Assembly: GCA_001790855.1 (NCBI GenBank)
Contig: MGDH01000026.1
Coordinates: forward strand, 1 to 51,748
Source of the DNA: Candidatus Schekmanbacteria bacterium RIFCSPLOWO2_02_FULL_38_14
GTDB taxonomy: Bacteria; Schekmanbacteria; GWA2-38-11
DNA length: 51,748 bases
Reading direction: 5' to 3'
Part shown: piece by piece, positions 1 through 51,748 of the stretch
Layout of the letters: every line of letters begins with the position of its first letter
Position numbering within the stretch: position 1 is the stretch's first letter
Notes under the pieces: model-generated
Databases searched by the model: none
What the model saw: only the letters and a program-made list of their open reading frames with translations
What the model was told of the DNA's origin: nothing
Translations under genes and position numbers: made by a program

Positions 1-1220
1 CTCCATGGATGGTTCTTTGGAGGAATGTATTTCTTTTTTATCTTAAAGGGCTTTAAAGGTTTTTCCTTCTGGGGTTTGGTTTGTATCTCCTTAAACCCCA
101 AAACCCTGCCATTATGAGTTATAAGCATCCTGCCATCAGGTCTCTCTTGCACAACAACATCCTTCGTGTTTACAGGATGAGTGACCTGATAGAGTTTTCT
201 ATCATGGGCAACGGTAAAATCATTGCGTAAGGCGCGCTTTGTTTTGACGCACAAAACCCCGTCCAGATCAAAATCTTTCGGCAAAGGCCTGTGTAGGTCT
301 TCTTTTTCAGCAGCCTCTATGCTAAAACGCTTATTATGACGCTTAATGTAACCTTTCAAAAACCGGTTCGCCTCATCCATAGTATTTATCCCCTTAAGAC
401 GCATCTCCTTTACAAGCCTATCCTGAAGCGTCTTAAATAGCCTCTCTATCCTGCCTTTTGCCTGCGGAGATAAAGCATGTATTACCCTCGCTCCAAGCTC
501 TTTCATTGCCCTCTCAAACTGACTCAGCGGGCATCTTCCGTTTAAATCATCCTCTATTGTTGGCCTGGCATTTGATTTATAAGTGGTATGTCTATCAATG
601 TATATGCTTGAGGGAATACCATAAAGTCCAGTATAACCCTTAAAACTATCCATGGCAGGAATAGTCCCCTCGTACTCATAAAACCTACCAAAAATATTGC
701 TTGTAGCGTCGTCTATACAACCCATGAGCACAATCTTCGGACCTCTACCTTCAAGCCAGTCGTGATGGCTTCCGTCCATCTGCAGCATCTCCCCAAAATG
801 CCCTTTTCGCTCTCGCCATTGTCGGTGAATCCTATTTTTGCGCCCCTTTACCCAAGCACCATCCTCTATAAGCCAGTTGCGAAGCGTCTCGTCGCTTATT
901 TTAAGGCCATCTAACTCTAAGAGCTTCTCTGAAAAAAGTGTTGGACCAAAATCCTTATACTTCTGCCTGTAAAACCCTATAACCATCTCTTTTGTCTCAT
1001 CAGGCAGCCTTCTGTTTGATGGCTTACCCCTTGACCTGTGTATAATACCTCTATCACCCTCTCTCTTTACCCTCCTGACTATTCTCCTTACCTGCCTTCC
1101 ACTTAACCAGAGTATCTCTGCTGCCTCAATTTGCTTCAGACTGCCTTCTAAAACCTTTTGCACTACATGAAGACGCTTTAGTTCCTCCTGTGTTGCCATG
1201 ATAATGTCCTTTCCTGCCAT
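1..1220 (-). CDS. ISNCY-like DDE transposase, C-terminus missing
   Basis: This is an open frame of 406 codons that runs off the left edge without a stop, so roughly the last few dozen residues are missing. The ATG at 1220 has an AGGAGGG ribosome binding site three bases upstream; a second ATG at 1199 is less well placed. The N-terminus carries a helix-turn-helix (residues about 14-45) that begins by recognising the Q-A-A-E-I-L pattern. The integrase core follows, with candidate acidic residues in QMDGSHHDW, in YIDRHTTY and in GRIERLFKTLQ, which is the D-D-E layout. The reading frame is intact, so the element may still be active if its other end is complete. The C-terminal part is lysine- and proline-rich. 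Confidence 0.85.
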   Translation of the reverse strand, partial: MAGKDIIMATQEELKRLHVVQKVLEGSLKQIEAAEILWLSGRQVRRIVRRVKREGDRGIIHRSRGKPSNRRLPDETKEMVIGFYRQKYKDFGPTLFSEKLLELDGLKISDETLRNWLIEDGAWVKGRKNRIHRQWRERKGHFGEMLQMDGSHHDWLEGRGPKIVLMGCIDDATSNIFGRFYEYEGTIPAMDSFKGYTGLYGIPSSIYIDRHTTYKSNARPTIEDDLNGRCPLSQFERAMKELGARVIHALSPQAKGRIERLFKTLQDRLVKEMRLKGINTMDEANRFLKGYIKRHNKRFSIEAAEKEDLHRPLPKDFDLDGVLCVKTKRALRNDFTVAHDRKLYQVTHPVNTKDVVVQERPDGRMLITHNGRVLGFKEIQTKPQKEKPLKPFKIKKKYIPPKNHPW

Positions 1221-1260
1221 TTACCCTCCTTTTTAATCTAAAAAAAGGGTACTATAGCAT

Positions 1261-1318
1261 CCGTAAATTAGGACATTTCTACTTTGGTGAATTAGGACAT
1301 TATCATTTTGGCGTTACA
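1261..1318. repeat. IS terminal region with two ATTAGGACATT copies
   Basis: Two copies of ATTAGGACATT lie about 23 bases apart in this segment, and the outermost bases read TGTAACGCC on the minus strand. The arrangement looks like a terminal inverted repeat plus an internal transposase-binding repeat. A related GATAATGTCCT string recurs at the start of the transposase gene (about 1199-1210). Confidence 0.6.
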
Positions 1319-1344
1319 GCATTTTTCAATAATCTTTTTATCAA

Positions 1345-2166
1345 TCAGACCTCTTTTATCCCCTTTCTTAATTCCCTTAAAAACCCTCCGACTTTTTTAG
1401 TTAAATTCTGAGATTTAAGGTTTTCTTCAATTACTTTTATCAACGCACTTCCCACAATCACTCCATCAGCAACTGAAGCCACAGCCCTCACCTGTGCAGG
1501 GGTTGAAATGCCAAACCCAACAGCTATTGGTTTTTTTGTGAACTTCCTTATAAACCTTACCTTTTCTTCAAGAGATGTGCTTAAATAATCCCTTGCCCCG
1601 GTAACCCCTAAAACTGAAACATAATAAATATATCCGGAACTTGCATCGCAGATTATTTTTGTCCTTTCTCTGCTGCTTGTCGGGGCAAGCAGGAAGATTA
1701 TATCTATCCCATGCTTTTTCCCGGCAGACAAAATCTCATCAGCTTCATCAGGAGGAAGGTCAGGTATAATGATTCCATCTCCTCCGCAGGACACCAACTC
1801 CCTGACAAACCTTTCCGGACCATAGTGCAGTATGGGATTGTAATAGCTCATTACCACGATTGGAGTTTCAACTCCACGGTAACTTTCAGATTTTCTTCCT
1901 CTTATTTTATTAATAAGTCCAAGCACTTTCTTAACCTTTACACCACCCTCCAATGCCCTCATCGATGCCTTCTGAATTGTTGGTCCGTCTGCGATAGGGT
2001 CAGAAAAAGGAATTCCAAGCTCAATAATGTCTGCACCTTGTGCTTCAAGCTCAAGAATTAAATCATTTGTAGTATCTAAATCAGGGTCACCTGCAGCAAT
2101 ATACGGTATAAGGGCTTTTCTCCCCTCCTCTTTCAGGCTTTCAAAAACTCTGTCAATTCTGCTCAT
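1345..2166 (-). CDS. trpA: Tryptophan synthase alpha chain
   Basis: This subunit cleaves indole-3-glycerol phosphate to indole and glyceraldehyde 3-phosphate, and passes indole to TrpB. The 273 residues match the usual length. The catalytic pair is at the same positions as in the E. coli enzyme: Glu49 in IIELGIPFSDP and Asp60 in IADGP. The phosphate-binding loops VGFGIST and GSALIK are present near the C-terminus. The start is the ATG at 2166, nine bases after the stop of the upstream TPR gene, so the two genes are probably cotranscribed. No trpB or other trp gene is in the window. An insertion sequence follows 26 bases downstream and would separate trpA from any former downstream partner. 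Confidence 0.97.
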   Translation of the reverse strand: MSRIDRVFESLKEEGRKALIPYIAAGDPDLDTTNDLILELEAQGADIIELGIPFSDPIADGPTIQKASMRALEGGVKVKKVLGLINKIRGRKSESYRGVETPIVVMSYYNPILHYGPERFVRELVSCGGDGIIIPDLPPDEADEILSAGKKHGIDIIFLLAPTSSRERTKIICDASSGYIYYVSVLGVTGARDYLSTSLEEKVRFIRKFTKKPIAVGFGISTPAQVRAVASVADGVIVGSALIKVIEENLKSQNLTKKVGGFLRELRKGIKEV

Positions 2167-2174
2167 ATAAAAAA

Positions 2175-2771
2175 TTATCCTTTCCCTAAAACGATTTTAT
2201 CTATCTGTTGCAAAAACCCTTTTACTTCATCTGATTTTTCGCCGGAAGGAGCAGCTTTCAAATACTCCTCCCAAGCCTTTTTCGCATTCATATAGTCTCT
2301 CTTATCAAAATGATAGACAATGCCCAGATTAAAACGGGAATTCAAATGGTTAGGAGAATCCTCAGCAGCTTTTTTAAACTCTTCAATCGCCTTATCATAA
2401 TCACCTGACTCCCTGTAGCAAATGCCAAGGTCAGTCCTGACATCAGAATTCTTTGAGTCCTTTTCCAAAACCTTTTTATACTCTTCTGCTGCTTTTGCCC
2501 ACTGCCTGGTGTCAAAATAAGCATTTCCAAGCTGAATTCTTGCCCCCAGATTTTCAGGGCTTGAAAAAAGAATTGATTGTAATTGAGAAATTTCCTGGCT
2601 CTTGTCCTGTACCTGCTGGAATTCCTCTCTTCCCTGCCCAGTAAATTCTGAAGAAACAATCTCCTCTCCGCCTTTTTTTGAAAAGTATTTTGGCACAACA
2701 ATACCTGCTAAAACACCAAGCACAAACATAACCAACCCTAAAATAACTGTCTCTTTTTTCATAATTATCAT
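2175..2771 (-). CDS. Membrane-anchored TPR protein
   Basis: The 198-residue protein has an N-terminal hydrophobic segment (residues about 7-27) that should act as a signal anchor. A variable linker follows, then three to four tetratricopeptide repeats (about 70-190) with typical W-x-x-A-A-E-E-Y-K and G-I-C-Y-R-E-x-G-D-Y patterns. TPR arrays are protein-interaction scaffolds, so no enzymatic role is implied. It lies directly upstream of trpA with a nine-base gap, and its AAGGAG site (2780-2775) is three bases before ATG 2771; ATG 2762 is an alternative start. The substrate or partner cannot be inferred. Confidence 0.8.
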   Translation of the reverse strand: MIIMKKETVILGLVMFVLGVLAGIVVPKYFSKKGGEEIVSSEFTGQGREEFQQVQDKSQEISQLQSILFSSPENLGARIQLGNAYFDTRQWAKAAEEYKKVLEKDSKNSDVRTDLGICYRESGDYDKAIEEFKKAAEDSPNHLNSRFNLGIVYHFDKRDYMNAKKAWEEYLKAAPSGEKSDEVKGFLQQIDKIVLGKG

Positions 2772-2843
2772 TATCTCCTTGATATTTTAAAATGGTTCAA
2801 TGATTCAAGTTAAAAAGGTTTCTGCAAAGGTCTGTTTTAGTCC

Positions 2844-2967
2844 TGTCATTGCGAGCCGAAGCTGCGAGCCAAAGGCGAAGCAGGCAGCGAAGCAATCTCG
2901 TTAATAGAGATGAGATTGCCGCGTCGCTGCCTGCCTGCCGGTAGGCAAGTTGCTCCTCGCAATGACA
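2844..2967. repeat. Dispersed palindromic repeat, TGTCATTGCGAG ends (copy 1)
   Basis: The segment begins TGTCATTGCGAG and ends CTCGCAATGACA, a perfect 12-base terminal inverted repeat. The interior holds further complementary blocks such as GAAGCAATCTC against GAGATTGC. It has no coding capacity, so it resembles a MITE or REP-like element. A second copy with the same ends lies at 50598-50727. Confidence 0.85.
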
Positions 2968-3009
2968 AATAAGAGCATTTTTAAAAACTCTCCTAAAAAC
3001 ACAAATCTC

Positions 3010-3038
3010 TTGACAAAATATACTGCTTGTATTAAAAA
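3010..3038 (+). promoter_or_regulatory. Putative sigma70 promoter of rplM-rpsI
   Basis: A perfect TTGACA (3010-3015) is followed, after 17 bases, by TAAAAA (3033-3038). It lies 28 bases upstream of the rplM start. The -10 box is imperfect, but the same TTGACA-17-TAAAAA arrangement recurs before the ATP synthase operon. Confidence 0.5.
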
Positions 3039-3065
3039 GTCAAAACTTTTAGAAAAGGTATTTGT

Positions 3066-3506
3066 ATGAAACTATCATCTAGAACATTTTGTGCAAAAAA
3101 AGAAGATATGCAAAGAAGCTGGTATCTTGTTGATGCTGACGGGAAAACACTTGGAAGGCTTGCTTCAAAAATTGCAATGATACTTATGGGTAAAAACAAG
3201 CCGATTTATACACCGCACGTTGATACTGGAGACCATGTCGTAGTTATAAATGCTAAAAAAGTTATCCTTACCGGTGATAAGCTTAATAACAAAATTTATT
3301 ACTCTCATTCAAACTATCCGGGCGGACTAAAAGAAATAAATGCTAAAAAGCTTTTAGAAAAAAAGCCTGAAATGTTACTTGAGAAAGCAGTACAAAGGAT
3401 GTTGCCAAAAAATAAACTTGGAAGAGCTATGGCAACAAAACTTAAAGTATACAGCGGAGGCACACATCCTCATCAGTCACAGAACCCTCAAACCTTAAAT
3501 TTATAA
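3066..3506 (+). CDS. rplM: Ribosomal protein uL13
   Basis: The 146-residue protein is a component of the 50S subunit. The family signatures [16 protein letters not shown] (about residues 19-34) and [16 protein letters not shown] (about 50-65) are present, as are [13 protein letters not shown] and [13 protein letters not shown] near the end. The ATG at 3066 is used; the few residues before FCAKKEDM vary among homologues. It forms the conserved rplM-rpsI pair, with 13 bases to the next start. The promoter candidate upstream is described separately. Confidence 0.97.
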
Positions 3507-3519
3507 GGAGGTAGATACT

Positions 3520-3912
3520 TTGCCAGAACTTGGATTTTATGCAACAGGAAGAAGAAAAACTGCGATAGCCAGAGTATGGTTAAGACCCGGTGAAGGTAAA
3601 ATAACTGTAAACAGAAAAAAATTTGAAGACTATTTTCCTACTGAAACTCTCAGGAATACAATTCTCCATCCTTTAAAGCTAACAAACTCACTTGAAAAAT
3701 ATAACCTTCTTGTTACTGTGATCGGCGGAGGAATCTCAGGGCAGGCTGGAGCTCTGCGCCACGGAATAGCCAGAGCCCTCCTTCTATCAGATGTAAATTT
3801 AAGGTCATTATTAAGAAAAGAGGGTTTTTTAACAAGGGATCCAAGGGAAATCGAAAGAAAAAAATACGGCCAGAAAAAAGCAAGAAAGAGATTCCAGTTC
3901 TCCAAGAGATAA
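3520..3912 (+). CDS. rpsI: Ribosomal protein uS9
   Basis: The 130-residue 30S protein has the start motif [18 protein letters not shown] and the invariant basic tail [14 protein letters not shown], whose final residues reach the P-site tRNA. The start is TTG at 3520, supported by an AAGGAGGT site seven bases upstream; no in-frame ATG fits. It is cotranscribed with rplM. The next gene, rodA, converges from the other strand after a 61-base gap. Confidence 0.97.
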
Positions 3913-3949
3913 TCCGCCAGTCCTCATTGAATAGTATTTAGCAAAAAAT

Positions 3950-3975
3950 CATTATTCACTGTTCACTATTCACTC
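3950..3975. repeat. TTCACTATTCAC-type short repeat
   Basis: The stretch holds nearly tandem copies of an eight-base TTCACT(A/G)T unit, ending in the rodA stop codon. The same unit, in either orientation, recurs at about 41650-41670, 41775-41830, 43470-43500 and 43800-43828. Confidence 0.55.
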
Positions 3976-5131
3976 ATAACAAATATCTTCTCATCTGAAC
4001 ATTCAGTATCAGTCCTATTCCTGTCATTGTTATAATAACTGAAGTCCCTCCGTAGCTAATCAGAGGCAGAGGAACACCAACTATAGGTAAAAGCCCGACT
4101 GCCATTCCAATATTGATAAGCATGTTCAATGAAATCATCGCAGTAATGCCAAAGCACAGAAGGGCTGCAATTTTATCTTTTGCCCTGAATGATGCTTGAA
4201 TGCATAAAAATACCAGCCCAAAAAGCAATATAATAAAGACAAGAGAGCCCAGAAATCCCCATTCCTCTGCTATAATAGAAAAAATAAAATCTGTGTGGTG
4301 TTCCGGTAAAAACTTCAACTGTCCCTGCGTTCCGTTTAAAAACCCTTTTCCGAAAAAACCTCCTGACCCGATTGCAATTTCAGACTGAATTGTGTGATAA
4401 CCGCTTCCAAGTGGGTCCTGATACGGGTCAAAGAAACTGAACACTCTCTGTTTCTGATAAGGTTTTAAAAAATTCCACATTACAGCGCAGGAAATAATTC
4501 CAAATATTCCAGAATAAAGTGAGGTTTTCAGTTTAACCCCAACAGCAAAAATCAGGCAAACAGATATCAGAAAAAGTGAAAGAGCGGTCCCCAAATCGGG
4601 CTGAAGAAGTATCAACACAAATGGAATAAAGACAAGAATCAGAGGAACAACAAGCTCCTTTAAACCGTAGGAATCTTTTTTTCTTGATTCCCCAAAATAC
4701 TTCGTTAGTGCAAGTATGATTGAAAGCTTCACAACTTCAGATGGCTGTATTGAAAAAAATCCAACATCAATCCAGCGCCTTGAACCTGACCTGACATCTC
4801 CTATTACAATCAGCAGGACAAGGAGAAGCAAAGAAAAGAAATAAAAAAAATATCCGTATTTTACAACTGAATGGTAATCCAGAAAAGTTATCAGAAAAAG
4901 AATTATCAGTCCTGCCCAGACCCATAATGCCTGTTTTTTCCAATAGTTCTGGGATTCACTGCTGCGGTTTAAATTATCTTTTTTTAACAGATTGCTGCCT
5001 GCCTGACCTACATCTTCGGGAAAAGGCGAGTATGAGGCGCTGTAGATTTCAACAATTCCTATAACTGCAATAAGAATGGTCAGAAACAGAATCTTCCAGT
5101 CAAAATTCAAAATCAGTCTTCTGTCAAACAT
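3974..5131 (-). CDS. rodA: Rod-shape peptidoglycan glycosyltransferase RodA
   Basis: This is a SEDS-family polytopic membrane protein of 385 residues, with about ten hydrophobic segments. SEDS proteins polymerise lipid II into glycan strands with a partner class B penicillin-binding protein. Family motifs include QPSEVVKLSIIL, LQPDLGTALSL and the long external loop with GKGFLNGTQGQLKFLPEHHTDFIF, which contains the conserved region preceding the catalytic Asp area. The GVPLPLISYGGTS motif is near the C-terminus. FLPEHHTDFIFS favours RodA over FtsW. No mreBCD or pbp gene is adjacent. ATG 5131 is the natural start. Confidence 0.9.
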   Translation of the reverse strand: MFDRRLILNFDWKILFLTILIAVIGIVEIYSASYSPFPEDVGQAGSNLLKKDNLNRSSESQNYWKKQALWVWAGLIILFLITFLDYHSVVKYGYFFYFFSLLLLVLLIVIGDVRSGSRRWIDVGFFSIQPSEVVKLSIILALTKYFGESRKKDSYGLKELVVPLILVFIPFVLILLQPDLGTALSLFLISVCLIFAVGVKLKTSLYSGIFGIISCAVMWNFLKPYQKQRVFSFFDPYQDPLGSGYHTIQSEIAIGSGGFFGKGFLNGTQGQLKFLPEHHTDFIFSIIAEEWGFLGSLVFIILLFGLVFLCIQASFRAKDKIAALLCFGITAMISLNMLINIGMAVGLLPIVGVPLPLISYGGTSVIITMTGIGLILNVQMRRYLL

Positions 5132-5197
5132 AGCAAAACTTAGTGGTTTGAAATTAAAAAATCCGCGAGTTCAGGTAAAAAGTTTTGAATCCTTCAC

Positions 5198-6142
5198 TTA
5201 CGAACTAAACAATGCCTCAACAAAGTCTTTTGGATTAAACTCCTGAAAATCCTCTATCCCCTCTCCTACTCCGATAAATTTCACAGGGATTTTAAGCTCC
5301 TCAGCTATGGCAACGATAATCCCTCCCTTTGCAGTACCATCAAGCTTGGTCAGGACAATTCCTGTAAGTTCTAGGGCATCATTAAACATCTTTGCCTGCG
5401 CAATTGAATTCTGCCCGGTTGTGGCGTCAAGAACCAGAAGAATCTCATGAGGAGCACCTTCCATAGCCTTCCCGACAACTCTTTTCATTTTCTTTAACTC
5501 TTCCATCAGGTTTTTTTTAACATGAAGCCTTCCTGCTGTATCAATAATTAATATATCAATTTCCCTTGCCATTGCAGATTTTATGGAATCAAAAGCCACT
5601 GAACTCGGGTCAGAACCATCATTTCCTCTTACAACAGGAACATCAGCACGCCTTCCCCATATCTCAAGCTGTTCGTCTGCTGCTGCCCTGAAGGTGTCTG
5701 CTGCGGCAAGCATAACTTTTTTGCCTTCCTGTGTAAAAAGAGAAGCGAATTTCCCAATAGTTGTTGTCTTCCCAACACCGTTAACACCAACAACCATAAT
5801 AACAGAGGGTTTTTCAAAATTGCTTTTTTCTGAAGAAGAACACTGACCTGATTCAAGGGTTTCAATGAACTTTTTTTTGAGATAATCTTTCAAAAGATTA
5901 GCTTCCTTAACTTTTTCATTCTTAACATAATTCTTCAAATCTTCAATGAACCTGTTTGACGCCTGAACTCCAAGGTCAGAAAGAATCAATATCTCTTCCA
6001 GTTCTGTAAAGAACTCCTCATCAATCCCCTGTCCAAGAGAAAGCAGGTTCTCAACCCTTGATATTAATCCCTGTCTTGTCTTTGAAAGACCATTTTTTAA
6101 GCGTGAAAAAAAATTGTTAGATTTTTTTAATAAATTTTTCAA
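5198..6142 (-). CDS. ftsY: Signal recognition particle receptor FtsY
   Basis: FtsY is the GTPase that docks SRP-ribosome complexes at the inner membrane. The 314 residues form the NG core without a long acidic A domain: the N domain is about 1-100 and the G domain about 110-314. Visible motifs are the P-loop GVNGVGKTT (119-127), DTFRAAADEQLE (G2), DTAGRLH (G3) and TKLDGTAKGG (G4). The start overlaps the 3' end of the upstream aminotransferase gene by 26 bases, so translation is probably coupled. Confidence in function is very high. Confidence 0.97.
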   Translation of the reverse strand: MKNLLKKSNNFFSRLKNGLSKTRQGLISRVENLLSLGQGIDEEFFTELEEILILSDLGVQASNRFIEDLKNYVKNEKVKEANLLKDYLKKKFIETLESGQCSSSEKSNFEKPSVIMVVGVNGVGKTTTIGKFASLFTQEGKKVMLAAADTFRAAADEQLEIWGRRADVPVVRGNDGSDPSSVAFDSIKSAMAREIDILIIDTAGRLHVKKNLMEELKKMKRVVGKAMEGAPHEILLVLDATTGQNSIAQAKMFNDALELTGIVLTKLDGTAKGGIIVAIAEELKIPVKFIGVGEGIEDFQEFNPKDFVEALFSS

Positions 6143-7256
6143 TTCTCCTCATTCCCTCTTTAATATTTTCAATTGAATTTGAATAAGAAAATCTTATATA
6201 CCCTTCAGCATTTGTTCCAAAATCGATTCCCGGTGTAACAGCAACCTTTGCCTCTCTTAAGATTTTAAAGGCAAACTCATATGAATTCTCTGAGAACTTC
6301 TTTGCATTTGCCAGAACATAAAAAGCCCCTGTGGGCAACACCTTTATTCCAAAACCCAGCTCCCTGAGCCTGTTAACCATATATAACCTTCTCTGGTTAA
6401 AGATAGTAACCATTTTTTTTACATCTTTCCCTGCATTTTTTAAAGCAGAAATCCCAGCCCACTGTGCAAAAGAAGAAGCGGAAATAAAAAGATTCTGCTG
6501 CAGCTTCTGCATCGCTCTCACAAACTTTTTAGGAGCGATAACATAACCCAGCCGCCATCCTGTCATTGCATAGAGTTTTGAAAACCCGTTAAGAACAAAA
6601 GCCCTGTCAGTAAATTCAAGCATTGAGTGTTCCTCTCCTTCGTATATCAATCCGTGATATATTTCATCAGAAATCACAAACACAGGAAGATTTGCTAATT
6701 CTTCCAGCACTTTTTTCTTTAAGACTGCACCTGTAGGATTTGCAGGGGAATTAACTACAATACCCTTTGTTTTTTTTGAAAGTTTTTTCCTGAACTCATC
6801 TGCATCGTATTGAAACCCCTCTTTCTCAAATATATCCACAAACACAGGAATACCTTCTACAAACCTGATAAAATTCGGATAACAGGAGTAATGAGGATTG
6901 GATAAAACAACCTCATCACCCTGATTCAGCAAAGCACCAAAGACAAGAAGCATTGCCGGAGAAGTTCCGCTTGTAACGATTATCTGGTTAGGGCTGACAT
7001 CAACGCCGTACCTTTTGAAATAATGCTCTGCTATTGTTTCCCTAAGTTCAATTATTCCCATACTATGTGTATAGTGGGTTATTCCATTTCTTAAAGCCCT
7101 GTATCCTTCTTCTTTTATAACCCTTGGCGTGTCAAAATCAGGCTCCCCAACCTCAAGATGAATAATATCCTCACCTGCTTTTTCCATAGCCTTGGCTTCA
7201 TCAAGCACATCCATTACAATAAACGGTGAAATATCTTTTGCTCTGCTGGATATCAT
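6117..7256 (-). CDS. Class I/II PLP-dependent aminotransferase (aspartate aminotransferase-like)
   Basis: The 379-residue enzyme has the fold-type I layout: NSPANPTG (169-176), SDEIYHGL (196-203), the PLP-binding Lys227 in NGFSKLYAMTGWRLGY, and an Arg-containing RFSYSNS segment near the C-terminus that would bind the substrate carboxylate. The family covers aspartate, alanine and related aminotransferases, so the amino donor cannot be fixed from sequence alone. It overlaps ftsY. ATG 7256 starts the gene. The upstream region to the divergent histidine kinase gene is 131 bases. Confidence 0.9.
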   Translation of the reverse strand: MISSRAKDISPFIVMDVLDEAKAMEKAGEDIIHLEVGEPDFDTPRVIKEEGYRALRNGITHYTHSMGIIELRETIAEHYFKRYGVDVSPNQIIVTSGTSPAMLLVFGALLNQGDEVVLSNPHYSCYPNFIRFVEGIPVFVDIFEKEGFQYDADEFRKKLSKKTKGIVVNSPANPTGAVLKKKVLEELANLPVFVISDEIYHGLIYEGEEHSMLEFTDRAFVLNGFSKLYAMTGWRLGYVIAPKKFVRAMQKLQQNLFISASSFAQWAGISALKNAGKDVKKMVTIFNQRRLYMVNRLRELGFGIKVLPTGAFYVLANAKKFSENSYEFAFKILREAKVAVTPGIDFGTNAEGYIRFSYSNSIENIKEGMRRIEKFIKKI

Positions 7257-7387
7257 AGTAAATTTTTAATCACAGAAAAGGCTCTTTGTCAAACACTACA
7301 AGCCATATATTGTTGCAATCGCTATTTTTCTGTTGTAAAATAATTTTTGTTCTTTACAATGTCGTATTGAGGAATAATTTTTAACAT

Positions 7388-8452
7388 TTGTTTTTTGAAT
7401 TTACTATGACAACAAGTATACCTATTTTACCAAACATAATAGAAAACCTCGGCAGCGGAATTATAATTATTGACAAATCAGACAACATCACTTTTATTAA
7501 CTCAATTGCGGAGAAACTGCTTGGCTTGAAAAGCAAAGATGTCCTTTTCAAACCAACAAATCATATTTTTTCTGAAAAAATAATCCTTGATATCCTTTCC
7601 TCTGTAAAAAAAACAGAAGAGGCGTTAAATTATAAAATTGCAATCACTAAGCCCAAAAGAAGAAACTTGACTCTCAATGTAGCTCCGATCTTTGATTCCA
7701 GTGAAAAATACAATGGAACAGTGATAATGCTGATAAACTCTTTCAGGGAAAAGCCTATCAAATTCCAGCTTCTGAAGCAGAACCAGAAAGCAACAATCGG
7801 AACCCTTACAAGCTGGGTTGCCCACGAGGTAAGAAATCCGCTTACATCAATGAACCTCCACCTTGACCTCTTGAAAGAAGAGATAAACGAGAATTCCCAA
7901 AATACTTCAAAAGAGATTGTCGAGTTAATAGAAACATTGGAACAGGAAGTTGAGAGATTAAATAACAATCTGAATGAGTTTTTAAACTTCGGGGTAATTT
8001 CATCATCAAAAAAGAAATTGTATAATCTCAACGAAGTTGTGAAATCAATCATTGAACTTGTCCAGCCAGAGGCAGAAATGGCAAGAGTTGATGTTGTCCT
8101 GAAACTGGATGAATCCATTCCTAAAATTCTGATTGATGTTGCCCAGATGAGGCTTATGATTTTAAATTTAATAAAAAATTCAATCCAGGCAATGCCTGAT
8201 GGAGGAAAACTGGAAATAAAAACTGAAAAAAAGAATAACAAGGTAAACCTGAAAATAAAAGATAACGGGTTCGGGATTCCAAAAGAAGATTTAAAAAATA
8301 TTTTTGATTTTCTTTATACCAAGAAAAAGGACGGAACCGGTCTCGGATTAACCATATCCAAAAAGATTGTAAAGGAACACGAGGGGGATATCTTTGCAAA
8401 AAGTCAGGTCAACAAAGGTTCTATCTTCACTGTTTCACTGCCAATAATCTAA
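7388..8452 (+). CDS. PAS-domain sensor histidine kinase (NtrB-like)
   Basis: The protein is 354 residues with no membrane segment, so it probably senses a cytoplasmic signal. A PAS domain occupies about 12-120. The HisKA domain has the phosphoacceptor His146 in SWVAHEVRNPL. The HATPase domain shows the N box NLIKNSIQAM, the G1 box DNGFGIP and the G2 box GTGLGLTISKKI. The predicted start is TTG 7388, with a GAGGAA site about 12 bases upstream; ATG 7406 is a possible alternative. The gene is followed after 15 bases by its likely partner, a sigma54-dependent response regulator. The architecture matches NtrB and other kinases paired with sigma54 activators. Confidence 0.92.
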   Translation: MFFEFTMTTSIPILPNIIENLGSGIIIIDKSDNITFINSIAEKLLGLKSKDVLFKPTNHIFSEKIILDILSSVKKTEEALNYKIAITKPKRRNLTLNVAPIFDSSEKYNGTVIMLINSFREKPIKFQLLKQNQKATIGTLTSWVAHEVRNPLTSMNLHLDLLKEEINENSQNTSKEIVELIETLEQEVERLNNNLNEFLNFGVISSSKKKLYNLNEVVKSIIELVQPEAEMARVDVVLKLDESIPKILIDVAQMRLMILNLIKNSIQAMPDGGKLEIKTEKKNNKVNLKIKDNGFGIPKEDLKNIFDFLYTKKKDGTGLGLTISKKIVKEHEGDIFAKSQVNKGSIFTVSLPII

Positions 8453-8467
8453 TCTTTAACACAAACT

Positions 8468-9826
8468 ATGCAAAGCATAATACTGATAGCTGAAGATGAT
8501 AAAAAAATAGCTGAAGGGCTTGAAAAGTTTTTGAAGAAAAAGGGGCATAAGGTCCTTTTAGCTCACGATGGCAGAAAAGCGCTTGATATAGTAAAAAAGC
8601 AGAATATTAACCTGCTTCTTACAGACATGGTGCTTCCGAATATGGATGGAATCAGCCTGTTAAAAGAAACCAAAAACAGAAAACCTGAAATAGAGTGTAT
8701 TATGGTAACTGCCCATGGAACAATTGAAAAAGCAGTAGAAGCCTTGAAAATCGGCGCCTATGATTTTCTGATAAAGCCTGTAAATGTTAAGAGGCTTGGT
8801 ATTCTTATTGAGAAGGCGCTTGAAAAACAGGTCTTAATACTTAAAAACATTGAGCTTCAGCAAAAGCTTGAAGAGAGGTTTGGATTTAAAAATATAATTG
8901 GAAAAGGTAATGAGATAAAAAGAATACTTGAGCTTGTAAGTCAGGTTTCCTCTCGGAACAGCAATGTCCTCATCTACGGAGAAAGCGGTACAGGCAAGGA
9001 ACTTATTGCAAATGCAATTCATTACAGCGGAAACTTGCCGCAAAGCCCTTTTATAAAAGTCAACTGCAGCGTTTTTAATGAAGGAGTTCTTGAAAGCGAG
9101 CTTTTCGGACACGAAAAGGGATCATTTACAGGTGCTGCTTCACAGAGGATAGGAAGGTTTGAAATGGCTGACGGAGGCACTCTTTTTCTTGATGAAGTAA
9201 GCGAAATACCTCCTTCAATTCAGGTCAAGCTCCTCAGAGTAATACAGGAAAAGGAATTTGAAAGAGTTGGAGGGTCAAAAACCATCAAGGTTGATGTAAG
9301 AATAATTGCAGCAGCAAACAAGGATCTCAAAGAACTCGTAAAGCAGGAAAAATTCAGAGAGGATTTGTATTACAGGCTAAACGTTGTAAAAATTGATATT
9401 CCGCCTTTGAGAAACAGAAAAGAAGACATTCCCTTTCTTCTGAATTATTTTATTAGCAAGTTTAATAAGCAGTACGGCACTCAAATTAAAGGTGTAACTC
9501 GAAAAACGCTTAATCTGCTTTTAAATTATTATTGGCCCGGAAATGTCAGAGAGCTTGAAAACTGCATTGAATCTGCAATGGTGATGGCAAAGGATGAGTA
9601 TCTGACCCCAAAAGACCTGCCAGAATATGTTACAAGCCAGTCTGCTGACAATACTTCAGTAGTAATTGATATTGGTACTCCCCTTAAAGAAATAGAGAAA
9701 AACATTCTTACTAAAACTCTTGAGCTTGTTAAAGGAAACAAGGCAAAGGCTGCACAGCTCCTTGGAATAGGAGTAAAAACTGTTCACAGAAAATTTGAAG
9801 AATACGGCTTAAAACCTGTTAAGTGA
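8468..9826 (+). CDS. NtrC-family sigma54-dependent response regulator
   Basis: The 452-residue protein has three domains. The receiver (1-120) carries the acceptor Asp53 in LTDMVLP. The AAA+ domain (about 140-370) has Walker A GESGTGKE (171-178), the sigma54-contact loop GSFTGA (218-223, Ser in place of the usual Ala), and Walker [10 protein letters not shown]. The C-terminal Fis-type helix-turn-helix contains [20 protein letters not shown]. It remodels sigma54 holoenzyme at -24/-12 promoters. A near-consensus promoter of that type begins about 420 bases downstream, before speD, making that gene set a plausible target. Confidence 0.95.
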
Positions 9827-9889
9827 AAAATTAAAGAATTAAGCTTTACAAACCCAACCATACTCAGAATTGCAAAATAGATAAGTAAA

Positions 9890-10017
9890 AATCCCAAATC
9901 ATAATTACCAATTTTCCAAAAAACTCTAAACTTAAATTACCCTAATTTAAATTTTTTGAACATATGGAATTTTAAATTTAAGTATTATTTGGAAATTGTT
10001 ATTTGGAATTTGGAATT
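9890..10017. repeat. AT-rich imperfect inverted repeat, TTTGGAATTTGGAATT type
   Basis: The left arm (about 9890-9920) holds CCAATTTTCCAAA and the right arm (about 9986-10017) holds TTTGGAAATTG and TTTGGAATTTGGAATT, which are complementary with mismatches. An inner pair of complementary AT-rich blocks lies between them. A related element is at 48883-48980, and a fragment (ATTCCAAATTCCAAT) lies near 17033. It occupies much of the noncoding stretch 9827-10080, where no gene is visible. Confidence 0.6.
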
Positions 10018-10089
10018 TTTCTATCATTTAAACTTGCTTCTAACCCATTGTCATTACGACAAAAAAAAACAGCACGAAAGGGAAAATAT

Positions 10090-10143
10090 GGTCAATTTGA
10101 CATTTATTTCATCCTCTGCAAGTCAAAAATGTAAATATTGACC
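10090..10143 (+). promoter_or_regulatory. Palindromic candidate activator sites (UAS) upstream of the speD promoter
   Basis: GTCAATTTGAC (10091-10101) is a perfect odd palindrome. A second site, 10122-10142, has GTCAA and TTGAC ends separated by 11 bases. The block 10090-10105 is also an imperfect inverted copy of 10127-10143. The sites lie 107-160 bases upstream of the -24 element, the usual distance for an NtrC-type enhancer. Assignment to the adjacent regulator is inference. Confidence 0.5.
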
Positions 10144-10248
10144 TAATCATTAAAATATGCATTTAAAACACAGAAAGATCAATTTTTTTTGCAGCATTTA
10201 GCAAGTAATTTCAATATGTTATTCCATGATATATCAAGACTGTTTTTT

Positions 10249-10264
10249 TGGCATGAATTTTGCA
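10249..10264 (+). promoter_or_regulatory. Sigma54 (-24/-12) promoter of the speD operon
   Basis: The sequence TGGCATGAATTTTGCA has GG at 10250-10251 and GC at 10262-10263, exactly ten bases between them, as the sigma54 consensus requires. A run of seven T precedes the -24 box. Transcription would start near 10275, 47 bases before the speD ATG. A sigma54-dependent regulator gene lies immediately upstream. Confidence 0.8.
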
Positions 10265-10321
10265 TATGATTAAGACAAATATTTGAAATTAAAAAAAATT
10301 TATCATGGAGGGAACAATAGA

Positions 10322-10807
10322 ATGACAGGATTCGGTCCCCATCTCACTCTCGACGGTTATGGTTGCAATAGAAAAAAACTAGAAGATTTAGATATGATTT
10401 ATTCAATTCTTGATGAATTTCCTTCCAATATCGGTATGACAAAAATCATGCCTCCTTATGTCTTTCGCTACACAGGAGCAAAGCTTGAGGATTGGGGGGT
10501 TTCAGGGTTTGTGCTCATAGCAGAAAGCCATATAAGCATTCACACATTTCCTGTAAAAAACTATCTAAGCCTTGATATCTTCTCCTGCAAGCAGTTTGAT
10601 TCAGAAATAGCAGTCAGCTACATAAAAGAAATTTTTGAAATGAAAAAATACCAGATGAATCTATTCAATCGCGGAGATGAATTTCCAAAAGATATAGAAA
10701 AAACCACGAGAATAGTAGTAGGACAGAGGAAGAAAGTTACGCATCTGATAGATTTTCAGAGAGAAAACGGTATTAAATTATCACGGAAAAAAAATTTACT
10801 CATTTAG
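10322..10807 (+). CDS. speD: S-adenosylmethionine decarboxylase-family proenzyme
   Basis: The 161-residue protein belongs to the pyruvoyl-dependent AdoMet decarboxylase family. The enzyme supplies the aminopropyl donor for spermidine after self-cleavage. The cleavage-site Ser69, which becomes the pyruvoyl group, lies in AESHISIHTFP, with His74 nearby and the catalytic Cys89 in LDIFSCKQFD. The start is ATG 10322, preceded at nine bases by GGAGGG (10307-10312); an earlier TTG at 10283 lacks such a site. The C-terminus is extended beyond the core by about 25 basic residues. No spermidine synthase gene follows, and some SpeD homologues are known to decarboxylate other amino acids, so the substrate is not certain. 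It is first in a probable operon with lysine 2,3-aminomutase and an ATP-grasp ligase. Confidence 0.88.
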   Translation: MTGFGPHLTLDGYGCNRKKLEDLDMIYSILDEFPSNIGMTKIMPPYVFRYTGAKLEDWGVSGFVLIAESHISIHTFPVKNYLSLDIFSCKQFDSEIAVSYIKEIFEMKKYQMNLFNRGDEFPKDIEKTTRIVVGQRKKVTHLIDFQRENGIKLSRKKNLLI

Positions 10808-11113
10808 ATTAAAAGAAATAAGAGACGTTTTGCCGTGAATTTAGGAGAGGGGGATTGAATTTTTTTACCAGATTCCGATTTCTGTGACCTGCCAAGACTC
10901 TTCTGTCTGTCTAAAAGTTTTATAAATAAAATATTAAAAATATCTTTTGACCTGCTTTCTTTTTCTAAAAAATTGCATCTCTTTTACAGTTTAATAGCCC
11001 GGTCTACAAGAGCGGTTATTTTAACTTCCCCTGTAATGGCAATGCTGATAGAAGAGGTTTTCCCGCCAAAGCTTTTTATGAAATCACCAACCCCTGAAGG
11101 AGGAATCTAGCTT
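10808..11113 (+). other. 306-base gap inside the speD-ablA unit
   Basis: No clear gene, terminator or promoter is visible. The plus strand is open from about 10856 to a TAG at 11107 without a convincing start. The minus strand is open for about 43 codons (11106 to about 10990) and reads more like protein, including FIKSFGGKTSSISIAITGEV, but has no start codon or ribosome binding site. It may be the residue of a lost gene. The strong ablA ribosome binding site AAGGAGGAA lies at 11097-11105. Confidence 0.4.
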
Positions 11114-12520
11114 ATGGATTGTTCAGACAGACCCATTGCTTCTGAGATTGAAAAAGTCATAAAAGCAAGTTACTGGAAAGATGTACCTGATGAAGAATGG
11201 AATAACTGGCAATGGCAGATAAAAAACCGCTTAACCGCAATTGAAGACCTAAGCAGAATAATTGAGTTAAGCGATGAGGAACTTGCTGAACTGAAAAAAG
11301 TCACTGAACGTTTTAAAATGTCAATTACTCCTTACTTTGCCTCATTAATTGATAAAAACGATCCAAACTGTCCAATCAGAAAACAGGCTATTCCATCAAA
11401 ATATGAGCTTCAGAAAACAAGAGATAATGACCCTGACCCCCTTGATGAAGATATTGATTCTCCGGTTCCGGGGTTAACGCACCGCTACCCGGACAGGGCA
11501 CTGCTGATTACAACAGACAGATGCGGGACATTGTGCCGTCACTGCACACGAAAACGCTCTGTAGGTATGAAGGACATTGATAAAACAAAAAACGAGCTTA
11601 ACGCAATGATAGAGTACATCAAGAACACAAAAACCATAAGGGATGTCCTTCTTTCAGGCGGAGATCCTCTTCTCATTTCTCCTCTGACTCTGGAATTCCT
11701 TCTGAAATCACTGCGGAAAATTCCACATGTGGAAATTATCCGCATTGGCACCCGTATTCCTGTAACCCTGCCGCAGAGGATTACACCAGAGCTTGTTGAA
11801 ATGATAAGCCGCTATCACCCTGTGTGGATTAATACTCACTTTAACCACCCCAAAGAAATCACACAGGAATGTGCTCAGGCTATTGACCTTCTGCTCAGGT
11901 CAGGAATACCTGTCGGAAGCCAGACTGTGCTCCTGAAGGATGTAAATGACTGCCCTCATATAATGAAAAAACTGATGCACAAACTCCTGATGATAAGAGT
12001 AAGGCCATATTACATTTTCCAGTGCGATCTGTCTGTTGGGGTCGAACACTTCAGAACATCTGTCCTCAAGGGAATTGAAATAATAGAAATGCTGAGGGGC
12101 CATACATCCGGCCTCGGAGTGCCTGCCTTTGTAATAGACGGTCCCGGAGGAATGGGAAAGGTTCCTGTCATGCCCAATTACCTTATATCATATTCAGAAA
12201 AAGGAGCTGTTATCAGAAATTATGAAGGCTCAATAACTGTTTATGAAGAACCAAAGAGTAAAAAATTTTTCTGCCAGAAATGCGGAATATGCAAAGAGCA
12301 GGAATGGATAAGCCGTGAAGGCGTGGCAAAGCTTTTTTTATCACAAACAGAATCCCTTGTTCCTTCAGGTTCAGAGAGAGAGAACCGCAGGAAAAAAATC
12401 AGTTCAAAGGGTATAAAAAAAGAAACCTGTAAAGAGCAAAAAGAGAAAGAGAAGAAACCGGTTCAGATTCCATTTAGCTTTGTTACAAGAGTTCAGGCAT
12501 CAGCAAAACAGTTTCTCTGA
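11114..12520 (+). CDS. ablA: Lysine 2,3-aminomutase (radical SAM)
   Basis: The enzyme interconverts L-alpha-lysine and L-beta-lysine using PLP, AdoMet and a [4Fe-4S] cluster. Of 468 residues, the cluster motif CX3CX2C is Cys137, Cys141 and Cys144 in DRCGTLCRHCTRKR. The PLP-binding lysine is Lys349 in GGMGKVPVMPNY. The two aspartates that bind the substrate side-chain amine are kept: Asp305 in YIFQCDLS and Asp342 in FVIDGPGG. This favours lysine over glutamate. Zinc ligands Cys280 and Cys387/390/393 are also present. A lysine-rich tail (about 425-468) is unusual. A strong ribosome binding site precedes ATG 11114. The usual partner, beta-lysine acetyltransferase (ablB), is absent; an ATP-grasp ligase follows after 17 bases instead. 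Confidence 0.92.
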   Translation: MDCSDRPIASEIEKVIKASYWKDVPDEEWNNWQWQIKNRLTAIEDLSRIIELSDEELAELKKVTERFKMSITPYFASLIDKNDPNCPIRKQAIPSKYELQKTRDNDPDPLDEDIDSPVPGLTHRYPDRALLITTDRCGTLCRHCTRKRSVGMKDIDKTKNELNAMIEYIKNTKTIRDVLLSGGDPLLISPLTLEFLLKSLRKIPHVEIIRIGTRIPVTLPQRITPELVEMISRYHPVWINTHFNHPKEITQECAQAIDLLLRSGIPVGSQTVLLKDVNDCPHIMKKLMHKLLMIRVRPYYIFQCDLSVGVEHFRTSVLKGIEIIEMLRGHTSGLGVPAFVIDGPGGMGKVPVMPNYLISYSEKGAVIRNYEGSITVYEEPKSKKFFCQKCGICKEQEWISREGVAKLFLSQTESLVPSGSERENRRKKISSKGIKKETCKEQKEKEKKPVQIPFSFVTRVQASAKQFL

Positions 12521-12537
12521 AAAAAGGATAACCTAAA

Positions 12538-13572
12538 ATGCCTCTGACTGTTGGTATTTCTTTTGACCTTAAAAAAAATTACCCGAATGAAATGAAGTAT
12601 TCTGTTGATGCCGACTGCGAGCTTGACTCTATGGATACAATTGATGCAATAGCCTCAGCTTTGGAAAGAAACGGTAACAGAGTCATTAAGCTTGGCAATG
12701 CAAGGGAACTAATTAAATCTATAGAAAAAGCCAAACCTGACATAGTTTTTAACATATCAGAAGGCATATCAGGAAGAAGCAGGGAAGCCCATGTTCCTGC
12801 AATTCTTGAAGCATACCAGATTCCGTATACAGGCTCTGATCCCCTTACCCTTTCTCTTTGTCTTGACAAATCAATGGCAAAGAAAGTTATAGGCTACAGC
12901 AATATCCCTACTCCTGATTTCAGAAAGATTGAAGAAGCCGAAGAAATTCAGAAACTTTATGAGATGGAAATAGATTTTCCTATTTTCATAAAACCCTGTT
13001 ATGAAGGTTCAAGCAAGGGAATACGTCTTGATTCAAAAATTAAAAATATCTCAACCCTTAAGAAAAAAACCTTTAAACTTCTCGCGACATACCGCCAGCC
13101 TGTTTTGATTGAAGAATATCTTCCGGGCTCGGAATACACTGTTGGAATTCTCGGGACAAAAGAACCTGAAGTTCTCGGAATAATGGAAGTAAAAAGTGTT
13201 GCCCAATCTGAAAAAGAGTTGATTTATTCTTATGAGGTAAAAAAAGACTGGGAGAATTGCGTCCAGTACCTCTGTCCCCCTCCTATTTCTCCACAGCTTG
13301 AATCAGCAATAAAAAAAGTTGCCATTGATTCATTTAAAGCGCTTGAGTGTAGGGATGTGGCAAGAGTTGATATAAGACTTGACAAAGATGGAACTCCTAA
13401 TTTTCTTGAAATCAATCCCTTGCCGGGGCTAATGCCCGGTTACAGCGACCTTTATATTATGGCAAAATCTGTAGGGATGGAATATGATGTCTTAATAAAC
13501 AAGATACTGTTTTCAGCTATTGAGCGTTACCCCCACCTCAGGATAAACCACTGCAAAAGTCTAATGGCATGA
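12538..13572 (+). CDS. Ddl-like ATP-grasp ligase, substrate unknown
   Basis: The 344-residue protein has the D-alanine-D-alanine ligase fold. The ATP-grasp segments are FPIFIKPCYEGSSKGI, VLIEEYLPGSEYTVG and the metal-binding NFLEINPLPGLMPGYSDL. The N-terminal glycine-rich GGxSxE loop of true Ddl enzymes is absent (the protein starts MPLTVGISFDLKKNY), and the NPLPGL motif replaces the usual NTxPGMT. I infer that it joins an amino or carboxylic acid other than two D-alanines. It follows ablA by 17 bases in a sigma54-controlled unit, so beta-lysine or a polyamine-related compound is a reasonable candidate substrate. Automatic annotation as ddl should be treated with caution. Confidence 0.8.
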   Translation: MPLTVGISFDLKKNYPNEMKYSVDADCELDSMDTIDAIASALERNGNRVIKLGNARELIKSIEKAKPDIVFNISEGISGRSREAHVPAILEAYQIPYTGSDPLTLSLCLDKSMAKKVIGYSNIPTPDFRKIEEAEEIQKLYEMEIDFPIFIKPCYEGSSKGIRLDSKIKNISTLKKKTFKLLATYRQPVLIEEYLPGSEYTVGILGTKEPEVLGIMEVKSVAQSEKELIYSYEVKKDWENCVQYLCPPPISPQLESAIKKVAIDSFKALECRDVARVDIRLDKDGTPNFLEINPLPGLMPGYSDLYIMAKSVGMEYDVLINKILFSAIERYPHLRINHCKSLMA

Positions 13573-14141
13573 ATCCCTTAATCCTGGCAATGATTTCCAC
13601 CATTTCATCCCTGCTAATCCTGTTCCCACCCTTTAGGCAAAGTTTTCTGCGGCTATACTATTCGTAGTCTTCTGATAGCTCTGAGACTCTGTCTTCTATT
13701 GCCTTTAAAATCGCCGCCACTTTATGTCCTTTTTTGTCAGTCACATATCTTTCTGCTTTGATTTGCCTATCATTACATTCCTCCTTCTTAATAAATATAA
13801 AAAATTTTCATTCAACTTTTTTCATCAAACTTTTTCAGAGACCATCCAAAAACTTATTGACACTGAAATCTAAACTCATATAGTTATAACAAAATTATCC
13901 TAATCTAAACAAGAATCTAATCCCTTAAGAACCGAACCGACTATGGCAAACAGAAAAAAGGGAACAGCGGACTGTCCCTTTTCCCCAATTTTTGTTCAAT
14001 TTATTGGGGCATTCTATTATTCTTCAGGAAACTGGAACAGTCTTCCAAAGCCTGTTACTTTTGCAAGAGAGAGATTATGGGACTGGAAAGATTCACAAAT
14101 TTTAAGATGTATTAAATCTGGATTTACAATTCCCTGGATAA
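13573..14141. other. Gene-poor stretch with decayed coding remnants
   Basis: This 569-base stretch lies between the plus-strand ATP-grasp gene and the minus-strand polysaccharide locus. It holds a degraded antitoxin-like reading frame (13658-13785, minus) and a hairpin with CTGTCCCTTTT-type arms (13955-13982). No intact gene is visible. Confidence 0.6.
13658..13785 (-). pseudogene. Degraded Phd/RelB-type antitoxin remnant
   Basis: A frame on the minus strand reads QIKAERYVTDKKGHKVAAIL, then RVSELSEDYE and a TAG at 13660-13658. The RYVTDKKGHKVA pattern is typical of the DNA-binding N-terminus of Phd/YefM-like antitoxins. A good AAGGAGG site (13787-13781) precedes an ATG at 13773-13771, but that ATG is out of frame with this sequence and meets a TGA after ten codons. 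The start region is therefore frameshifted. Open sequence in the same frame continues past the TAG to about 13570, with EMVEIIARIKGFM. No toxin gene is adjacent. Confidence 0.5.
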
Positions 14142-14182
14142 TTAAATATAACCTGCAGTCACTTTCTGATAAAGATTATTAA
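13943..14182 (+). pseudogene. 79-codon frame with WDWKDSQ motif, probable gene remnant
   Basis: The frame begins in a hairpin (13955-13982; arms AAAAGGGAACAG and CTGTCCCTTTT) and its first twenty or so residues probably just translate that repeat. The rest, including SGNWNSLPKPVTFARERLWD and the following WKDSQILRCIKSGF, looks like the C-terminal end of a real protein that I cannot name. No ribosome binding site precedes ATG 13943. Its last 41 bases overlap the 3' end of the convergent glycosyltransferase gene. Confidence 0.35.
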
Positions 14183-15368
14183 TTCTTTGGTAATGAAAAT
14201 CTACATTATATAACTTTTCTACTTTTTCTCTTCCATTTTTACCCATTTCTTTTATCTTAGTGCGGTTACTTAATAAATATAAAATTTTATTCCTCAAGTC
14301 CTCTTCATTAGCAGATTCAAAAAGTAATCCATCAAAACCCTCACTAATCAGTTCAGGGATTCCACCTATATTTGCCCCTATTACCGGTTTGCCTATCGAA
14401 AATGATTCCAAAACAGTCATAGGGCAGTTTTCATAACACTCTGACGGAACAATTGTAAACATAGCATTCTTTATCAAGTTACTGAGTTCGCTACCTGATT
14501 TATACCCAGTAAAAATTACATTTGTAAGACTATTTTTCTCTGCATATTTTTCAAGTTCATTCTTAAGCACTCCATCACCTACTATAAGAAGCTTGGTTTT
14601 CCAACTTCTTTCCATTGCTTTAAGTAATGTTCTTACCCCTTTCTCTTCAGAAAGCCGCCCAAAATAAATAAAATAATCCTCAAAGTCATAATTTGGTGCA
14701 AATGATTCTACTGGAACAAAGTTTGGTATATGTATCAATTTTTCAGGATTAACCCCAAATTCTTCTAATTTGTTCTTCATAAAAAGACTTGGAGTAATAA
14801 ATACATCCACATTATCATATATCCTAATAATTTTATGGAAGTACATCTCTATTGCTATTAAAATACTTCCTGATAAAGAATTTTTTATGCATTTATTGAG
14901 AATTGCTTCATAAAATTTATTTTTTTTACATTTCTCGCAAGGCTTATTATGAGCATAAAAAAGATAGCTCGGACAGATTAATTTAAAGTCATGAAGTGTT
15001 TGTACAATCGGAATTCCTCTTTTTTTCAATACAGGCAAAATTGACGGAGATATCTGATGAGCAATATTATGGACGTGAGCTATATCCGGCTTAAAATCAT
15101 CTATAAGTCTTGAAATATTTTTTCTAGCCTCAAAAGAATACATAACTCGTCCAACAGATTTTATCTTTGTTAAATATTCTAACTTTTTCTGGAAATCTAT
15201 GTTGCTTACAAAGTATCTAGAATATTCTGTTGGATAATTTTTATCATTTTCCATTGCAAATGGAATAATATTGACCCCATTCCTTTCCAATATCTTGTTT
15301 AATTCAAATATATATCTTTCACAGCCACCCCGCATAAAATAAAATTTATTAATTACCAACAAATTCAT
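14142..15368 (-). CDS. GT4-family glycosyltransferase
   Basis: The 408-residue cytoplasmic enzyme has two Rossmann domains of the GT-B fold. The N-terminal domain starts MNLLVINKFYFMRGGCERY and contains AHVHNIAHQ and the acceptor-side TLHDFKLICPSY. A Cys cluster in PCEKCKKNK is notable and is often seen in this subgroup. The donor-binding half shows YFGRLSEEKGVRTLL, LLIVGDG and the E-x7-E region SECYENCPMTVLESF followed by GKPVIGANIGGIPEL. It is the last gene of the minus-strand exopolysaccharide locus. The donor sugar cannot be told from sequence. Confidence 0.9.
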   Translation of the reverse strand: MNLLVINKFYFMRGGCERYIFELNKILERNGVNIIPFAMENDKNYPTEYSRYFVSNIDFQKKLEYLTKIKSVGRVMYSFEARKNISRLIDDFKPDIAHVHNIAHQISPSILPVLKKRGIPIVQTLHDFKLICPSYLFYAHNKPCEKCKKNKFYEAILNKCIKNSLSGSILIAIEMYFHKIIRIYDNVDVFITPSLFMKNKLEEFGVNPEKLIHIPNFVPVESFAPNYDFEDYFIYFGRLSEEKGVRTLLKAMERSWKTKLLIVGDGVLKNELEKYAEKNSLTNVIFTGYKSGSELSNLIKNAMFTIVPSECYENCPMTVLESFSIGKPVIGANIGGIPELISEGFDGLLFESANEEDLRNKILYLLSNRTKIKEMGKNGREKVEKLYNVDFHYQRINNLYQKVTAGYI

Positions 15369-15396
15369 ACTTAAATATTTTTCAATTTAAAATTTA

Positions 15397-16887
15397 TCAA
15401 AACTTTTTGTTCTTCCCATATTCAATCTTATAGATTATGTAATTGCCCTCTTGTCTAATAAACTCTAGTTTTAATTTCAACCTGGTTTCTATATAATTTT
15501 TCCAATAAAAAGGAAATTTTCTAGCCAAATATCCATTAATTGCATAAATAAAATATTTAGGTCTCTGTTCCTCTAAATATTGAATCAGACCGTCATCTTT
15601 AAGAGAATAATATCTGCCGGTCACACCAATTCCTGGAAAAGGCAAACCTACTAAAAGTCCAGCCTTGTCAATATTGAGCCCTGCTAATATCGCAATATTG
15701 CTATTCCACCAATTATCATTATCCAGAAAAACTTTCTCTCTTGTTTTCATATTTTTCTTTATCCATACTGCTACTTTTCTTGCATCATTAGGAACTTTTG
15801 GAATCAAAAGGTCACTTCTATAAACATAGAAATAGGAATAAGTAATCAGAATACTGATGACCAGTGAAGCAGTAAAATATGTTTTTATTCTTGGATTTAA
15901 ATTTCTACAAATTTCTTCGAAGCCTATAGTTAAATAAGGAAGCAGCAATATGCTTATTGTAAGCACATATCTTTCTCTAGGTGCGGCATTTGTTCCATAA
16001 ATTGTGGTAAAAACTAAAAACAAAAATATCGTAAAAAAGAAAATATTTAAAGAGAACATTCTTTTTCTTAATGATAATATCATCCCATAGAATGAAATTA
16101 TTCCAGCAACAGGAGAAAGTACTTTTAAAATCAGATAAGGATATATAGTAAGTTTTGTAAAAATATTCCATTCTTGTAGATTTGTATCAGACACATTAAT
16201 TGTTGCAAGCGGCAATAAATCTCCGACTTTTATATAATTGCTTAAGATCCAGAATAATGGAAATATAACTGAAATTGCAAAAAATATTAGTGCAGGTTTT
16301 ATTTTTTTCTCTTTGAATAAATATAGCGGGATTAAAGGGACAAAAAGCCAAGCTTCAATCCTTAACATGCTTGCTAATGTTAGAAAAACAGACAAAATAA
16401 TCAATATTTTTAAATTGTTTTGTTTTTCCTTCAAAAAACTGAAGAAAAAATATATTGAGCAGATTAGAAAAAATACAAATGGTACTTCGCTTAACGTCTG
16501 AGTGCTATATAATATATGAAAATTAAATAATGCTAAAAATAAAGTTGATAACAATGCATTTTTCTTATTAAAAAGAAGCTCAACTAAAGAATAGAAGGGG
16601 AAAATTGTAATAGTTCCAAGTATCAAACTTAAAAGCCTTGGCGATAAACTTGGTTCGTTCCATATATATAGCATCCCTCCTATCAAATAAGTATGCAATG
16701 GCAACCAATATCCGTATGTTATGATATGCGGGCCTTTTATTTCTAACCATCTCTGTCCTTCTAAAACTCTCCCAGCAGGATCTCCAGACCCATCGTCCGT
16801 GATAAATAAAAAAAATAGCCTTACAAATAAAGCTAAGAGGAATAAATAAATTAAGTTTTTTTTATTCTTCAAACCGCGGTCACTCAA
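15397..16887 (-). CDS. GT39/PMT-like membrane glycosyltransferase
   Basis: The 496-residue protein has about ten to twelve membrane segments. The first extracytoplasmic loop contains FFLFITDDGSGDP, with acidic residues where GT-C enzymes carry the catalytic Asp. GYWLPLHTYLIG follows, similar to the dolichyl-phosphate-mannose/ArnT-type group. Such enzymes move a sugar from a polyprenyl-phosphate donor outside the membrane. The soluble C-terminal part (about 375-496) includes FLDNDNWWNSNIA. The start is TTG 16887; its bases overlap the TGA of an upstream GT2 gene fragment. Confidence 0.8.
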   Translation of the reverse strand: MSDRGLKNKKNLIYLFLLALFVRLFFLFITDDGSGDPAGRVLEGQRWLEIKGPHIITYGYWLPLHTYLIGGMLYIWNEPSLSPRLLSLILGTITIFPFYSLVELLFNKKNALLSTLFLALFNFHILYSTQTLSEVPFVFFLICSIYFFFSFLKEKQNNLKILIILSVFLTLASMLRIEAWLFVPLIPLYLFKEKKIKPALIFFAISVIFPLFWILSNYIKVGDLLPLATINVSDTNLQEWNIFTKLTIYPYLILKVLSPVAGIISFYGMILSLRKRMFSLNIFFFTIFLFLVFTTIYGTNAAPRERYVLTISILLLPYLTIGFEEICRNLNPRIKTYFTASLVISILITYSYFYVYRSDLLIPKVPNDARKVAVWIKKNMKTREKVFLDNDNWWNSNIAILAGLNIDKAGLLVGLPFPGIGVTGRYYSLKDDGLIQYLEEQRPKYFIYAINGYLARKFPFYWKNYIETRLKLKLEFIRQEGNYIIYKIEYGKNKKF

Positions 16888-17015
16888 TTATATAATCCTT
16901 CAAACTCATTCCATCGAATCTGAAATAACTCTTTAATCATTAATAAAGAATGTTTTACAGGATGAACCAGACTCCCCGGTGAGCTAATCCACTGGATCGG
17001 TATGTCCTTTATTCT
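16884..17015 (-). pseudogene. 3' end fragment of a GT2-family glycosyltransferase
   Basis: Forty-three codons read RIKDIPIQWISSPGSLVH, then KELFQIRWNEF, EGLYN and a stop. This matches the C-terminal tail of polyprenol-phosphate mannose-type GT2 proteins (WINxPxSxV ... RWNxLKGLY). A TAA lies just upstream, and no catalytic domain is left. A second, more decayed copy of the same end lies at about 19345-19395. Confidence 0.65.
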
Positions 17016-17142
17016 TTAAAAGATAAATCAAACATTCCAAATTCCAATCAACTCCGTTTTTTCATATTACATAAACTTTTTTATCAATTTTCATCAAGGA
17101 CTAAAAATAGAAAAATTCCATAAAATAAAAGTTATTATAAAG

Positions 17143-19224
17143 TTAATAGCAAACTTTTGCCCTTTCAACCTTAAAAAAAAGAATTAGAACAAGGCATACT
17201 AATAAACTAATAATACTGATAAGTATGGAGAAAATATTTATTGATTTATAAACTAATTTTAACTCATGATGTCCCTTATTTTTAATTCTGATTTTCATTA
17301 GGCCAAATTCATCATCTTCAAGTTTTGTAGGAACCCCATCCATGTATGCTTTCCAGTAGGGATGATTTTGTATTTTAATGCGCATGATAATGTCTGTTTC
17401 AAAAGTTGTGATGTTTACCGAAATATTTTGAGGAGCTAATTTTCCAAATGAGGCAATACCCTTCCCCTGAATAAATTCTATCCACATTGGGTTAAAATTT
17501 TTCAGTTTGAATACGGTAATAAATCCTATATCCGCGCTTTTTTCAAACTGAGCAAAGTTATCAAGCAATTTTTTCAGGTTGTTTTCTACTACTGCCATAT
17601 AACCGGTATTAAAAAGATACATTCTTTTTATTAGAATTTCTTCTCTTAAATTATTTGTCCTCATTCCAAAAATCTTTTTATTCTCAGTATCAACAAGTTT
17701 CCCTATCCGTTGTTGAAAACCGTACCATGCACCAATATGATTAACCCCTGAGAAATTCTGGGTTAATGATAAGATATGGCTATTATTGAGTATCTCATTT
17801 TTTGAATTTCCTTTTGTTCGTTGAATCCATATTCGCATTTTGGATCCATCGATATTTCTTCCAGTCCAATCCCAGAATCTTTTAATATCATCAAATTCTC
17901 TTAAATTTTCTGAAGTCAGGAAAAATTGATTCTCTTTGAAATGTGCTGAAAGCGCCAATAACCCAGCAATAAATAAAGTAGCCATGACAAACAGCGTAAT
18001 CTTCATTATTTCTTTTTTTAATTCTAAAAGATATTTGATGCCGAACGATGCAAAATAGAGAAGACCAAAATGGGAAAAAAGTATAAAATGGGAATTTTCA
18101 ATCCCAGCGGAAAAAGGCATATTGTTAAGAAAAGGAACAACCCGCCATATATCAGATGCAACTATTAGCATGACACCTATAAAAACACCACAAGAAATGG
18201 AGATTTTTCTATAAACGGATCCCTTATTAAAAAGCATATTTCGTATTCCTAAAATTGCCACAATATTAAAAAATAACATTGCAATATTGATCCAGATATT
18301 ATTTAAAATACCATTACAAAATTCTCTTATGTTACCTTTCACGAGTTGGTTTTTAATGCTGATAGTTTTGGGAATATTAAGGAGATCTTTTGAAAAGTAA
18401 TAAATTGAGCTTACAGGTTTTATTTGGTCTACTCCGATTGCCCGATTTGCTGGTGCCGATTTGCTGGTGTCGATAATCGGGAATAAGTAAAATAATGATA
18501 CTGCTGCTGAAAGTATGCCTATTGCAAAAAGCATAAAGAAAATGTGTAAAATATTTCTTCGATCAATTATTAATGACACAGCAAAATATATGATAGCAAA
18601 AATACATTCAGCTATGGCAACGTATTGATGTGACATAAATGTTAGACTTAACAATATAGCGGCGCAAGGAACGTATTTAATTGATATTGAGTCAAAAAGC
18701 CTAATTATTGTAAGTATAAATAGAGGTAAAAAACCGAGAGAAAAGTAATTGTTCCACATTCCCTCAAGAATCTTTTCAATATTATTAATATGGAGGATAA
18801 AAAATAGTGCAGAAAAAGTGGCAGGCAATTTGCCACAAATTTTTGAGAAGAGTAAAAATAACGTACATGCTGGAAAGATAATGGAAACAAGCATCATCAA
18901 CTTGTAAGCCGTTATAACTTGAATTCCCAAAAATATGTTCATTCCCGCGATTAACAGTTTACCCAATATATAGTGATATAAAAGAATCGGGAAACCAGCA
19001 AAATCAGCCGGACACCAGCCGTTAATCCAGTGATATTTTGGTAAAAGATTTTCTATCAGGTATAAAGTTTCAGCAAGATGTACTGGATTATCAACGAGAA
19101 CCGGAAATCCTTTTTCAAAAAGTGGACGAAATAAAATAATAGCTGAGAATATTATAATTACATAATTGATCTTACTCCAAAAATATGAACACACAGAATT
19201 AAACAGCATTAAAATCCCCTTCAT
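17143..19224 (-). CDS. Large polytopic membrane protein of the polysaccharide locus
   Basis: The 693-residue protein has about thirteen hydrophobic segments and a soluble C-terminal region (about 440-650), followed by a final membrane segment. The first loop contains FPVLVDNPVHLAETLY and WINGWCPADFAGFPILLYHY, like the GT-C-type membrane proteins often annotated as 6-pyruvoyl-tetrahydropterin synthase-related or YfhO-like. That suggests a lipid-linked sugar transferase, but no catalytic assignment is safe. The first 26 bases overlap the frame of an IS3-type transposase remnant, so ATG 19209 (MLFNSV) may be the ancestral start. The gene is flanked by homologous intergenic fragments. Confidence 0.7.
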   Translation of the reverse strand: MKGILMLFNSVCSYFWSKINYVIIIFSAIILFRPLFEKGFPVLVDNPVHLAETLYLIENLLPKYHWINGWCPADFAGFPILLYHYILGKLLIAGMNIFLGIQVITAYKLMMLVSIIFPACTLFLLFSKICGKLPATFSALFFILHINNIEKILEGMWNNYFSLGFLPLFILTIIRLFDSISIKYVPCAAILLSLTFMSHQYVAIAECIFAIIYFAVSLIIDRRNILHIFFMLFAIGILSAAVSLFYLFPIIDTSKSAPANRAIGVDQIKPVSSIYYFSKDLLNIPKTISIKNQLVKGNIREFCNGILNNIWINIAMLFFNIVAILGIRNMLFNKGSVYRKISISCGVFIGVMLIVASDIWRVVPFLNNMPFSAGIENSHFILFSHFGLLYFASFGIKYLLELKKEIMKITLFVMATLFIAGLLALSAHFKENQFFLTSENLREFDDIKRFWDWTGRNIDGSKMRIWIQRTKGNSKNEILNNSHILSLTQNFSGVNHIGAWYGFQQRIGKLVDTENKKIFGMRTNNLREEILIKRMYLFNTGYMAVVENNLKKLLDNFAQFEKSADIGFITVFKLKNFNPMWIEFIQGKGIASFGKLAPQNISVNITTFETDIIMRIKIQNHPYWKAYMDGVPTKLEDDEFGLMKIRIKNKGHHELKLVYKSINIFSILISIISLLVCLVLILFFKVERAKVCY

Positions 19225-19351
19225 AAGTTAATCTTTCAAAGTTTTCTGGGGACATATACCCTAAAAGACGAATCTCTTCGTTTTCTATTGTAAAATATTT
19301 CAATATAAAATTAAACACAAGAAGGATTTCACTTCGGTTTTTATTTAATAC
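19199..19351 (-). pseudogene. IS3-family transposase (OrfB) C-terminal remnant
   Basis: About fifty codons include NKNRSEILLVFNFILKYF and ENEEIRLLGYMSPENFERL. The last part corresponds to the IS3-family OrfB ending YNxxRxHSxLGYxSPxxFE. The key catalytic residues lie upstream and are gone. The frame continues into the start of the 693-residue gene. Terminal repeats of the element are not recognisable. Confidence 0.6.
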
Positions 19352-19508
19352 AATACTTTAAACTCGTTCCATAGAATCTAAAATAATTATCTATCTTTTC
19401 AGAATTCTTTTTTCGTCGTGATGAGCAAATATGACTACAGATAGATTCAATATCTGTTTTCTGCAGAGACTTTTTATAAAAGATAAATTCAAAATCAAAA
19501 ACCTTAAA
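19341..19508 (-). pseudogene. Decayed sequence after the O-antigen ligase-like gene, containing a GT2 3'-end copy
   Basis: A 55-codon frame with no start codon follows the TGA of the 518-residue gene and ends at 19341. In another frame, 19345-19395 encodes LF*ILWNEFKVLY*, an interrupted copy of the GT2 end seen at 16884-17015. The upstream TTTGAATTTATCTTTTATA (about 19470-19490) also matches TTTGATTTATCTTTTAAA near 17020. The segment therefore appears to be a diverged duplicate of the 16884-17040 intergenic segment. Confidence 0.45.
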
Positions 19509-21065
19509 TCATTCAAGAGGAATAAGCTCTTTTTTCTCTTCAACTTTACTTGCTTCTTTCTTAATAAGACTTATTTTATAAATTATACTTGCAAAAAACC
19601 ATAAAATATACTGCATAAAAAGAACTTCAAAAGTCCTTTCTCCAAAACTTGCTGCAACAATTATTATAAAAACTCCTAACATCCCTGCAGCAATACCTTT
19701 CCAGAAAGGATCATCAAGCGATTTAATCCCATTTTTAATAATCTGATATATTTTAAAAATAATAAATCCGAATGCTAATAATCCTAAAAATCCAAATTCT
19801 CCAGCAAGCACAGCCAAATCTGGTGGATAAACTAATTTAGCATCTATTTTTTTACCACCCCACAATGATTGCATGTTATATCTTAAAAACAAAGGGACTT
19901 CAAAATAGATTCCTGTATTACTTAAATACATACCAGGTCCCACACCTACTAAATAGCCTAATGGCACTTCACTCACAGCTTCCCATGTCATTGTATACAA
20001 GCGTCCCCTACCCCCTCTCCATTGAGTTTTTGTATCTTCCATGAAAAACTGTTCATATAGCCATGAAGGGTCTAAATCCTCAAGTTTTTCTCCATAATAT
20101 AAGTCTTTTATGCCGCTAAAATAGAAAAACATGATTACAATTAGCAGAACTATAAAATAAACAAAATATGCCTTTATAAAGTCTATAAATTTTTTGATAT
20201 CTTGGTTTACAATAAATAAAGAGGCTATTGGAAATAAATACAAAGCTGATCTTCCAGAAGCTGTAAAAAAAGATATCATGCACCAGAAAAAAAGAAATAT
20301 ATATCTTAAATTTTTCTTTTCATTAAACTTAATAAGTCCCAAAGCTAAACACATCATCATAGCCTCATAAAGAGCTAAATAATTAGTTCCTCCACCAAGA
20401 GTCCCTATAGTCGCATCCCCTCCTGCTGATTCAATTGAACCAACATCAAATAAAAAAATATAAAGAGAAAAAGGGGTCTGAATCATTGCTGTGATCAGAT
20501 ATAATACCACCATTTGTTTCAAAAATTTCTCCTCAAGATCAAGCTGTACAATGGCATAATAAAACAATCCAAATTGTAAAAAAGTTCTCCATCCTGCAAG
20601 ACCGATTATAGGAGGTGCGAGATTCCAGACAGCAGAAAACAAAGAAATTAAAGAAAATATTATTATTGGCAAATCCAAAGGTGTTTTTCTATAAGGTTCC
20701 CTGAAAAAAACTTTTCTTGATAGCCATCGAGCAGTTAATATTACCAATAAATATGTATCCGAGTATTTCATAGATTCTGGTAATATTTCAAATATTTCAT
20801 ATCCACCTATTTCTCCAATCAGCAGATTTCTCAAAGGCACCCAAAGTGTAATCAAAACAATGCAAATTTTTGGATTATAGAAAAGATAAATTAATACTGT
20901 TATTGTCGGGATAGTAATAAACATTATATCTATGGAAGTTGGACTTGAAACTGTCATCCTATATATAAAAACTAAAAGTGCAGCTATTGTTATTAAAAGT
21001 CCATTCCCATAAAATATTTTTTTCCTAATATCTCTTAATAATATATTTAAATCTGGTCTATTCAT
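19509..21065 (-). CDS. O-antigen ligase/polymerase (WaaL/Wzy_C)-like protein
   Basis: The 518-residue membrane protein has about twelve hydrophobic segments and a large periplasmic loop (about 345-415). That loop contains WRGGRGRLYTMTWEAV and GYLVGVGPGMYLS, matching the Wzy_C pattern in which Arg and a GxGxG segment contribute to activity. Such proteins either polymerise repeat units or ligate glycans in the periplasm. It is one of two such proteins in the locus, the other at 28062-29540. ATG 21065 is the start. A charged tail (EEKKELIPLE) closes the protein. Confidence 0.82.
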   Translation of the reverse strand: MNRPDLNILLRDIRKKIFYGNGLLITIAALLVFIYRMTVSSPTSIDIMFITIPTITVLIYLFYNPKICIVLITLWVPLRNLLIGEIGGYEIFEILPESMKYSDTYLLVILTARWLSRKVFFREPYRKTPLDLPIIIFSLISLFSAVWNLAPPIIGLAGWRTFLQFGLFYYAIVQLDLEEKFLKQMVVLYLITAMIQTPFSLYIFLFDVGSIESAGGDATIGTLGGGTNYLALYEAMMMCLALGLIKFNEKKNLRYIFLFFWCMISFFTASGRSALYLFPIASLFIVNQDIKKFIDFIKAYFVYFIVLLIVIMFFYFSGIKDLYYGEKLEDLDPSWLYEQFFMEDTKTQWRGGRGRLYTMTWEAVSEVPLGYLVGVGPGMYLSNTGIYFEVPLFLRYNMQSLWGGKKIDAKLVYPPDLAVLAGEFGFLGLLAFGFIIFKIYQIIKNGIKSLDDPFWKGIAAGMLGVFIIIVAASFGERTFEVLFMQYILWFFASIIYKISLIKKEASKVEEKKELIPLE

Positions 21066-21107
21066 TGTGTATAACTACAAATTATATTTTGAATATTATA
21101 ATAGTTT

Positions 21108-22349
21108 TTATTCACTGATCAAACTTGAATAAACATCTTGAATCTTACTTTTAACTGATGTTAAGTGGTAATGTTGATAAAATAGCTTTCTTGCATTTTC
21201 AGAAAGCTTTTTTCTTTTTAAAGGGTTTCTAAGAAGCTCAATTACATTATTTGCAAAGTCTGCAGGATCATCTGCCACTATAATATTTTCCCCATTCTCA
21301 AATTCTAATCCTTGTACACCAACAGAAGTTGTAACTATTGCTTTAGCGCAAGCCATGGCTTCTATAATCTTAGTTTTTATCCCTGTTCCTATTCTTAATG
21401 GAGCCACATATACCTCACTCATTTTTATAAAATCCTTAACATCAGTAACTGAACCAGTAACTATGATATTTCCTCTTGATGCTAAACTTTTTATTTCATT
21501 TTGGGGGTTTTCTCCAACAATATATAATTTAACTTCTGGAACTTCTTTTTCTATCGACGGCAAAACATCATTGCAAAAATATAACATCGCATCTACATTA
21601 AAGTAAGCCATCATACTACCAACAAAAATCAAAGTATTATTTTCTATTTCTTTTTCATTTTCATCCCAAACAGGATAATTGAAGCCTAGAGGTAGAATTT
21701 TAGCAGAGTTTAGGCCTGGAATATACTTCTTGAAAATCTCAGCATCATGCTTACTTATAAAAAGAACGTGATCAAAAGACTTAATTATTTTTAACTCATA
21801 TCGTTTGATGCTCAAATATTCAATGAATCCGACTATCTTAGATTTTAATCCTTTCTGAAACTTAACATTCTGCTCCGCTGTAATGAAAAACGCATCGTGA
21901 ACTATCAATGATGACAAACTTTTTTTAATATACTTTCTGTATTTTCCAGCAAACCAGTATTCTATCTGTACCAAATCAAACTCTTCCTCTTTTAATTTTC
22001 TTTTTATAACTTTCTCAATAGATTTTGAGGTATTATCTGTAACCTCTCTTGGAATTAAACAGAAAAACAGCAGGAATTCTCTTTTTAATCTATTAAAAGT
22101 TTTCATCAAAAGCCCATTTAGGGCAGGGAAATCTACCAATATTGTTTTTACTCCAAATCTGTTCAATCCCTCTATTGCTTCTGAACCCTCGGAACGACTA
22201 TGAGAAATTAATGTAACATCATGTTTTTCTGCTACTGACTTGATAAGATTATAGCTAACGTGATCTGTTCCAGCAGTGAGAGGAAAAGGTAGTCTCATTT
22301 TTATCCATAGGATTTTCATTTTTGGAGAGAAATTAAAATTATTATTCAA
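21108..22349 (-). CDS. GT4-family glycosyltransferase
   Basis: The 413-residue GT-B enzyme carries LWIKMRLPFPLTAGTDHVSY at the N-terminus and a donor-binding half with FVGSMMAYFNVDAMLYF, LYIVGENP and APLRIGTGIKTKIIEAMACA. It assembles the exopolysaccharide in the cytoplasm; its sugar specificity is unknown. The TTG start at 22349 overlaps the 3' end of the upstream gene by eight bases; ATG 22319 (MKILWIKM) is an alternative and may be the true start, since family members commonly begin there. Confidence 0.9.
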   Translation of the reverse strand: MNNNFNFSPKMKILWIKMRLPFPLTAGTDHVSYNLIKSVAEKHDVTLISHSRSEGSEAIEGLNRFGVKTILVDFPALNGLLMKTFNRLKREFLLFFCLIPREVTDNTSKSIEKVIKRKLKEEEFDLVQIEYWFAGKYRKYIKKSLSSLIVHDAFFITAEQNVKFQKGLKSKIVGFIEYLSIKRYELKIIKSFDHVLFISKHDAEIFKKYIPGLNSAKILPLGFNYPVWDENEKEIENNTLIFVGSMMAYFNVDAMLYFCNDVLPSIEKEVPEVKLYIVGENPQNEIKSLASRGNIIVTGSVTDVKDFIKMSEVYVAPLRIGTGIKTKIIEAMACAKAIVTTSVGVQGLEFENGENIIVADDPADFANNVIELLRNPLKRKKLSENARKLFYQHYHLTSVKSKIQDVYSSLISE

Positions 22350-23538
22350 AAAGATTGAGATAGTGCTTTCTAAAAATCAGATCCCAGTTAAAGAATTTTT
22401 CCACTCTTTCTCTTGCTTTTTTCCCCATGTAATTGCGTATTTCTCTTTCTGATATCAGTATCCTTAACTTTCTTGCCAACTCTTTTGAATTACCTGGTTC
22501 AAAGAGAAATCCAGTAACTCCATCCTCAACAATTCCTTGAAGTCCTCCTATTCTTGACGCAATGACAGGAACCCCGCAAGACATAGCTTCAACAGCTGTA
22601 ATCCCAAAAGGTTCAGGCCAAATTGAAGGAACTACACATATATCGCCTTCCTGATAAAATCTCGGTAGATCCTCCTGTTCAATCCAATTATTTACATTAA
22701 TAAATTCACCAAGCTTTGGAATATTGTCACAAGACCAAGTTATATCAATTTTAAAATTCAAACCATAATCTTTTAAAATATAACAGGCTTCCTTAAGGAT
22801 ATGTAATCCCTTTGCAGGGTCATCGCTTCTTCCTGACATAAAAATCCTGACTTTTTTTTCTTCTTTCTTATAGTTTGAATTATTCGGGGTAAATCTGCTT
22901 ATATCAACCCCCCCTGGAATAACCATTATGTTCTTATTAAAACCTACCAAAGACTTTTTGATCTCTTCGTTATACACAATTATTCCCCTAGCACTCTTAT
23001 AGCATTTCTCTAGAGATGTAAGATAAGAGGGGAAAAAACCTAAAGAACCTAAGTATTCGTGCCGCCTATCATTATTATTCAAAGTTAAATTGCATATTGT
23101 GCATTTTAAAAAAAAATTTCTCATGGTATTATTACACAGACAACCACTCCGAAAATAATTTTGATTAAAGCACCAAACTGAGGCAGAATAGAACCTCAAA
23201 ATCACTGGATAATCCTTTAACTCATTTATTATATAAGGTTTTAAAACTCCACCTTCTCCAAATATTATATAATCTGGATTTATTTTTTCGATAACACTTC
23301 TTATCCTTTTAGAAACATTATAAAAATTGAAAGTAAAACTATTGAATGGAATTTTTATTACCTCAAATGGCATATCTCCACGAATCTTGCCTCTAGGAAA
23401 GAATTTCTGATACTCAGGAACTATTAAGTAGACATCATGAAATTCAGATAAATTGGTCAATAATTCCTTCTCCTCAACCCAGGCTCCTCCGAGTGGAGGC
23501 CAGTGGAATGTCAGACATACAAAAGCTATCTTTGCCAT
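22342..23538 (-). CDS. GT4-family glycosyltransferase
   Basis: The 398-residue enzyme has the GT-B layout, starting MAKIAFVCLTFHWPPLGGAW. A Cys-rich insertion at about residues 130-145 (RSGCLCNN ... KCTIC) may bind metal. The donor half has VRIFMSGRSDDPAKGLHIL, VVPSIWPEPFGITAVEAM (the E-x7-E motif) and GVPVIASRIGGLQGIV. Its neighbours are also GT4 enzymes, with a five-base gap upstream and an eight-base overlap downstream, so the group is cotranscribed. Confidence 0.92.
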   Translation of the reverse strand: MAKIAFVCLTFHWPPLGGAWVEEKELLTNLSEFHDVYLIVPEYQKFFPRGKIRGDMPFEVIKIPFNSFTFNFYNVSKRIRSVIEKINPDYIIFGEGGVLKPYIINELKDYPVILRFYSASVWCFNQNYFRSGCLCNNTMRNFFLKCTICNLTLNNNDRRHEYLGSLGFFPSYLTSLEKCYKSARGIIVYNEEIKKSLVGFNKNIMVIPGGVDISRFTPNNSNYKKEEKKVRIFMSGRSDDPAKGLHILKEACYILKDYGLNFKIDITWSCDNIPKLGEFINVNNWIEQEDLPRFYQEGDICVVPSIWPEPFGITAVEAMSCGVPVIASRIGGLQGIVEDGVTGFLFEPGNSKELARKLRILISEREIRNYMGKKARERVEKFFNWDLIFRKHYLNLFE

Positions 23539-23543
23539 TTTCC

Positions 23544-24686
23544 TTAATTTTTTACATTTAAAAAAACATTTTCAATTCTACTTGCAACTTTTTCTGAAGA
23601 AAAATTCTCCACAACATATTCTCTTGCCATTTTTCCCATTGTATTTCTCATATCTATGTTATTTAATAGCATATCAATTTCCTCTGAAAGCTCTACTGGG
23701 TCTTCATGGTTAACCAGAATTCCATTTTCAAAATGCTTAACAACATAAGAAATACCTCCAATTTTTGAAGCAATCACAGGAGTTCCACAGGCAAACGCTT
23801 CAATAATAACAATTCCGAATTCCTCACTAATAGAAGGGCAAATAAATATCGCTGCCTTCTGATAAAGATCTATTAATTCCTTTTCATCGACTACGCTGAG
23901 ATATGTTATTTTGTGGAAACCTTTTTTATTTATTCCTTCAAAGTGTTTCTGAATATTATTAAAATATTTAGAATCCCTAATTGGACCTGCCATAACAAGT
24001 TCAACTTTGTTTTTTAAATACCAGAGAGAATCAAGGAGTATGTGTATCCCCTTCCTTTCTTCAAATGCTCCGATAAAAAGAATAATGTTATCCTTTTTCT
24101 TTTCCAGAGCAGTGGTATATTTTTCAACGTCAACACTATAAGGAATATTTTTTATTTTAGATTCATCGACTCCTAATTCCTTTAATATTCGAGCCGTGTT
24201 CTGATTTGACGCAAAATACAGACTACACGATTTGGTTAAAATAAATCTTGGTATTGGGCTATTTTGATATAGATTAAATCTTTCAGCCAATGTAGCACAA
24301 ACAAATATTTTTGGTTTTTTTGTGAAGAAAAAAAACAAAGGAAATGTTAAGTCATTTACATCAAAAAATTGGATTATATCATAATCTTTTAATACTTTTC
24401 TTAAACCCCATTTTAAAAAAAATATACTGTTAAATATGCGAGGGAATAAACGGTTTAGATACTTTATTCTAACAAATGGTTTACATGCAGGCCATCTTAT
24501 AATCTTTGATTGTCCATTATCACTAATCTCTTTTTTCCATAAAGGCTCACCCCTTTCACTTACATTTACTGTCAAAATATCAACCTGATGTCTTTTTTTG
24601 ATTAATTTTTGAGAAAACTCTTTCATTACAGTCCTTGTGCCACCTGTAAAGAAATAATAATGTGATACTGCCATTAAAATCTTCAT
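23544..24686 (-). CDS. GT4-family glycosyltransferase
   Basis: The 380-residue GT-B enzyme starts MKILMAVSHYYFFTGGTRTV. The second domain shows ILFIGAFEERKGIHILLDSL, VMAGPIRDSKYF, FICPSISEEFGIVIIEAFAC (E-x7-E) and GTPVIASKIGGISYVV. It is one of three consecutive GT4 genes. It would transfer a hexose or similar sugar to the growing lipid-linked repeat unit, but the donor and linkage cannot be read from the sequence. Confidence 0.92.
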   Translation of the reverse strand: MKILMAVSHYYFFTGGTRTVMKEFSQKLIKKRHQVDILTVNVSERGEPLWKKEISDNGQSKIIRWPACKPFVRIKYLNRLFPRIFNSIFFLKWGLRKVLKDYDIIQFFDVNDLTFPLFFFFTKKPKIFVCATLAERFNLYQNSPIPRFILTKSCSLYFASNQNTARILKELGVDESKIKNIPYSVDVEKYTTALEKKKDNIILFIGAFEERKGIHILLDSLWYLKNKVELVMAGPIRDSKYFNNIQKHFEGINKKGFHKITYLSVVDEKELIDLYQKAAIFICPSISEEFGIVIIEAFACGTPVIASKIGGISYVVKHFENGILVNHEDPVELSEEIDMLLNNIDMRNTMGKMAREYVVENFSSEKVASRIENVFLNVKN

Positions 24687-24707
24687 AAGTTGGATTATCC
24701 TTTGAAA

Positions 24708-25709
24708 TTAACCGGTTAATCTCATAACTTTATAGCATTCCTCAATCATTTTTATTCCCTGAGCAGCTTTTCCCCCATCAACTAAAGGGCTCTTTTTTTC
24801 ATAAATACACTCTAAAAAATGCTTGAACTGATCAAAATGTGTATTATTTATTGCGGTTTTAATTAGGATGGAGTTTCTAGTTTTTTTACAAGATTTGATA
24901 TCTTCACTAAAAATCTCTAAAAAGCTTATATTATCTATATGAAATTTTCCCCATCCCCTCTCTCCTTTTATCTCACAAATATTATTCAATTCTTTTATTC
25001 TGCTTGTCTCTATAATCCCTATTCCGCCATTCTCAAATTCTACCTTAACTTTTGCATAATCTTCCATACCAGTTTTAAGAATATCCTTACCTTCTGCTCC
25101 TTTTACTTTATAACCTTTTTTTGAAAGCCATATTAAAAGGTCAATTAAATGGATCCCCTGATCAATCAAAACTCCACCACCAGAAAGAATTTTATTAAAA
25201 CCAAACTTAGACTGTGATGGCCAAGATGTATGCTTGTGCCCTAATACCAGTTTAAGTTCCTTTATTTCTCCAAAGTAACCTTCGTTAATAAATTCATTCA
25301 AAAGTTTTGCATTTGAAGCAAAACGTCTATTATGTCCAATCATAAGGATTTTTTTACTTTTCTGCTGGGAATCAATCATTTTTTTACATTTATCAAAACT
25401 CACCTCCATTGGTTTTTCGCATAAAACATGGATACCATTCTCCAGAAGGGCACAGCTTATTTCTGAGTGAAGTGAATTCGGAGTTGCAACAATAACTAAA
25501 TCTACATTTCCAAAAAGATCAGCATAATTATCAGAGAAATTTGAGATAAGAAATCTGCGTGCTGTCTCTTTAGCCCACTCAAGTTTAGAGTCAACTACAA
25601 ATGTCAAATCAACCTCTGGAACTCTTCTAATAGCAGGAATATGGGAAAGTTTTGCAATAAGCCCACATCCAACAACGCCTACTTTAAGTTTTCTAACTCT
25701 TTCTTCCAT
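24708..25709 (-). CDS. Gfo/Idh/MocA-family oxidoreductase
   Basis: The 333-residue enzyme has an N-terminal Rossmann fold with VGVVGCGLIAKLSHIPAI and the family motif VLCEKPMEVS (about residues 94-103), whose Lys takes part in catalysis. The C-terminal alpha/beta domain contains GGGVLIDQGIHLIDLL, where the His is usually catalytic. The family oxidises or reduces sugars and inositols with NAD(P). In this setting it probably makes or modifies a nucleotide sugar for the polysaccharide. Its ATG shares one base with the end of the upstream DUF362 gene. Confidence 0.9.
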   Translation of the reverse strand: MEERVRKLKVGVVGCGLIAKLSHIPAIRRVPEVDLTFVVDSKLEWAKETARRFLISNFSDNYADLFGNVDLVIVATPNSLHSEISCALLENGIHVLCEKPMEVSFDKCKKMIDSQQKSKKILMIGHNRRFASNAKLLNEFINEGYFGEIKELKLVLGHKHTSWPSQSKFGFNKILSGGGVLIDQGIHLIDLLIWLSKKGYKVKGAEGKDILKTGMEDYAKVKVEFENGGIGIIETSRIKELNNICEIKGERGWGKFHIDNISFLEIFSEDIKSCKKTRNSILIKTAINNTHFDQFKHFLECIYEKKSPLVDGGKAAQGIKMIEECYKVMRLTG

Positions 25710-26722
25710 TACCTTGCCATCTGTTTTTTAATATAGTTAGGTATACGGGATATGGTATGAATAATTCCAAAGCAAAGAAGATTAAAGGAAAGCTTTTTCA
25801 GAAAGTTTGTGATTGCAACAGAACTTCTAGTAATCCAGATTTTAAGCCTTATACCTATATAAAGTTTTTTTGGTATAAATTTAAAACTGAGTTTTAAATC
25901 TTCACCAATTATTTTTATATTTTCATAATCATATTTATCTTTTTTGAATGCATGTTTAAGATAAGGAACTTCTTTTGGGTTAAATCCCATAATTTTCGCG
26001 CATGTAGTATCCACAGCAATGGATTTTTCCCCAATTACCATTATTCCGGTTTCTAATGGTTCTCCATCCACCGGACCGCTTCCCTCAAGTGCTATTCTTC
26101 CATCTACAATACAAAGATTGGGCTGGATAAATCTGTCAAGAGCATAAAGCACCTCATCTAAATAAGGATGGTATCTCTCCTTTAATCTATCAGGAATACA
26201 ACCAAACTGATTTTTAAAAACACATGTAATCTTTTGGTAGTCATGAGTTTTGAGATTTGCAATAGAAACGAAAAAATATTCTTTCAGAAAAATTTTTGGA
26301 AGATTTAATTCATAGGGAAGATCTGAAATAATTGTAGAAACATACTCTTCTTTTGTAAGATTTATAAGCTTTACACCCCACTTGTTCTGAAGTTCATAGT
26401 ATCCGAGTTTTTTAAACACTTCTTCACTAGTTCTGTCAAAACTATCAGATTCTATAACAATGATTTCAGAATTTATTTTTTTTGATTTAAAATATTTTAT
26501 CAACCCTTCCACTATCTTAATATCAGAAATTATACCTGATTCATATGCGGCTATTGTGCATAAGTTTGGTTTTATGATTATCTTCCCTTTTACTTCTTTA
26601 AATACACCATCAGCATATAGAGACTCTAACACATCTTCAAACTCTTCTCCTGTCCTGCTAATTTTTTTCACTATTACTTTATCCACATTACTCTCTTTTA
26701 AAACCCTATTTTGTATTATCAA
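25709..26722 (-). CDS. DUF362 domain protein
   Basis: The 337-residue protein matches the DUF362 family: KIIIKPNLCTI (about 46-56), FVSIANLKTHDYQKITCVFK (about 150-170), CIVDGRIALEGSGPVDGEPL and AVDTTCAKIMGF. No ferredoxin-type Cys motif is present. Members accompany many polysaccharide and redox loci, but no reaction is established to my knowledge. The start at TTG 26722 overlaps the TPR gene by 17 bases; GTG 26686 is a possible alternative. A terminal hydrophobic stretch (about 300-320) may contact the membrane. Confidence 0.85.
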   Translation of the reverse strand: MIIQNRVLKESNVDKVIVKKISRTGEEFEDVLESLYADGVFKEVKGKIIIKPNLCTIAAYESGIISDIKIVEGLIKYFKSKKINSEIIVIESDSFDRTSEEVFKKLGYYELQNKWGVKLINLTKEEYVSTIISDLPYELNLPKIFLKEYFFVSIANLKTHDYQKITCVFKNQFGCIPDRLKERYHPYLDEVLYALDRFIQPNLCIVDGRIALEGSGPVDGEPLETGIMVIGEKSIAVDTTCAKIMGFNPKEVPYLKHAFKKDKYDYENIKIIGEDLKLSFKFIPKKLYIGIRLKIWITRSSVAITNFLKKLSFNLLCFGIIHTISRIPNYIKKQMAR

Positions 26723-28061
26723 TGACTATACTTATCCGGTCTTTCTTCATCGCCTCGTTAATCTCTCTAATCTTCTTCTCAACCAGTTCCTCCTGAGGAC
26801 TTAATTTTCTAATTTCTTCCCATTCGGCTAAAGCTTCTTTATACAATCCATATAAATAATAATTTTCTGCAAGTGTAAACCTATATTTTAGATCATGAGG
26901 GCTATAGATTACTGCCTTTTTAAAACAGTCAATCATCTTATCAGGATTAGAGTTCATGCTTTTATAACATAACCCCTTTAAAAAATATGCTCTTGATTCT
27001 GTAGAATTTATTTTCAAAACAGAATCTGCTTCCTCCAGAGATTTTTCATAATACTTCATTCTATTAAAATAGATTTCTGATAATGCCAAATGATACTCAA
27101 TTAATGATTTACTGTTGAATTTATTACTACATAGTTTTATTGCTTTCCTAATATTAACAATCCCATCTTCTAATTCATTCTTTTTTAAATAAATCCCTCC
27201 TAAATAAAAATAAATATCGGAATTTTCTGGAATCTCTTTCAAACCACTCAACATTACTTGAAGAGCCTCATCAAACATACCTTTTCCCTCATAAGCAAAA
27301 GAGAGAGATTGATAGGGAATTGTATTTTTAGGATTCAGCAAAATTGCTTTTTTATATACCACAATTGCTTCATCCCACATCTCTTTTTTCAATAAAAAAT
27401 TTCCAAGCGTCAAAAAGGCGTGCTGCTGCTCTGGCGTTACATTTGTTAAGGTTTGATAGTCCCTTGTTAAATCCCATACTAAATTTAAACTCTCAGGTAA
27501 AAATTGGGGGCTAAGCGTATTAGCTTCCTTTAAAATTCTGGAACCATCTTTATAATTCTTTATTTTGAAAAAATAACGGCCTACATCAAATTGTTGATAA
27601 GCATTTTTAGGGTCTAGCAAAGCTGCTTTTTTAAGTTCAGAAAAAGCTTCCCTATTCATCTTTAAATTTGCATACATTATTCCCAGTTTAAGGTGACTTT
27701 CCCCTGAAAGAGGGTTGCTTAAAATAGCTTTTTTATAAAATTCTATTGCTTTTAAAGAATCCTTCTCCGAGCTGTTCTTTATCCCACTATTTTTTTCAAC
27801 ACTATAATTCCATCTTTCTGCATAACTATCAGCTAGAAGCAAATTAAGCCTTACGTCATCACGAGCAATAATCCTCGGTCCGCTTACATTATCATCAAGC
27901 AATTTGTATTTTATTAGATCTTCATAACTAATATTTGAAATTTTTACATATAAAAAATTGGAATATATTATGCTAAAAATTAAAATTAACCACACAACAA
28001 AAAACGGAAAAGATGTGACTAGTAAGAAAAACCGGTATTTTGGGCTAATCAAAGCTTCCAT
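26706..28061 (-). CDS. TPR-repeat protein with N-terminal membrane anchor
   Basis: The 451-residue protein has one hydrophobic segment (about 12-34) and then tetratricopeptide repeats across residues 95-430, recognisable as AIEFYKKAILSNPLSGESHL, AFSELKKAALLDPKNA and AIVVYKKAILLNPKNT. It is presumably anchored in the inner membrane with its repeats in the periplasm. TPR proteins are common in exopolysaccharide and PEP-CTERM-like loci as assembly scaffolds. Its ATG directly adjoins the stop codon of the polymerase-like gene at 28062. Confidence 0.85.
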   Translation of the reverse strand: MEALISPKYRFFLLVTSFPFFVVWLILIFSIIYSNFLYVKISNISYEDLIKYKLLDDNVSGPRIIARDDVRLNLLLADSYAERWNYSVEKNSGIKNSSEKDSLKAIEFYKKAILSNPLSGESHLKLGIMYANLKMNREAFSELKKAALLDPKNAYQQFDVGRYFFKIKNYKDGSRILKEANTLSPQFLPESLNLVWDLTRDYQTLTNVTPEQQHAFLTLGNFLLKKEMWDEAIVVYKKAILLNPKNTIPYQSLSFAYEGKGMFDEALQVMLSGLKEIPENSDIYFYLGGIYLKKNELEDGIVNIRKAIKLCSNKFNSKSLIEYHLALSEIYFNRMKYYEKSLEEADSVLKINSTESRAYFLKGLCYKSMNSNPDKMIDCFKKAVIYSPHDLKYRFTLAENYYLYGLYKEALAEWEEIRKLSPQEELVEKKIREINEAMKKDRISIVIDNTK

Positions 28062-29540
28062 TTATCTCTTATCTCTCATTACTGGAACGGATTTATTTAG
28101 AAATGAAACTAACAGACCGAGAACTACAGATACTAAAAACGGATTGGCATCAGTTCTCAGATTAAAATCTACAAACGAATGGATAATTATTGATAAAATA
28201 GAAGTATAACCTCCCAGAAAAATCCATATCTGTGAATCATTTTTATAAAGCAACACTTTTTTAAAAGCAAATATACTTAAATAAACTACTCCCAAAAGTA
28301 TAATTGTAAAACCAATTACTCCTGTGTCAGAAAGCAGCTCAAGCCAATCGTTATGAGCATGATTCACCCACGCTTGATTGCTTCTTAGAGAATATAAGGG
28401 AAAAACATATTCAAAGCATCCAAATCCTGTACCCATTGCTGGATAATCCATAAATATATTATATGTACTGCTCCAAATTGAAAATCTTCCTTCCTCTAAT
28501 TCTTCTTTTATACTGACATTAAAATATCTATCAAAAACCGGAACAAAACCTATCCAACACCCAAGAATTAATGTGATTGTTGTAACAAGAATTAATATCC
28601 ATAAATGTCCTTTTAAAGTGCCTCTAAAAATAATAAGCATAAACATAAAAAGGGATGAAAGAAAAAAACTTAAAATTCCTCCACGTGATTTTGTGAAAAT
28701 TAAAGAAACTATCATTATTACTATGGCAAAGATTATTATAATCTTTTTCTCAAAGTCTTTTTCAGAAGACATAATAAAATTTTTTATTATGAAAGAATCT
28801 GTTCTTCTTTTTCCCCTTTTTCTTTTTGCTCTGTCAAATTCATAACTTTTATTATTATTTCCTTTTTCTGAAATATAAATTAGATACCCCATGGAAATAA
28901 AAATACACATTTTGATGTAGGCTGAAAAGTGATCTGCGCTCGGAAAAGTACTTATCAACCTATCTGTTGCATGAAACATTTTGCTAAACTTAAAAATCAT
29001 TTTTTCACCGCTTACATACTGAATAATCCCATAAAAAGCTTCTATGGAACCAACTATAATTATGCTTAAAATTAATCTATTTTTTCGCCCCCTGCCATTA
29101 AAATTATTTGCTACTAGAAAATAAACCATTGCGTAAGTTAAAAGTTTTACAAGCTCTCCCTTTGTTGCCCATGGATTTAGGGAAATTGTCTTAAAATTAA
29201 ATGTTCCGAAAATGCCAGACGTATAAAAGTCCAGTATTCTTTTTGTATTTGGAGAAATAATATTAATTAAAAAATCAGGAAATGGTATTAACTGAAAAGC
29301 TACTAAACATATAAAAGAAACTATAACTAAATTTATAGGATTATCAACCATAAAGACTTTTCCCTGTAGATATATCTTTAAAAACCATATAAAAGCCACA
29401 AGGAAAACTCCTATCTCCATTACTGCTTCTGACCAAACCTCAACAGTGCTGAAGGCAATAGGGGTAAAAAAAATTAAACATATGATACCCCATTCAATTG
29501 ATGAATCCAAAAAACTCAAAACCTTTTTATGCTCAGCCAT
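28062..29540 (-). CDS. O-antigen ligase/polymerase (Wzy_C)-like protein
   Basis: The 492-residue membrane protein has about twelve membrane segments. The hallmark loop (about 365-430) has EEGRFSIWSSTYNIFMDYPA, GTGFGCFEYVFP and WVNHAHNDWLELLSDTGVIG; the HxHNDxLE segment is typical of Wzy/WaaL-type enzymes. It is a good candidate for the periplasmic polymerase of the locus, next to the co-polymerase/kinase gene. A second, more divergent family member is at 19509-21065. Confidence 0.88.
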   Translation of the reverse strand: MAEHKKVLSFLDSSIEWGIICLIFFTPIAFSTVEVWSEAVMEIGVFLVAFIWFLKIYLQGKVFMVDNPINLVIVSFICLVAFQLIPFPDFLINIISPNTKRILDFYTSGIFGTFNFKTISLNPWATKGELVKLLTYAMVYFLVANNFNGRGRKNRLILSIIIVGSIEAFYGIIQYVSGEKMIFKFSKMFHATDRLISTFPSADHFSAYIKMCIFISMGYLIYISEKGNNNKSYEFDRAKRKRGKRRTDSFIIKNFIMSSEKDFEKKIIIIFAIVIMIVSLIFTKSRGGILSFFLSSLFMFMLIIFRGTLKGHLWILILVTTITLILGCWIGFVPVFDRYFNVSIKEELEEGRFSIWSSTYNIFMDYPAMGTGFGCFEYVFPLYSLRSNQAWVNHAHNDWLELLSDTGVIGFTIILLGVVYLSIFAFKKVLLYKNDSQIWIFLGGYTSILSIIIHSFVDFNLRTDANPFLVSVVLGLLVSFLNKSVPVMRDKR

Positions 29541-29615
29541 ATATTTTTATAACTAATAGATTTTTAATATTATGCAGGGTGGAACTAAGGAAAATATTTT
29601 AAAGAAGAGAAATGC

Positions 29616-31724
29616 TTACTGACTTTCTAAATCTTCTGCCCTGTTATAATAGCTATAATAATATTCAGTGTAATAGTAATTTGAATCCTGTTTGCTGACA
29701 TCATTAAGAATTACTCCCAGTCGCTTTACTTCTAACTCTTGAAATTTTTTAGCATTCTTTATCACTACATCCTTACCTGTCACCCCACTCCTTATAACAA
29801 AACATACTACATCAGAATACCTAGCAATAATTGAAGGATCCGTCACCGGTAAAATAGGCGGAGAATCTAAAAGAATAAAATCATAATTATTACGAAATAT
29901 ATTTATTAGTTCCCTCATCCTTAATGACATTAAAAGCTCGGAAGGATTTTTGGGTAATGGTCCACTTGTCAGCACAGACAGATAAGGGATCTTTGTTTTT
30001 ATGATAACAGATAAAGGGTCAATACTATCAGTAAGAATTGTGCTAAACCCAAATCTATTTTCAATTTTGAAAATTTCATGAATTCTTGATTTTCTTAAAT
30101 CTGCATCAATCAGAAGAACCCTCTTTTCGCTATGTGCCATTGTAATGGCAAGGTTTACAGAAGTTATTGTCTTTCCTTCTTCGGGTGTAGAACTTGTAAC
30201 CATCATAACTTTTGGAGGGTGATCAGATGAAAAAAGCAGATTCGTTCTTATAGCCCTATAGCATTCAGCAACAGTTGATTTAGGATGTGTAAAGCTTACT
30301 AACTCTGGATTACTTCTTTTTTCCCGTCTTTTTATATATGCACTAAAGCTTGGAACAAAACCTAACAGTGGAATATTTATATAATGCTCAATATCCTCAA
30401 TCGACCTTATTGTCGTATCTAAATATTCCAAGAAAAATGCTAACCCGCATCCCAGAATCAGACCAACTAGAGTACCCAATAGTATGTTTCTTGGCTTATT
30501 AGGGGCAACTGGTACCTTTGGTACTGTTGCTTTATCAACTAGAGTAATATTACTAAACCTCATGCTTCCAGTCACATTTATTTCACCTGCCCTTTTTAAA
30601 AGATAGTCATAAAGGTTCCGGTTTATCTCTACTTCCCTGTCGAGAATATTGTACTGAATAGACCTCTCAAGCAGGCTTATCGCTTCTTCATTTAATTCGT
30701 CACGTCTCTCATTCAATATACCTTCTTTGCTCTTTGTTAATTCATAATCATTTTGAATGCTTTCAATTATAGTTCTGATTTCATTCTTAATATTTTCCTG
30801 CAAGGCAGTTAACTCTTCTTTTGCTCTAACAACCCTTGGATGTTTTGGCATATAAGTCTTTTCCAGTTTGGCTATTTCTTCTTTTATTGCATAAGTCTTT
30901 TGTCGCATTCCAGGCAAATTGGTTTGTTTCATAAATCCAGGCAAAGTGGTTTCGTCAATATCTATGCCCTTTTCAGTCATAGATTTTATCTGGGATAGTG
31001 ATATCTCTAATTCGACCTTTTTTGACTTCAACTGGTTACGCTCCACATTAACAAGAGTCAATTCATCCATAACCGAACCCTGCCTATCTTCAATTTTTGG
31101 AGAAATAATCTTCTTATTCTCTCTGTATTTTTGAAGGTCAAATTCTGCTTTTTTCATTTTTAGGATTACTGAAGTAATCTGATCATCAAGCCAACCAGAT
31201 GCTGTCTTATAGTCGTTGACTTTACTTTCCAAACTCTTTTCCATGTAAACCTCAGAAATTGTATTAACTAAACTAGTAATCTCATTTGGGTCAGAGCCTT
31301 CTACTTCCAAATTCACAAGGTTTGTGCCTTTAATTGGATTAACTTTAATTCTTTCCCTTATCTCGTCCGCCAACGATAATTTTTCATCTTCTGTAAAATT
31401 TTTTCCTGGAAATAATATGTTTATAACTTCTAATGCTGCCGATCTGCTTTTGATTATTTTGAACTGTGTCTCAAAATACTCTCTGTATCCTGAAACCTGA
31501 GATATGTCCGGAAAGGAAACTATTCTGTCAGCTGAAAACTCAATCATAATCTGACATACTGCTCTATAAATTTTAACTTGCTTAAAAGTTGCAATGGTAA
31601 CTGTCAGAAGAAGAAATATAAATACCAAAACAACTGTCCACATTCTTTTTTTTAGTATATATAAGTAGTCCTTGAGATGTATTTTGACTTCGACTTTTTT
31701 TTCCATATTTTGTGTCTCTGGCAT
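29616..31724 (-). CDS. Wzc-like chain-length determinant with tyrosine autokinase
   Basis: The 702-residue protein joins a Wzz domain (first membrane segment about 31-49, periplasmic coiled-coil region about 160-390, second segment about 425-445) to a cytoplasmic BY-kinase. Kinase motifs are Walker A VTSSTPEEGKTITSVN, A' VLLIDADLRKSR and Walker B FILLDSPPILPVTDP. The C-terminus has a Tyr cluster, SNYYYTEYYYSYYNR, with eight closely spaced tyrosines as phosphorylation sites. It controls polymer length and couples export to the outer-membrane channel encoded just downstream. The full fusion in one chain is the proteobacterial type. Confidence 0.95.
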   Translation of the reverse strand: MPETQNMEKKVEVKIHLKDYLYILKKRMWTVVLVFIFLLLTVTIATFKQVKIYRAVCQIMIEFSADRIVSFPDISQVSGYREYFETQFKIIKSRSAALEVINILFPGKNFTEDEKLSLADEIRERIKVNPIKGTNLVNLEVEGSDPNEITSLVNTISEVYMEKSLESKVNDYKTASGWLDDQITSVILKMKKAEFDLQKYRENKKIISPKIEDRQGSVMDELTLVNVERNQLKSKKVELEISLSQIKSMTEKGIDIDETTLPGFMKQTNLPGMRQKTYAIKEEIAKLEKTYMPKHPRVVRAKEELTALQENIKNEIRTIIESIQNDYELTKSKEGILNERRDELNEEAISLLERSIQYNILDREVEINRNLYDYLLKRAGEINVTGSMRFSNITLVDKATVPKVPVAPNKPRNILLGTLVGLILGCGLAFFLEYLDTTIRSIEDIEHYINIPLLGFVPSFSAYIKRREKRSNPELVSFTHPKSTVAECYRAIRTNLLFSSDHPPKVMMVTSSTPEEGKTITSVNLAITMAHSEKRVLLIDADLRKSRIHEIFKIENRFGFSTILTDSIDPLSVIIKTKIPYLSVLTSGPLPKNPSELLMSLRMRELINIFRNNYDFILLDSPPILPVTDPSIIARYSDVVCFVIRSGVTGKDVVIKNAKKFQELEVKRLGVILNDVSKQDSNYYYTEYYYSYYNRAEDLESQ

Positions 31725-31787
31725 GTTTTGATTAAAACAAAAAATAATTCGGTCTTTTAGTTATGTGGATTAAAGCTTTTCGTAAGT

Positions 31788-32831
31788 TCATTCTGAATAA
31801 AAGAAACTGATCGAAACAAATATCATATCTCCATCTTTTATTTTTAATTCTTCTATCTGTTTTTCAATTCCTTTTGAACCTGAAATTCCTTTTTCCAAAG
31901 CCCTCCTCATTCTTTCCAAATCTACAAGGAATACCTCTTTCCCGTTATCTCTTGATAACTTAACATTATATTTATCTGCACCCTTTGTAAAGCCTCCTGC
32001 TATGACTATTGCCTGATAAAGATTTAAATCCTTTTCACTAATTGGGAAAAATCCAGGCCTTGCAACCTCACCAGAAATAAAAAATTTTGATTCAGGAACT
32101 TTTATACTATCTCCTGCAATAACCTCAATATCTTTTTCCAATTCACCTCTGTAAAGAGGAACTTTTATCTCTGAATATTCATCATCTTTTCCATGAATCT
32201 TTCTCTTTATAAGAATAAAATTTCCCGCTGTTTCTTTTTTTACACCTCCAGCTTCTGAAAGTATTTCAAACAAACTCCTTGACTCCCTTAGGTAATATTG
32301 CCCAGGCTTTCCTACTTCTCCTACTATAAATACTTTGTTGCTTTTATATTCTTTAACAGAAACATCCACCTGAGGGTCATAAATTAGCTCTTTTCCCAAA
32401 AGCTCTGTAAGAATTTCATCTATTTGTCTAAGGGTTTTTCCAGACACATAAACTCTCCCGATAAAAGGGTAAGAAATAGTCCCATCTTCTTCAACTTTTT
32501 CATCTTTAGCAAGGTCAGGATTATCCCATACAGTTATTATCAGCGTGTCATCTGGTCCAACGATATATTCACTTTGACTTGGTTCAATTTTTCCACTCGC
32601 CCATGGTGTGCCATTGCTTAAAATATCGGTTTTATCAATGAGAATATCTTGGGCTTTTTCAGTTGTTATCTCTGTTAGCTTCTTTTCTCTTATCTCCTTA
32701 TTCGTTGGATATCTTTTTATTATAATCTTGGAACCTCTCCAGAAATAACAGCCCGAAAGAAAGATAATAGAAATAATTATTAGAGCTATCTCTTTTCTAA
32801 AAATATATTTTTTCATATATCTTCTCTTCAA
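31788..32831 (-). CDS. Wza-like polysaccharide export lipoprotein
   Basis: The 347-residue protein has a type II signal peptide with the lipobox FLSGC (lipidated Cys28). A polysaccharide-export domain follows with YIVGPDDTLIITVWDNPDL (about 89-107), then SLBB domains at about 165-245 and 250-320 (VFIVGEVGKPGQYYL, FFISGEVARPGFFPI). Such proteins form the outer-membrane export channel. Its gene is transcribed first relative to the kinase, with a promoter candidate at 32874-32903. A second possible start is Met6. No C-terminal amphipathic helix of E. coli Wza type is clear. Confidence 0.93.
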   Translation of the reverse strand: MKRRYMKKYIFRKEIALIIISIIFLSGCYFWRGSKIIIKRYPTNKEIREKKLTEITTEKAQDILIDKTDILSNGTPWASGKIEPSQSEYIVGPDDTLIITVWDNPDLAKDEKVEEDGTISYPFIGRVYVSGKTLRQIDEILTELLGKELIYDPQVDVSVKEYKSNKVFIVGEVGKPGQYYLRESRSLFEILSEAGGVKKETAGNFILIKRKIHGKDDEYSEIKVPLYRGELEKDIEVIAGDSIKVPESKFFISGEVARPGFFPISEKDLNLYQAIVIAGGFTKGADKYNVKLSRDNGKEVFLVDLERMRRALEKGISGSKGIEKQIEELKIKDGDMIFVSISFFYSE

Positions 32832-32873
32832 ATATTTTTAAAGTAACTTGTTTAACATATCATTTATATCAAA

Positions 32874-32903
32874 TAATTATTAATAAATCAGCTTCATTGT
32901 CAA
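32874..32903 (-). promoter_or_regulatory. Putative sigma70 promoter of the wza-like gene
   Basis: On the minus strand, TTGACA (32903-32898) is followed after 18 bases by TAATTA (32879-32874). It lies 43 bases upstream of the start at 32831, in the only sizeable gap between export genes. Confidence 0.5.
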
Positions 32904-32970
32904 GAACGATTCTTTTAGAAATTTTATTTAAGAGTCTATAAATCAATAGGCATCTGATAAATTTTTTGTT

Positions 32971-34335
32971 TTAATATGATATATTCATCCTCAGAGAAAT
33001 TATATTTTTTGTATAGTCTCCAAAGGTGCTGTTTCTTTCTTGGTGGTTAAAAGAGATTTCTGTTGTTGCATGCTTGAATATCTTAAAAGATATATCGCCT
33101 CCTGCAGTCCATCTTTTTTCCCTATTATTCCTTCTGACAAATTGCTCATTTGCACCCTCTTTAAACTCATTATCCTTATAAGAAACATTAAAATTCAAAA
33201 CCATCTTCTCGAAAAACTTTTGGTCTATATTAATATAAATGTCATTATAAATAGTATCCCTTCCAGATTTTAGTGATGAATTACTGGAAGTTCTCCTGGC
33301 TGATAAAGTAACATCTGTTCTGTCAGTAATAGAACTTTTCAAATCAAAAAAGAACGAAAGACTTCTGTTTTTTGAAGAATTAAACTCTTCAGAAGTTTCT
33401 GATATCTGGGCTGCTGTTTTAGATAAAGATGTTTCAGTTATAGACTTAGACACTGAAAAATTCATAGAAGTTTTGTCAGTAATTTTTATATCAACTGTTG
33501 ACCCCCAAGAAAGTGTATCGCTTTCAGACATAGGAATAAGTTTCTCACTCAACCCTTCCCTTATAGAATTACCTAAACCAAGCCTTCCGCTCAAAGATAA
33601 AATATTTTTAAAGCGGTGAAAAAACCCAAAATCATATTGCAAGGACTTATTATCCCTTGAAGGATCATTTTCATACTTATCAGTCTGGTAACTATAGTTT
33701 AGCATCAGACTATCTCTTGATAATATGTTCAAAACAATTAATCCCCTGAAGTTATCCACCTTGTGGTTGTTTCTATCCAGGGTAAAAATCAGGTTCTTCT
33801 CCTTATCTTTGAACTTATAAAAATCAGTTCTGTAATTTCCCTCTAATTTTATAATATCGCCAATATTAGTCCCTAAAGTAAACCTTGCATGGTTTTCTAA
33901 ACGGTCTGAGTTTTTATTAGATTCAGTCTCAGTTAAAAAGGGGCTAAATTCAGTGCCTGTAAAAGAATCATACACTTTTAGATAACTTCTCCAAGGAAGG
34001 CGTATTTCCATAGTTGTTGAATAAAAAGTATCTTGAAATCTTGTTTTTTTTTCAGTTGCTTCAGAAAAGTATCTCACAGGAGATATAACTTCTATACTAA
34101 ATTTATTTTCTCCTTTTTCAAAAATCAGTTCCATTGATGGCCCAACATTAAGATAATAAGCACTTTCTTTATTTTTTTCTTGAGATTGGTAATTATCATT
34201 ATAAGTCCAGTCAAGTGAAACTGCTGGTTTTAAAATAGCAGGACCAAGATGGATTCCTTCAGTAGCAGCTGTAGAAATATATACAGGAATTAGAAGTAAA
34301 ACAATATATATTATTATTAATTTTATAAAAAACAT
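32971..34335 (-). CDS. Outer-membrane beta-barrel protein of the exopolysaccharide locus
   Basis: The 454-residue protein has a signal peptide (about 1-23, ending ISTAA). It continues with alternating amphipathic beta strands rich in Asn, Ser and aromatic residues and ends with the aromatic MNISY, as expected for BAM-dependent barrels. It resembles the outer-membrane proteins of PEP-CTERM-associated exopolysaccharide loci (the TIGR03016/BBP2 type), but no exosortase gene is in the window. Its likely role is secretion or surface retention of the polymer. It is the first gene of the minus-strand locus. Confidence 0.8.
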   Translation of the reverse strand: MFFIKLIIIYIVLLLIPVYISTAATEGIHLGPAILKPAVSLDWTYNDNYQSQEKNKESAYYLNVGPSMELIFEKGENKFSIEVISPVRYFSEATEKKTRFQDTFYSTTMEIRLPWRSYLKVYDSFTGTEFSPFLTETESNKNSDRLENHARFTLGTNIGDIIKLEGNYRTDFYKFKDKEKNLIFTLDRNNHKVDNFRGLIVLNILSRDSLMLNYSYQTDKYENDPSRDNKSLQYDFGFFHRFKNILSLSGRLGLGNSIREGLSEKLIPMSESDTLSWGSTVDIKITDKTSMNFSVSKSITETSLSKTAAQISETSEEFNSSKNRSLSFFFDLKSSITDRTDVTLSARRTSSNSSLKSGRDTIYNDIYINIDQKFFEKMVLNFNVSYKDNEFKEGANEQFVRRNNREKRWTAGGDISFKIFKHATTEISFNHQERNSTFGDYTKNIISLRMNISY

Positions 34336-34368
34336 TATAAATTTGCTTTTTCAAACTATACATACCCC

Positions 34369-34397
34369 ATAAAATCTAATCTCTTTGCAGTTGTCAA
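34369..34397 (-). promoter_or_regulatory. Putative sigma70 promoter of the exopolysaccharide locus
   Basis: TTGACA (34397-34392, minus strand) precedes TTTTAT (34374-34369) with a 17-base spacer. It lies 34 bases before the barrel-protein ATG. Confidence 0.45.
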
Positions 34398-34508
34398 GAT
34401 TTAATAGGGAAGATTTAAATAGAACCTTAATCGGAATGAAAAGATGCTTAAGTTAATGATAGATAGATATTTTTAACAAGGATTGAAACCTTTTTAAAAA
34501 TATTGTCC

Positions 34509-34579
34509 ACCAACAATGTTGGTTCACTTAAGGTGTGAGGCCTCAGCCCCCACGCCCCACCACTGACAATGTCAGTGGT
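34509..34579. promoter_or_regulatory. Two palindromes sharing an ACAATGT core
   Basis: ACCAACAATGTTGGT (34509-34523) and the 21-base palindrome 34559-34579 (CCACTGACAATGTCAGTGG plus one flanking base on each side) are both perfect, centred on a single A. They lie 25-96 bases upstream of the -24 element of the sigma54 promoter at 34603. They could be activator sites or a transcribed hairpin repeat. This covers the otherwise geneless 34398-34602 segment. Confidence 0.5.
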
Positions 34580-34602
34580 TTTGTGAGATAAATAAATAAA
34601 AA

Positions 34603-34618
34603 TGGCATAAGTTTTGCA
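34603..34618 (+). promoter_or_regulatory. Sigma54 (-24/-12) promoter candidate
   Basis: TGGCATAAGTTTTGCA has GG at 34604-34605 and GC at 34616-34617, with the required ten-base spacing. It would give a leader of about 85 bases before ATG 34713. Confidence 0.7.
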
Positions 34619-34653
34619 TTCAAATTCTTGAAGTATAATTTTATTTTTATGCC

Positions 34654-34681
34654 TTGACAATTTCAGATAATGTTCTAAGAT
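34654..34681 (+). promoter_or_regulatory. Putative sigma70 promoter
   Basis: TTGACA (34654-34659), a 16-base spacer and TAAGAT (34676-34681) precede the secreted-protein gene by about 30 bases. It may act beside the sigma54 promoter located just upstream. Confidence 0.4.
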
Positions 34682-34712
34682 TTAAACAAATTTATTCAAG
34701 GAGGAGTTTTAG

Positions 34713-35115
34713 ATGGGAAAATATAAATTTTGTCTTAGTATTGTGATCGTTTGTGTTTCAATATTTTTCCTGACAAATATAACTTATGCTGCAACTCATG
34801 CCATTGAAGGGAAAGTATTTGAGGATAAAAACTGTAATGGACAACGAAATGGAGGAGATGGTTCGATTGCAGGTGTCACAATAACCCGCGATCCAGGTGC
34901 AATTACTACATCAAACAGCTGTTGATGGAACCTATTCTTTTTCTGGACTTGCAGCAGGAACTTATACAGTTAAAGAAACTGACCCAGCTGGATATTGCAG
35001 CACAACACCAAATAAAATAACCATTACGATTAAAAACAAAAAAGTAACAAACCAAGACTTTGGAGACAGCAAGAATACTATAAGTCCACCTGCTCTCTGC
35101 TGTCCTTCAGAATAA
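34713..35115 (+). pseudogene. Small secreted SdrD B-like domain protein, frameshifted
   Basis: The gene begins at ATG 34713 after an AAGGAGG site. It encodes a signal peptide (about 1-26, cleavage after ITYA) and an Ig-like SdrD B-type domain: AIEGKVFEDKNCNGQRNGGD, then GVTITRDPG. At about 34915-34921 the frame changes: frame one stops at a TGA (34923-34925), while frame two continues TAVDGTYSFSGLAAGTYTVK and ends SPPALCCPSE at 35115. Removing one base in AACAGCTG joins them into a single domain of about 133 residues. A sequencing error, a real mutation or programmed frameshifting would all fit. The single-domain length and CysCys end are unusual for this normally repeated domain. Confidence 0.75.
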
Positions 35116-35142
35116 AATAAAGATAATTTTAATCAGAAAAAT

Positions 35143-35181
35143 AAAAAACCCATTCCAAGACAAAATCGGAATGGGTTTTTT
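35143..35181. terminator. Bidirectional rho-independent terminator
   Basis: The stem AAAAAACCCATTCC (35143-35156) pairs with GGAATGGGTTTTTT (35168-35181), giving a U-run on either strand. It serves both the plus-strand secreted-protein gene and the convergent ATP synthase operon that ends at atpC. Confidence 0.9.
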
Positions 35182-35201
35182 ATTGTCACTTAACTAAAGT
35201 T

Positions 35202-35612
35202 TTATTCTTTCCTAGCAACAACCTGAATCCTTGCTAAAGCCCTTGCCAAAGCTATCTCTGCCCTTTCAACATTTATATCAGCAGTTCTGGTTTTTAATCG
35301 CTCTTCGGCTCGCTTAAAGGCATTTTGAGCCCTTGCCAAGTCTATCTCTTCAGACCGTTCAGCTGTATTAGCCAATATAATTACTTTTTCTGGTCTTACT
35401 TCTGCATATCCCCAGCTTATAGAAAGGTACTTCCTGTTACCGGATACAGATTTATATGAAATTTCTCCGGGATTAAGGGTTGCTAAAAAAGATGTGTGCC
35501 CTGGTAATACTCCGAATTCGCCACCAAAACCGGGCGCAGTTATATCCTCAGCTTTTTCGCTTACTAACAGACGATCTGGGGTGACTATTTCAAGCAATAT
35601 TGCTTTTCCCAA
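35202..35612 (-). CDS. atpC: F1 ATP synthase epsilon subunit
   Basis: The 136-residue subunit has the N-terminal beta-sandwich (LEIVTPDRLLVSEKAEDI, GEFGVLPGHTSFLATL) and a two-helix C-terminal domain (about 90-136) that can inhibit hydrolysis. It is part of the rotor stalk at the cytoplasmic face. It is the last gene of the operon, five bases after atpD, followed by the shared terminator. Confidence 0.97.
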   Translation of the reverse strand: MGKAILLEIVTPDRLLVSEKAEDITAPGFGGEFGVLPGHTSFLATLNPGEISYKSVSGNRKYLSISWGYAEVRPEKVIILANTAERSEEIDLARAQNAFKRAEERLKTRTADINVERAEIALARALARIQVVARKE

Positions 35613-35617
35613 GAGAA

Positions 35618-37057
<1,440 letters not shown>

Positions 37058-37084
37058 TTAAATAAAATTTAAAACTTAATAGTA

Positions 37085-37987
<903 letters not shown>

Positions 37988-39505
37988 TTAGGATTTTGAA
38001 ACACTAAATGACTGTTTGAATTCTTTTATTAGATTCTTCATTTTTTCTTCCATCTCTTTGCTTATCTCTTTCTTTTCCTTTATCTCTGTTAAAATATTTT
38101 TATGATTATTCTCAACAAACTGCAAAAACTCCTTTTCAAAACGCTGACATTCCTCAATAGGAATATCATCCAGCATTCCGTTTACACCTACAAAAATTAT
38201 TAATATCTGTTTTTCAGTAGTCAGAGGCTGGTACTGTCCCTGCTTCAGGATTTCTACCATCCTCGCTCCCCTTGACAGCTGAGACTGGGTTGCCTTGTCA
38301 AGCTCGCTTCCAAACTGGGCAAATGCAGCCATTTCACGGTATTGCGCCAAATCAAGACGCAAACGCCCTGCAACCTGTTTCATTGCTTTTACCTGCGCAC
38401 TGCCTCCAACCCTTGATACTGAAAGACCAACATTTATTGCAGGTCTTACACCTGAATAGAAAAGGTCTGATTCAAGATAAATCTGACCATCTGTAATTGA
38501 AATAACATTTGTAGGAATATAGGCTGAAACGTCTCCAGCCTGAGTTTCTATAATGGGAAGTGCTGTTAGAGAACCGCCCCCAAGCTCATCGCTTAATTTA
38601 GCAGCCCTTTCCAGCAACCTTGAGTGGAGATAAAATACATCGCCCGGATATGCTTCACGTCCCGGAGGTCTGCGAAGAAGAAGAGATAACTGCCTGTATG
38701 CTACTGCCTGTTTTGAAAGGTCATCATAGATAACCAGTGCATGGCCACCTTTATCTCTAAAATATTCTCCCATTGCACAACCGGCATAGGGGGATATATA
38801 CTGCATTGGTGCAGGGTCAGATGCAGACGCTGCTACAACTATTGAATATTCCATTGCTCCGTAGTTTTCTAATGTTTTTACTACCTGCGCAATAGTTGAC
38901 CTTTTCTGACCAGTTGCAACATATATGCATATAACCCCATTACCTTTCTGGTTTATGATGGTATCAAGTGCTACAGCAGTTTTACCTGTCTGCCTGTCTC
39001 CTATTATTAATTCTCTCTGTCCTCTTCCAATTGGAATCATTGAGTCTATCGCCTTAAGCCCTGTCTGCAAAGGCTCCTTAACAGGTTTTCTTTCCACAAC
39101 ACCAGGAGCCAGTCTTTCAAGAGGAGAAAAATTGTTTGTTTCTATAGGACCTTTCCCATCAAGTGGATGTCCAAGAGCATTAACAACCCTTCCTACGAGC
39201 TTTTCTCCAACAGGAACTTCCATAATCCTCTTTGTTCTTTTTACAGTATCACCTTCTTTAATTGCTCTACTTTCACCTATAAGAACTGCTCCGACATTGT
39301 CCTCTTCAAGGTTAAAGGCAATACCAACAACACTATGAGGAAATTCCAGAAGCTCTCCATACATTACTTTTTCCAGTCCATAAACCCTCGCAATACCATC
39401 ACCAACCATGATGACAGTCCCGATTTCACTAATATCAACAGTAGGTTCAAACCCGGATATCTGTCTCTTAATAATTTCACTGATTTCTGATGTTTTTATT
39501 CCCAT
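37988..39505 (-). CDS. atpA: F1 ATP synthase alpha subunit
   Basis: The 505-residue non-catalytic subunit has the P-loop GDRQTGKT (169-176), the arginine-finger region [17 protein letters not shown] (about 363-379) and an N-terminal beta barrel. It alternates with beta in the F1 hexamer and its N-terminus contacts delta. Operon order and spacing are normal. Confidence 0.99.
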
Positions 39506-39552
39506 TTCTCTTATTATTCCTCCCTAATTTTTTAAATTTATAATTTATTTTT

Positions 39553-40101
39553 CTACTGAATATCTTTTGTTAAACTATTTTTTACCATTTTAAGATAATT
39601 TCTGACGCTTCCGTCAATAACAAGGCTTCCTATTCTGGCAATAACTCCTCCGATAATATCTGAATCTATTTTTGTATTCAGAACAACTTCTTTTCCTGTA
39701 TAGTTGCCAAGCTTTTTTGCAATCCCTGTTCTTTCATCATCAGTTAACTTATAAGCTGATGTAATTTCAGCCCTCACCCTGTTATTATACTGGTCACAAT
39801 AGAACATAAAATGGTTATATATAGTATAAATAATTTTTAACCAGTCATTCTTCAGAAGAAGAAATATGGTTTTTTTAAGAGATGGGTGAAGTTGATAAAA
39901 ATTTAAGATTTCACCAAGAACTATTTCTTTTTTTGTGAAAGGGATGGCAGGGTTAAAGAAAAAATTCTGCAACTCTTTAGACTCTTTAAAAACAAGAGCA
40001 ACCTCTTTTAACTGTTTGCCAACTCTATCAAAATCTTCTTTTTTCTCAATTGAGTCTATTAATGCCTTTGCGTATCTCTTGCCTATTATATCCTTGATCA
40101 C
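39553..40101 (-). CDS. atpH: F1 ATP synthase delta subunit
   Basis: The 182-residue subunit has the helical N-terminal domain (GKRYAKALIDSIEK, about 6-19) and the C-terminal signature EVVLNTKIDSDIIGGVIARI followed by GSLVIDGSVRNYLKMVKNSL. It links F1 to the peripheral stalk. Its start overlaps the end of the b subunit gene by four bases, which suggests translational coupling. Confidence 0.95.
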   Translation of the reverse strand: MIKDIIGKRYAKALIDSIEKKEDFDRVGKQLKEVALVFKESKELQNFFFNPAIPFTKKEIVLGEILNFYQLHPSLKKTIFLLLKNDWLKIIYTIYNHFMFYCDQYNNRVRAEITSAYKLTDDERTGIAKKLGNYTGKEVVLNTKIDSDIIGGVIARIGSLVIDGSVRNYLKMVKNSLTKDIQ

Positions 40102-40691
40102 TTCATCTCCCCCAACGCATCGATATATTTCTGCACTAAAACCCTCTGGTTATCTTTTGTAAATTCTTTTTTCAGTGATTCTTCTGCAATCTTTGTTGCC
40201 TCTGCTACTATCTGATTGGATACATACATCTCAGCTTTTTTATAAAGTTGCTCTATATCATTGTTTATCTGCTCAGCAATTTTTCTGTTAAGTTTATCTG
40301 TTTCACTGGTAATTTTCTCTTTGTCGATTTCGATTTGCTTCTTGGTATTTCTCTTTATTTCTTCCACCTCTTTTTCTGACCCTTTCAGAAGAATCTCACT
40401 ATCCTTTAACTTCTTCTCAGCCTTCAAAAGAGAATCTTTGCTCTCTGATAACAGTATTCTTATACTTTCTGACCTTGTAAACAAAAACTCTTTTGCCGGC
40501 TTTGATAAAAATTTATAAATTGCAAAAACAAAGATTATGAAGTTTATCCATTTCCACACCTCTTTTAAGACGTTAACCCCATGCGCTCCTTCCTTCTCAG
40601 CAGTAAATCCTGTCTGACTCAGGAAAAAAACCAAAATAATAAAGCAGAATAAGCTTATTAAATAGCTCTTTTTAAAACTATACATAAACAT
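40098..40691 (-). CDS. atpF: Fo ATP synthase subunit b
   Basis: The 197-residue peripheral-stalk subunit has an N-terminal hydrophobic stretch ending TGFTA that resembles a cleavable signal peptide. A membrane segment (about 47-65: WKWINFIIFVFAIYKFLSKP) follows, then a long charged coiled coil. An extended, signal-like N-terminus is a feature of b subunits in deltaproteobacterial-type operons. It is paired with the shorter b' subunit upstream. Confidence 0.9.
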   Translation of the reverse strand: MFMYSFKKSYLISLFCFIILVFFLSQTGFTAEKEGAHGVNVLKEVWKWINFIIFVFAIYKFLSKPAKEFLFTRSESIRILLSESKDSLLKAEKKLKDSEILLKGSEKEVEEIKRNTKKQIEIDKEKITSETDKLNRKIAEQINNDIEQLYKKAEMYVSNQIVAEATKIAEESLKKEFTKDNQRVLVQKYIDALGEMK

Positions 40692-40710
40692 TTTTCAGCG
40701 CCTGAAAAAA

Positions 40711-41160
40711 CTAATTTTTTTTATCTTTTCTGCCAAGAACCATACCTGATATTTCTGATGCAATAACTGATGCAATTTTTGAAAACTCTCCACGAACAGC
40801 TTCAAGTTGCTGGTTTACTTCATTTTTCACCTGCAAAACCTTAGCCTCGCCTGTTTGTCTTGTGCTTTTCAAAACCTCTTTCTGCTGTTCTAAAGCCTGG
40901 TCTCTCAAAATATTCTGTTCAGCAAGAACATTTTTTTTGCTTTCTTTAATATTTAAGTTATATTCCTGCAATTTTTTCTCGCTTGTTTCCTCCATTTTTT
41001 TGGCATTATTAAATGAACCCTTGATTTCATTATCCCTCTGCTCCAAATGGTCAATCATTGGCTTAAAGAGCTTCTTATTAAGAATAAACATCAACAATAG
41101 AAAATTGGCTACAAGTATGAAAAACGTAATATTTAACTCAATCACAATATATTTCTCCAA
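40711..41160 (-). CDS. Fo ATP synthase subunit b'
   Basis: The 149-residue protein has an N-terminal membrane segment (about 8-30: NITFFILVANFLLLMFILN) and then KLFKPMIDHLEQRDNEIKGS, the usual start of the b/b' coiled coil. Together with atpF it would form a heterodimeric stator stalk, as in cyanobacteria, alphaproteobacteria and many deltaproteobacterial-like groups. It lies 19 bases upstream of atpF. Confidence 0.9.
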   Translation of the reverse strand: MEKYIVIELNITFFILVANFLLLMFILNKKLFKPMIDHLEQRDNEIKGSFNNAKKMEETSEKKLQEYNLNIKESKKNVLAEQNILRDQALEQQKEVLKSTRQTGEAKVLQVKNEVNQQLEAVRGEFSKIASVIASEISGMVLGRKDKKN

Positions 41161-41170
41161 AACAATCTAA

Positions 41171-41551
41171 TTATATTTTCCTCTCCTTTTTTTCTAAAAG
41201 AGGTTTAATAATCATGCTTATTTGAGGTAAACTCATTGATATCAAAACGAAAATCAGGCAATTCCTTGATATTAAAATCCCTGCTGCCAAAATTGAAAAC
41301 ATTATTATATACCGCAGAAATGTAAAAAAAAACAAATTTCCCTTTCTCTTGGGTTTATTGCTTACATCTGACAATTGCCCAACTGTTTTGCACAAGAGAA
41401 TATAGTTTATAATTCCTGTAACACCGCCAAGAATTGTTCCAATTAATAGTTCTGAATTTCTTATTAATAATGAAACTGAAATTAAAATAATGATTAAGAC
41501 TACTACACTTATTATAATTTTATCATTTATTTTATAAATACTTAGAAACAA
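41171..41551 (-). CDS. AtpI-like ATP synthase-associated membrane protein
   Basis: The 126-residue protein has four predicted membrane segments. Its layout (TILGGVTGIINYILLCKTVG in the middle, and a polar RKGNLFFFTFLRYIIMF) fits the AtpI/ATP synthase subunit I group, which assists c-ring assembly. The start is TTG 41551. In many bacteria atpI is followed by atpB and atpE, but here it is followed directly by b'. Assignment rests on membrane pattern and position. Confidence 0.65.
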   Translation of the reverse strand: MFLSIYKINDKIIISVVVLIIILISVSLLIRNSELLIGTILGGVTGIINYILLCKTVGQLSDVSNKPKRKGNLFFFTFLRYIIMFSILAAGILISRNCLIFVLISMSLPQISMIIKPLLEKKERKI

Positions 41552-41591
41552 TCTTATCTCTTAATAAATCAATGGGTTTAAAAGCTGGCAC

Positions 41592-41620
41592 TTTTTAACA
41601 GAATGATTTTTTTCTGTCAA
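41592..41620 (-). promoter_or_regulatory. Putative sigma70 promoter of the ATP synthase operon
   Basis: On the minus strand TTGACA (41620-41615) is followed after 17 bases by TAAAAA (41597-41592), 41 bases before the first gene. The arrangement is the same as that before rplM. Confidence 0.55.
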
Positions 41621-41744
41621 GACCAATCTTGAAATAGCGGACAGTAATTAATGTATAGTGAATAGTTGTACGCCAAACAGCTTGTTGCAGATAGGTTTAA
41701 AAATTTTTAGCTTTATCTTAATTTATAAAGGAGGGTTATATTTT

Positions 41745-41774
41745 CGCAAGGGCAGAGGTTTTTCTGCCCTTGCG
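41745..41774. terminator. Strong stem-loop, possible terminator
   Basis: CGCAAGGGCAGA (41745-41756) pairs perfectly with TCTGCCCTTGCG (41763-41774) around a six-base loop. It lies 64 bases after the stop of the VCBS gene. The flanking T-run is short on both strands, so termination efficiency is uncertain. Confidence 0.5.
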
Positions 41775-41837
41775 TTTACTATTCAGTATTCACTTCCTAC
41801 GATTCACCTACTCACCGATTCACCGACTCATTGTTAA

Positions 41838-43343
41838 CTACTTCTTCCCTTTCTTCTTAAAATTCACCGTTACAGACTCAGGCCCATGAAGAGTGCTCTT
41901 GCCATTCCTGTTAATGTCTTCAAGTTTGTAAAAAAATGTTCTTCCAGGTTTAGCATTCCTATCCTTAAACTCATAGCTTGCTCCTGATGTTGCACTACTG
42001 ATTGCAGGAATTAGTCTCCTATTGATCCTTACATAATTCCCATCCTCTTTTTCAGAACGCAAAATATTAAAGCTAATATTGTCAATCTCTGTTCCTGTTT
42101 CCCATTTCAGCACAACTTTGCCTCCCCTTATCTCTGCTATGAAGGATGAAAGAGTAATAGCAGTTGGTATTTCCTCTGCTGAGTACAATCTATTCTGTTG
42201 ATAAAATTCATTGGCAATAAAAACTTCATTGCCTGCATTTCCATCAAAGTTTTTTATCAAGACCGCTGCACTGAAATCTGTGCCCTGCGGAAAGAAAGCA
42301 GGGGCAGCAATAGTAAAATTACCAGTACCATCGTTCATATAGACTTTATTTGCCGTACCACTACCCTCCCCATTGGCTACAACTATATCTAAATCCCCAT
42401 CTTTATCTAAATCTCCAAAAGCTGCATCGAAGCTATAATCGCTATCAACAGGTAATTTTGTTGAGGTATTATCTTCAAACTTTGAGGTGCTTGAATTAAA
42501 GACATACAACCGATTCTGCTGACCACCATCATTGGCGATAAAAATGTAATCAATCTTACCATCATTATCTATATCTGCAAGTGCGGCAGAATTACTTGAA
42601 TTAGTATCAGATGGAATTATTCCTGTTGTATCTTCAGTAAATATTCCAGTTCCACCATTACGTAAAAGTCTATTTGGTTGCTCGAGGGAATTGATAGCCA
42701 AGATATCCAAGTCTCCATCTCTGTCAAAATCAGCAAGGATTAACTTTTGTGTAACTAAAGAATTACTCCCTATTAATCTTGAAGAAGTTTCATCAACAAA
42801 ATTTGTCATGCTATTATTTATCAATACCCTTATTGCATTGCTTTTAGAAAGCGAAGAGGCTGAAACGACTAAATCTAAATCACCATCCCCATCTATGTCA
42901 CCAAAAGCTTCGCTGGTATAAAATCGAGTCACTTGTGGAAGCCATGTTGTTCCCAGATTCGTGAAAACTCCTGCTCCGTTGTTTATCAAGAGCTTATTAA
43001 TCCCATTATTGGCTACAAATATATCTATGTCACCATCTCCATCCACATCCCCTGCTGCTGCACCATGACTATCGTCAGTATCTTGAGGTAATCTTGTAGA
43101 GGTAGAGTCTGAAAAGACACCTGAGCCATTGTTGAGCAGAAGGCGGTCCTGCCCATTGTTGGCCACAAAGATATCAAAGTCTCCATCATTTTCTATATCA
43201 ACAGCTACTGCACCAATACTGTAATCAAGAATTGCTGGAAGGTTTGTAGATGTAATATCAGAGAAATTTGCTGATTGAGAAAATTCTGGAAAAAGAAAAA
43301 CTAAAAACATCGCAAAGAAAAACTTTATAGATTTAAACTGCAT
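41838..43343 (-). CDS. Secreted FG-GAP/VCBS repeat protein
   Basis: The 501-residue protein has a signal peptide (about 1-25, ending FSQSA). Seven FG-GAP/VCBS-like repeats (about 35-395) follow, each with a calcium-binding D-x-D-x-D-G-D pattern, for example GDVDGDGDIDIFVANNG and GDLDKDGDLDIVVANGEG. They would form a seven-bladed beta propeller. The C-terminal part (about 400-501) resembles a fibronectin-type domain: VVLKWETGTEIDNISFNIL. It is probably exported, with an adhesive or matrix role. It ends in basic KKKGKK without a recognised sorting signal. It lies downstream, on the same strand, of the small-peptide genes at 43506-43910 and may share their promoter. Confidence 0.85.
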   Translation of the reverse strand: MQFKSIKFFFAMFLVFLFPEFSQSANFSDITSTNLPAILDYSIGAVAVDIENDGDFDIFVANNGQDRLLLNNGSGVFSDSTSTRLPQDTDDSHGAAAGDVDGDGDIDIFVANNGINKLLINNGAGVFTNLGTTWLPQVTRFYTSEAFGDIDGDGDLDLVVSASSLSKSNAIRVLINNSMTNFVDETSSRLIGSNSLVTQKLILADFDRDGDLDILAINSLEQPNRLLRNGGTGIFTEDTTGIIPSDTNSSNSAALADIDNDGKIDYIFIANDGGQQNRLYVFNSSTSKFEDNTSTKLPVDSDYSFDAAFGDLDKDGDLDIVVANGEGSGTANKVYMNDGTGNFTIAAPAFFPQGTDFSAAVLIKNFDGNAGNEVFIANEFYQQNRLYSAEEIPTAITLSSFIAEIRGGKVVLKWETGTEIDNISFNILRSEKEDGNYVRINRRLIPAISSATSGASYEFKDRNAKPGRTFFYKLEDINRNGKSTLHGPESVTVNFKKKGKK

Positions 43344-43505
43344 ATATTCTCCTTGAAAAAGTAATTTGTTTCATCTCAAGGATAAATCATCCTTTTTTTC
43401 TGTTAGTTGACGATTGTTCACTTTTTAGTAATTATATAGGAGAACGGACAAGTGAAAGCCCTATCCTTACTATTCACTAACTACGATACACTATTTACTT
43501 TATTT

Positions 43506-43661
43506 TCAGCTTCCTTCATTAAAGCACTGGGGAATAATGCACCCGCTCTGGTTTGGTCCTGCTTGTGTGTTGTTCTTGCACACACCAAGCACAGCTTCTT
43601 CAGCAACAAGATTGACCTTGTTTAATACTGGTTTCCTGTAAGGTTTTTTTTCACAAAACAC
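43506..43661 (-). pseudogene. Cys-containing RiPP-precursor-like small peptide gene (copy A), out of frame with its start
   Basis: A 51-codon frame reads EKKPYRKPVLNKVNLVAEEA, then VLGVCKNNTQAGPNQSGC and IIPQCFNEGS before a TGA. The basic N-terminal part, EEAVLGVCK region and short Cys/Gly/Asn core look like a ribosomally made, modified peptide precursor. The best start, GTG 43654-43652, is six bases after AGGAG (43665-43661) but enters a run of eight A in the wrong frame and stops after nine codons. Nine A would give MKKKPYRKPVL in frame. GTG 43661 is in frame but overlaps its ribosome binding site. This may be slippage, phase variation, mutation or sequencing error. Copy B lies upstream. 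Confidence 0.6.
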
Positions 43662-43698
43662 TCCTATTTTAAAATAAATTCTAAATTCTAAACAATGC

Positions 43699-43746
43699 GT
43701 TGACTTTGTTCAGCATGGTGAGCTGTGAGCTTGCCGAACAGTCAAC
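43699..43746. repeat. Inverted repeat GTTGACT...AGTCAAC
   Basis: The ends GTTGACTTTGTTC (43699-43711) and GAACAGTCAAC (43736-43746) are complementary apart from two extra T. The interior, GCATGGTGAGCTGTGAGCTT, resembles widely dispersed TTCGACAAGCTCACC-type intergenic repeats. Confidence 0.5.
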
Positions 43747-43774
43747 CACAAAATTCAAAACAAATATATGAAAT

Positions 43775-43793
43775 AGCAGAGCAAGGCTCTGCT
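43775..43793. terminator. Short GC-rich hairpin between the two peptide genes
   Basis: AGCAGAGC (43775-43782) and GCTCTGCT (43786-43793) pair perfectly around AAG. There is no long T-run, so it may be an attenuator or RNA-stability structure rather than a full terminator. Confidence 0.35.
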
Positions 43794-43831
43794 GCTACTT
43801 TTCACTAAATGCTGTTCACTATTCACTTCTT

Positions 43832-43910
43832 TTAGCTTCCCTGATTAACGCACTGAGGGATAAGGCGCTGGAAGCAGTGGTTTCTGGTAAGATTTTTTAT
43901 TGGATTTCAT
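43832..43910 (-). pseudogene. RiPP-precursor-like small peptide gene (copy B), internally deleted
   Basis: ATG 43910 follows an AAGGAG site (43926-43921) by ten bases and encodes MKSNKKSYQKPLL, matching the start of copy A (KKPYRKPVL). That frame soon ends at 43845. Another frame over the same bases encodes LIPQCVNQGS and stops at 43832, matching the copy A ending IIPQCFNEGS. The whole middle of copy A is missing, so a deletion of about 75 bases plus a frame change is the simplest explanation. A sigma54-type promoter candidate lies just upstream. Confidence 0.6.
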
Positions 43911-43968
43911 CTTCTTATAACTCCTTAAGAAGATAGATATAAATAATTTGCTTTTTATTGAAAAAGCA

Positions 43969-43984
43969 TGCAAATTTTATGCCC
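43969..43984 (-). promoter_or_regulatory. Sigma54 (-24/-12) promoter candidate for the peptide genes
   Basis: The minus strand reads GGGCATAAAATTTGCA, with GG at 43983-43982 and GC at 43971-43970, ten bases apart. Seven T precede the -24 box, as at the speD promoter. Transcription would start near 43958, about 48 bases before ATG 43910, and could continue through copy A into the VCBS gene. Confidence 0.65.
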
Positions 43985-44069
43985 AAAAAAACAATATTAA
44001 TATCTCATTGTTTTTTAATACGAATTTTGCAGAAACAAAAAAAGTTTCAAAACAACAATCCCTTGAAAT

Positions 44070-44086
44070 TGTTCAATAAATGAACA
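44070..44086. promoter_or_regulatory. Palindrome TGTTCA-N5-TGAACA, candidate activator site
   Basis: The six-base arms are perfect and the site lies about 87 bases upstream of the -24 element of the peptide promoter. A further GTTCA...TGAAC pair occurs at 44133-44159. Confidence 0.4.
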
Positions 44087-44132
44087 TTTTTCCCGGCTTC
44101 TTTTTAAGTCATTGTATTTTAACATAAAAAGT

Positions 44133-44159
44133 GTTCAAAAAACCGACATTTTTTTGAAC
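44133..44159 (-). terminator. Putative terminator of ftsK
   Basis: GTTCAAAAAA and TTTTTTGAAC form a stem directly after the ftsK stop codon, followed on the minus strand by ACTTTTTATG. The stem is AT-rich, so strength is uncertain; it could also be a protein-binding palindrome. Confidence 0.45.
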
Positions 44160-46381
44160 TACTCTAAGTCAATTTCCCTTACCTTAACTTCGCGGGGTTT
44201 TACTCCGTCTGCCGGACCTATAACTCCCTCTTTTTCCATTGTCTCAATAATACGCGCTGCCCTGTTATATCCAATGCGAAGCCTTCTCTGGACCATGGAA
44301 ATCGAAGCATAACCTGCCTTTGCAACAAGATGCACAGCCTCATCATACTTCTCATCATATTCCTCATTAACCACCTCTTTACTGTCTTCATCCTCTGATT
44401 GGAGAATTAAGTGGTTGAAATCAGATTTTTTCTGCTTTTTCAAAAAATCAACAATTGTCTGCACCTCGTGGTCCCCTATAAAAGCTCCGTGAACTCTTGT
44501 AAGCTTTGAATCCCCCGGCGCCATATAGAGCATATCCCCCTTTCCAAGAAGAAGCTCTGCGCCGTTCTGGTCAAGAATTGTTCTTGAATCAGTTTTTGAA
44601 GAAACCTGAAGAGAAATCCTGTATGAAAAATTTGATTTAATTACTCCTGTTATGACATCAACAGATGGCCTCTGAGTCGCCATTATAAGGTGAATTCCCG
44701 CTGCCCTTGCCATTTGAGCCAGGCGCTGTATGGAATCCTCAACATTTTTTGAAGCAACCATCATCAGGTCCGCAAGCTCATCAATAAAGATAACTATATA
44801 GGGAAGTTTTTCTGCTTTGGAACCTTCATCTTTTTCAGGAAATCCCTTAGGTTTGCTCTCTTTTTCTATTAACCGGTTGTAGGATGTTATATTTCTCACA
44901 GCCCTTTCAGCCATCAGGCTGTAACGCCTCTCCATTTCCTGAACAGCCCAGTATAATGCCCTTGATGCCTGCTTCGGGTTTGTAACAACAGGGGTAAGAA
45001 GATGCGGAATATCTTCATAAACAGAAAGTTCAAGCCTCTTTGGATCAACCATTATCATCTTAACTTCATCAGGGGTTGCCCTGAAAAGAAGGCTTAATAT
45101 CATTGCATTCACTGAAACGCTTTTACCTGCGCCTGTTGTCCCAGCCACAAGCAGATGAGGCATTTTGGCAAGGTCGCAAACATAGGGATTTCCTGATATA
45201 TCCTTGCCAAGAGCAAGACAAAGCCTTGATGGATTTTTAATAAAGATCTCAGACTGGAGTATTTCCTTCAGGTAAACATCCTCCCGGTGAGTATTTGGAA
45301 TCTCTATCCCGACAGTCCCTTTCCCCGGAATTGGTGCAACTATCCTGACGCTTACTGACCTCATCGCAAGGGCAAGGTCATCTGAAAGATTTATTATCCT
45401 GCTCACCTTTATTCCGGGCGCGGGCTCAAACTCGTACATGGTTATGACAGGTCCTGGCTGCACCTCTGTAACTTTTCCTGCAACACCAAAATCAAGAAGT
45501 TTCTTTTCAAGAATTCTTGAATTCATAACAAGGTCCTGTTTTGTTATTTTTAAACTTGCTTTAAGAGGGTCATCAAGGAGGTTTAAGGAAGGAAGTGTAT
45601 ATTCCTCAATAAACTCAAAAGATTCCTGAGAAACAACAGGAGGAGGCTTTATCTCTTCCTGCGGGATTTCAATTTTAGGCTCCGGTTTTTGCTTTTCTTC
45701 CTCTATCCGCTGTTTTATCTGTGTTGAATGTTTTCTCTTTACATTCCACTTCATCAAAACATCTTTCAAATCTGCAAAAGATGCTTTAAGCCACGAAAAA
45801 ATAATTCCGGTATAATTTACGAATTTAATAAATCCTGAAATAATGGCTAAATTGGTAACAAGGAGAAGTGATAAAACCAGAAGGGCTATAAACATTATAT
45901 AGCTTCCAAGTATTCCAAAAAACCTTTCACTTGAATTCACAAGAGGAAGGCCAATAGCTCCTCCGGGAGATATTCTTAAAGAAAAATCTTCATTAGGATA
46001 AAAATATGAAAATACAAGATGGAGTATTGGAGCAATACTTGAAAAGAAAAGAATGAAGCCAGATATCAGGAAAACCCATCCCTTTTTGGAGAAGCCACTG
46101 AAAAACCTGAAGCTGAAAACAATAAGAATCAGAGGAAGAAATATCGCGCTGTATCCAAAAACTTCATAAGCCAGAGCTGCTATATGAGCCCCAACACTTC
46201 CCAACAGATTACTGCATCCGTGCGTTTCCTCATCCTCAGTTATTTTGAAGCGAAACCATGTTGTGTCTTTCTCACTATAAGAAAAAAGGCTGACAGCCAT
46301 TACAATAGCCAGACAGATGATTAAGGCTGCATAAAACTTCGTCAATAATTTCTTGCTGCTTTTTTTCTTTTTACTCATCAA
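44159..46381 (-). CDS. ftsK: DNA translocase FtsK/SpoIIIE
   Basis: The protein pumps chromosomal DNA through the closing septum. Of about 740 residues, four to five membrane segments occupy 15-185, a proline/glutamate-rich linker about 215-265, and the motor about 280-650. Walker A is GTTGAGKS (414-421), Walker B is YIVIFIDELADLMM. The C-terminal gamma winged helix (about 680-740: AGYASISMVQRRLRIGYNRA) recognises orienting DNA sequences. The first codon at 46381 is TTG; ATG 46378 beside it is the more likely start. The linker is much shorter than in E. coli FtsK, giving a SpoIIIE-like size. Confidence 0.96.
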   Translation of the reverse strand: MMSKKKKSSKKLLTKFYAALIICLAIVMAVSLFSYSEKDTTWFRFKITEDEETHGCSNLLGSVGAHIAALAYEVFGYSAIFLPLILIVFSFRFFSGFSKKGWVFLISGFILFFSSIAPILHLVFSYFYPNEDFSLRISPGGAIGLPLVNSSERFFGILGSYIMFIALLVLSLLLVTNLAIISGFIKFVNYTGIIFSWLKASFADLKDVLMKWNVKRKHSTQIKQRIEEEKQKPEPKIEIPQEEIKPPPVVSQESFEFIEEYTLPSLNLLDDPLKASLKITKQDLVMNSRILEKKLLDFGVAGKVTEVQPGPVITMYEFEPAPGIKVSRIINLSDDLALAMRSVSVRIVAPIPGKGTVGIEIPNTHREDVYLKEILQSEIFIKNPSRLCLALGKDISGNPYVCDLAKMPHLLVAGTTGAGKSVSVNAMILSLLFRATPDEVKMIMVDPKRLELSVYEDIPHLLTPVVTNPKQASRALYWAVQEMERRYSLMAERAVRNITSYNRLIEKESKPKGFPEKDEGSKAEKLPYIVIFIDELADLMMVASKNVEDSIQRLAQMARAAGIHLIMATQRPSVDVITGVIKSNFSYRISLQVSSKTDSRTILDQNGAELLLGKGDMLYMAPGDSKLTRVHGAFIGDHEVQTIVDFLKKQKKSDFNHLILQSEDEDSKEVVNEEYDEKYDEAVHLVAKAGYASISMVQRRLRIGYNRAARIIETMEKEGVIGPADGVKPREVKVREIDLE

Positions 46382-46406
46382 AATGACCTGATTGCAGGTA
46401 AATTTT

Positions 46407-47483
46407 CTATGACACCCTTTTCCCTATTCCGTCCACTATGAGCTTAGTCAACCCAGTGCACTTAAACTTTAAAACATAATAATTCTGTTCCTTGATTTCT
46501 CCAAACTCAAAATCTATATTAAGATTAAAATTCTCTTTCGTCAGTACTTCAAGTTTAATCATTTCTTCCTGAAGTCTTTTTTCAGAATACATTTTTTTTA
46601 AATCAATATAAACAATCCCTGTTGCAATGTCATCTTTTTTTATATCTATATTGCCTGCAATAATATCTATTATATCAAAAAATACTCCTGAAATGTTCCC
46701 CTTTGTCTCAAACTCAATAAAGCGTGAAAGCGAGTCTTCCCTGTTATCTGCAACAAAAGATATGTTTTCTGATAACACCAGTTTATTATAAAAATTTTTG
46801 ACTTCAGGTTTTTCATAATAGGGAGCAATATTATCAAAGTAAGATTCAGCAGATGTTTTAAAGAATTTCTCACTTGTTAAATAAATCATGTCACTCTCAA
46901 AGAATGTCAGGAAGTCATCCTCTCCCCCACCATGGCTATTATCCTGCCTTGCCGCAAAAAGACGGAGAGGGTTCCTGAGGTTTTCGCTGCCAAGTTCAAT
47001 CAGTTTTGTTTTTGTCTGCAGAAGAGATTTTATAAAAAGTTTGAAAAAGTTTTTAAAATATCTGAAGTTTACAACAATCAGCTTTAAAGGTTTTTCTTCA
47101 TTTCTTTTAAAGGAAAACAAATACCCTATCTCATAAGGGAAAAACAGTTTTATGTTTTCATCTTTTTCATTGCTTTCAAGGAACTGGATAAAGGACGAAG
47201 GCATATTCATCAGCACAGCAGAGTTTTTTTCAGTATTTAGAATTTTCACAGCAATTGATGTGCAAAACTCTGAAAACCCCGGATCATCAGGATCAAAATT
47301 TATGGAAATAAACCCGTCTGTCTCTTTGGAAATGAAACGGCTTGTAGGGTCCGGCATAGTATAGGGAGATGAAAGCCAGTATCCTGATACAATCATTAGC
47401 GCAAAAAAAATACCTGTACCATAAGCGATTATGGTAATCAATTTCATCAGGGGCTTTGGCAGGAATTTCTTTTCTTTCTCCAT
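46407..47483 (-). CDS. Unrecognised single-pass membrane protein
   Basis: The 358-residue protein has a short basic N-terminus and one membrane segment (about 14-36: LITIIAYGTGIFFALMIVSG). The remainder should lie in the periplasm. I do not recognise a family. The soluble part is rich in Phe, Lys and Glu and contains FDPDDPGFSEFCTSIAVKIL and NSHGGGEDDFLTFFESDMIY. Its layout, an anchored domain handling an FISINFDPDDP-type strand and repeated short beta-like segments, resembles DUF3352-like proteins only loosely. It is 25 bases upstream of ftsK on the same strand, so cotranscription and a cell-envelope role are plausible. Confidence 0.65.
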   Translation of the reverse strand: MEKEKKFLPKPLMKLITIIAYGTGIFFALMIVSGYWLSSPYTMPDPTSRFISKETDGFISINFDPDDPGFSEFCTSIAVKILNTEKNSAVLMNMPSSFIQFLESNEKDENIKLFFPYEIGYLFSFKRNEEKPLKLIVVNFRYFKNFFKLFIKSLLQTKTKLIELGSENLRNPLRLFAARQDNSHGGGEDDFLTFFESDMIYLTSEKFFKTSAESYFDNIAPYYEKPEVKNFYNKLVLSENISFVADNREDSLSRFIEFETKGNISGVFFDIIDIIAGNIDIKKDDIATGIVYIDLKKMYSEKRLQEEMIKLEVLTKENFNLNIDFEFGEIKEQNYYVLKFKCTGLTKLIVDGIGKRVS

Positions 47484-47706
47484 CGCTAATATTCAAGCTC
47501 CAAATCATAAGATCCAAATACTGAAATGAGATTAGGAGTAAACTCCTTAATTTTTTTACCATGAAAATTCCGCTCAAGTCAATCTCTATCTCCACCACCC
47601 AATTTCCCTTGACAGGCTTTTAACCCTTTGTTAAAAGAATTGCTCTGATTAATTTTTTAACCCTGATTTGTAAACGTAATTTATGGTATTTTGAGGAGTT
47701 TAAAAA

Positions 47707-48846
47707 ATGGAAAAGAGTTACTTGTTAGCTCCGGGACCCACTCCAATCCCTCCGGAAGTTTTGCTTGCAATGGCAGAACCAATAATCCACCACAGAGCCC
47801 CTGTTTTTAGTACTCTGTTTGATGAAGTCAGGAAGGGATTGAAATATGTTTTTCAGACTAAAAATGATGTTTTAACCCTTGCCTCATCAGGTACAGGAGG
47901 AATGGAAGGCGCAATTGTAAACACCCTCTCAAAAGGAGACAAGGCAATTGTAGTAAGGGGCGGAAAGTTTGGGGAAAGATGGGGAAATATATGTCAGGTC
48001 TATGGAGTTGAGCCTGTTTTTATTGATGTGGAATGGGGAAGGTCAGTAGATCCCAAACTTATTTTTGACCTTCTTGAAAAATCCCCTGATATAAAAGCAG
48101 TCTGCATTCAGGCGAGTGAAACATCAACAGGTGTTGCTCATGATGTCAGAAAAATCGGAGAGTTTGTCAAGAAGCTGAACAATACAATAACCATTGTGGA
48201 TGCAATCACTGCACTTGGCGTTTTTGATATAAAAACAGATGAATGGGGTCTTGATGTGGTTATATCAGGCTCACAAAAGGCTTTTATGCTTCCTCCGGGA
48301 CTTGCCTTTGTAAGTATGAGTGAAAAGGCGTTGAAGTTTGCAGAAAAATCAAATCTCCCAAAGTTCTACTTTGATTTTAAAAAAGAGAAGAAAAATCAGG
48401 AAAAAAACCAGACTGCTTACACTCCTGCAGTTTCTCTGATTATAGGATTGGATAAAGTTTTAAAGGACATACAGAAAGAGAGGCTTGAAAAAGTTTTTGA
48501 GCGCCACCATAGGCTTGCAGAAGCTACAAGAAGTGCGATGAAGGCATTGGGTCTTGAGCTGCTGGCAAAGGATATTCCAAGCAATGCCTGCACAGCTGTA
48601 ATGGCACCTCAGGGAGTTGACGGGCAGGCTGTTGTCAAAACACTGAGAGAGAAATATAAAATCACAATAGCCGGTGGACAGGACCATTTAAAAGGGAAGA
48701 TTTTCAGGATTGCCCATCTTGGCTACTTTGACAGGTTTGACATAATAATAGCAGTAGCAGCAGTTGAAATGACGCTTAAAGAACTCGGGGCAAAAATTGA
48801 GCTTGGAAGAGGTGTCAAAGCAGCAGAGGAGATATTGGGAGGATAA
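47707..48846 (+). CDS. Class V aminotransferase (alanine/serine-glyoxylate or phosphoserine type)
   Basis: The 379-residue PLP enzyme begins YLLAPGPTPIPPEVLLAMAE, typical of the alanine-glyoxylate/serine-pyruvate group. The cofactor Lys191 lies in ISGSQKAFMLPPG, with the PLP-binding Asp in TIVDAITALG. The C-terminal HLKGKIFRIAHLGYFDRFDI contains the substrate-carboxylate Arg. It is followed after 155 bases by serA. In several bacteria and archaea this pairing supplies the transaminase step of serine synthesis, so a phosphoserine-aminotransferase role is a fair inference. A GAGGAG site (47693-47698) precedes ATG 47707. Confidence 0.9.
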   Translation: MEKSYLLAPGPTPIPPEVLLAMAEPIIHHRAPVFSTLFDEVRKGLKYVFQTKNDVLTLASSGTGGMEGAIVNTLSKGDKAIVVRGGKFGERWGNICQVYGVEPVFIDVEWGRSVDPKLIFDLLEKSPDIKAVCIQASETSTGVAHDVRKIGEFVKKLNNTITIVDAITALGVFDIKTDEWGLDVVISGSQKAFMLPPGLAFVSMSEKALKFAEKSNLPKFYFDFKKEKKNQEKNQTAYTPAVSLIIGLDKVLKDIQKERLEKVFERHHRLAEATRSAMKALGLELLAKDIPSNACTAVMAPQGVDGQAVVKTLREKYKITIAGGQDHLKGKIFRIAHLGYFDRFDIIIAVAAVEMTLKELGAKIELGRGVKAAEEILGG

Positions 48847-48882
48847 TTCTAAAAGGGCTTATTCTGATTATTCAGAGATAAT

Positions 48883-48980
48883 AAATGACAAATACCAAAA
48901 TCCAAATATCAAATGAATGTCAAATTTTAAAATTAAAAACTAAATCTTTTTTTATTTGGTATTTGTGCTTTGTCATTTGA
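48883..48980. repeat. AT-rich imperfect inverted repeat before serA
   Basis: AAATGACAAATACCAAA at the left is complementary to TTTGGTATTTGTGCTTTGTC at the right, with a small interruption. It belongs to the same loose family as 9890-10017 and fills most of the gap between the aminotransferase and serA, so it may affect readthrough. Confidence 0.6.
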
Positions 48981-49001
48981 ACTTTACTTTATGAGGAGTC
49001 T

Positions 49002-50579
49002 ATGAAGATTTTAATTAGTGATAAACTGTCAAAAGAAGCGGTTGACATTTTAAGTAGCACTCCGGGGTTAGAGGTAGATATTAAAACTGATCTTAAACCG
49101 GAAGAGCTGAAAAACATAATCGGCGGGTATGATGCCCTCGTTGTCAGGAGCAGTACAAAAGCCACAAAAGAGATAATCAATGCCGGGAAAAACCTTAAAA
49201 TCATAGGCAGGGCAGGAATAGGTGTTGATAATGTAGACGTAGAATCAGCTTCTGTACGTGGAATCATTGTGATGAATACACCCGGAGGAAATGTTATAAC
49301 AACAGCTGAACATGCCATTTCTATGCTTATGTCTATGACAAGAAAAATTCCGCAGGCTTGCAGTTCAATGAAAGAAGGGAAATGGGAAAAAAGCAGGTTT
49401 GTTGGAAATGAGCTTTACAACAAAACCCTCGGAATAATCGGAATGGGAAGAATCGGAAGCCTCGTGGCTCAAAGGGCAAAGGGGATTGAAATGAAGGTCA
49501 TAGCCTTTGACCCCTTTCTCTCAAAAGAGTCAGCGCAGAAACTGAATATCCCTCTTGTTACTCTTGAGGAATTATTAAAAATATCAGACTTTATTACAAT
49601 CCACGCCACGGCAACTGAACAGACAAAACACCTTATTAATGAGAAGGCGTTTTCTCAGATGAAAAAAGGCGTCAAGATAGTCAACTGCTCAAGGGGTTCA
49701 ATAATCGATGAAAAAGCCCTGCTAAAAGCACTGCAGGATGGAAAAATTTCAGGAGCGGCGCTTGATGTTTTTGAAGAAGAACCAACAAAGAATCTTGATC
49801 TTGTGAAACACGAGAGTGTAATATGCACACCACATCTTGGAGCCTCGACAGTAGAGGCACAGGCAAACGTGGCAATTGACATTGCCGAGCAGTTAAAAGA
49901 TTACTTTTTGAACGGAGTTATAAAAAATGCAGTAAATCTCCCGTCTGTTGACCAGACCTTGCTGCCTGAACTCAGAAAATACATGGACTTGGGAGAAAAA
50001 CTGGGAAGCTTTGTTACACAGCTTTCAGAAGGAAGCCTTGAAGAGGTATCAATAGAATACCGGGGTGAAGTTGTAGAACTTGGAACAAGTTCGCTGACCC
50101 TTTCAGTAATCAAGGGGCTATTAACTCCAATTATGAAAGATGTTAATCTGGTAAATGCTCCAATTCTTGCTAAAGAAAGGGGTATCAAGATTTCTGAAAC
50201 CACAAGCCACGATATTGAAAACTTTGCAAGTCTTATTCAGGTGAGATTAAAGACAGACAGAAAAACTAATCTTGTCGCAGGAACCATTTTCCACAAAACA
50301 TCGCCTCGAATAGTCCGTATTGATGAATATGACCTTGAAGCCCCTCCAAGCAGATTTATGCTCGTATTTTCCAACAAGGATGCCCCTGGGGTAATCGGGA
50401 GAATCGGGACTCTCCTTGGAGAGAACAAAATAAACATTGCAGGAATGATTCTTGGAAGAGCAGAGCCTCAGGGAATGGCTGTTTCAATTGTTAATGTGGA
50501 CAGTGAAATCTCAAAAGAAATTCTGGACCGAATAGAAAATCTGCCAAATATCATAGATGCAAAACTTGTTAGATTGTAG
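49002..50579 (+). CDS. serA: D-3-phosphoglycerate dehydrogenase
   Basis: The enzyme oxidises 3-phosphoglycerate to phosphohydroxypyruvate, the first step of serine synthesis. The 525 residues have the long type layout. The NAD-binding Rossmann fold has GIIGMGRIGSLVAQ. Catalytic Arg is in NCSRGSIIDE, Glu in DVFEEEP and His in CTPHLGAST. The intervening domain (about 320-450) is followed by a C-terminal ACT domain (FSNKDAPGVIGRIGTLLGEN), usually the serine-feedback site. GAGGAG (48993-48998) precedes ATG 49002. Confidence 0.97.
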   Translation: MKILISDKLSKEAVDILSSTPGLEVDIKTDLKPEELKNIIGGYDALVVRSSTKATKEIINAGKNLKIIGRAGIGVDNVDVESASVRGIIVMNTPGGNVITTAEHAISMLMSMTRKIPQACSSMKEGKWEKSRFVGNELYNKTLGIIGMGRIGSLVAQRAKGIEMKVIAFDPFLSKESAQKLNIPLVTLEELLKISDFITIHATATEQTKHLINEKAFSQMKKGVKIVNCSRGSIIDEKALLKALQDGKISGAALDVFEEEPTKNLDLVKHESVICTPHLGASTVEAQANVAIDIAEQLKDYFLNGVIKNAVNLPSVDQTLLPELRKYMDLGEKLGSFVTQLSEGSLEEVSIEYRGEVVELGTSSLTLSVIKGLLTPIMKDVNLVNAPILAKERGIKISETTSHDIENFASLIQVRLKTDRKTNLVAGTIFHKTSPRIVRIDEYDLEAPPSRFMLVFSNKDAPGVIGRIGTLLGENKINIAGMILGRAEPQGMAVSIVNVDSEISKEILDRIENLPNIIDAKLVRL

Positions 50580-50597
50580 ATGTTATGTAGTTCGCTC

Positions 50598-50727
50598 TGT
50601 CATTGCGAGGAGCAACCTGTCTGCAGCAGGCAGGAGCGACGAAGCAATCTCACCAAAAAGGTTGAAAATTAATAGCTCTCATCTAAAAGCTAAAGATTGA
50701 GATTGCTTCGCTGCGCTCGCAATGACA
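50598..50727. repeat. Dispersed palindromic repeat, TGTCATTGCGAG ends (copy 2)
   Basis: This 130-base segment has the same TGTCATTGCGAG/CTCGCAATGACA ends and the GAAGCAATCTC block as the copy at 2844-2967, with a different centre. It lies between serA and purA. Confidence 0.85.
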
Positions 50728-50739
50728 ATTACAGTTTAA

Positions 50740-51748
<1,009 letters not shown>

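Follow-up and report, generated by a model that had tools for sequence, protein, structure and literature searches.

A conserved candidate sigma54 promoter at a frameshifted SdrD_B gene of a Schekmanbacteria genome, and the probable loss of its enhancer

The 51,748-nt stretch of Candidatus Schekmanbacteria DNA analyzed here (the window) carries, at positions 34603-34618, a -24/-12 sequence in front of a gene for a small secreted protein with an SdrD_B-type domain. Its sequence, genome-wide statistics and conservation lead us to regard this site as a genuine, conserved sigma54 promoter, predicted to be read by RpoN-RNA polymerase. The reading that we favor, with fair confidence, is that it is the true -24/-12 promoter of an inherited SdrD_B gene whose enhancer has been lost and whose frame has been broken, leaving a copy that is probably decaying or is weakly served in another way. 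The 34603 promoter itself is ordinary. The analysis also yields an enhancer motif, open to testing, that would serve a PEP-CTERM/exosortase regulator beyond the Proteobacteria; its candidate targets are spread over four genomes of one candidate phylum.

The -24/-12 site and its gene

The site, the gene behind it and the divergent neighbor are as follows.

34603..34618, plus strand: predicted sigma54 -24/-12 promoter TGGCATAAGTTTTGCA (consensus match, genome counts, sites before the G002 and G003 homologues)
34713..35115, plus strand: SdrD_B-like small secreted gene, frameshifted near 34903-34922
32971..34335, minus strand: beta-barrel porin gene (BBP2_2), divergent, first gene of a leftward polysaccharide export/biosynthesis run

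An earlier note on this DNA had proposed that the sequence fits the sigma54 consensus and spacing, and 34603-34618 is indeed an exact match to TGGCAYN5TTGCW, with GG at -24 and GC at -12. The site lies in a 377-bp intergenic gap between the leftward porin gene and the ATG at 34713, which has a GGAGGAG ribosome-binding site in front of it and stands 94 nt beyond the end of the site, where a facing start codon was looked for at about 50-300 nt. With the usual spacing, transcription would start at about 34628-34630. An Rfam search of the window returned no match, so no RNA leader was identified, and the porin used as a query against the genome contigs found no relative. When the 281-bp upstream region was run against the whole genome, it matched nothing beyond its own position except the core of one further sigma54 site; the idea that the region is a repeat element was rejected, a second copy being absent from the genome. 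Within it, the segment 34507-34583 has a G+C content above that of its surroundings, holds two palindromes, sits at the proximal upstream region and is present once in the genome.

Judged from the window alone, enrichment of the pattern is weak: six matches were found with up to one mismatch allowed, against 3.59 expected, a number that 16 of 100 shuffles reach, and exact matches occur only at 10249 and 34603. The decision was therefore left to genome-wide counts. Throughout the 2.68-Mb genome the exact pattern occurs 38 times, compared with twice for the reversed pattern and 10 times for the same words held apart by a 6-nt instead of a 5-nt spacer. Thirty-three of these matches fall outside long ORFs and five within ORFs of 388-516 aa, while the window is about 84% coding (ORFs of at least 130 aa), so that the equal density inside coding regions named in the earlier note as grounds for doubt is not what the genome displays. 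At least 27 of the 33 intergenic sites are followed, on the same strand and within about 320 nt, by a start codon with a ribosome-binding site. The best named AtpD match belongs to Candidatus Schekmanbacteria GWA2_38_11, at 93%. The comparison set consisted of four genomes of the order, the window genome (G000), G001 (a member of the same family), G002 and G003; the three relatives hold 26, 53 and 34 matches, respectively, against 0, 1 and 1 for the reversed control. Inspection of translations behind the exact sites of the window genome revealed glnA-, amt-, pilA- and sigma-28-like genes and many signal-peptide proteins, and the suggestion that such sites stand only before accessory genes therefore fails genome-wide.

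The machinery that such promoters require is encoded in the genome: RpoN (PF04552, E=3.9e-60) and 12 strong sigma54 activators (PF00158), besides weaker matches. A response regulator with an HD-GYP-like C-terminal part, recognized by inspection (L007, G000:C11:117086), has a sigma54 site of its own and adjoins a sigma54 activator gene. Enrichment, intergenic placement, the presence of rpoN and of activators, and sites at homologues together uphold the sigma54 promoter reading of 34603.

The gene at 34713 has a signal-peptide-like start and a single SdrD_B-type domain. The first frame stops after 70 aa, and the remainder, which ends in SPPALCC, continues in a different frame; both halves fit the family profile (34719-34922 and 34903-35106), and the homologues are intact. 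This frameshift, absent from the earlier note, is seen in this assembly and could have arisen as an error of assembly or consensus calling. Against PF17210 (cut-off 29.7) pieces of the frameshifted gene score 17.4 and 28.6, while all five homologues scanned score 47-59; the scores of the homologues bear out the description of the gene as SdrD-like. The product ends in SPPALCCPSE, is without PEP-CTERM, and falls outside the six PEP-CTERM matches (PF07589) in the genome.

With its first 69 aa as a query, the gene was found in 4 of 60 genomes, every one in this order, and a family profile matched 47 of 290 genomes at 1e-6. Full-length stand-alone copies are confined to G000, G002 and G003, the G001 copy on contig C14 being a longer two-part protein; beyond the order, among the matches listed, nearly all lie in far larger open frames; G210 (118 aa) is an exception. 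GYCS is common to the homologues, as is an SPP..CC at the C-terminus, which one of them has as SPQ..CC. The SdrD_B paralogue of the window genome (L072, 5854-6321) ends with more than 20 consecutive aspartates after SPPGKSCC.

In all four genomes the gene stands tail-to-tail with atpC. At this position a sigma54 site is found in two of the three other genomes, TGGCACAGTATTTGCT in G002 (copy 1) and TGGCATAATATTTGCT in G003; the readable upstream DNA of the G001 positional homologue holds no sigma54 site, only a TTGACA-type promoter. Contig C203 of G003 has the same 16-mer; its joining to C62 was rejected, the ends having no overlap.

A paired dyad as candidate PrsR enhancer

The earlier note had pointed to PrsK/PrsR regulators, and their genes are present with scores above the NCBIfam cut-offs. 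PrsR, encoded by the gene at C9:83571-84068, was identified with TIGR02915 (570.7, cut-off 502.6), below which the remaining 11 strong activators score, and beside it lies one cluster encoding PrsK (426.6, cut-off 300), PrsT (565, cut-off 312.2) and an exosortase (TIGR02602, 169, cut-off 105.55).

Comparison of the regions upstream of PEP-CTERM genes in the window genome revealed a 17-nt dyad, TGTCGG-N5-TGAACA, often present in pairs whose spacing is most often 62-66 nt. The dyad was first spotted by eye in this genome, and a position weight matrix (PWM) was built from 11 of its instances there and then run on the relatives, whose counts alone are therefore independent. The 113 sigma54 matches of the relatives yielded 111 that were scanned and 105 with at least 200 nt upstream; the G002 SdrD_B copy, one of the by-eye instances, is not among these 105. 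A PWM score of at least 11 was reached in 34 of the 105 upstream regions, compared with 1/102 downstream regions, 0/105 shuffled and 1/105 reversed sequences. Two of the positives, L206 and L198, carry TGTTCAATATTTGAACA; both belong to the 111 scanned, and whether each counts among the 34 depends on its upstream length. At both of these sites, the former before a glnA-like gene, TGTTCAATATTTGAACA is a perfect palindrome about 107-110 nt upstream; it is close to the PrsR-type dyad and may perhaps be a distinct element belonging to another activator.

Of the 143 sites in total, 41 are dyad-positive and 102 dyad-negative; PEP-CTERM genes stand behind 9 of the former and none of the latter (Fisher p = 6.6e-6). 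Four of the window genome's six PEP-CTERM genes have the dyad in front of them, including one, L177, that was unused in model building, and in about 254 kb of that genome's sequence (overlaps included) all matches scoring at least 18 lie upstream of a sigma54-like site. The association with PEP-CTERM genes links the dyad to the exosortase system and, by inference from that link, to PrsR, which probably binds it.

The dyad also occurs before genes of other kinds, encoding a 204-aa secreted protein (L018), a 52-aa RiPP-like peptide (L051), an 85-aa protein (L015) and a protein that is subtilisin-like on inspection (L027), as well as before the window's peptide promoter at 43984, the C29 SdrD_B paralogue and SdrD_B copy 1 of G002. 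NCBIfam offers no name for the two RiPP-like peptides, L015 or L018. The peptide of L051 (1288-1446, minus strand) is conserved with that of L280 (364-525) as a 52-53 aa sequence, KKKaFvEPKlKvY..L.DITLFTS...G.TFF, in two genomes; it is preceded by a sigma54 site with a pair of PrsR-type dyads, and its leader recalls those of modified peptides. On contig 150 of G001 (L073), a homologue of the secreted protein L018, whose gene is predicted to be under dyad control, adjoins the atp-linked SdrD_B gene. Searches of the open-licence literature on Schekmanbacteria with PEP-CTERM, RpoN and exosortase, and on PrsR, found no description of the dyad in Schekmanbacteria.

The promoter at 34603 is without such a dyad. 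Its best score is 1.0, against about 20-27 at member promoters, while the best scores of shuffled upstream regions have their median at -0.3 and reach 10.9 at the 99th percentile, and a scan of 34100-34720 for the dyad found nothing. A decayed dyad suspected by eye at about -126 from the site was rejected, 44% of shuffles being as good under a gapped profile. In G003 the DNA upstream of the atp-linked copy ends at a contig end, so that the enhancer of this copy could be checked in one other sigma54-keeping genome only.

These results suggest a model in which the 34603 promoter was inherited together with a small SdrD_B-domain gene whose place in the order is tail-to-tail with the ATP synthase genes. 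In the relatives, an NtrC-like response regulator, most likely PrsR, would switch the family on from a dyad pair about 100-190 nt upstream; in the window genome the core promoter would have been kept while the enhancer pair, probably lost, is missing and the gene has a broken frame. Since both defects are found together, the window copy is probably decaying, which would be the simplest account, or it may be weakly served by another activator or by a sigma70-like promoter. A broader extension of this model, for and against which we find the case evenly balanced, is that a PrsR-type activator at the new paired dyad would run one extracellular-matrix program comprising exosortase substrates, the lineage-restricted SdrD_B family with SPP..CC tails, short RiPP-like peptides and other exported proteins, from which the window copy would have dropped out with its enhancer lost and its core promoter kept. 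The dyad would thereby bring RiPP-like peptides and the small secreted SdrD_B proteins under PEP-CTERM/exosortase control. That a core promoter may outlive its enhancer is a warning against taking a -24/-12 match alone as proof of regulon membership.

Other readings and the other window promoters

Three further elements lie between the porin gene and the SdrD_B gene.

34654..34681, plus strand: sigma70-like promoter TTGACA-16-TAAGAT, downstream of the sigma54 site and ahead of the gene (consensus match only)
34509..34523, no strand: palindrome ACCAACA-A-TGTTGGT, 53 bp from the next palindrome
34559..34579, no strand: perfect palindrome of 21 nt, ACCACTGACA-A-TGTCAGTGGT, lying 23 nt before the -24 element

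The first of these could account for expression of the gene, the sigma54 site being then a relic. The sigma70-like sequence matches 10 of 12 consensus positions, and TTGACA-type promoters are the only ones at both G001 copies and at G002 copies 2 and 3, all of which are without a sigma54 site; stretches like TTGACAATTT.AG also stand before the copies linked to the ATP synthase genes in G001 and G002. We nevertheless consider this explanation unlikely: the sigma54 site is letter-perfect, which is unexpected in an old relic, the C29 paralogue in the window genome keeps both promoter types (its sigma54 site reads TGGTATAGTTTTTGCT), and promoter-like matches of this kind are common here, with 10 found against 3.9 expected.

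Alternatively, the sigma54 promoter may be working under a different activator bound to the two palindromes, in which case the gene would have been rewired, not abandoned. Both palindromes are perfect, lie directly upstream about five helical turns apart and have the core ACA-A-TGT in common, and the genome encodes at least 11 further strong activators. The 34559..34579 element is possibly another activator's site, or a hairpin. That the gene has been rewired is nonetheless quite improbable, given that neither palindrome is enriched at other sigma54 sites or seen upstream of the G002 copy, that the 281-bp query gave no further copy of the stretch, and that the gene is frameshifted. The lack of enrichment also led us to reject the palindromes as a common enhancer; TGACANTGTCA occurs at six places in the genome, against four for its reversed control.

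Very little weight attaches to a consensus match by chance at 34603, for although the controls put 2-10 of the 38 genome matches down to background and the window's six one-mismatch matches are no higher than chance, the site is intergenic, correct in orientation and spacing, and has an equivalent at the same place at homologues in two other genomes.

The other two sigma54 promoter candidates of the window, and the elements near them, are as follows.

10249..10264, plus strand: exact sigma54 site before speD, 422 nt past the end of a gene for a response-regulator sigma54 activator, without a PrsR-type enhancer
8468..9826, plus strand: response-regulator sigma54 activator (receiver, AAA+, Fis-type HTH), below the PrsR cut-off
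43969..43984, minus strand: sigma54-like site GGGCATAAAATTTGCA, followed by an ORF for a 21-aa peptide (43845-43910)
44070..44086, minus strand: proximal PrsR-type enhancer dyad TGTTCATTTATTGAACA (candidate), upstream of the peptide promoter
44132..44148, minus strand: distal PrsR-type enhancer dyad TGTCGGTTTTTTGAACA (candidate), 62 nt from the proximal dyad

The earlier note had counted three strong -24/-12 candidates. Two of them, 34603 and speD, are exact, and the third, the peptide promoter (43984-43969, minus strand), reads GGGCAT and so carries one mismatch. Its further suggestion that the three form one coordinated regulon, here a PrsR-type one, is very improbable: the peptide promoter has a dyad pair and SdrD_B relatives have dyads too, but the genome holds 12 strong activators, and among the three window promoters the dyad is present at the peptide promoter only, the best scores at speD and 34603 being -2.5 and 1.0. 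The speD promoter, moreover, adjoins the 8468..9826 activator gene, whose product is its likely regulator, and on such evidence the three promoters do not form one regulon. Behind the peptide promoter, the stretch 43506-43910 (minus strand) comprises the 21-aa ORF and then a longer stretch that reads like a peptide, KKPYRKPVLNKVNLVAEEAVLGVCKN..., has no in-frame start to itself and lies beside a run of A; it resembles a RiPP precursor and may be frameshifted too.

Comparison with known systems

The SdrD B-like domain is known from large LPXTG adhesins, where it forms a repeat. The Schekmanbacteria proteins differ from this arrangement in having a single such domain (PF17210) in about 130 aa, between a signal-peptide-like start and a conserved end of the form GYCS...SPP..CC.

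The closest regulatory parallel is the PEP-CTERM/EpsH system, for which Haft et al. 2006 (PMC1569441) describe a 17-nt upstream motif, sometimes repeated, together with a -24/-12 sigma54 site before exported-protein genes in genomes where PrsR, PrsK and PrsT are present. The Schekmanbacteria genome is alike in its 17-nt repeated motif, its sigma54 sites and its PrsR, PrsK and PrsT. In contrast, their motif 1 (PMC1569441) ends in TTTACA, lies at a mean of 63 nt from the sigma54 motif and was found in Proteobacteria only, whereas the Schekmanbacteria dyad reads TGTCGG-N5-TGAACA, has a proximal copy often starting 100-130 nt upstream, and also precedes genes without PEP-CTERM; the SdrD site of the window is without such a motif.

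Binding upstream of PEP-CTERM genes at sigma54 promoters was detected by DAP-chip for the response regulator DVUA0057 of Desulfovibrio vulgaris (PMC3333781), and a second study of this species (PMC4641369) gives TGT/ACA half-site motifs, 9, 11 or 12 bp apart, in three activator groups. The Schekmanbacteria dyad, as TGT-N11-ACA, has similar half-sites; it belongs to a different phylum, and PrsR is its predicted binder. For the PEP-CTERM gene pepA of Aquincola tertiaricarbonis, the sigma54 promoter upstream (TGGCAC/CTGCTT) has been mapped, and RT-PCR showed that it depends on rpoN1 (PMC9850573); the window product, by comparison, is without PEP-CTERM, and its promoter is a predicted one. Finally, Francke et al. 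2011 (PMC3162934) present sigma54, in a general statement, as a controller of the bacterial exterior with sites upstream of surface and secreted functions, and the 34603 site likewise fronts a secreted-protein gene.

Follow-up and report, generated by a model that had tools for sequence, protein, structure and literature searches.

Several described pathways for ribosomally made, post-translationally modified peptides (RiPPs) resemble the system reported here. In lasso pathways, discrete RREs bind leader motifs of the YxxPx[L/I/V/M] type (PMC10368454), and the same paper, citing Zhu 2016, describes HprK-like kinases of paeninodin-type lasso clusters which phosphorylate the C-terminal Ser. For linear polyphosphorylated peptides (LPP), a system of Bacillota (Nat Commun 2026, PMC13381572), the report describes an RRE that binds a leader motif of this same type, the kinases LppK and BsfK, which phosphorylate Ser3 of the core, and LppS, an archaeal-type SPase I that acts as an RRE-dependent leader peptidase. 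Prochlorosins, the lanthipeptides of ProcM, are encoded by many scattered precursor genes served by one enzyme in trans (PMC10783134). HprK-like, PqqD-like and radical SAM/SPASM genes occur together in the SynChlorMet cassette (NCBIfam ScmC/D/E/F), and a radical SAM/SPASM enzyme combined with a Cys-containing core is found in sactipeptides and ranthipeptides (maturases SkfB, AlbA and PapB).

The window analysed here, a stretch of 51,748 nucleotides, belongs to a genome (G000) of 2.68 Mb in 43 contigs that is 99% complete. As proposed in a first-pass annotation made from the letters of the window, two homologous peptide copies are present on its minus strand, copy A at 43506-43661 and the remnant of copy B at 43832-43910. 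Copy A is an unannotated small gene of 51 codons (43661-43509) with an in-frame GTG and a TGA stop at 43506-43508, encoding MFCEKKPYRKPVLNKVNLVAEEAVLGVCKNNTQAGPNQSGCIIPQCFNEGS, and was recognised from its own-genome paralogues and a dN/dS of about 0.2. Its predicted leader (43575-43661) extends through ...EEAVLGVCK, with a putative boundary, is conserved across phyla in the family alignment A3, and contains YRKPVL (43623-43640, minus strand) as the YxxPxL motif; this is the predicted binding site of a PqqD-type RRE, its Y and P are kept in at least 90% of A3, and lasso and LPP leaders share it. In the predicted core, NNTQAGPNQSGCIIPQCFNEGS (43509-43574), A3 and checked C-terminal ends place two conserved Cys codons (43539-43541 and 43524-43526) and a C-terminal Ser codon (43509-43511), and a third family-conserved Cys (43578-43580) sits at the leader/core junction.

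Copy A is compromised at its start and may be poorly expressed or decaying. Of the good ribosome binding site that had been assigned to it, the AGGAG stands: it lies six bases from, and well spaced for, a GTG at 43654 that is followed by eight A (43644-43654, minus strand). This GTG, however, is one base out of the peptide frame, reading VKKNLTGNQY and then a stop, and the in-frame GTG (43661) directly touches the Shine-Dalgarno sequence. With nine A instead of eight, the gene would have the family-type start MKKKPYRKPVL found in relatives. The tract at 43644-43654 forms A AAA AAC, a heptamer of a known slippery type, which runs into the peptide frame, and it may be an assembly error. The out-of-frame start may be due to single-base loss, to assembly error or to -1 slippage on this heptamer. 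Copy A could thus be a recent pseudogene that lost one base in the A tract, leaving only the copies on contigs C4 and C43 functional in this genome, a serious possibility that we place somewhat below an even chance and that is compatible with the best explanation of the family. The well-spaced but out-of-frame GTG fits such a loss, as does the neighbouring copy B, which is already dead; on the other hand, the rest of the frame is intact and constrained relative to the other copies, an in-frame GTG is present, and homopolymer assembly error or -1 slippage would provide alternatives.

Copy B is a deletion/frameshift pseudogene. It consists of a truncated leader-like ORF of 21 codons (43845-43910, minus strand; MKSNKKSYQKPLLPAPYPSVR followed by a stop) and, in a different frame of the same strand, of a core-end remnant, LIPQCVNQGS and its stop (43832-43864). 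The secreted VCBS protein gene reported downstream was recovered at 41838-43343 (minus strand) and encodes an FG-GAP/VCBS protein, predicted to be secreted, with an N-terminal hydrophobic stretch and, at its C-terminus, an fn3-like module that is found beside further copies of the peptide gene as well. The -24/-12 promoter proposed upstream was rejected. Its site (43969-43984) carries three mismatches to the sigma54 consensus, the window contains 36 such sites where 42 are expected by chance, and a comparable site is not conserved upstream of the other peptide copies; the presence of RpoN in the genome does not rescue the proposal. The best sigma54-type match in the window, TGGCATGAATTTTGCA at 10249-10264, has one mismatch.

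The peptide occurs at three loci of its own genome, and the paralogues of copy A on C4 (C4:657-803; 71% identity, E 1e-19) and C43 (C43:9898-10050; 64% identity, E 4e-16) are both intact. With a profile of the own-genome copies, between 2 and 10 copies per genome were detected in the nearest three Schekmanbacteria-group genomes of those searched (G001-G003), and leader-type relatives elsewhere. Searches of Pfam and NCBIfam gave no match for the peptides of copies A and B, and none worth keeping over 29 family members. Intact members in A3 keep the leader motif [Y/W/F]xxPx[L/I/V/M]; two members have Trp or Phe in place of the Tyr, and a single decayed copy lacks it. Three cysteines, of which one belongs to the xCK junction and the others to the core, are conserved in nearly all members. 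Intact peptides terminate in Ser, rarely in Thr; the exception, G001:C113, ends in Arg and has lost its ATG too.

We also analysed selection on the copies. Copy A compared with the C4 copy gave a dN/dS of 0.21, and among 17 copies the mean proportions of synonymous (pS) and nonsynonymous (pN) differences were 0.75 and 0.17, respectively. Eight copies of G002 gave a saturated pS of 0.69 and a pN of 0.05, the protein being nearly identical. Because pS is high and pN low, what has been conserved at each locus is the protein, and the copies are not young. We considered a recent mobile spread of the gene and rejected it, given that synonymous sites between copies are saturated. The first-pass annotation had named a dN/dS near 1 and a lack of synteny as grounds for abandoning the peptides; what we found is purifying selection (dN/dS about 0.2) and homologues that are syntenic across several phyla.

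Decayed fragments of the peptide core were observed at G000:C15:14859-14903, G001:C64:5818-5874, G002:C14:30041-30082 and G002:C6:13269-13325, and the first of these seems to adjoin tRNA-like sequence. At L095:17074-17184 (G002:C6:27573-27683), a copy that lost its leader start is fused to the stop-codon region of a module gene and is probably a pseudogene. A weak peptide-like match near a distant radical SAM and a signal peptidase gene (G001:C136:12261-16090; L081, L122) may represent a further subfamily.

The family was found in several phyla, including records labelled Acidobacteria, Nitrospirae, Gemmatimonadetes, Anaerolinea and Thermoleophilia. The radical SAM and peptidase genes that the first reading had suggested looking for near homologues are present in these relatives, whose typical compact cluster comprises a PqqD-type RRE, a radical SAM/SPASM enzyme, the precursor, an HprK-like kinase and an archaeal-type signal peptidase, with the peptide gene between the radical SAM/SPASM and HprK-like genes. 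The peptide adjoins radical SAM and/or HprK genes in L012, L014, L020 and L040-L047. An NTP_transf_5 protein and ABC genes are sometimes part of the clusters; an NTP transferase is also present in some LPP clusters (PMC13381572).

As an independent test, the peptide profile A3 was run on 386 genomes, and the neighbours of new matches were inspected in genomes not used to build it. A radical SAM gene was adjacent to the peptide in all seven such genomes (G216, G340, G242, G287, G333, G345 and G221), most of which also carry PqqD, HprK and signal peptidase, and G242 has two peptides. A more distant radical SAM adjoins the peptide match of G380, a weak match in G067 has no enzymes beside it, and G047 has an HprK-like gene nearby and no convincing radical SAM. 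By score, the radical SAM matches were of two kinds, 14 genomes reaching 428 bits or more and the rest no more than 314 bits, and 13 of the 14 high-scoring genomes were peptide-positive (hypergeometric P 6e-20), a count that is not fully independent, as some of the genomes tested also contributed to the enzyme profile A6. In the fourteenth, G059, a divergent YxxP...GS peptide, MQGQDEKRGRRKYLTPDVTHVELDVMVSVPNNCKLATDNTNGLGAPGPCTQSSQPGVSCMNVGS, lies between the enzymes.

The first-pass annotation had noted that the window contains no modifying enzyme and that one would have to act in trans. Indeed, none of these enzymes was found in the window, and an operon for them without a precursor exists on another contig, C29, of the same genome. 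It encodes a PqqD protein (L078:9607-9903), a radical SAM/SPASM enzyme (L078:8434-9600), an HprK-like kinase (L078:7483-8361) and a signal peptidase (SPase I; L078:6994-7476), and since only 72 bases separate the radical SAM and kinase genes a precursor would not fit between them. The gene set recurs in G002 and G003, again without a precursor. The profile of these PqqD proteins had its best solved match in TbiB1, a lasso RRE, ahead of PqqD itself. The radical SAM enzyme keeps CxxxCxxC and seven SPASM-type cysteines, is 57% identical to an enzyme that lies beside a precursor in G089, and has SkfB as its best solved relative by sequence. The kinase, predicted to adopt the HPr kinase/PEPCK fold (pLDDT 89), retains the His, the P-loop GKST and the D[D/E]R motif, and the signal peptidase, with Ser/His/Asp kept, scored 63.2 bits where the curated threshold of archaeal-type SPase I is 51.85.

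Given these precursor-less operons and the cis clusters elsewhere, the precursor appears to have moved out of the operon in the lineage of the window, and action of the enzymes in trans is predicted for every dispersed copy. The loss of the cis precursor in the Schekmanbacteria lineage is proposed by parsimony only. The Schekmanbacteria radical SAM enzymes form one clade (support 98/97), and rooting of a tree with 13 open forks and long outgroup branches gave no resolution of the ancestral arrangement.

A second syntenic gene set without a visible precursor, consisting of PqqD, HprK-like, radical SAM and Transglut_core3 (lasso B2-like) genes, was observed at L159 (G000:C1; 8028-10983), L160 (G002:C14; 9754-12517) and L161 (G003:C144; 4644-7452). 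The dispersed peptides might be matured by this set instead of the C29 operon, or by both, which we consider improbable though worth keeping in mind. In its favour, the set has no visible precursor and is conserved in the same neighbourhood in G000, G002 and G003, and G001 has parts of it and has peptides without a good C29-type radical SAM; in this genome, only 70% complete, no clear orthologue of the enzyme was found (31% at best). Against it, family-level homology in the leader, the Cys pattern and the C-terminal GS ties the peptides to the C29-type clusters of other phyla.

Eight of the ten copies in G002 lie within 300 nt downstream, on the same strand, of a gene that ends in the shared fn3-like module (P about 1e-22), and a module gene likewise precedes both intact paralogues of copy A (C4 and C43), G001:C85 and, judging by its upstream bases, G003:C171. 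The window has the opposite order, its module gene being downstream of copy A. The proteins that carry the module are diverse (DUF7948 with SBBP propellers, RCC1 and LVIVD propellers, TSP3 repeats, FG-GAP, subtilase). The module itself, which has a Lys-rich tail and no Pfam match, occurs at 41841-42164 of the window and at 26 places in G002, in many unrelated secreted proteins, and possibly serves in sorting or anchoring. In two families, a peptide copy is followed at a short distance by a C25 (gingipain-type) peptidase gene, located at L007:6730-9660 (G000:C43) and L096:1197-4037 (G003:C171).

The strength of the linkage to module genes, and the lack of a cis enzyme in the taxonomic order to which the window belongs, could also mean that the peptides carry no modification and are small proteins, secreted or regulatory, duplicated together with secreted-protein modules, the radical SAM linkage elsewhere reflecting a different use of a homologous peptide. 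We regard this as quite unlikely: a full enzyme operon has been kept without another precursor and with just those few bases between its radical SAM and kinase genes, the leader and C-terminal features agree with those of enzyme-linked homologues, and a signal sequence is not evident. That copies A and B, short as they are and without a match to any database family, arose as small frames by chance is hardly credible and already refuted for copy A by homologues in several phyla with synteny and purifying selection.

The reading we favour, at a probability of roughly 0.8, is that copy A is predicted to be the precursor of a RiPP, one of three dispersed copies, and would be modified by the C29 enzymes in trans. 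Of the earlier RiPP proposal, a precursor with a trans-acting enzyme is thus strongly supported by comparative genomics, and the sigma54 promoter is unsupported and the start of copy A compromised. In the pathway proposed from these genes, the PqqD-type RRE of G000:C29 would bind the YxxPx[LIV] leader, and the radical SAM/SPASM enzyme encoded beside it would modify the Cys-containing core. Enzymes of this type often make Cys thioethers or other crosslinks, and our best guess is that links of this kind form at the conserved cysteines. The HprK-like kinase would phosphorylate a hydroxyl residue, for which the near-invariant C-terminal Ser is the likeliest candidate, the archaeal-type signal peptidase would cut off the leader, and one enzyme set would serve all copies in trans. 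Most copies are apparently co-transcribed with an adjacent gene whose product is secreted (a beta-propeller, thrombospondin-3-repeat or subtilase protein with the shared fn3-like module), and because of this apparent co-transcription the peptide is probably produced and exported together with secreted proteins rather than used as a cluster-encoded antibiotic.

A short encoded precursor with a conserved leader is present, as is a cognate modifying enzyme linked to the family, in cis in other phyla and in trans in this genome. On genomic grounds, we class the family as a variant of the RRE/HprK/SpI RiPPs (LPP, paeninodin-type) that has a radical SAM enzyme in addition and dispersed precursors presumably matured in trans, its chemistry and function being predicted. 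With LPP, as described in PMC13381572, it shares a discrete RRE, an HprK-like kinase, an archaeal-type SPase I leader peptidase and the leader motif YxxPx[V/L/I]; RRE, HprK-like and SPase I genes occur together without a lasso cyclase, its absence being judged from ORF lists. The LPP leader consensus given there, YxxPxVLxHQxIxFETxxS, is in contrast common to both families only in YxxPx[V/L/I]. The LPP core gene set as described contains no radical SAM gene, a term absent from the paper, whereas a radical SAM/SPASM gene is adjacent in our cis clusters; the LPP kinase targets Ser3 of the core, with the precursor in cis, and the sections consulted describe no counterpart of the conserved three-Cys core.

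Paeninodin-type lasso systems likewise combine a YxxP/WxxP leader and a discrete RRE with HprK-like kinases (PMC10368454), but the family has a radical SAM/SPASM enzyme instead of the lasso enzymes. A YxxPxL leader and an RRE are both present. No lasso cyclase was noticed around the C29-type operons in ORF lists read by eye, and the B2 peptidase (PF13471) is absent at these operons. A lasso peptide was accordingly rejected; the PF13471 matches lay elsewhere and led to the second enzyme set instead. Compared with SynChlorMet, all Scm matches were far under the curated NCBIfam cut-offs and the precursor has no family match, and the radical SAM enzyme is also far under the cut-offs for sactipeptide and ranthipeptide maturases. 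Prochlorosins differ in their enzymes, their Nif11 leader and their very variable cores (PMC10783134), whereas cores are near-invariant here and copies lie beside secreted-protein genes. We found no paper that combines PqqD, HPr kinase and radical SAM, which is not proof of absence.

The peptides thus appear to form an undescribed RiPP family, in which lasso/LPP-like recognition and a kinase are joined by a radical SAM/SPASM enzyme, and to include a lineage where the precursor left the operon and multiplied. Such precursor genes are overlooked because standard genome mining seeks precursors beside enzymes. Either module and peptide form a cassette that was duplicated whole, or the peptide acts together with the secreted proteins, and the strong constraint on each copy makes the second the more likely. 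Eight copies in G002, with saturated synonymous sites and near-identical protein, argue that every copy is needed. Tentatively, and at odds well short of even, a peptide modified by radical SAM enzyme and kinase may be a dedicated partner of secreted proteins: near-identical precursors would be retained in operons with a wide range of secreted proteins (beta-propeller, repeat and peptidase proteins), served by one trans operon, and would have a structural, anchoring or export role and not that of an antibiotic. Through the link to secreted proteins, a role other than in chemical warfare can be put to the test.

Follow-up and report, generated by a model that had tools for sequence, protein, structure and literature searches.

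A probably recently inactivated member of a dispersed, multi-copy family of RiPP-like precursor peptides in Candidatus Schekmanbacteria

Introduction

Short cysteine-containing peptides served by radical-SAM/SPASM enzymes and PqqD-like chaperones are known as RiPP precursors from systems such as SynChlorMet (ScmC/D/E/F), GeoRSP and the PapB ranthipeptide. The peptide family described here resembles these precursors in being short and Cys-containing, and its distant homologues lie in a cassette of the order PqqD, radical-SAM (rSAM), precursor, HprK-like (ScmC-like) and S24/signal-peptidase-like gene. Unlike in the described systems, however, neither precursor nor rSAM reaches an NCBIfam equivalog cut-off, the cassette does not reach the cut-offs of ScmC-F, and the precursors of near relatives are present in several copies that are unlinked from the cassette.

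One member of this family, here called copy A, is encoded on the minus strand of contig MGDH01000026.1 of Candidatus Schekmanbacteria bacterium RIFCSPLOWO2_02_FULL_38_14, of which we analysed a stretch of 51,748 nt (the window). A run of eight A (A8) stands at its start. In Blochmannia and Buchnera, transcriptional slippage may restore genes that carry a frameshift in a poly(A) tract (PMC3017870). Copy A shares with these cases an AT-rich genome, a single indel beside an A run and an otherwise conserved gene, but its run measures 8 nt and not at least 9, its own genome avoids runs of 9 or more but not of 8, it belongs to a redundant set, and nothing seen here points to rescue. In E. coli the heptamer A_AAA_AAC promotes -1 frameshifting with low efficiency, although some IS elements very likely rely on it (PMC4066793); the same heptamer is found in the right phase in copy A, but there it is unconserved, has no stimulator and has a zero-frame product of only 10 aa. 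With simple-sequence contingency loci copy A has in common a homopolymer at the start codon, but its run is short, non-conserved and at chance level.

Results

The minus strand from 43675 to 43640 reads ATTTTAAAATAGGAGTGTTTTGTGAAAAAAAACCTT. From 43665 downwards it consists of AGGAG, TGTTTT, GTG, AAAAAAAA and CCTTACAGGAAACCA in this order, CCTTAC following the A8 run (Table 1). The spacer of 6 nt between AGGAG and the GTG at 43654 is comparable to the 4-10 nt that precede the ATG starts of intact copies. An earlier, sequence-only reading of this DNA had claimed that this well-placed GTG (43654-43652) enters the A8 run in the wrong frame, which direct reading and translation bear out: translation from it yields MKKNLTGNQY followed by a stop (10 aa), and the body of copy A, about 44 codons from CCT at 43643 to TGA at 43506, lies in another frame. 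The body frame stays open further 5', and the mechanical ORF list gives it a 51-aa ORF (MFCEKKPYRKPVL...) from the GTG at 43661, the product of which begins MFCEKKPY... Since this GTG overlaps the Shine-Dalgarno-like motif, it has no spaced ribosome-binding site. The GTG at 43661, the A_AAA_AAC heptamer and the possibility of a lesion outside the A run had been absent from the sequence-only reading.

Table 1. Features at and around copy A in the window.
Feature	Coordinates	Strand	Basis or remark
FG-GAP repeat protein gene, secreted type, 501 aa, downstream of copy A	41838..43343	-	C-terminal module common to proteins beside other copies
Conserved body of copy A, PYRKPVLNKVNLVAEEAVLGVCKNNTQAGPNQSGCIIPQCFNEGS + TGA	43506..43643	-	homology to 15 intact copies
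In-frame -1 slippery heptamer A_AAA_AAC	43643..43649	-	phase read from GTG 43654
A8 run	43644..43651	-	direct read; frequency at chance level
Best-placed start GTG	43652..43654	-	6 nt after AGGAG; out of frame with peptide body
Body-frame GTG overlapping AGGAG, no spaced SD	43659..43661	-	start of mechanical 51-aa ORF
Shine-Dalgarno-like (SD) AGGAG	43661..43665	-	direct read and comparison of family starts
Weak promoter-like site 5' of copy A	43685..43712	-	9/12 matches, chance-level
Tail of copy B, LIPQCVNQGS-stop, another frame	43832..43864	-	comparison with C4 copy
Head of copy B, MKSNKKSYQKPLL...	43845..43910	-	ATG with SD AAGGAG 43926-43921; out of frame after loss

Pfam and NCBIfam scans of the peptide gave nothing relevant, nor did an NCBIfam scan of 13 family members. 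By protein search, two intact full-length paralogues were found in the same genome (C4:657-803, MEKKSYKKPSLTKVKLVPEEAVLGICKNDLGAGPNQSQCLIPQCFNGGS, and C43:10050-9898), and three near relatives belonging to the same family/order as this genome contain 13 intact orthologues (three in G001, eight in G002 and two in G003). The family comprises peptides of 49-52 aa with the pattern KK.Y.KP...KVKLVPEEAVLGVCK....GPNQS.CIIPQCFN.GS, in which the alignment positions K, Y, P, E, L, CK, G, C and the terminal S are invariant. Every intact copy starts with ATG, 5-8 codons ahead of the conserved Tyr, and nearly every one has an SD-like motif 4-10 nt 5' of this ATG. The body of copy A matches the C4 copy with E = 1.4e-19 and a G002 copy with E = 2.4e-20, and because it is homologous to intact peptides elsewhere, the frame break is not a matter of chance. 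In the scan of genome contigs the nearest named relative was Candidatus Schekmanbacteria GWA2_38_11; beyond it the scan gave distant relatives only, and the locus was not recovered at strain level.

Measured against the intact copies, the SD-spaced GTG of copy A is one base out of register, a frame-disrupting change relative to intact homologues in which the placement of the indel is ambiguous. The proposal that the run is one A short agrees with the family frame, but the comparison with the C4 copy fits an extra base just 5' of GAA as well as a missing A, so that the event may have taken place outside the A run. When the start region was aligned automatically, the alignments contained no gaps and were ambiguous, matching the GTG at 43661 to the ATG of the longer peptides; where the indel lies, and whether there is one at all, is therefore judged from the spacing between SD and GTG together with the N-terminal composition. 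The GTG at 43661 lies 7 codons before the Tyr, which is the distance of the ATG in most family members, and a reading without any indel, in which the peptide starts there, is not impossible. We consider it less likely, since this GTG has no usable SD and its product begins with Phe-Cys. The ribosome-binding site and the GTG would have been separated from the body by the gain or loss of one base, in the A run or beside it.

By itself, the A8 run is ordinary. The window contains 31 A/T runs of at least 8 nt, against 30.6 expected under a first-order Markov model, and in 99 ORFs of this genome (those in the window and in loci L014, L015, L016 and L059-L061 of G000) the count of A8 is 31, where shuffling of synonymous codons gives 30.5 +/- 3.8. 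Longer runs are avoided in the same ORFs, both for A (at least 9 nt; 8 observed against 17.7 +/- 3.0 in shuffles) and for T (at least 9 nt; 2 against 6.2). This avoidance of 9 or more, not of 8, agrees with the 9-nt threshold reported in many bacteria by Baranov et al. (PMC1088944). Of the remaining A/T runs in the window, about 25 with a length of 8-9 sit within intact long ORFs, and the 99 intact ORFs together hold 55 runs of at least 8. No other family member in the four genomes has a run of at least 8 at its start, all others having 3-7 A. The comparison of the tract in related genomes that had been proposed earlier thus yielded something other than a conserved A8: the homologues define the family frame, and some copies prove to be decayed.

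The dN/dS of copy A against its nearest copies is about 0.1-0.25, similar to that of pairs of intact copies or slightly higher, and indicates past purifying selection on the body. None of the 17 constrained residues has been lost and no stop has arisen, which makes the break recent, unless it is a consensus error; in a neutral simulation the 5% level lies at about 8 substitutions, which is an upper bound since the break. The body shows neither relaxed constraint nor further decay, and since decay is clear only in copy B, copy A is better called recently broken than an old pseudogene. To judge from these substitution patterns, copy A would have been under selection until recently, or would be so still, unless the break is an error. 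Copy B (43910-43832), compared with the C4 copy, has a good start, has lost 77 nt of its middle and has changed frame. In the C113 copy of G001, ATA replaces ATG, with Tyr-to-Asp and Ser-to-Arg in addition. Besides copy B, about seven other copies are fragments, start-less or deleted, which argues that loss of copies is normal in this family (birth-and-death decay); the damaged copies amount to about 9 of about 24 in total.

Copy A lies about 160 bp upstream of the FG-GAP protein gene, and most copies with known neighbours are situated about 50-300 bp from a large secreted-type protein gene on the same strand that carries the shared C-terminal module. Tandem units of a large surface-protein gene and a precursor are seen at 4284-11047 of locus L091 (G002:C7:426000-442000), and suggest that precursors and surface-protein genes are duplicated jointly, the number of precursors growing in this way. 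Around 7577 of locus L097 (G002:C6:20000-33000), a start-less precursor core lies immediately next to the 3' end of a gene for a surface protein, and looks as if its leader had been lost by deletion between the two genes. Dispersed repeats are also present at 43690-43810 of the window, within the 815-bp intergene, namely a palindrome (43775-43793) and a second element, both of which match many other contigs of the genome.

In Nitrospirae, Aminicenantes, Deltaproteobacteria and others, distant homologues stand directly behind PqqD-like and radical-SAM/SPASM genes and mostly precede an HprK/ScmC-like gene; homologues adjoining rSAM/SPASM and PqqD genes were found at loci L046-L053 and in G041. 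The genome of copy A has a stand-alone cassette of PqqD, rSAM, HprK-like and peptidase-like genes on contig C29, and its family copies lie elsewhere, on C4, C43 and C26. The rSAM of C29 is 55% identical to the one directly preceding a family member in an Aminicenantes contig. No recognisable precursor was found beside the cassette on C29, nor beside the same cassette of G002 and G003. At E < 1e-60 the maturase was detected in 5 of 60 genomes, four of which have clear precursors, and at this threshold it was not found in G001 (70% complete). Because the distant homologues directly follow radical-SAM/SPASM maturases in PqqD cassettes, the family peptides are probably RiPP precursors, and their modification in trans by the C29 cassette is likewise probable. 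In the intact peptides the N-terminal part (KP..L..EEAVLG) would act as a leader bound by the PqqD-like protein, and the Cys-containing C-terminal core would be modified in trans by the single radical-SAM/SPASM maturase on C29. A literature search for trans-acting rSAM maturases with scattered precursors retrieved no matching paper. A second RiPP-like cassette of the same genome, at 3137-9009 of locus L059 (C36:72000-86000), consists of PqqD, two radical-SAM, HprK-like, S24-like peptidase and nucleotidyltransferase-like genes, with MKYEKPELKSLNLKNPEPKSPNDEKIETAGGDVCTEGGNAGTCNIGYDDGHLTGG as candidate precursor.

Discussion

Copy A is probably a recently inactivated, or nearly inactivated, member of a dispersed multi-copy family of RiPP-like precursors. 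Recent inactivation was among the explanations offered by the sequence-only reading, and it fits best, as intact homologues set the frame, the body is conserved, and other copies, B included, have decayed. The undecayed body counts against it, being equally expected for a consensus error or a gene still in use. If the consensus or assembly were wrong, the real genome would be in the family frame and copy A would be a normal third precursor. Indel errors often concern the length of runs, and the full conservation of the body would follow naturally, but the assembly is not generally unreliable at runs, since the other runs of 8-9 in the window and those of at least 8 in the ORF set lie in intact ORFs; such an error seems to us quite unlikely. 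A phase-variable switch, in which reversible changes in the length of the A run toggle the peptide on and off, had also been suggested, and the run does directly follow the start codon and set the frame. This suggestion found no support: the run is short and at chance frequency, it extends beyond chance neither in length nor in number, its counterparts in related copies across the four genomes are of 3-7 A, and the change is equally explained by an indel outside the run. We regard such a switch as very unlikely.

It is also conceivable, although unlikely, that copy A is still expressed, whether from the GTG at 43661, through a -1 slip of the ribosome on A_AAA_AAC, or through one A added during transcription. 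The GTG at 43661 opens a body-frame ORF of 51 aa at the usual family distance from the Tyr, but its spacing from the SD is zero, and its product would begin with Phe-Cys, whereas the relatives have a polar N-terminus. The heptamer (43649-43643) is in phase, so that a -1 slip from the zero frame enters the body frame, and some IS elements very likely make use of A_AA.A_AA.C, but A_AAA_AAC is inefficient in E. coli (PMC4066793), the downstream RNA has no marked structure (z -1.23) that could act as a stimulator, and the signal is not conserved. Single-base transcriptional insertions climb steeply with run length (PMC5574713); however, A8 is not avoided in the genes of this genome while A9 and longer are (8 vs 17.7 +/- 3.0), from which it follows that A8 probably slips little. 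Transcriptional slippage, another earlier proposal, is therefore only weakly possible, the run lying below the avoided 9-nt length and being unconserved, as are the rescue signals in the family as a whole. Programmed slippage is not supported; low, leaky full-length expression via the heptamer or the GTG at 43661 is possible. A conserved recoding signal at the start of copy A was rejected because none is conserved in the family, and the 10-aa zero-frame ORF was rejected as a leader peptide as it has no supporting signal. If copy A has indeed been recently inactivated, its main product would now be a 10-aa dead-end peptide, accompanied by at most traces of full-length peptide made by slippage or started at the overlapping GTG at 43661.

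The peptide family is of more interest than the A8 run. From gene order and homology we propose, tentatively, that Schekmanbacteria may possess a RiPP-like system not yet described, whose single unlinked PqqD/radical-SAM cassette would modify many scattered precursors that duplicate and decay and mostly lie next to a large surface-protein gene; copy A would be one such precursor caught at the moment of loss. The analysis yields a list of intact family copies to express. Following the A8 run has brought to light, in an uncultivated phylum, a peptide family that had no annotation and that is probably served by a radical-SAM maturase acting in trans, and the repeated duplication of its members beside surface-protein genes, together with their repeated breakage, constitutes a small, tractable case of precursor birth and death.
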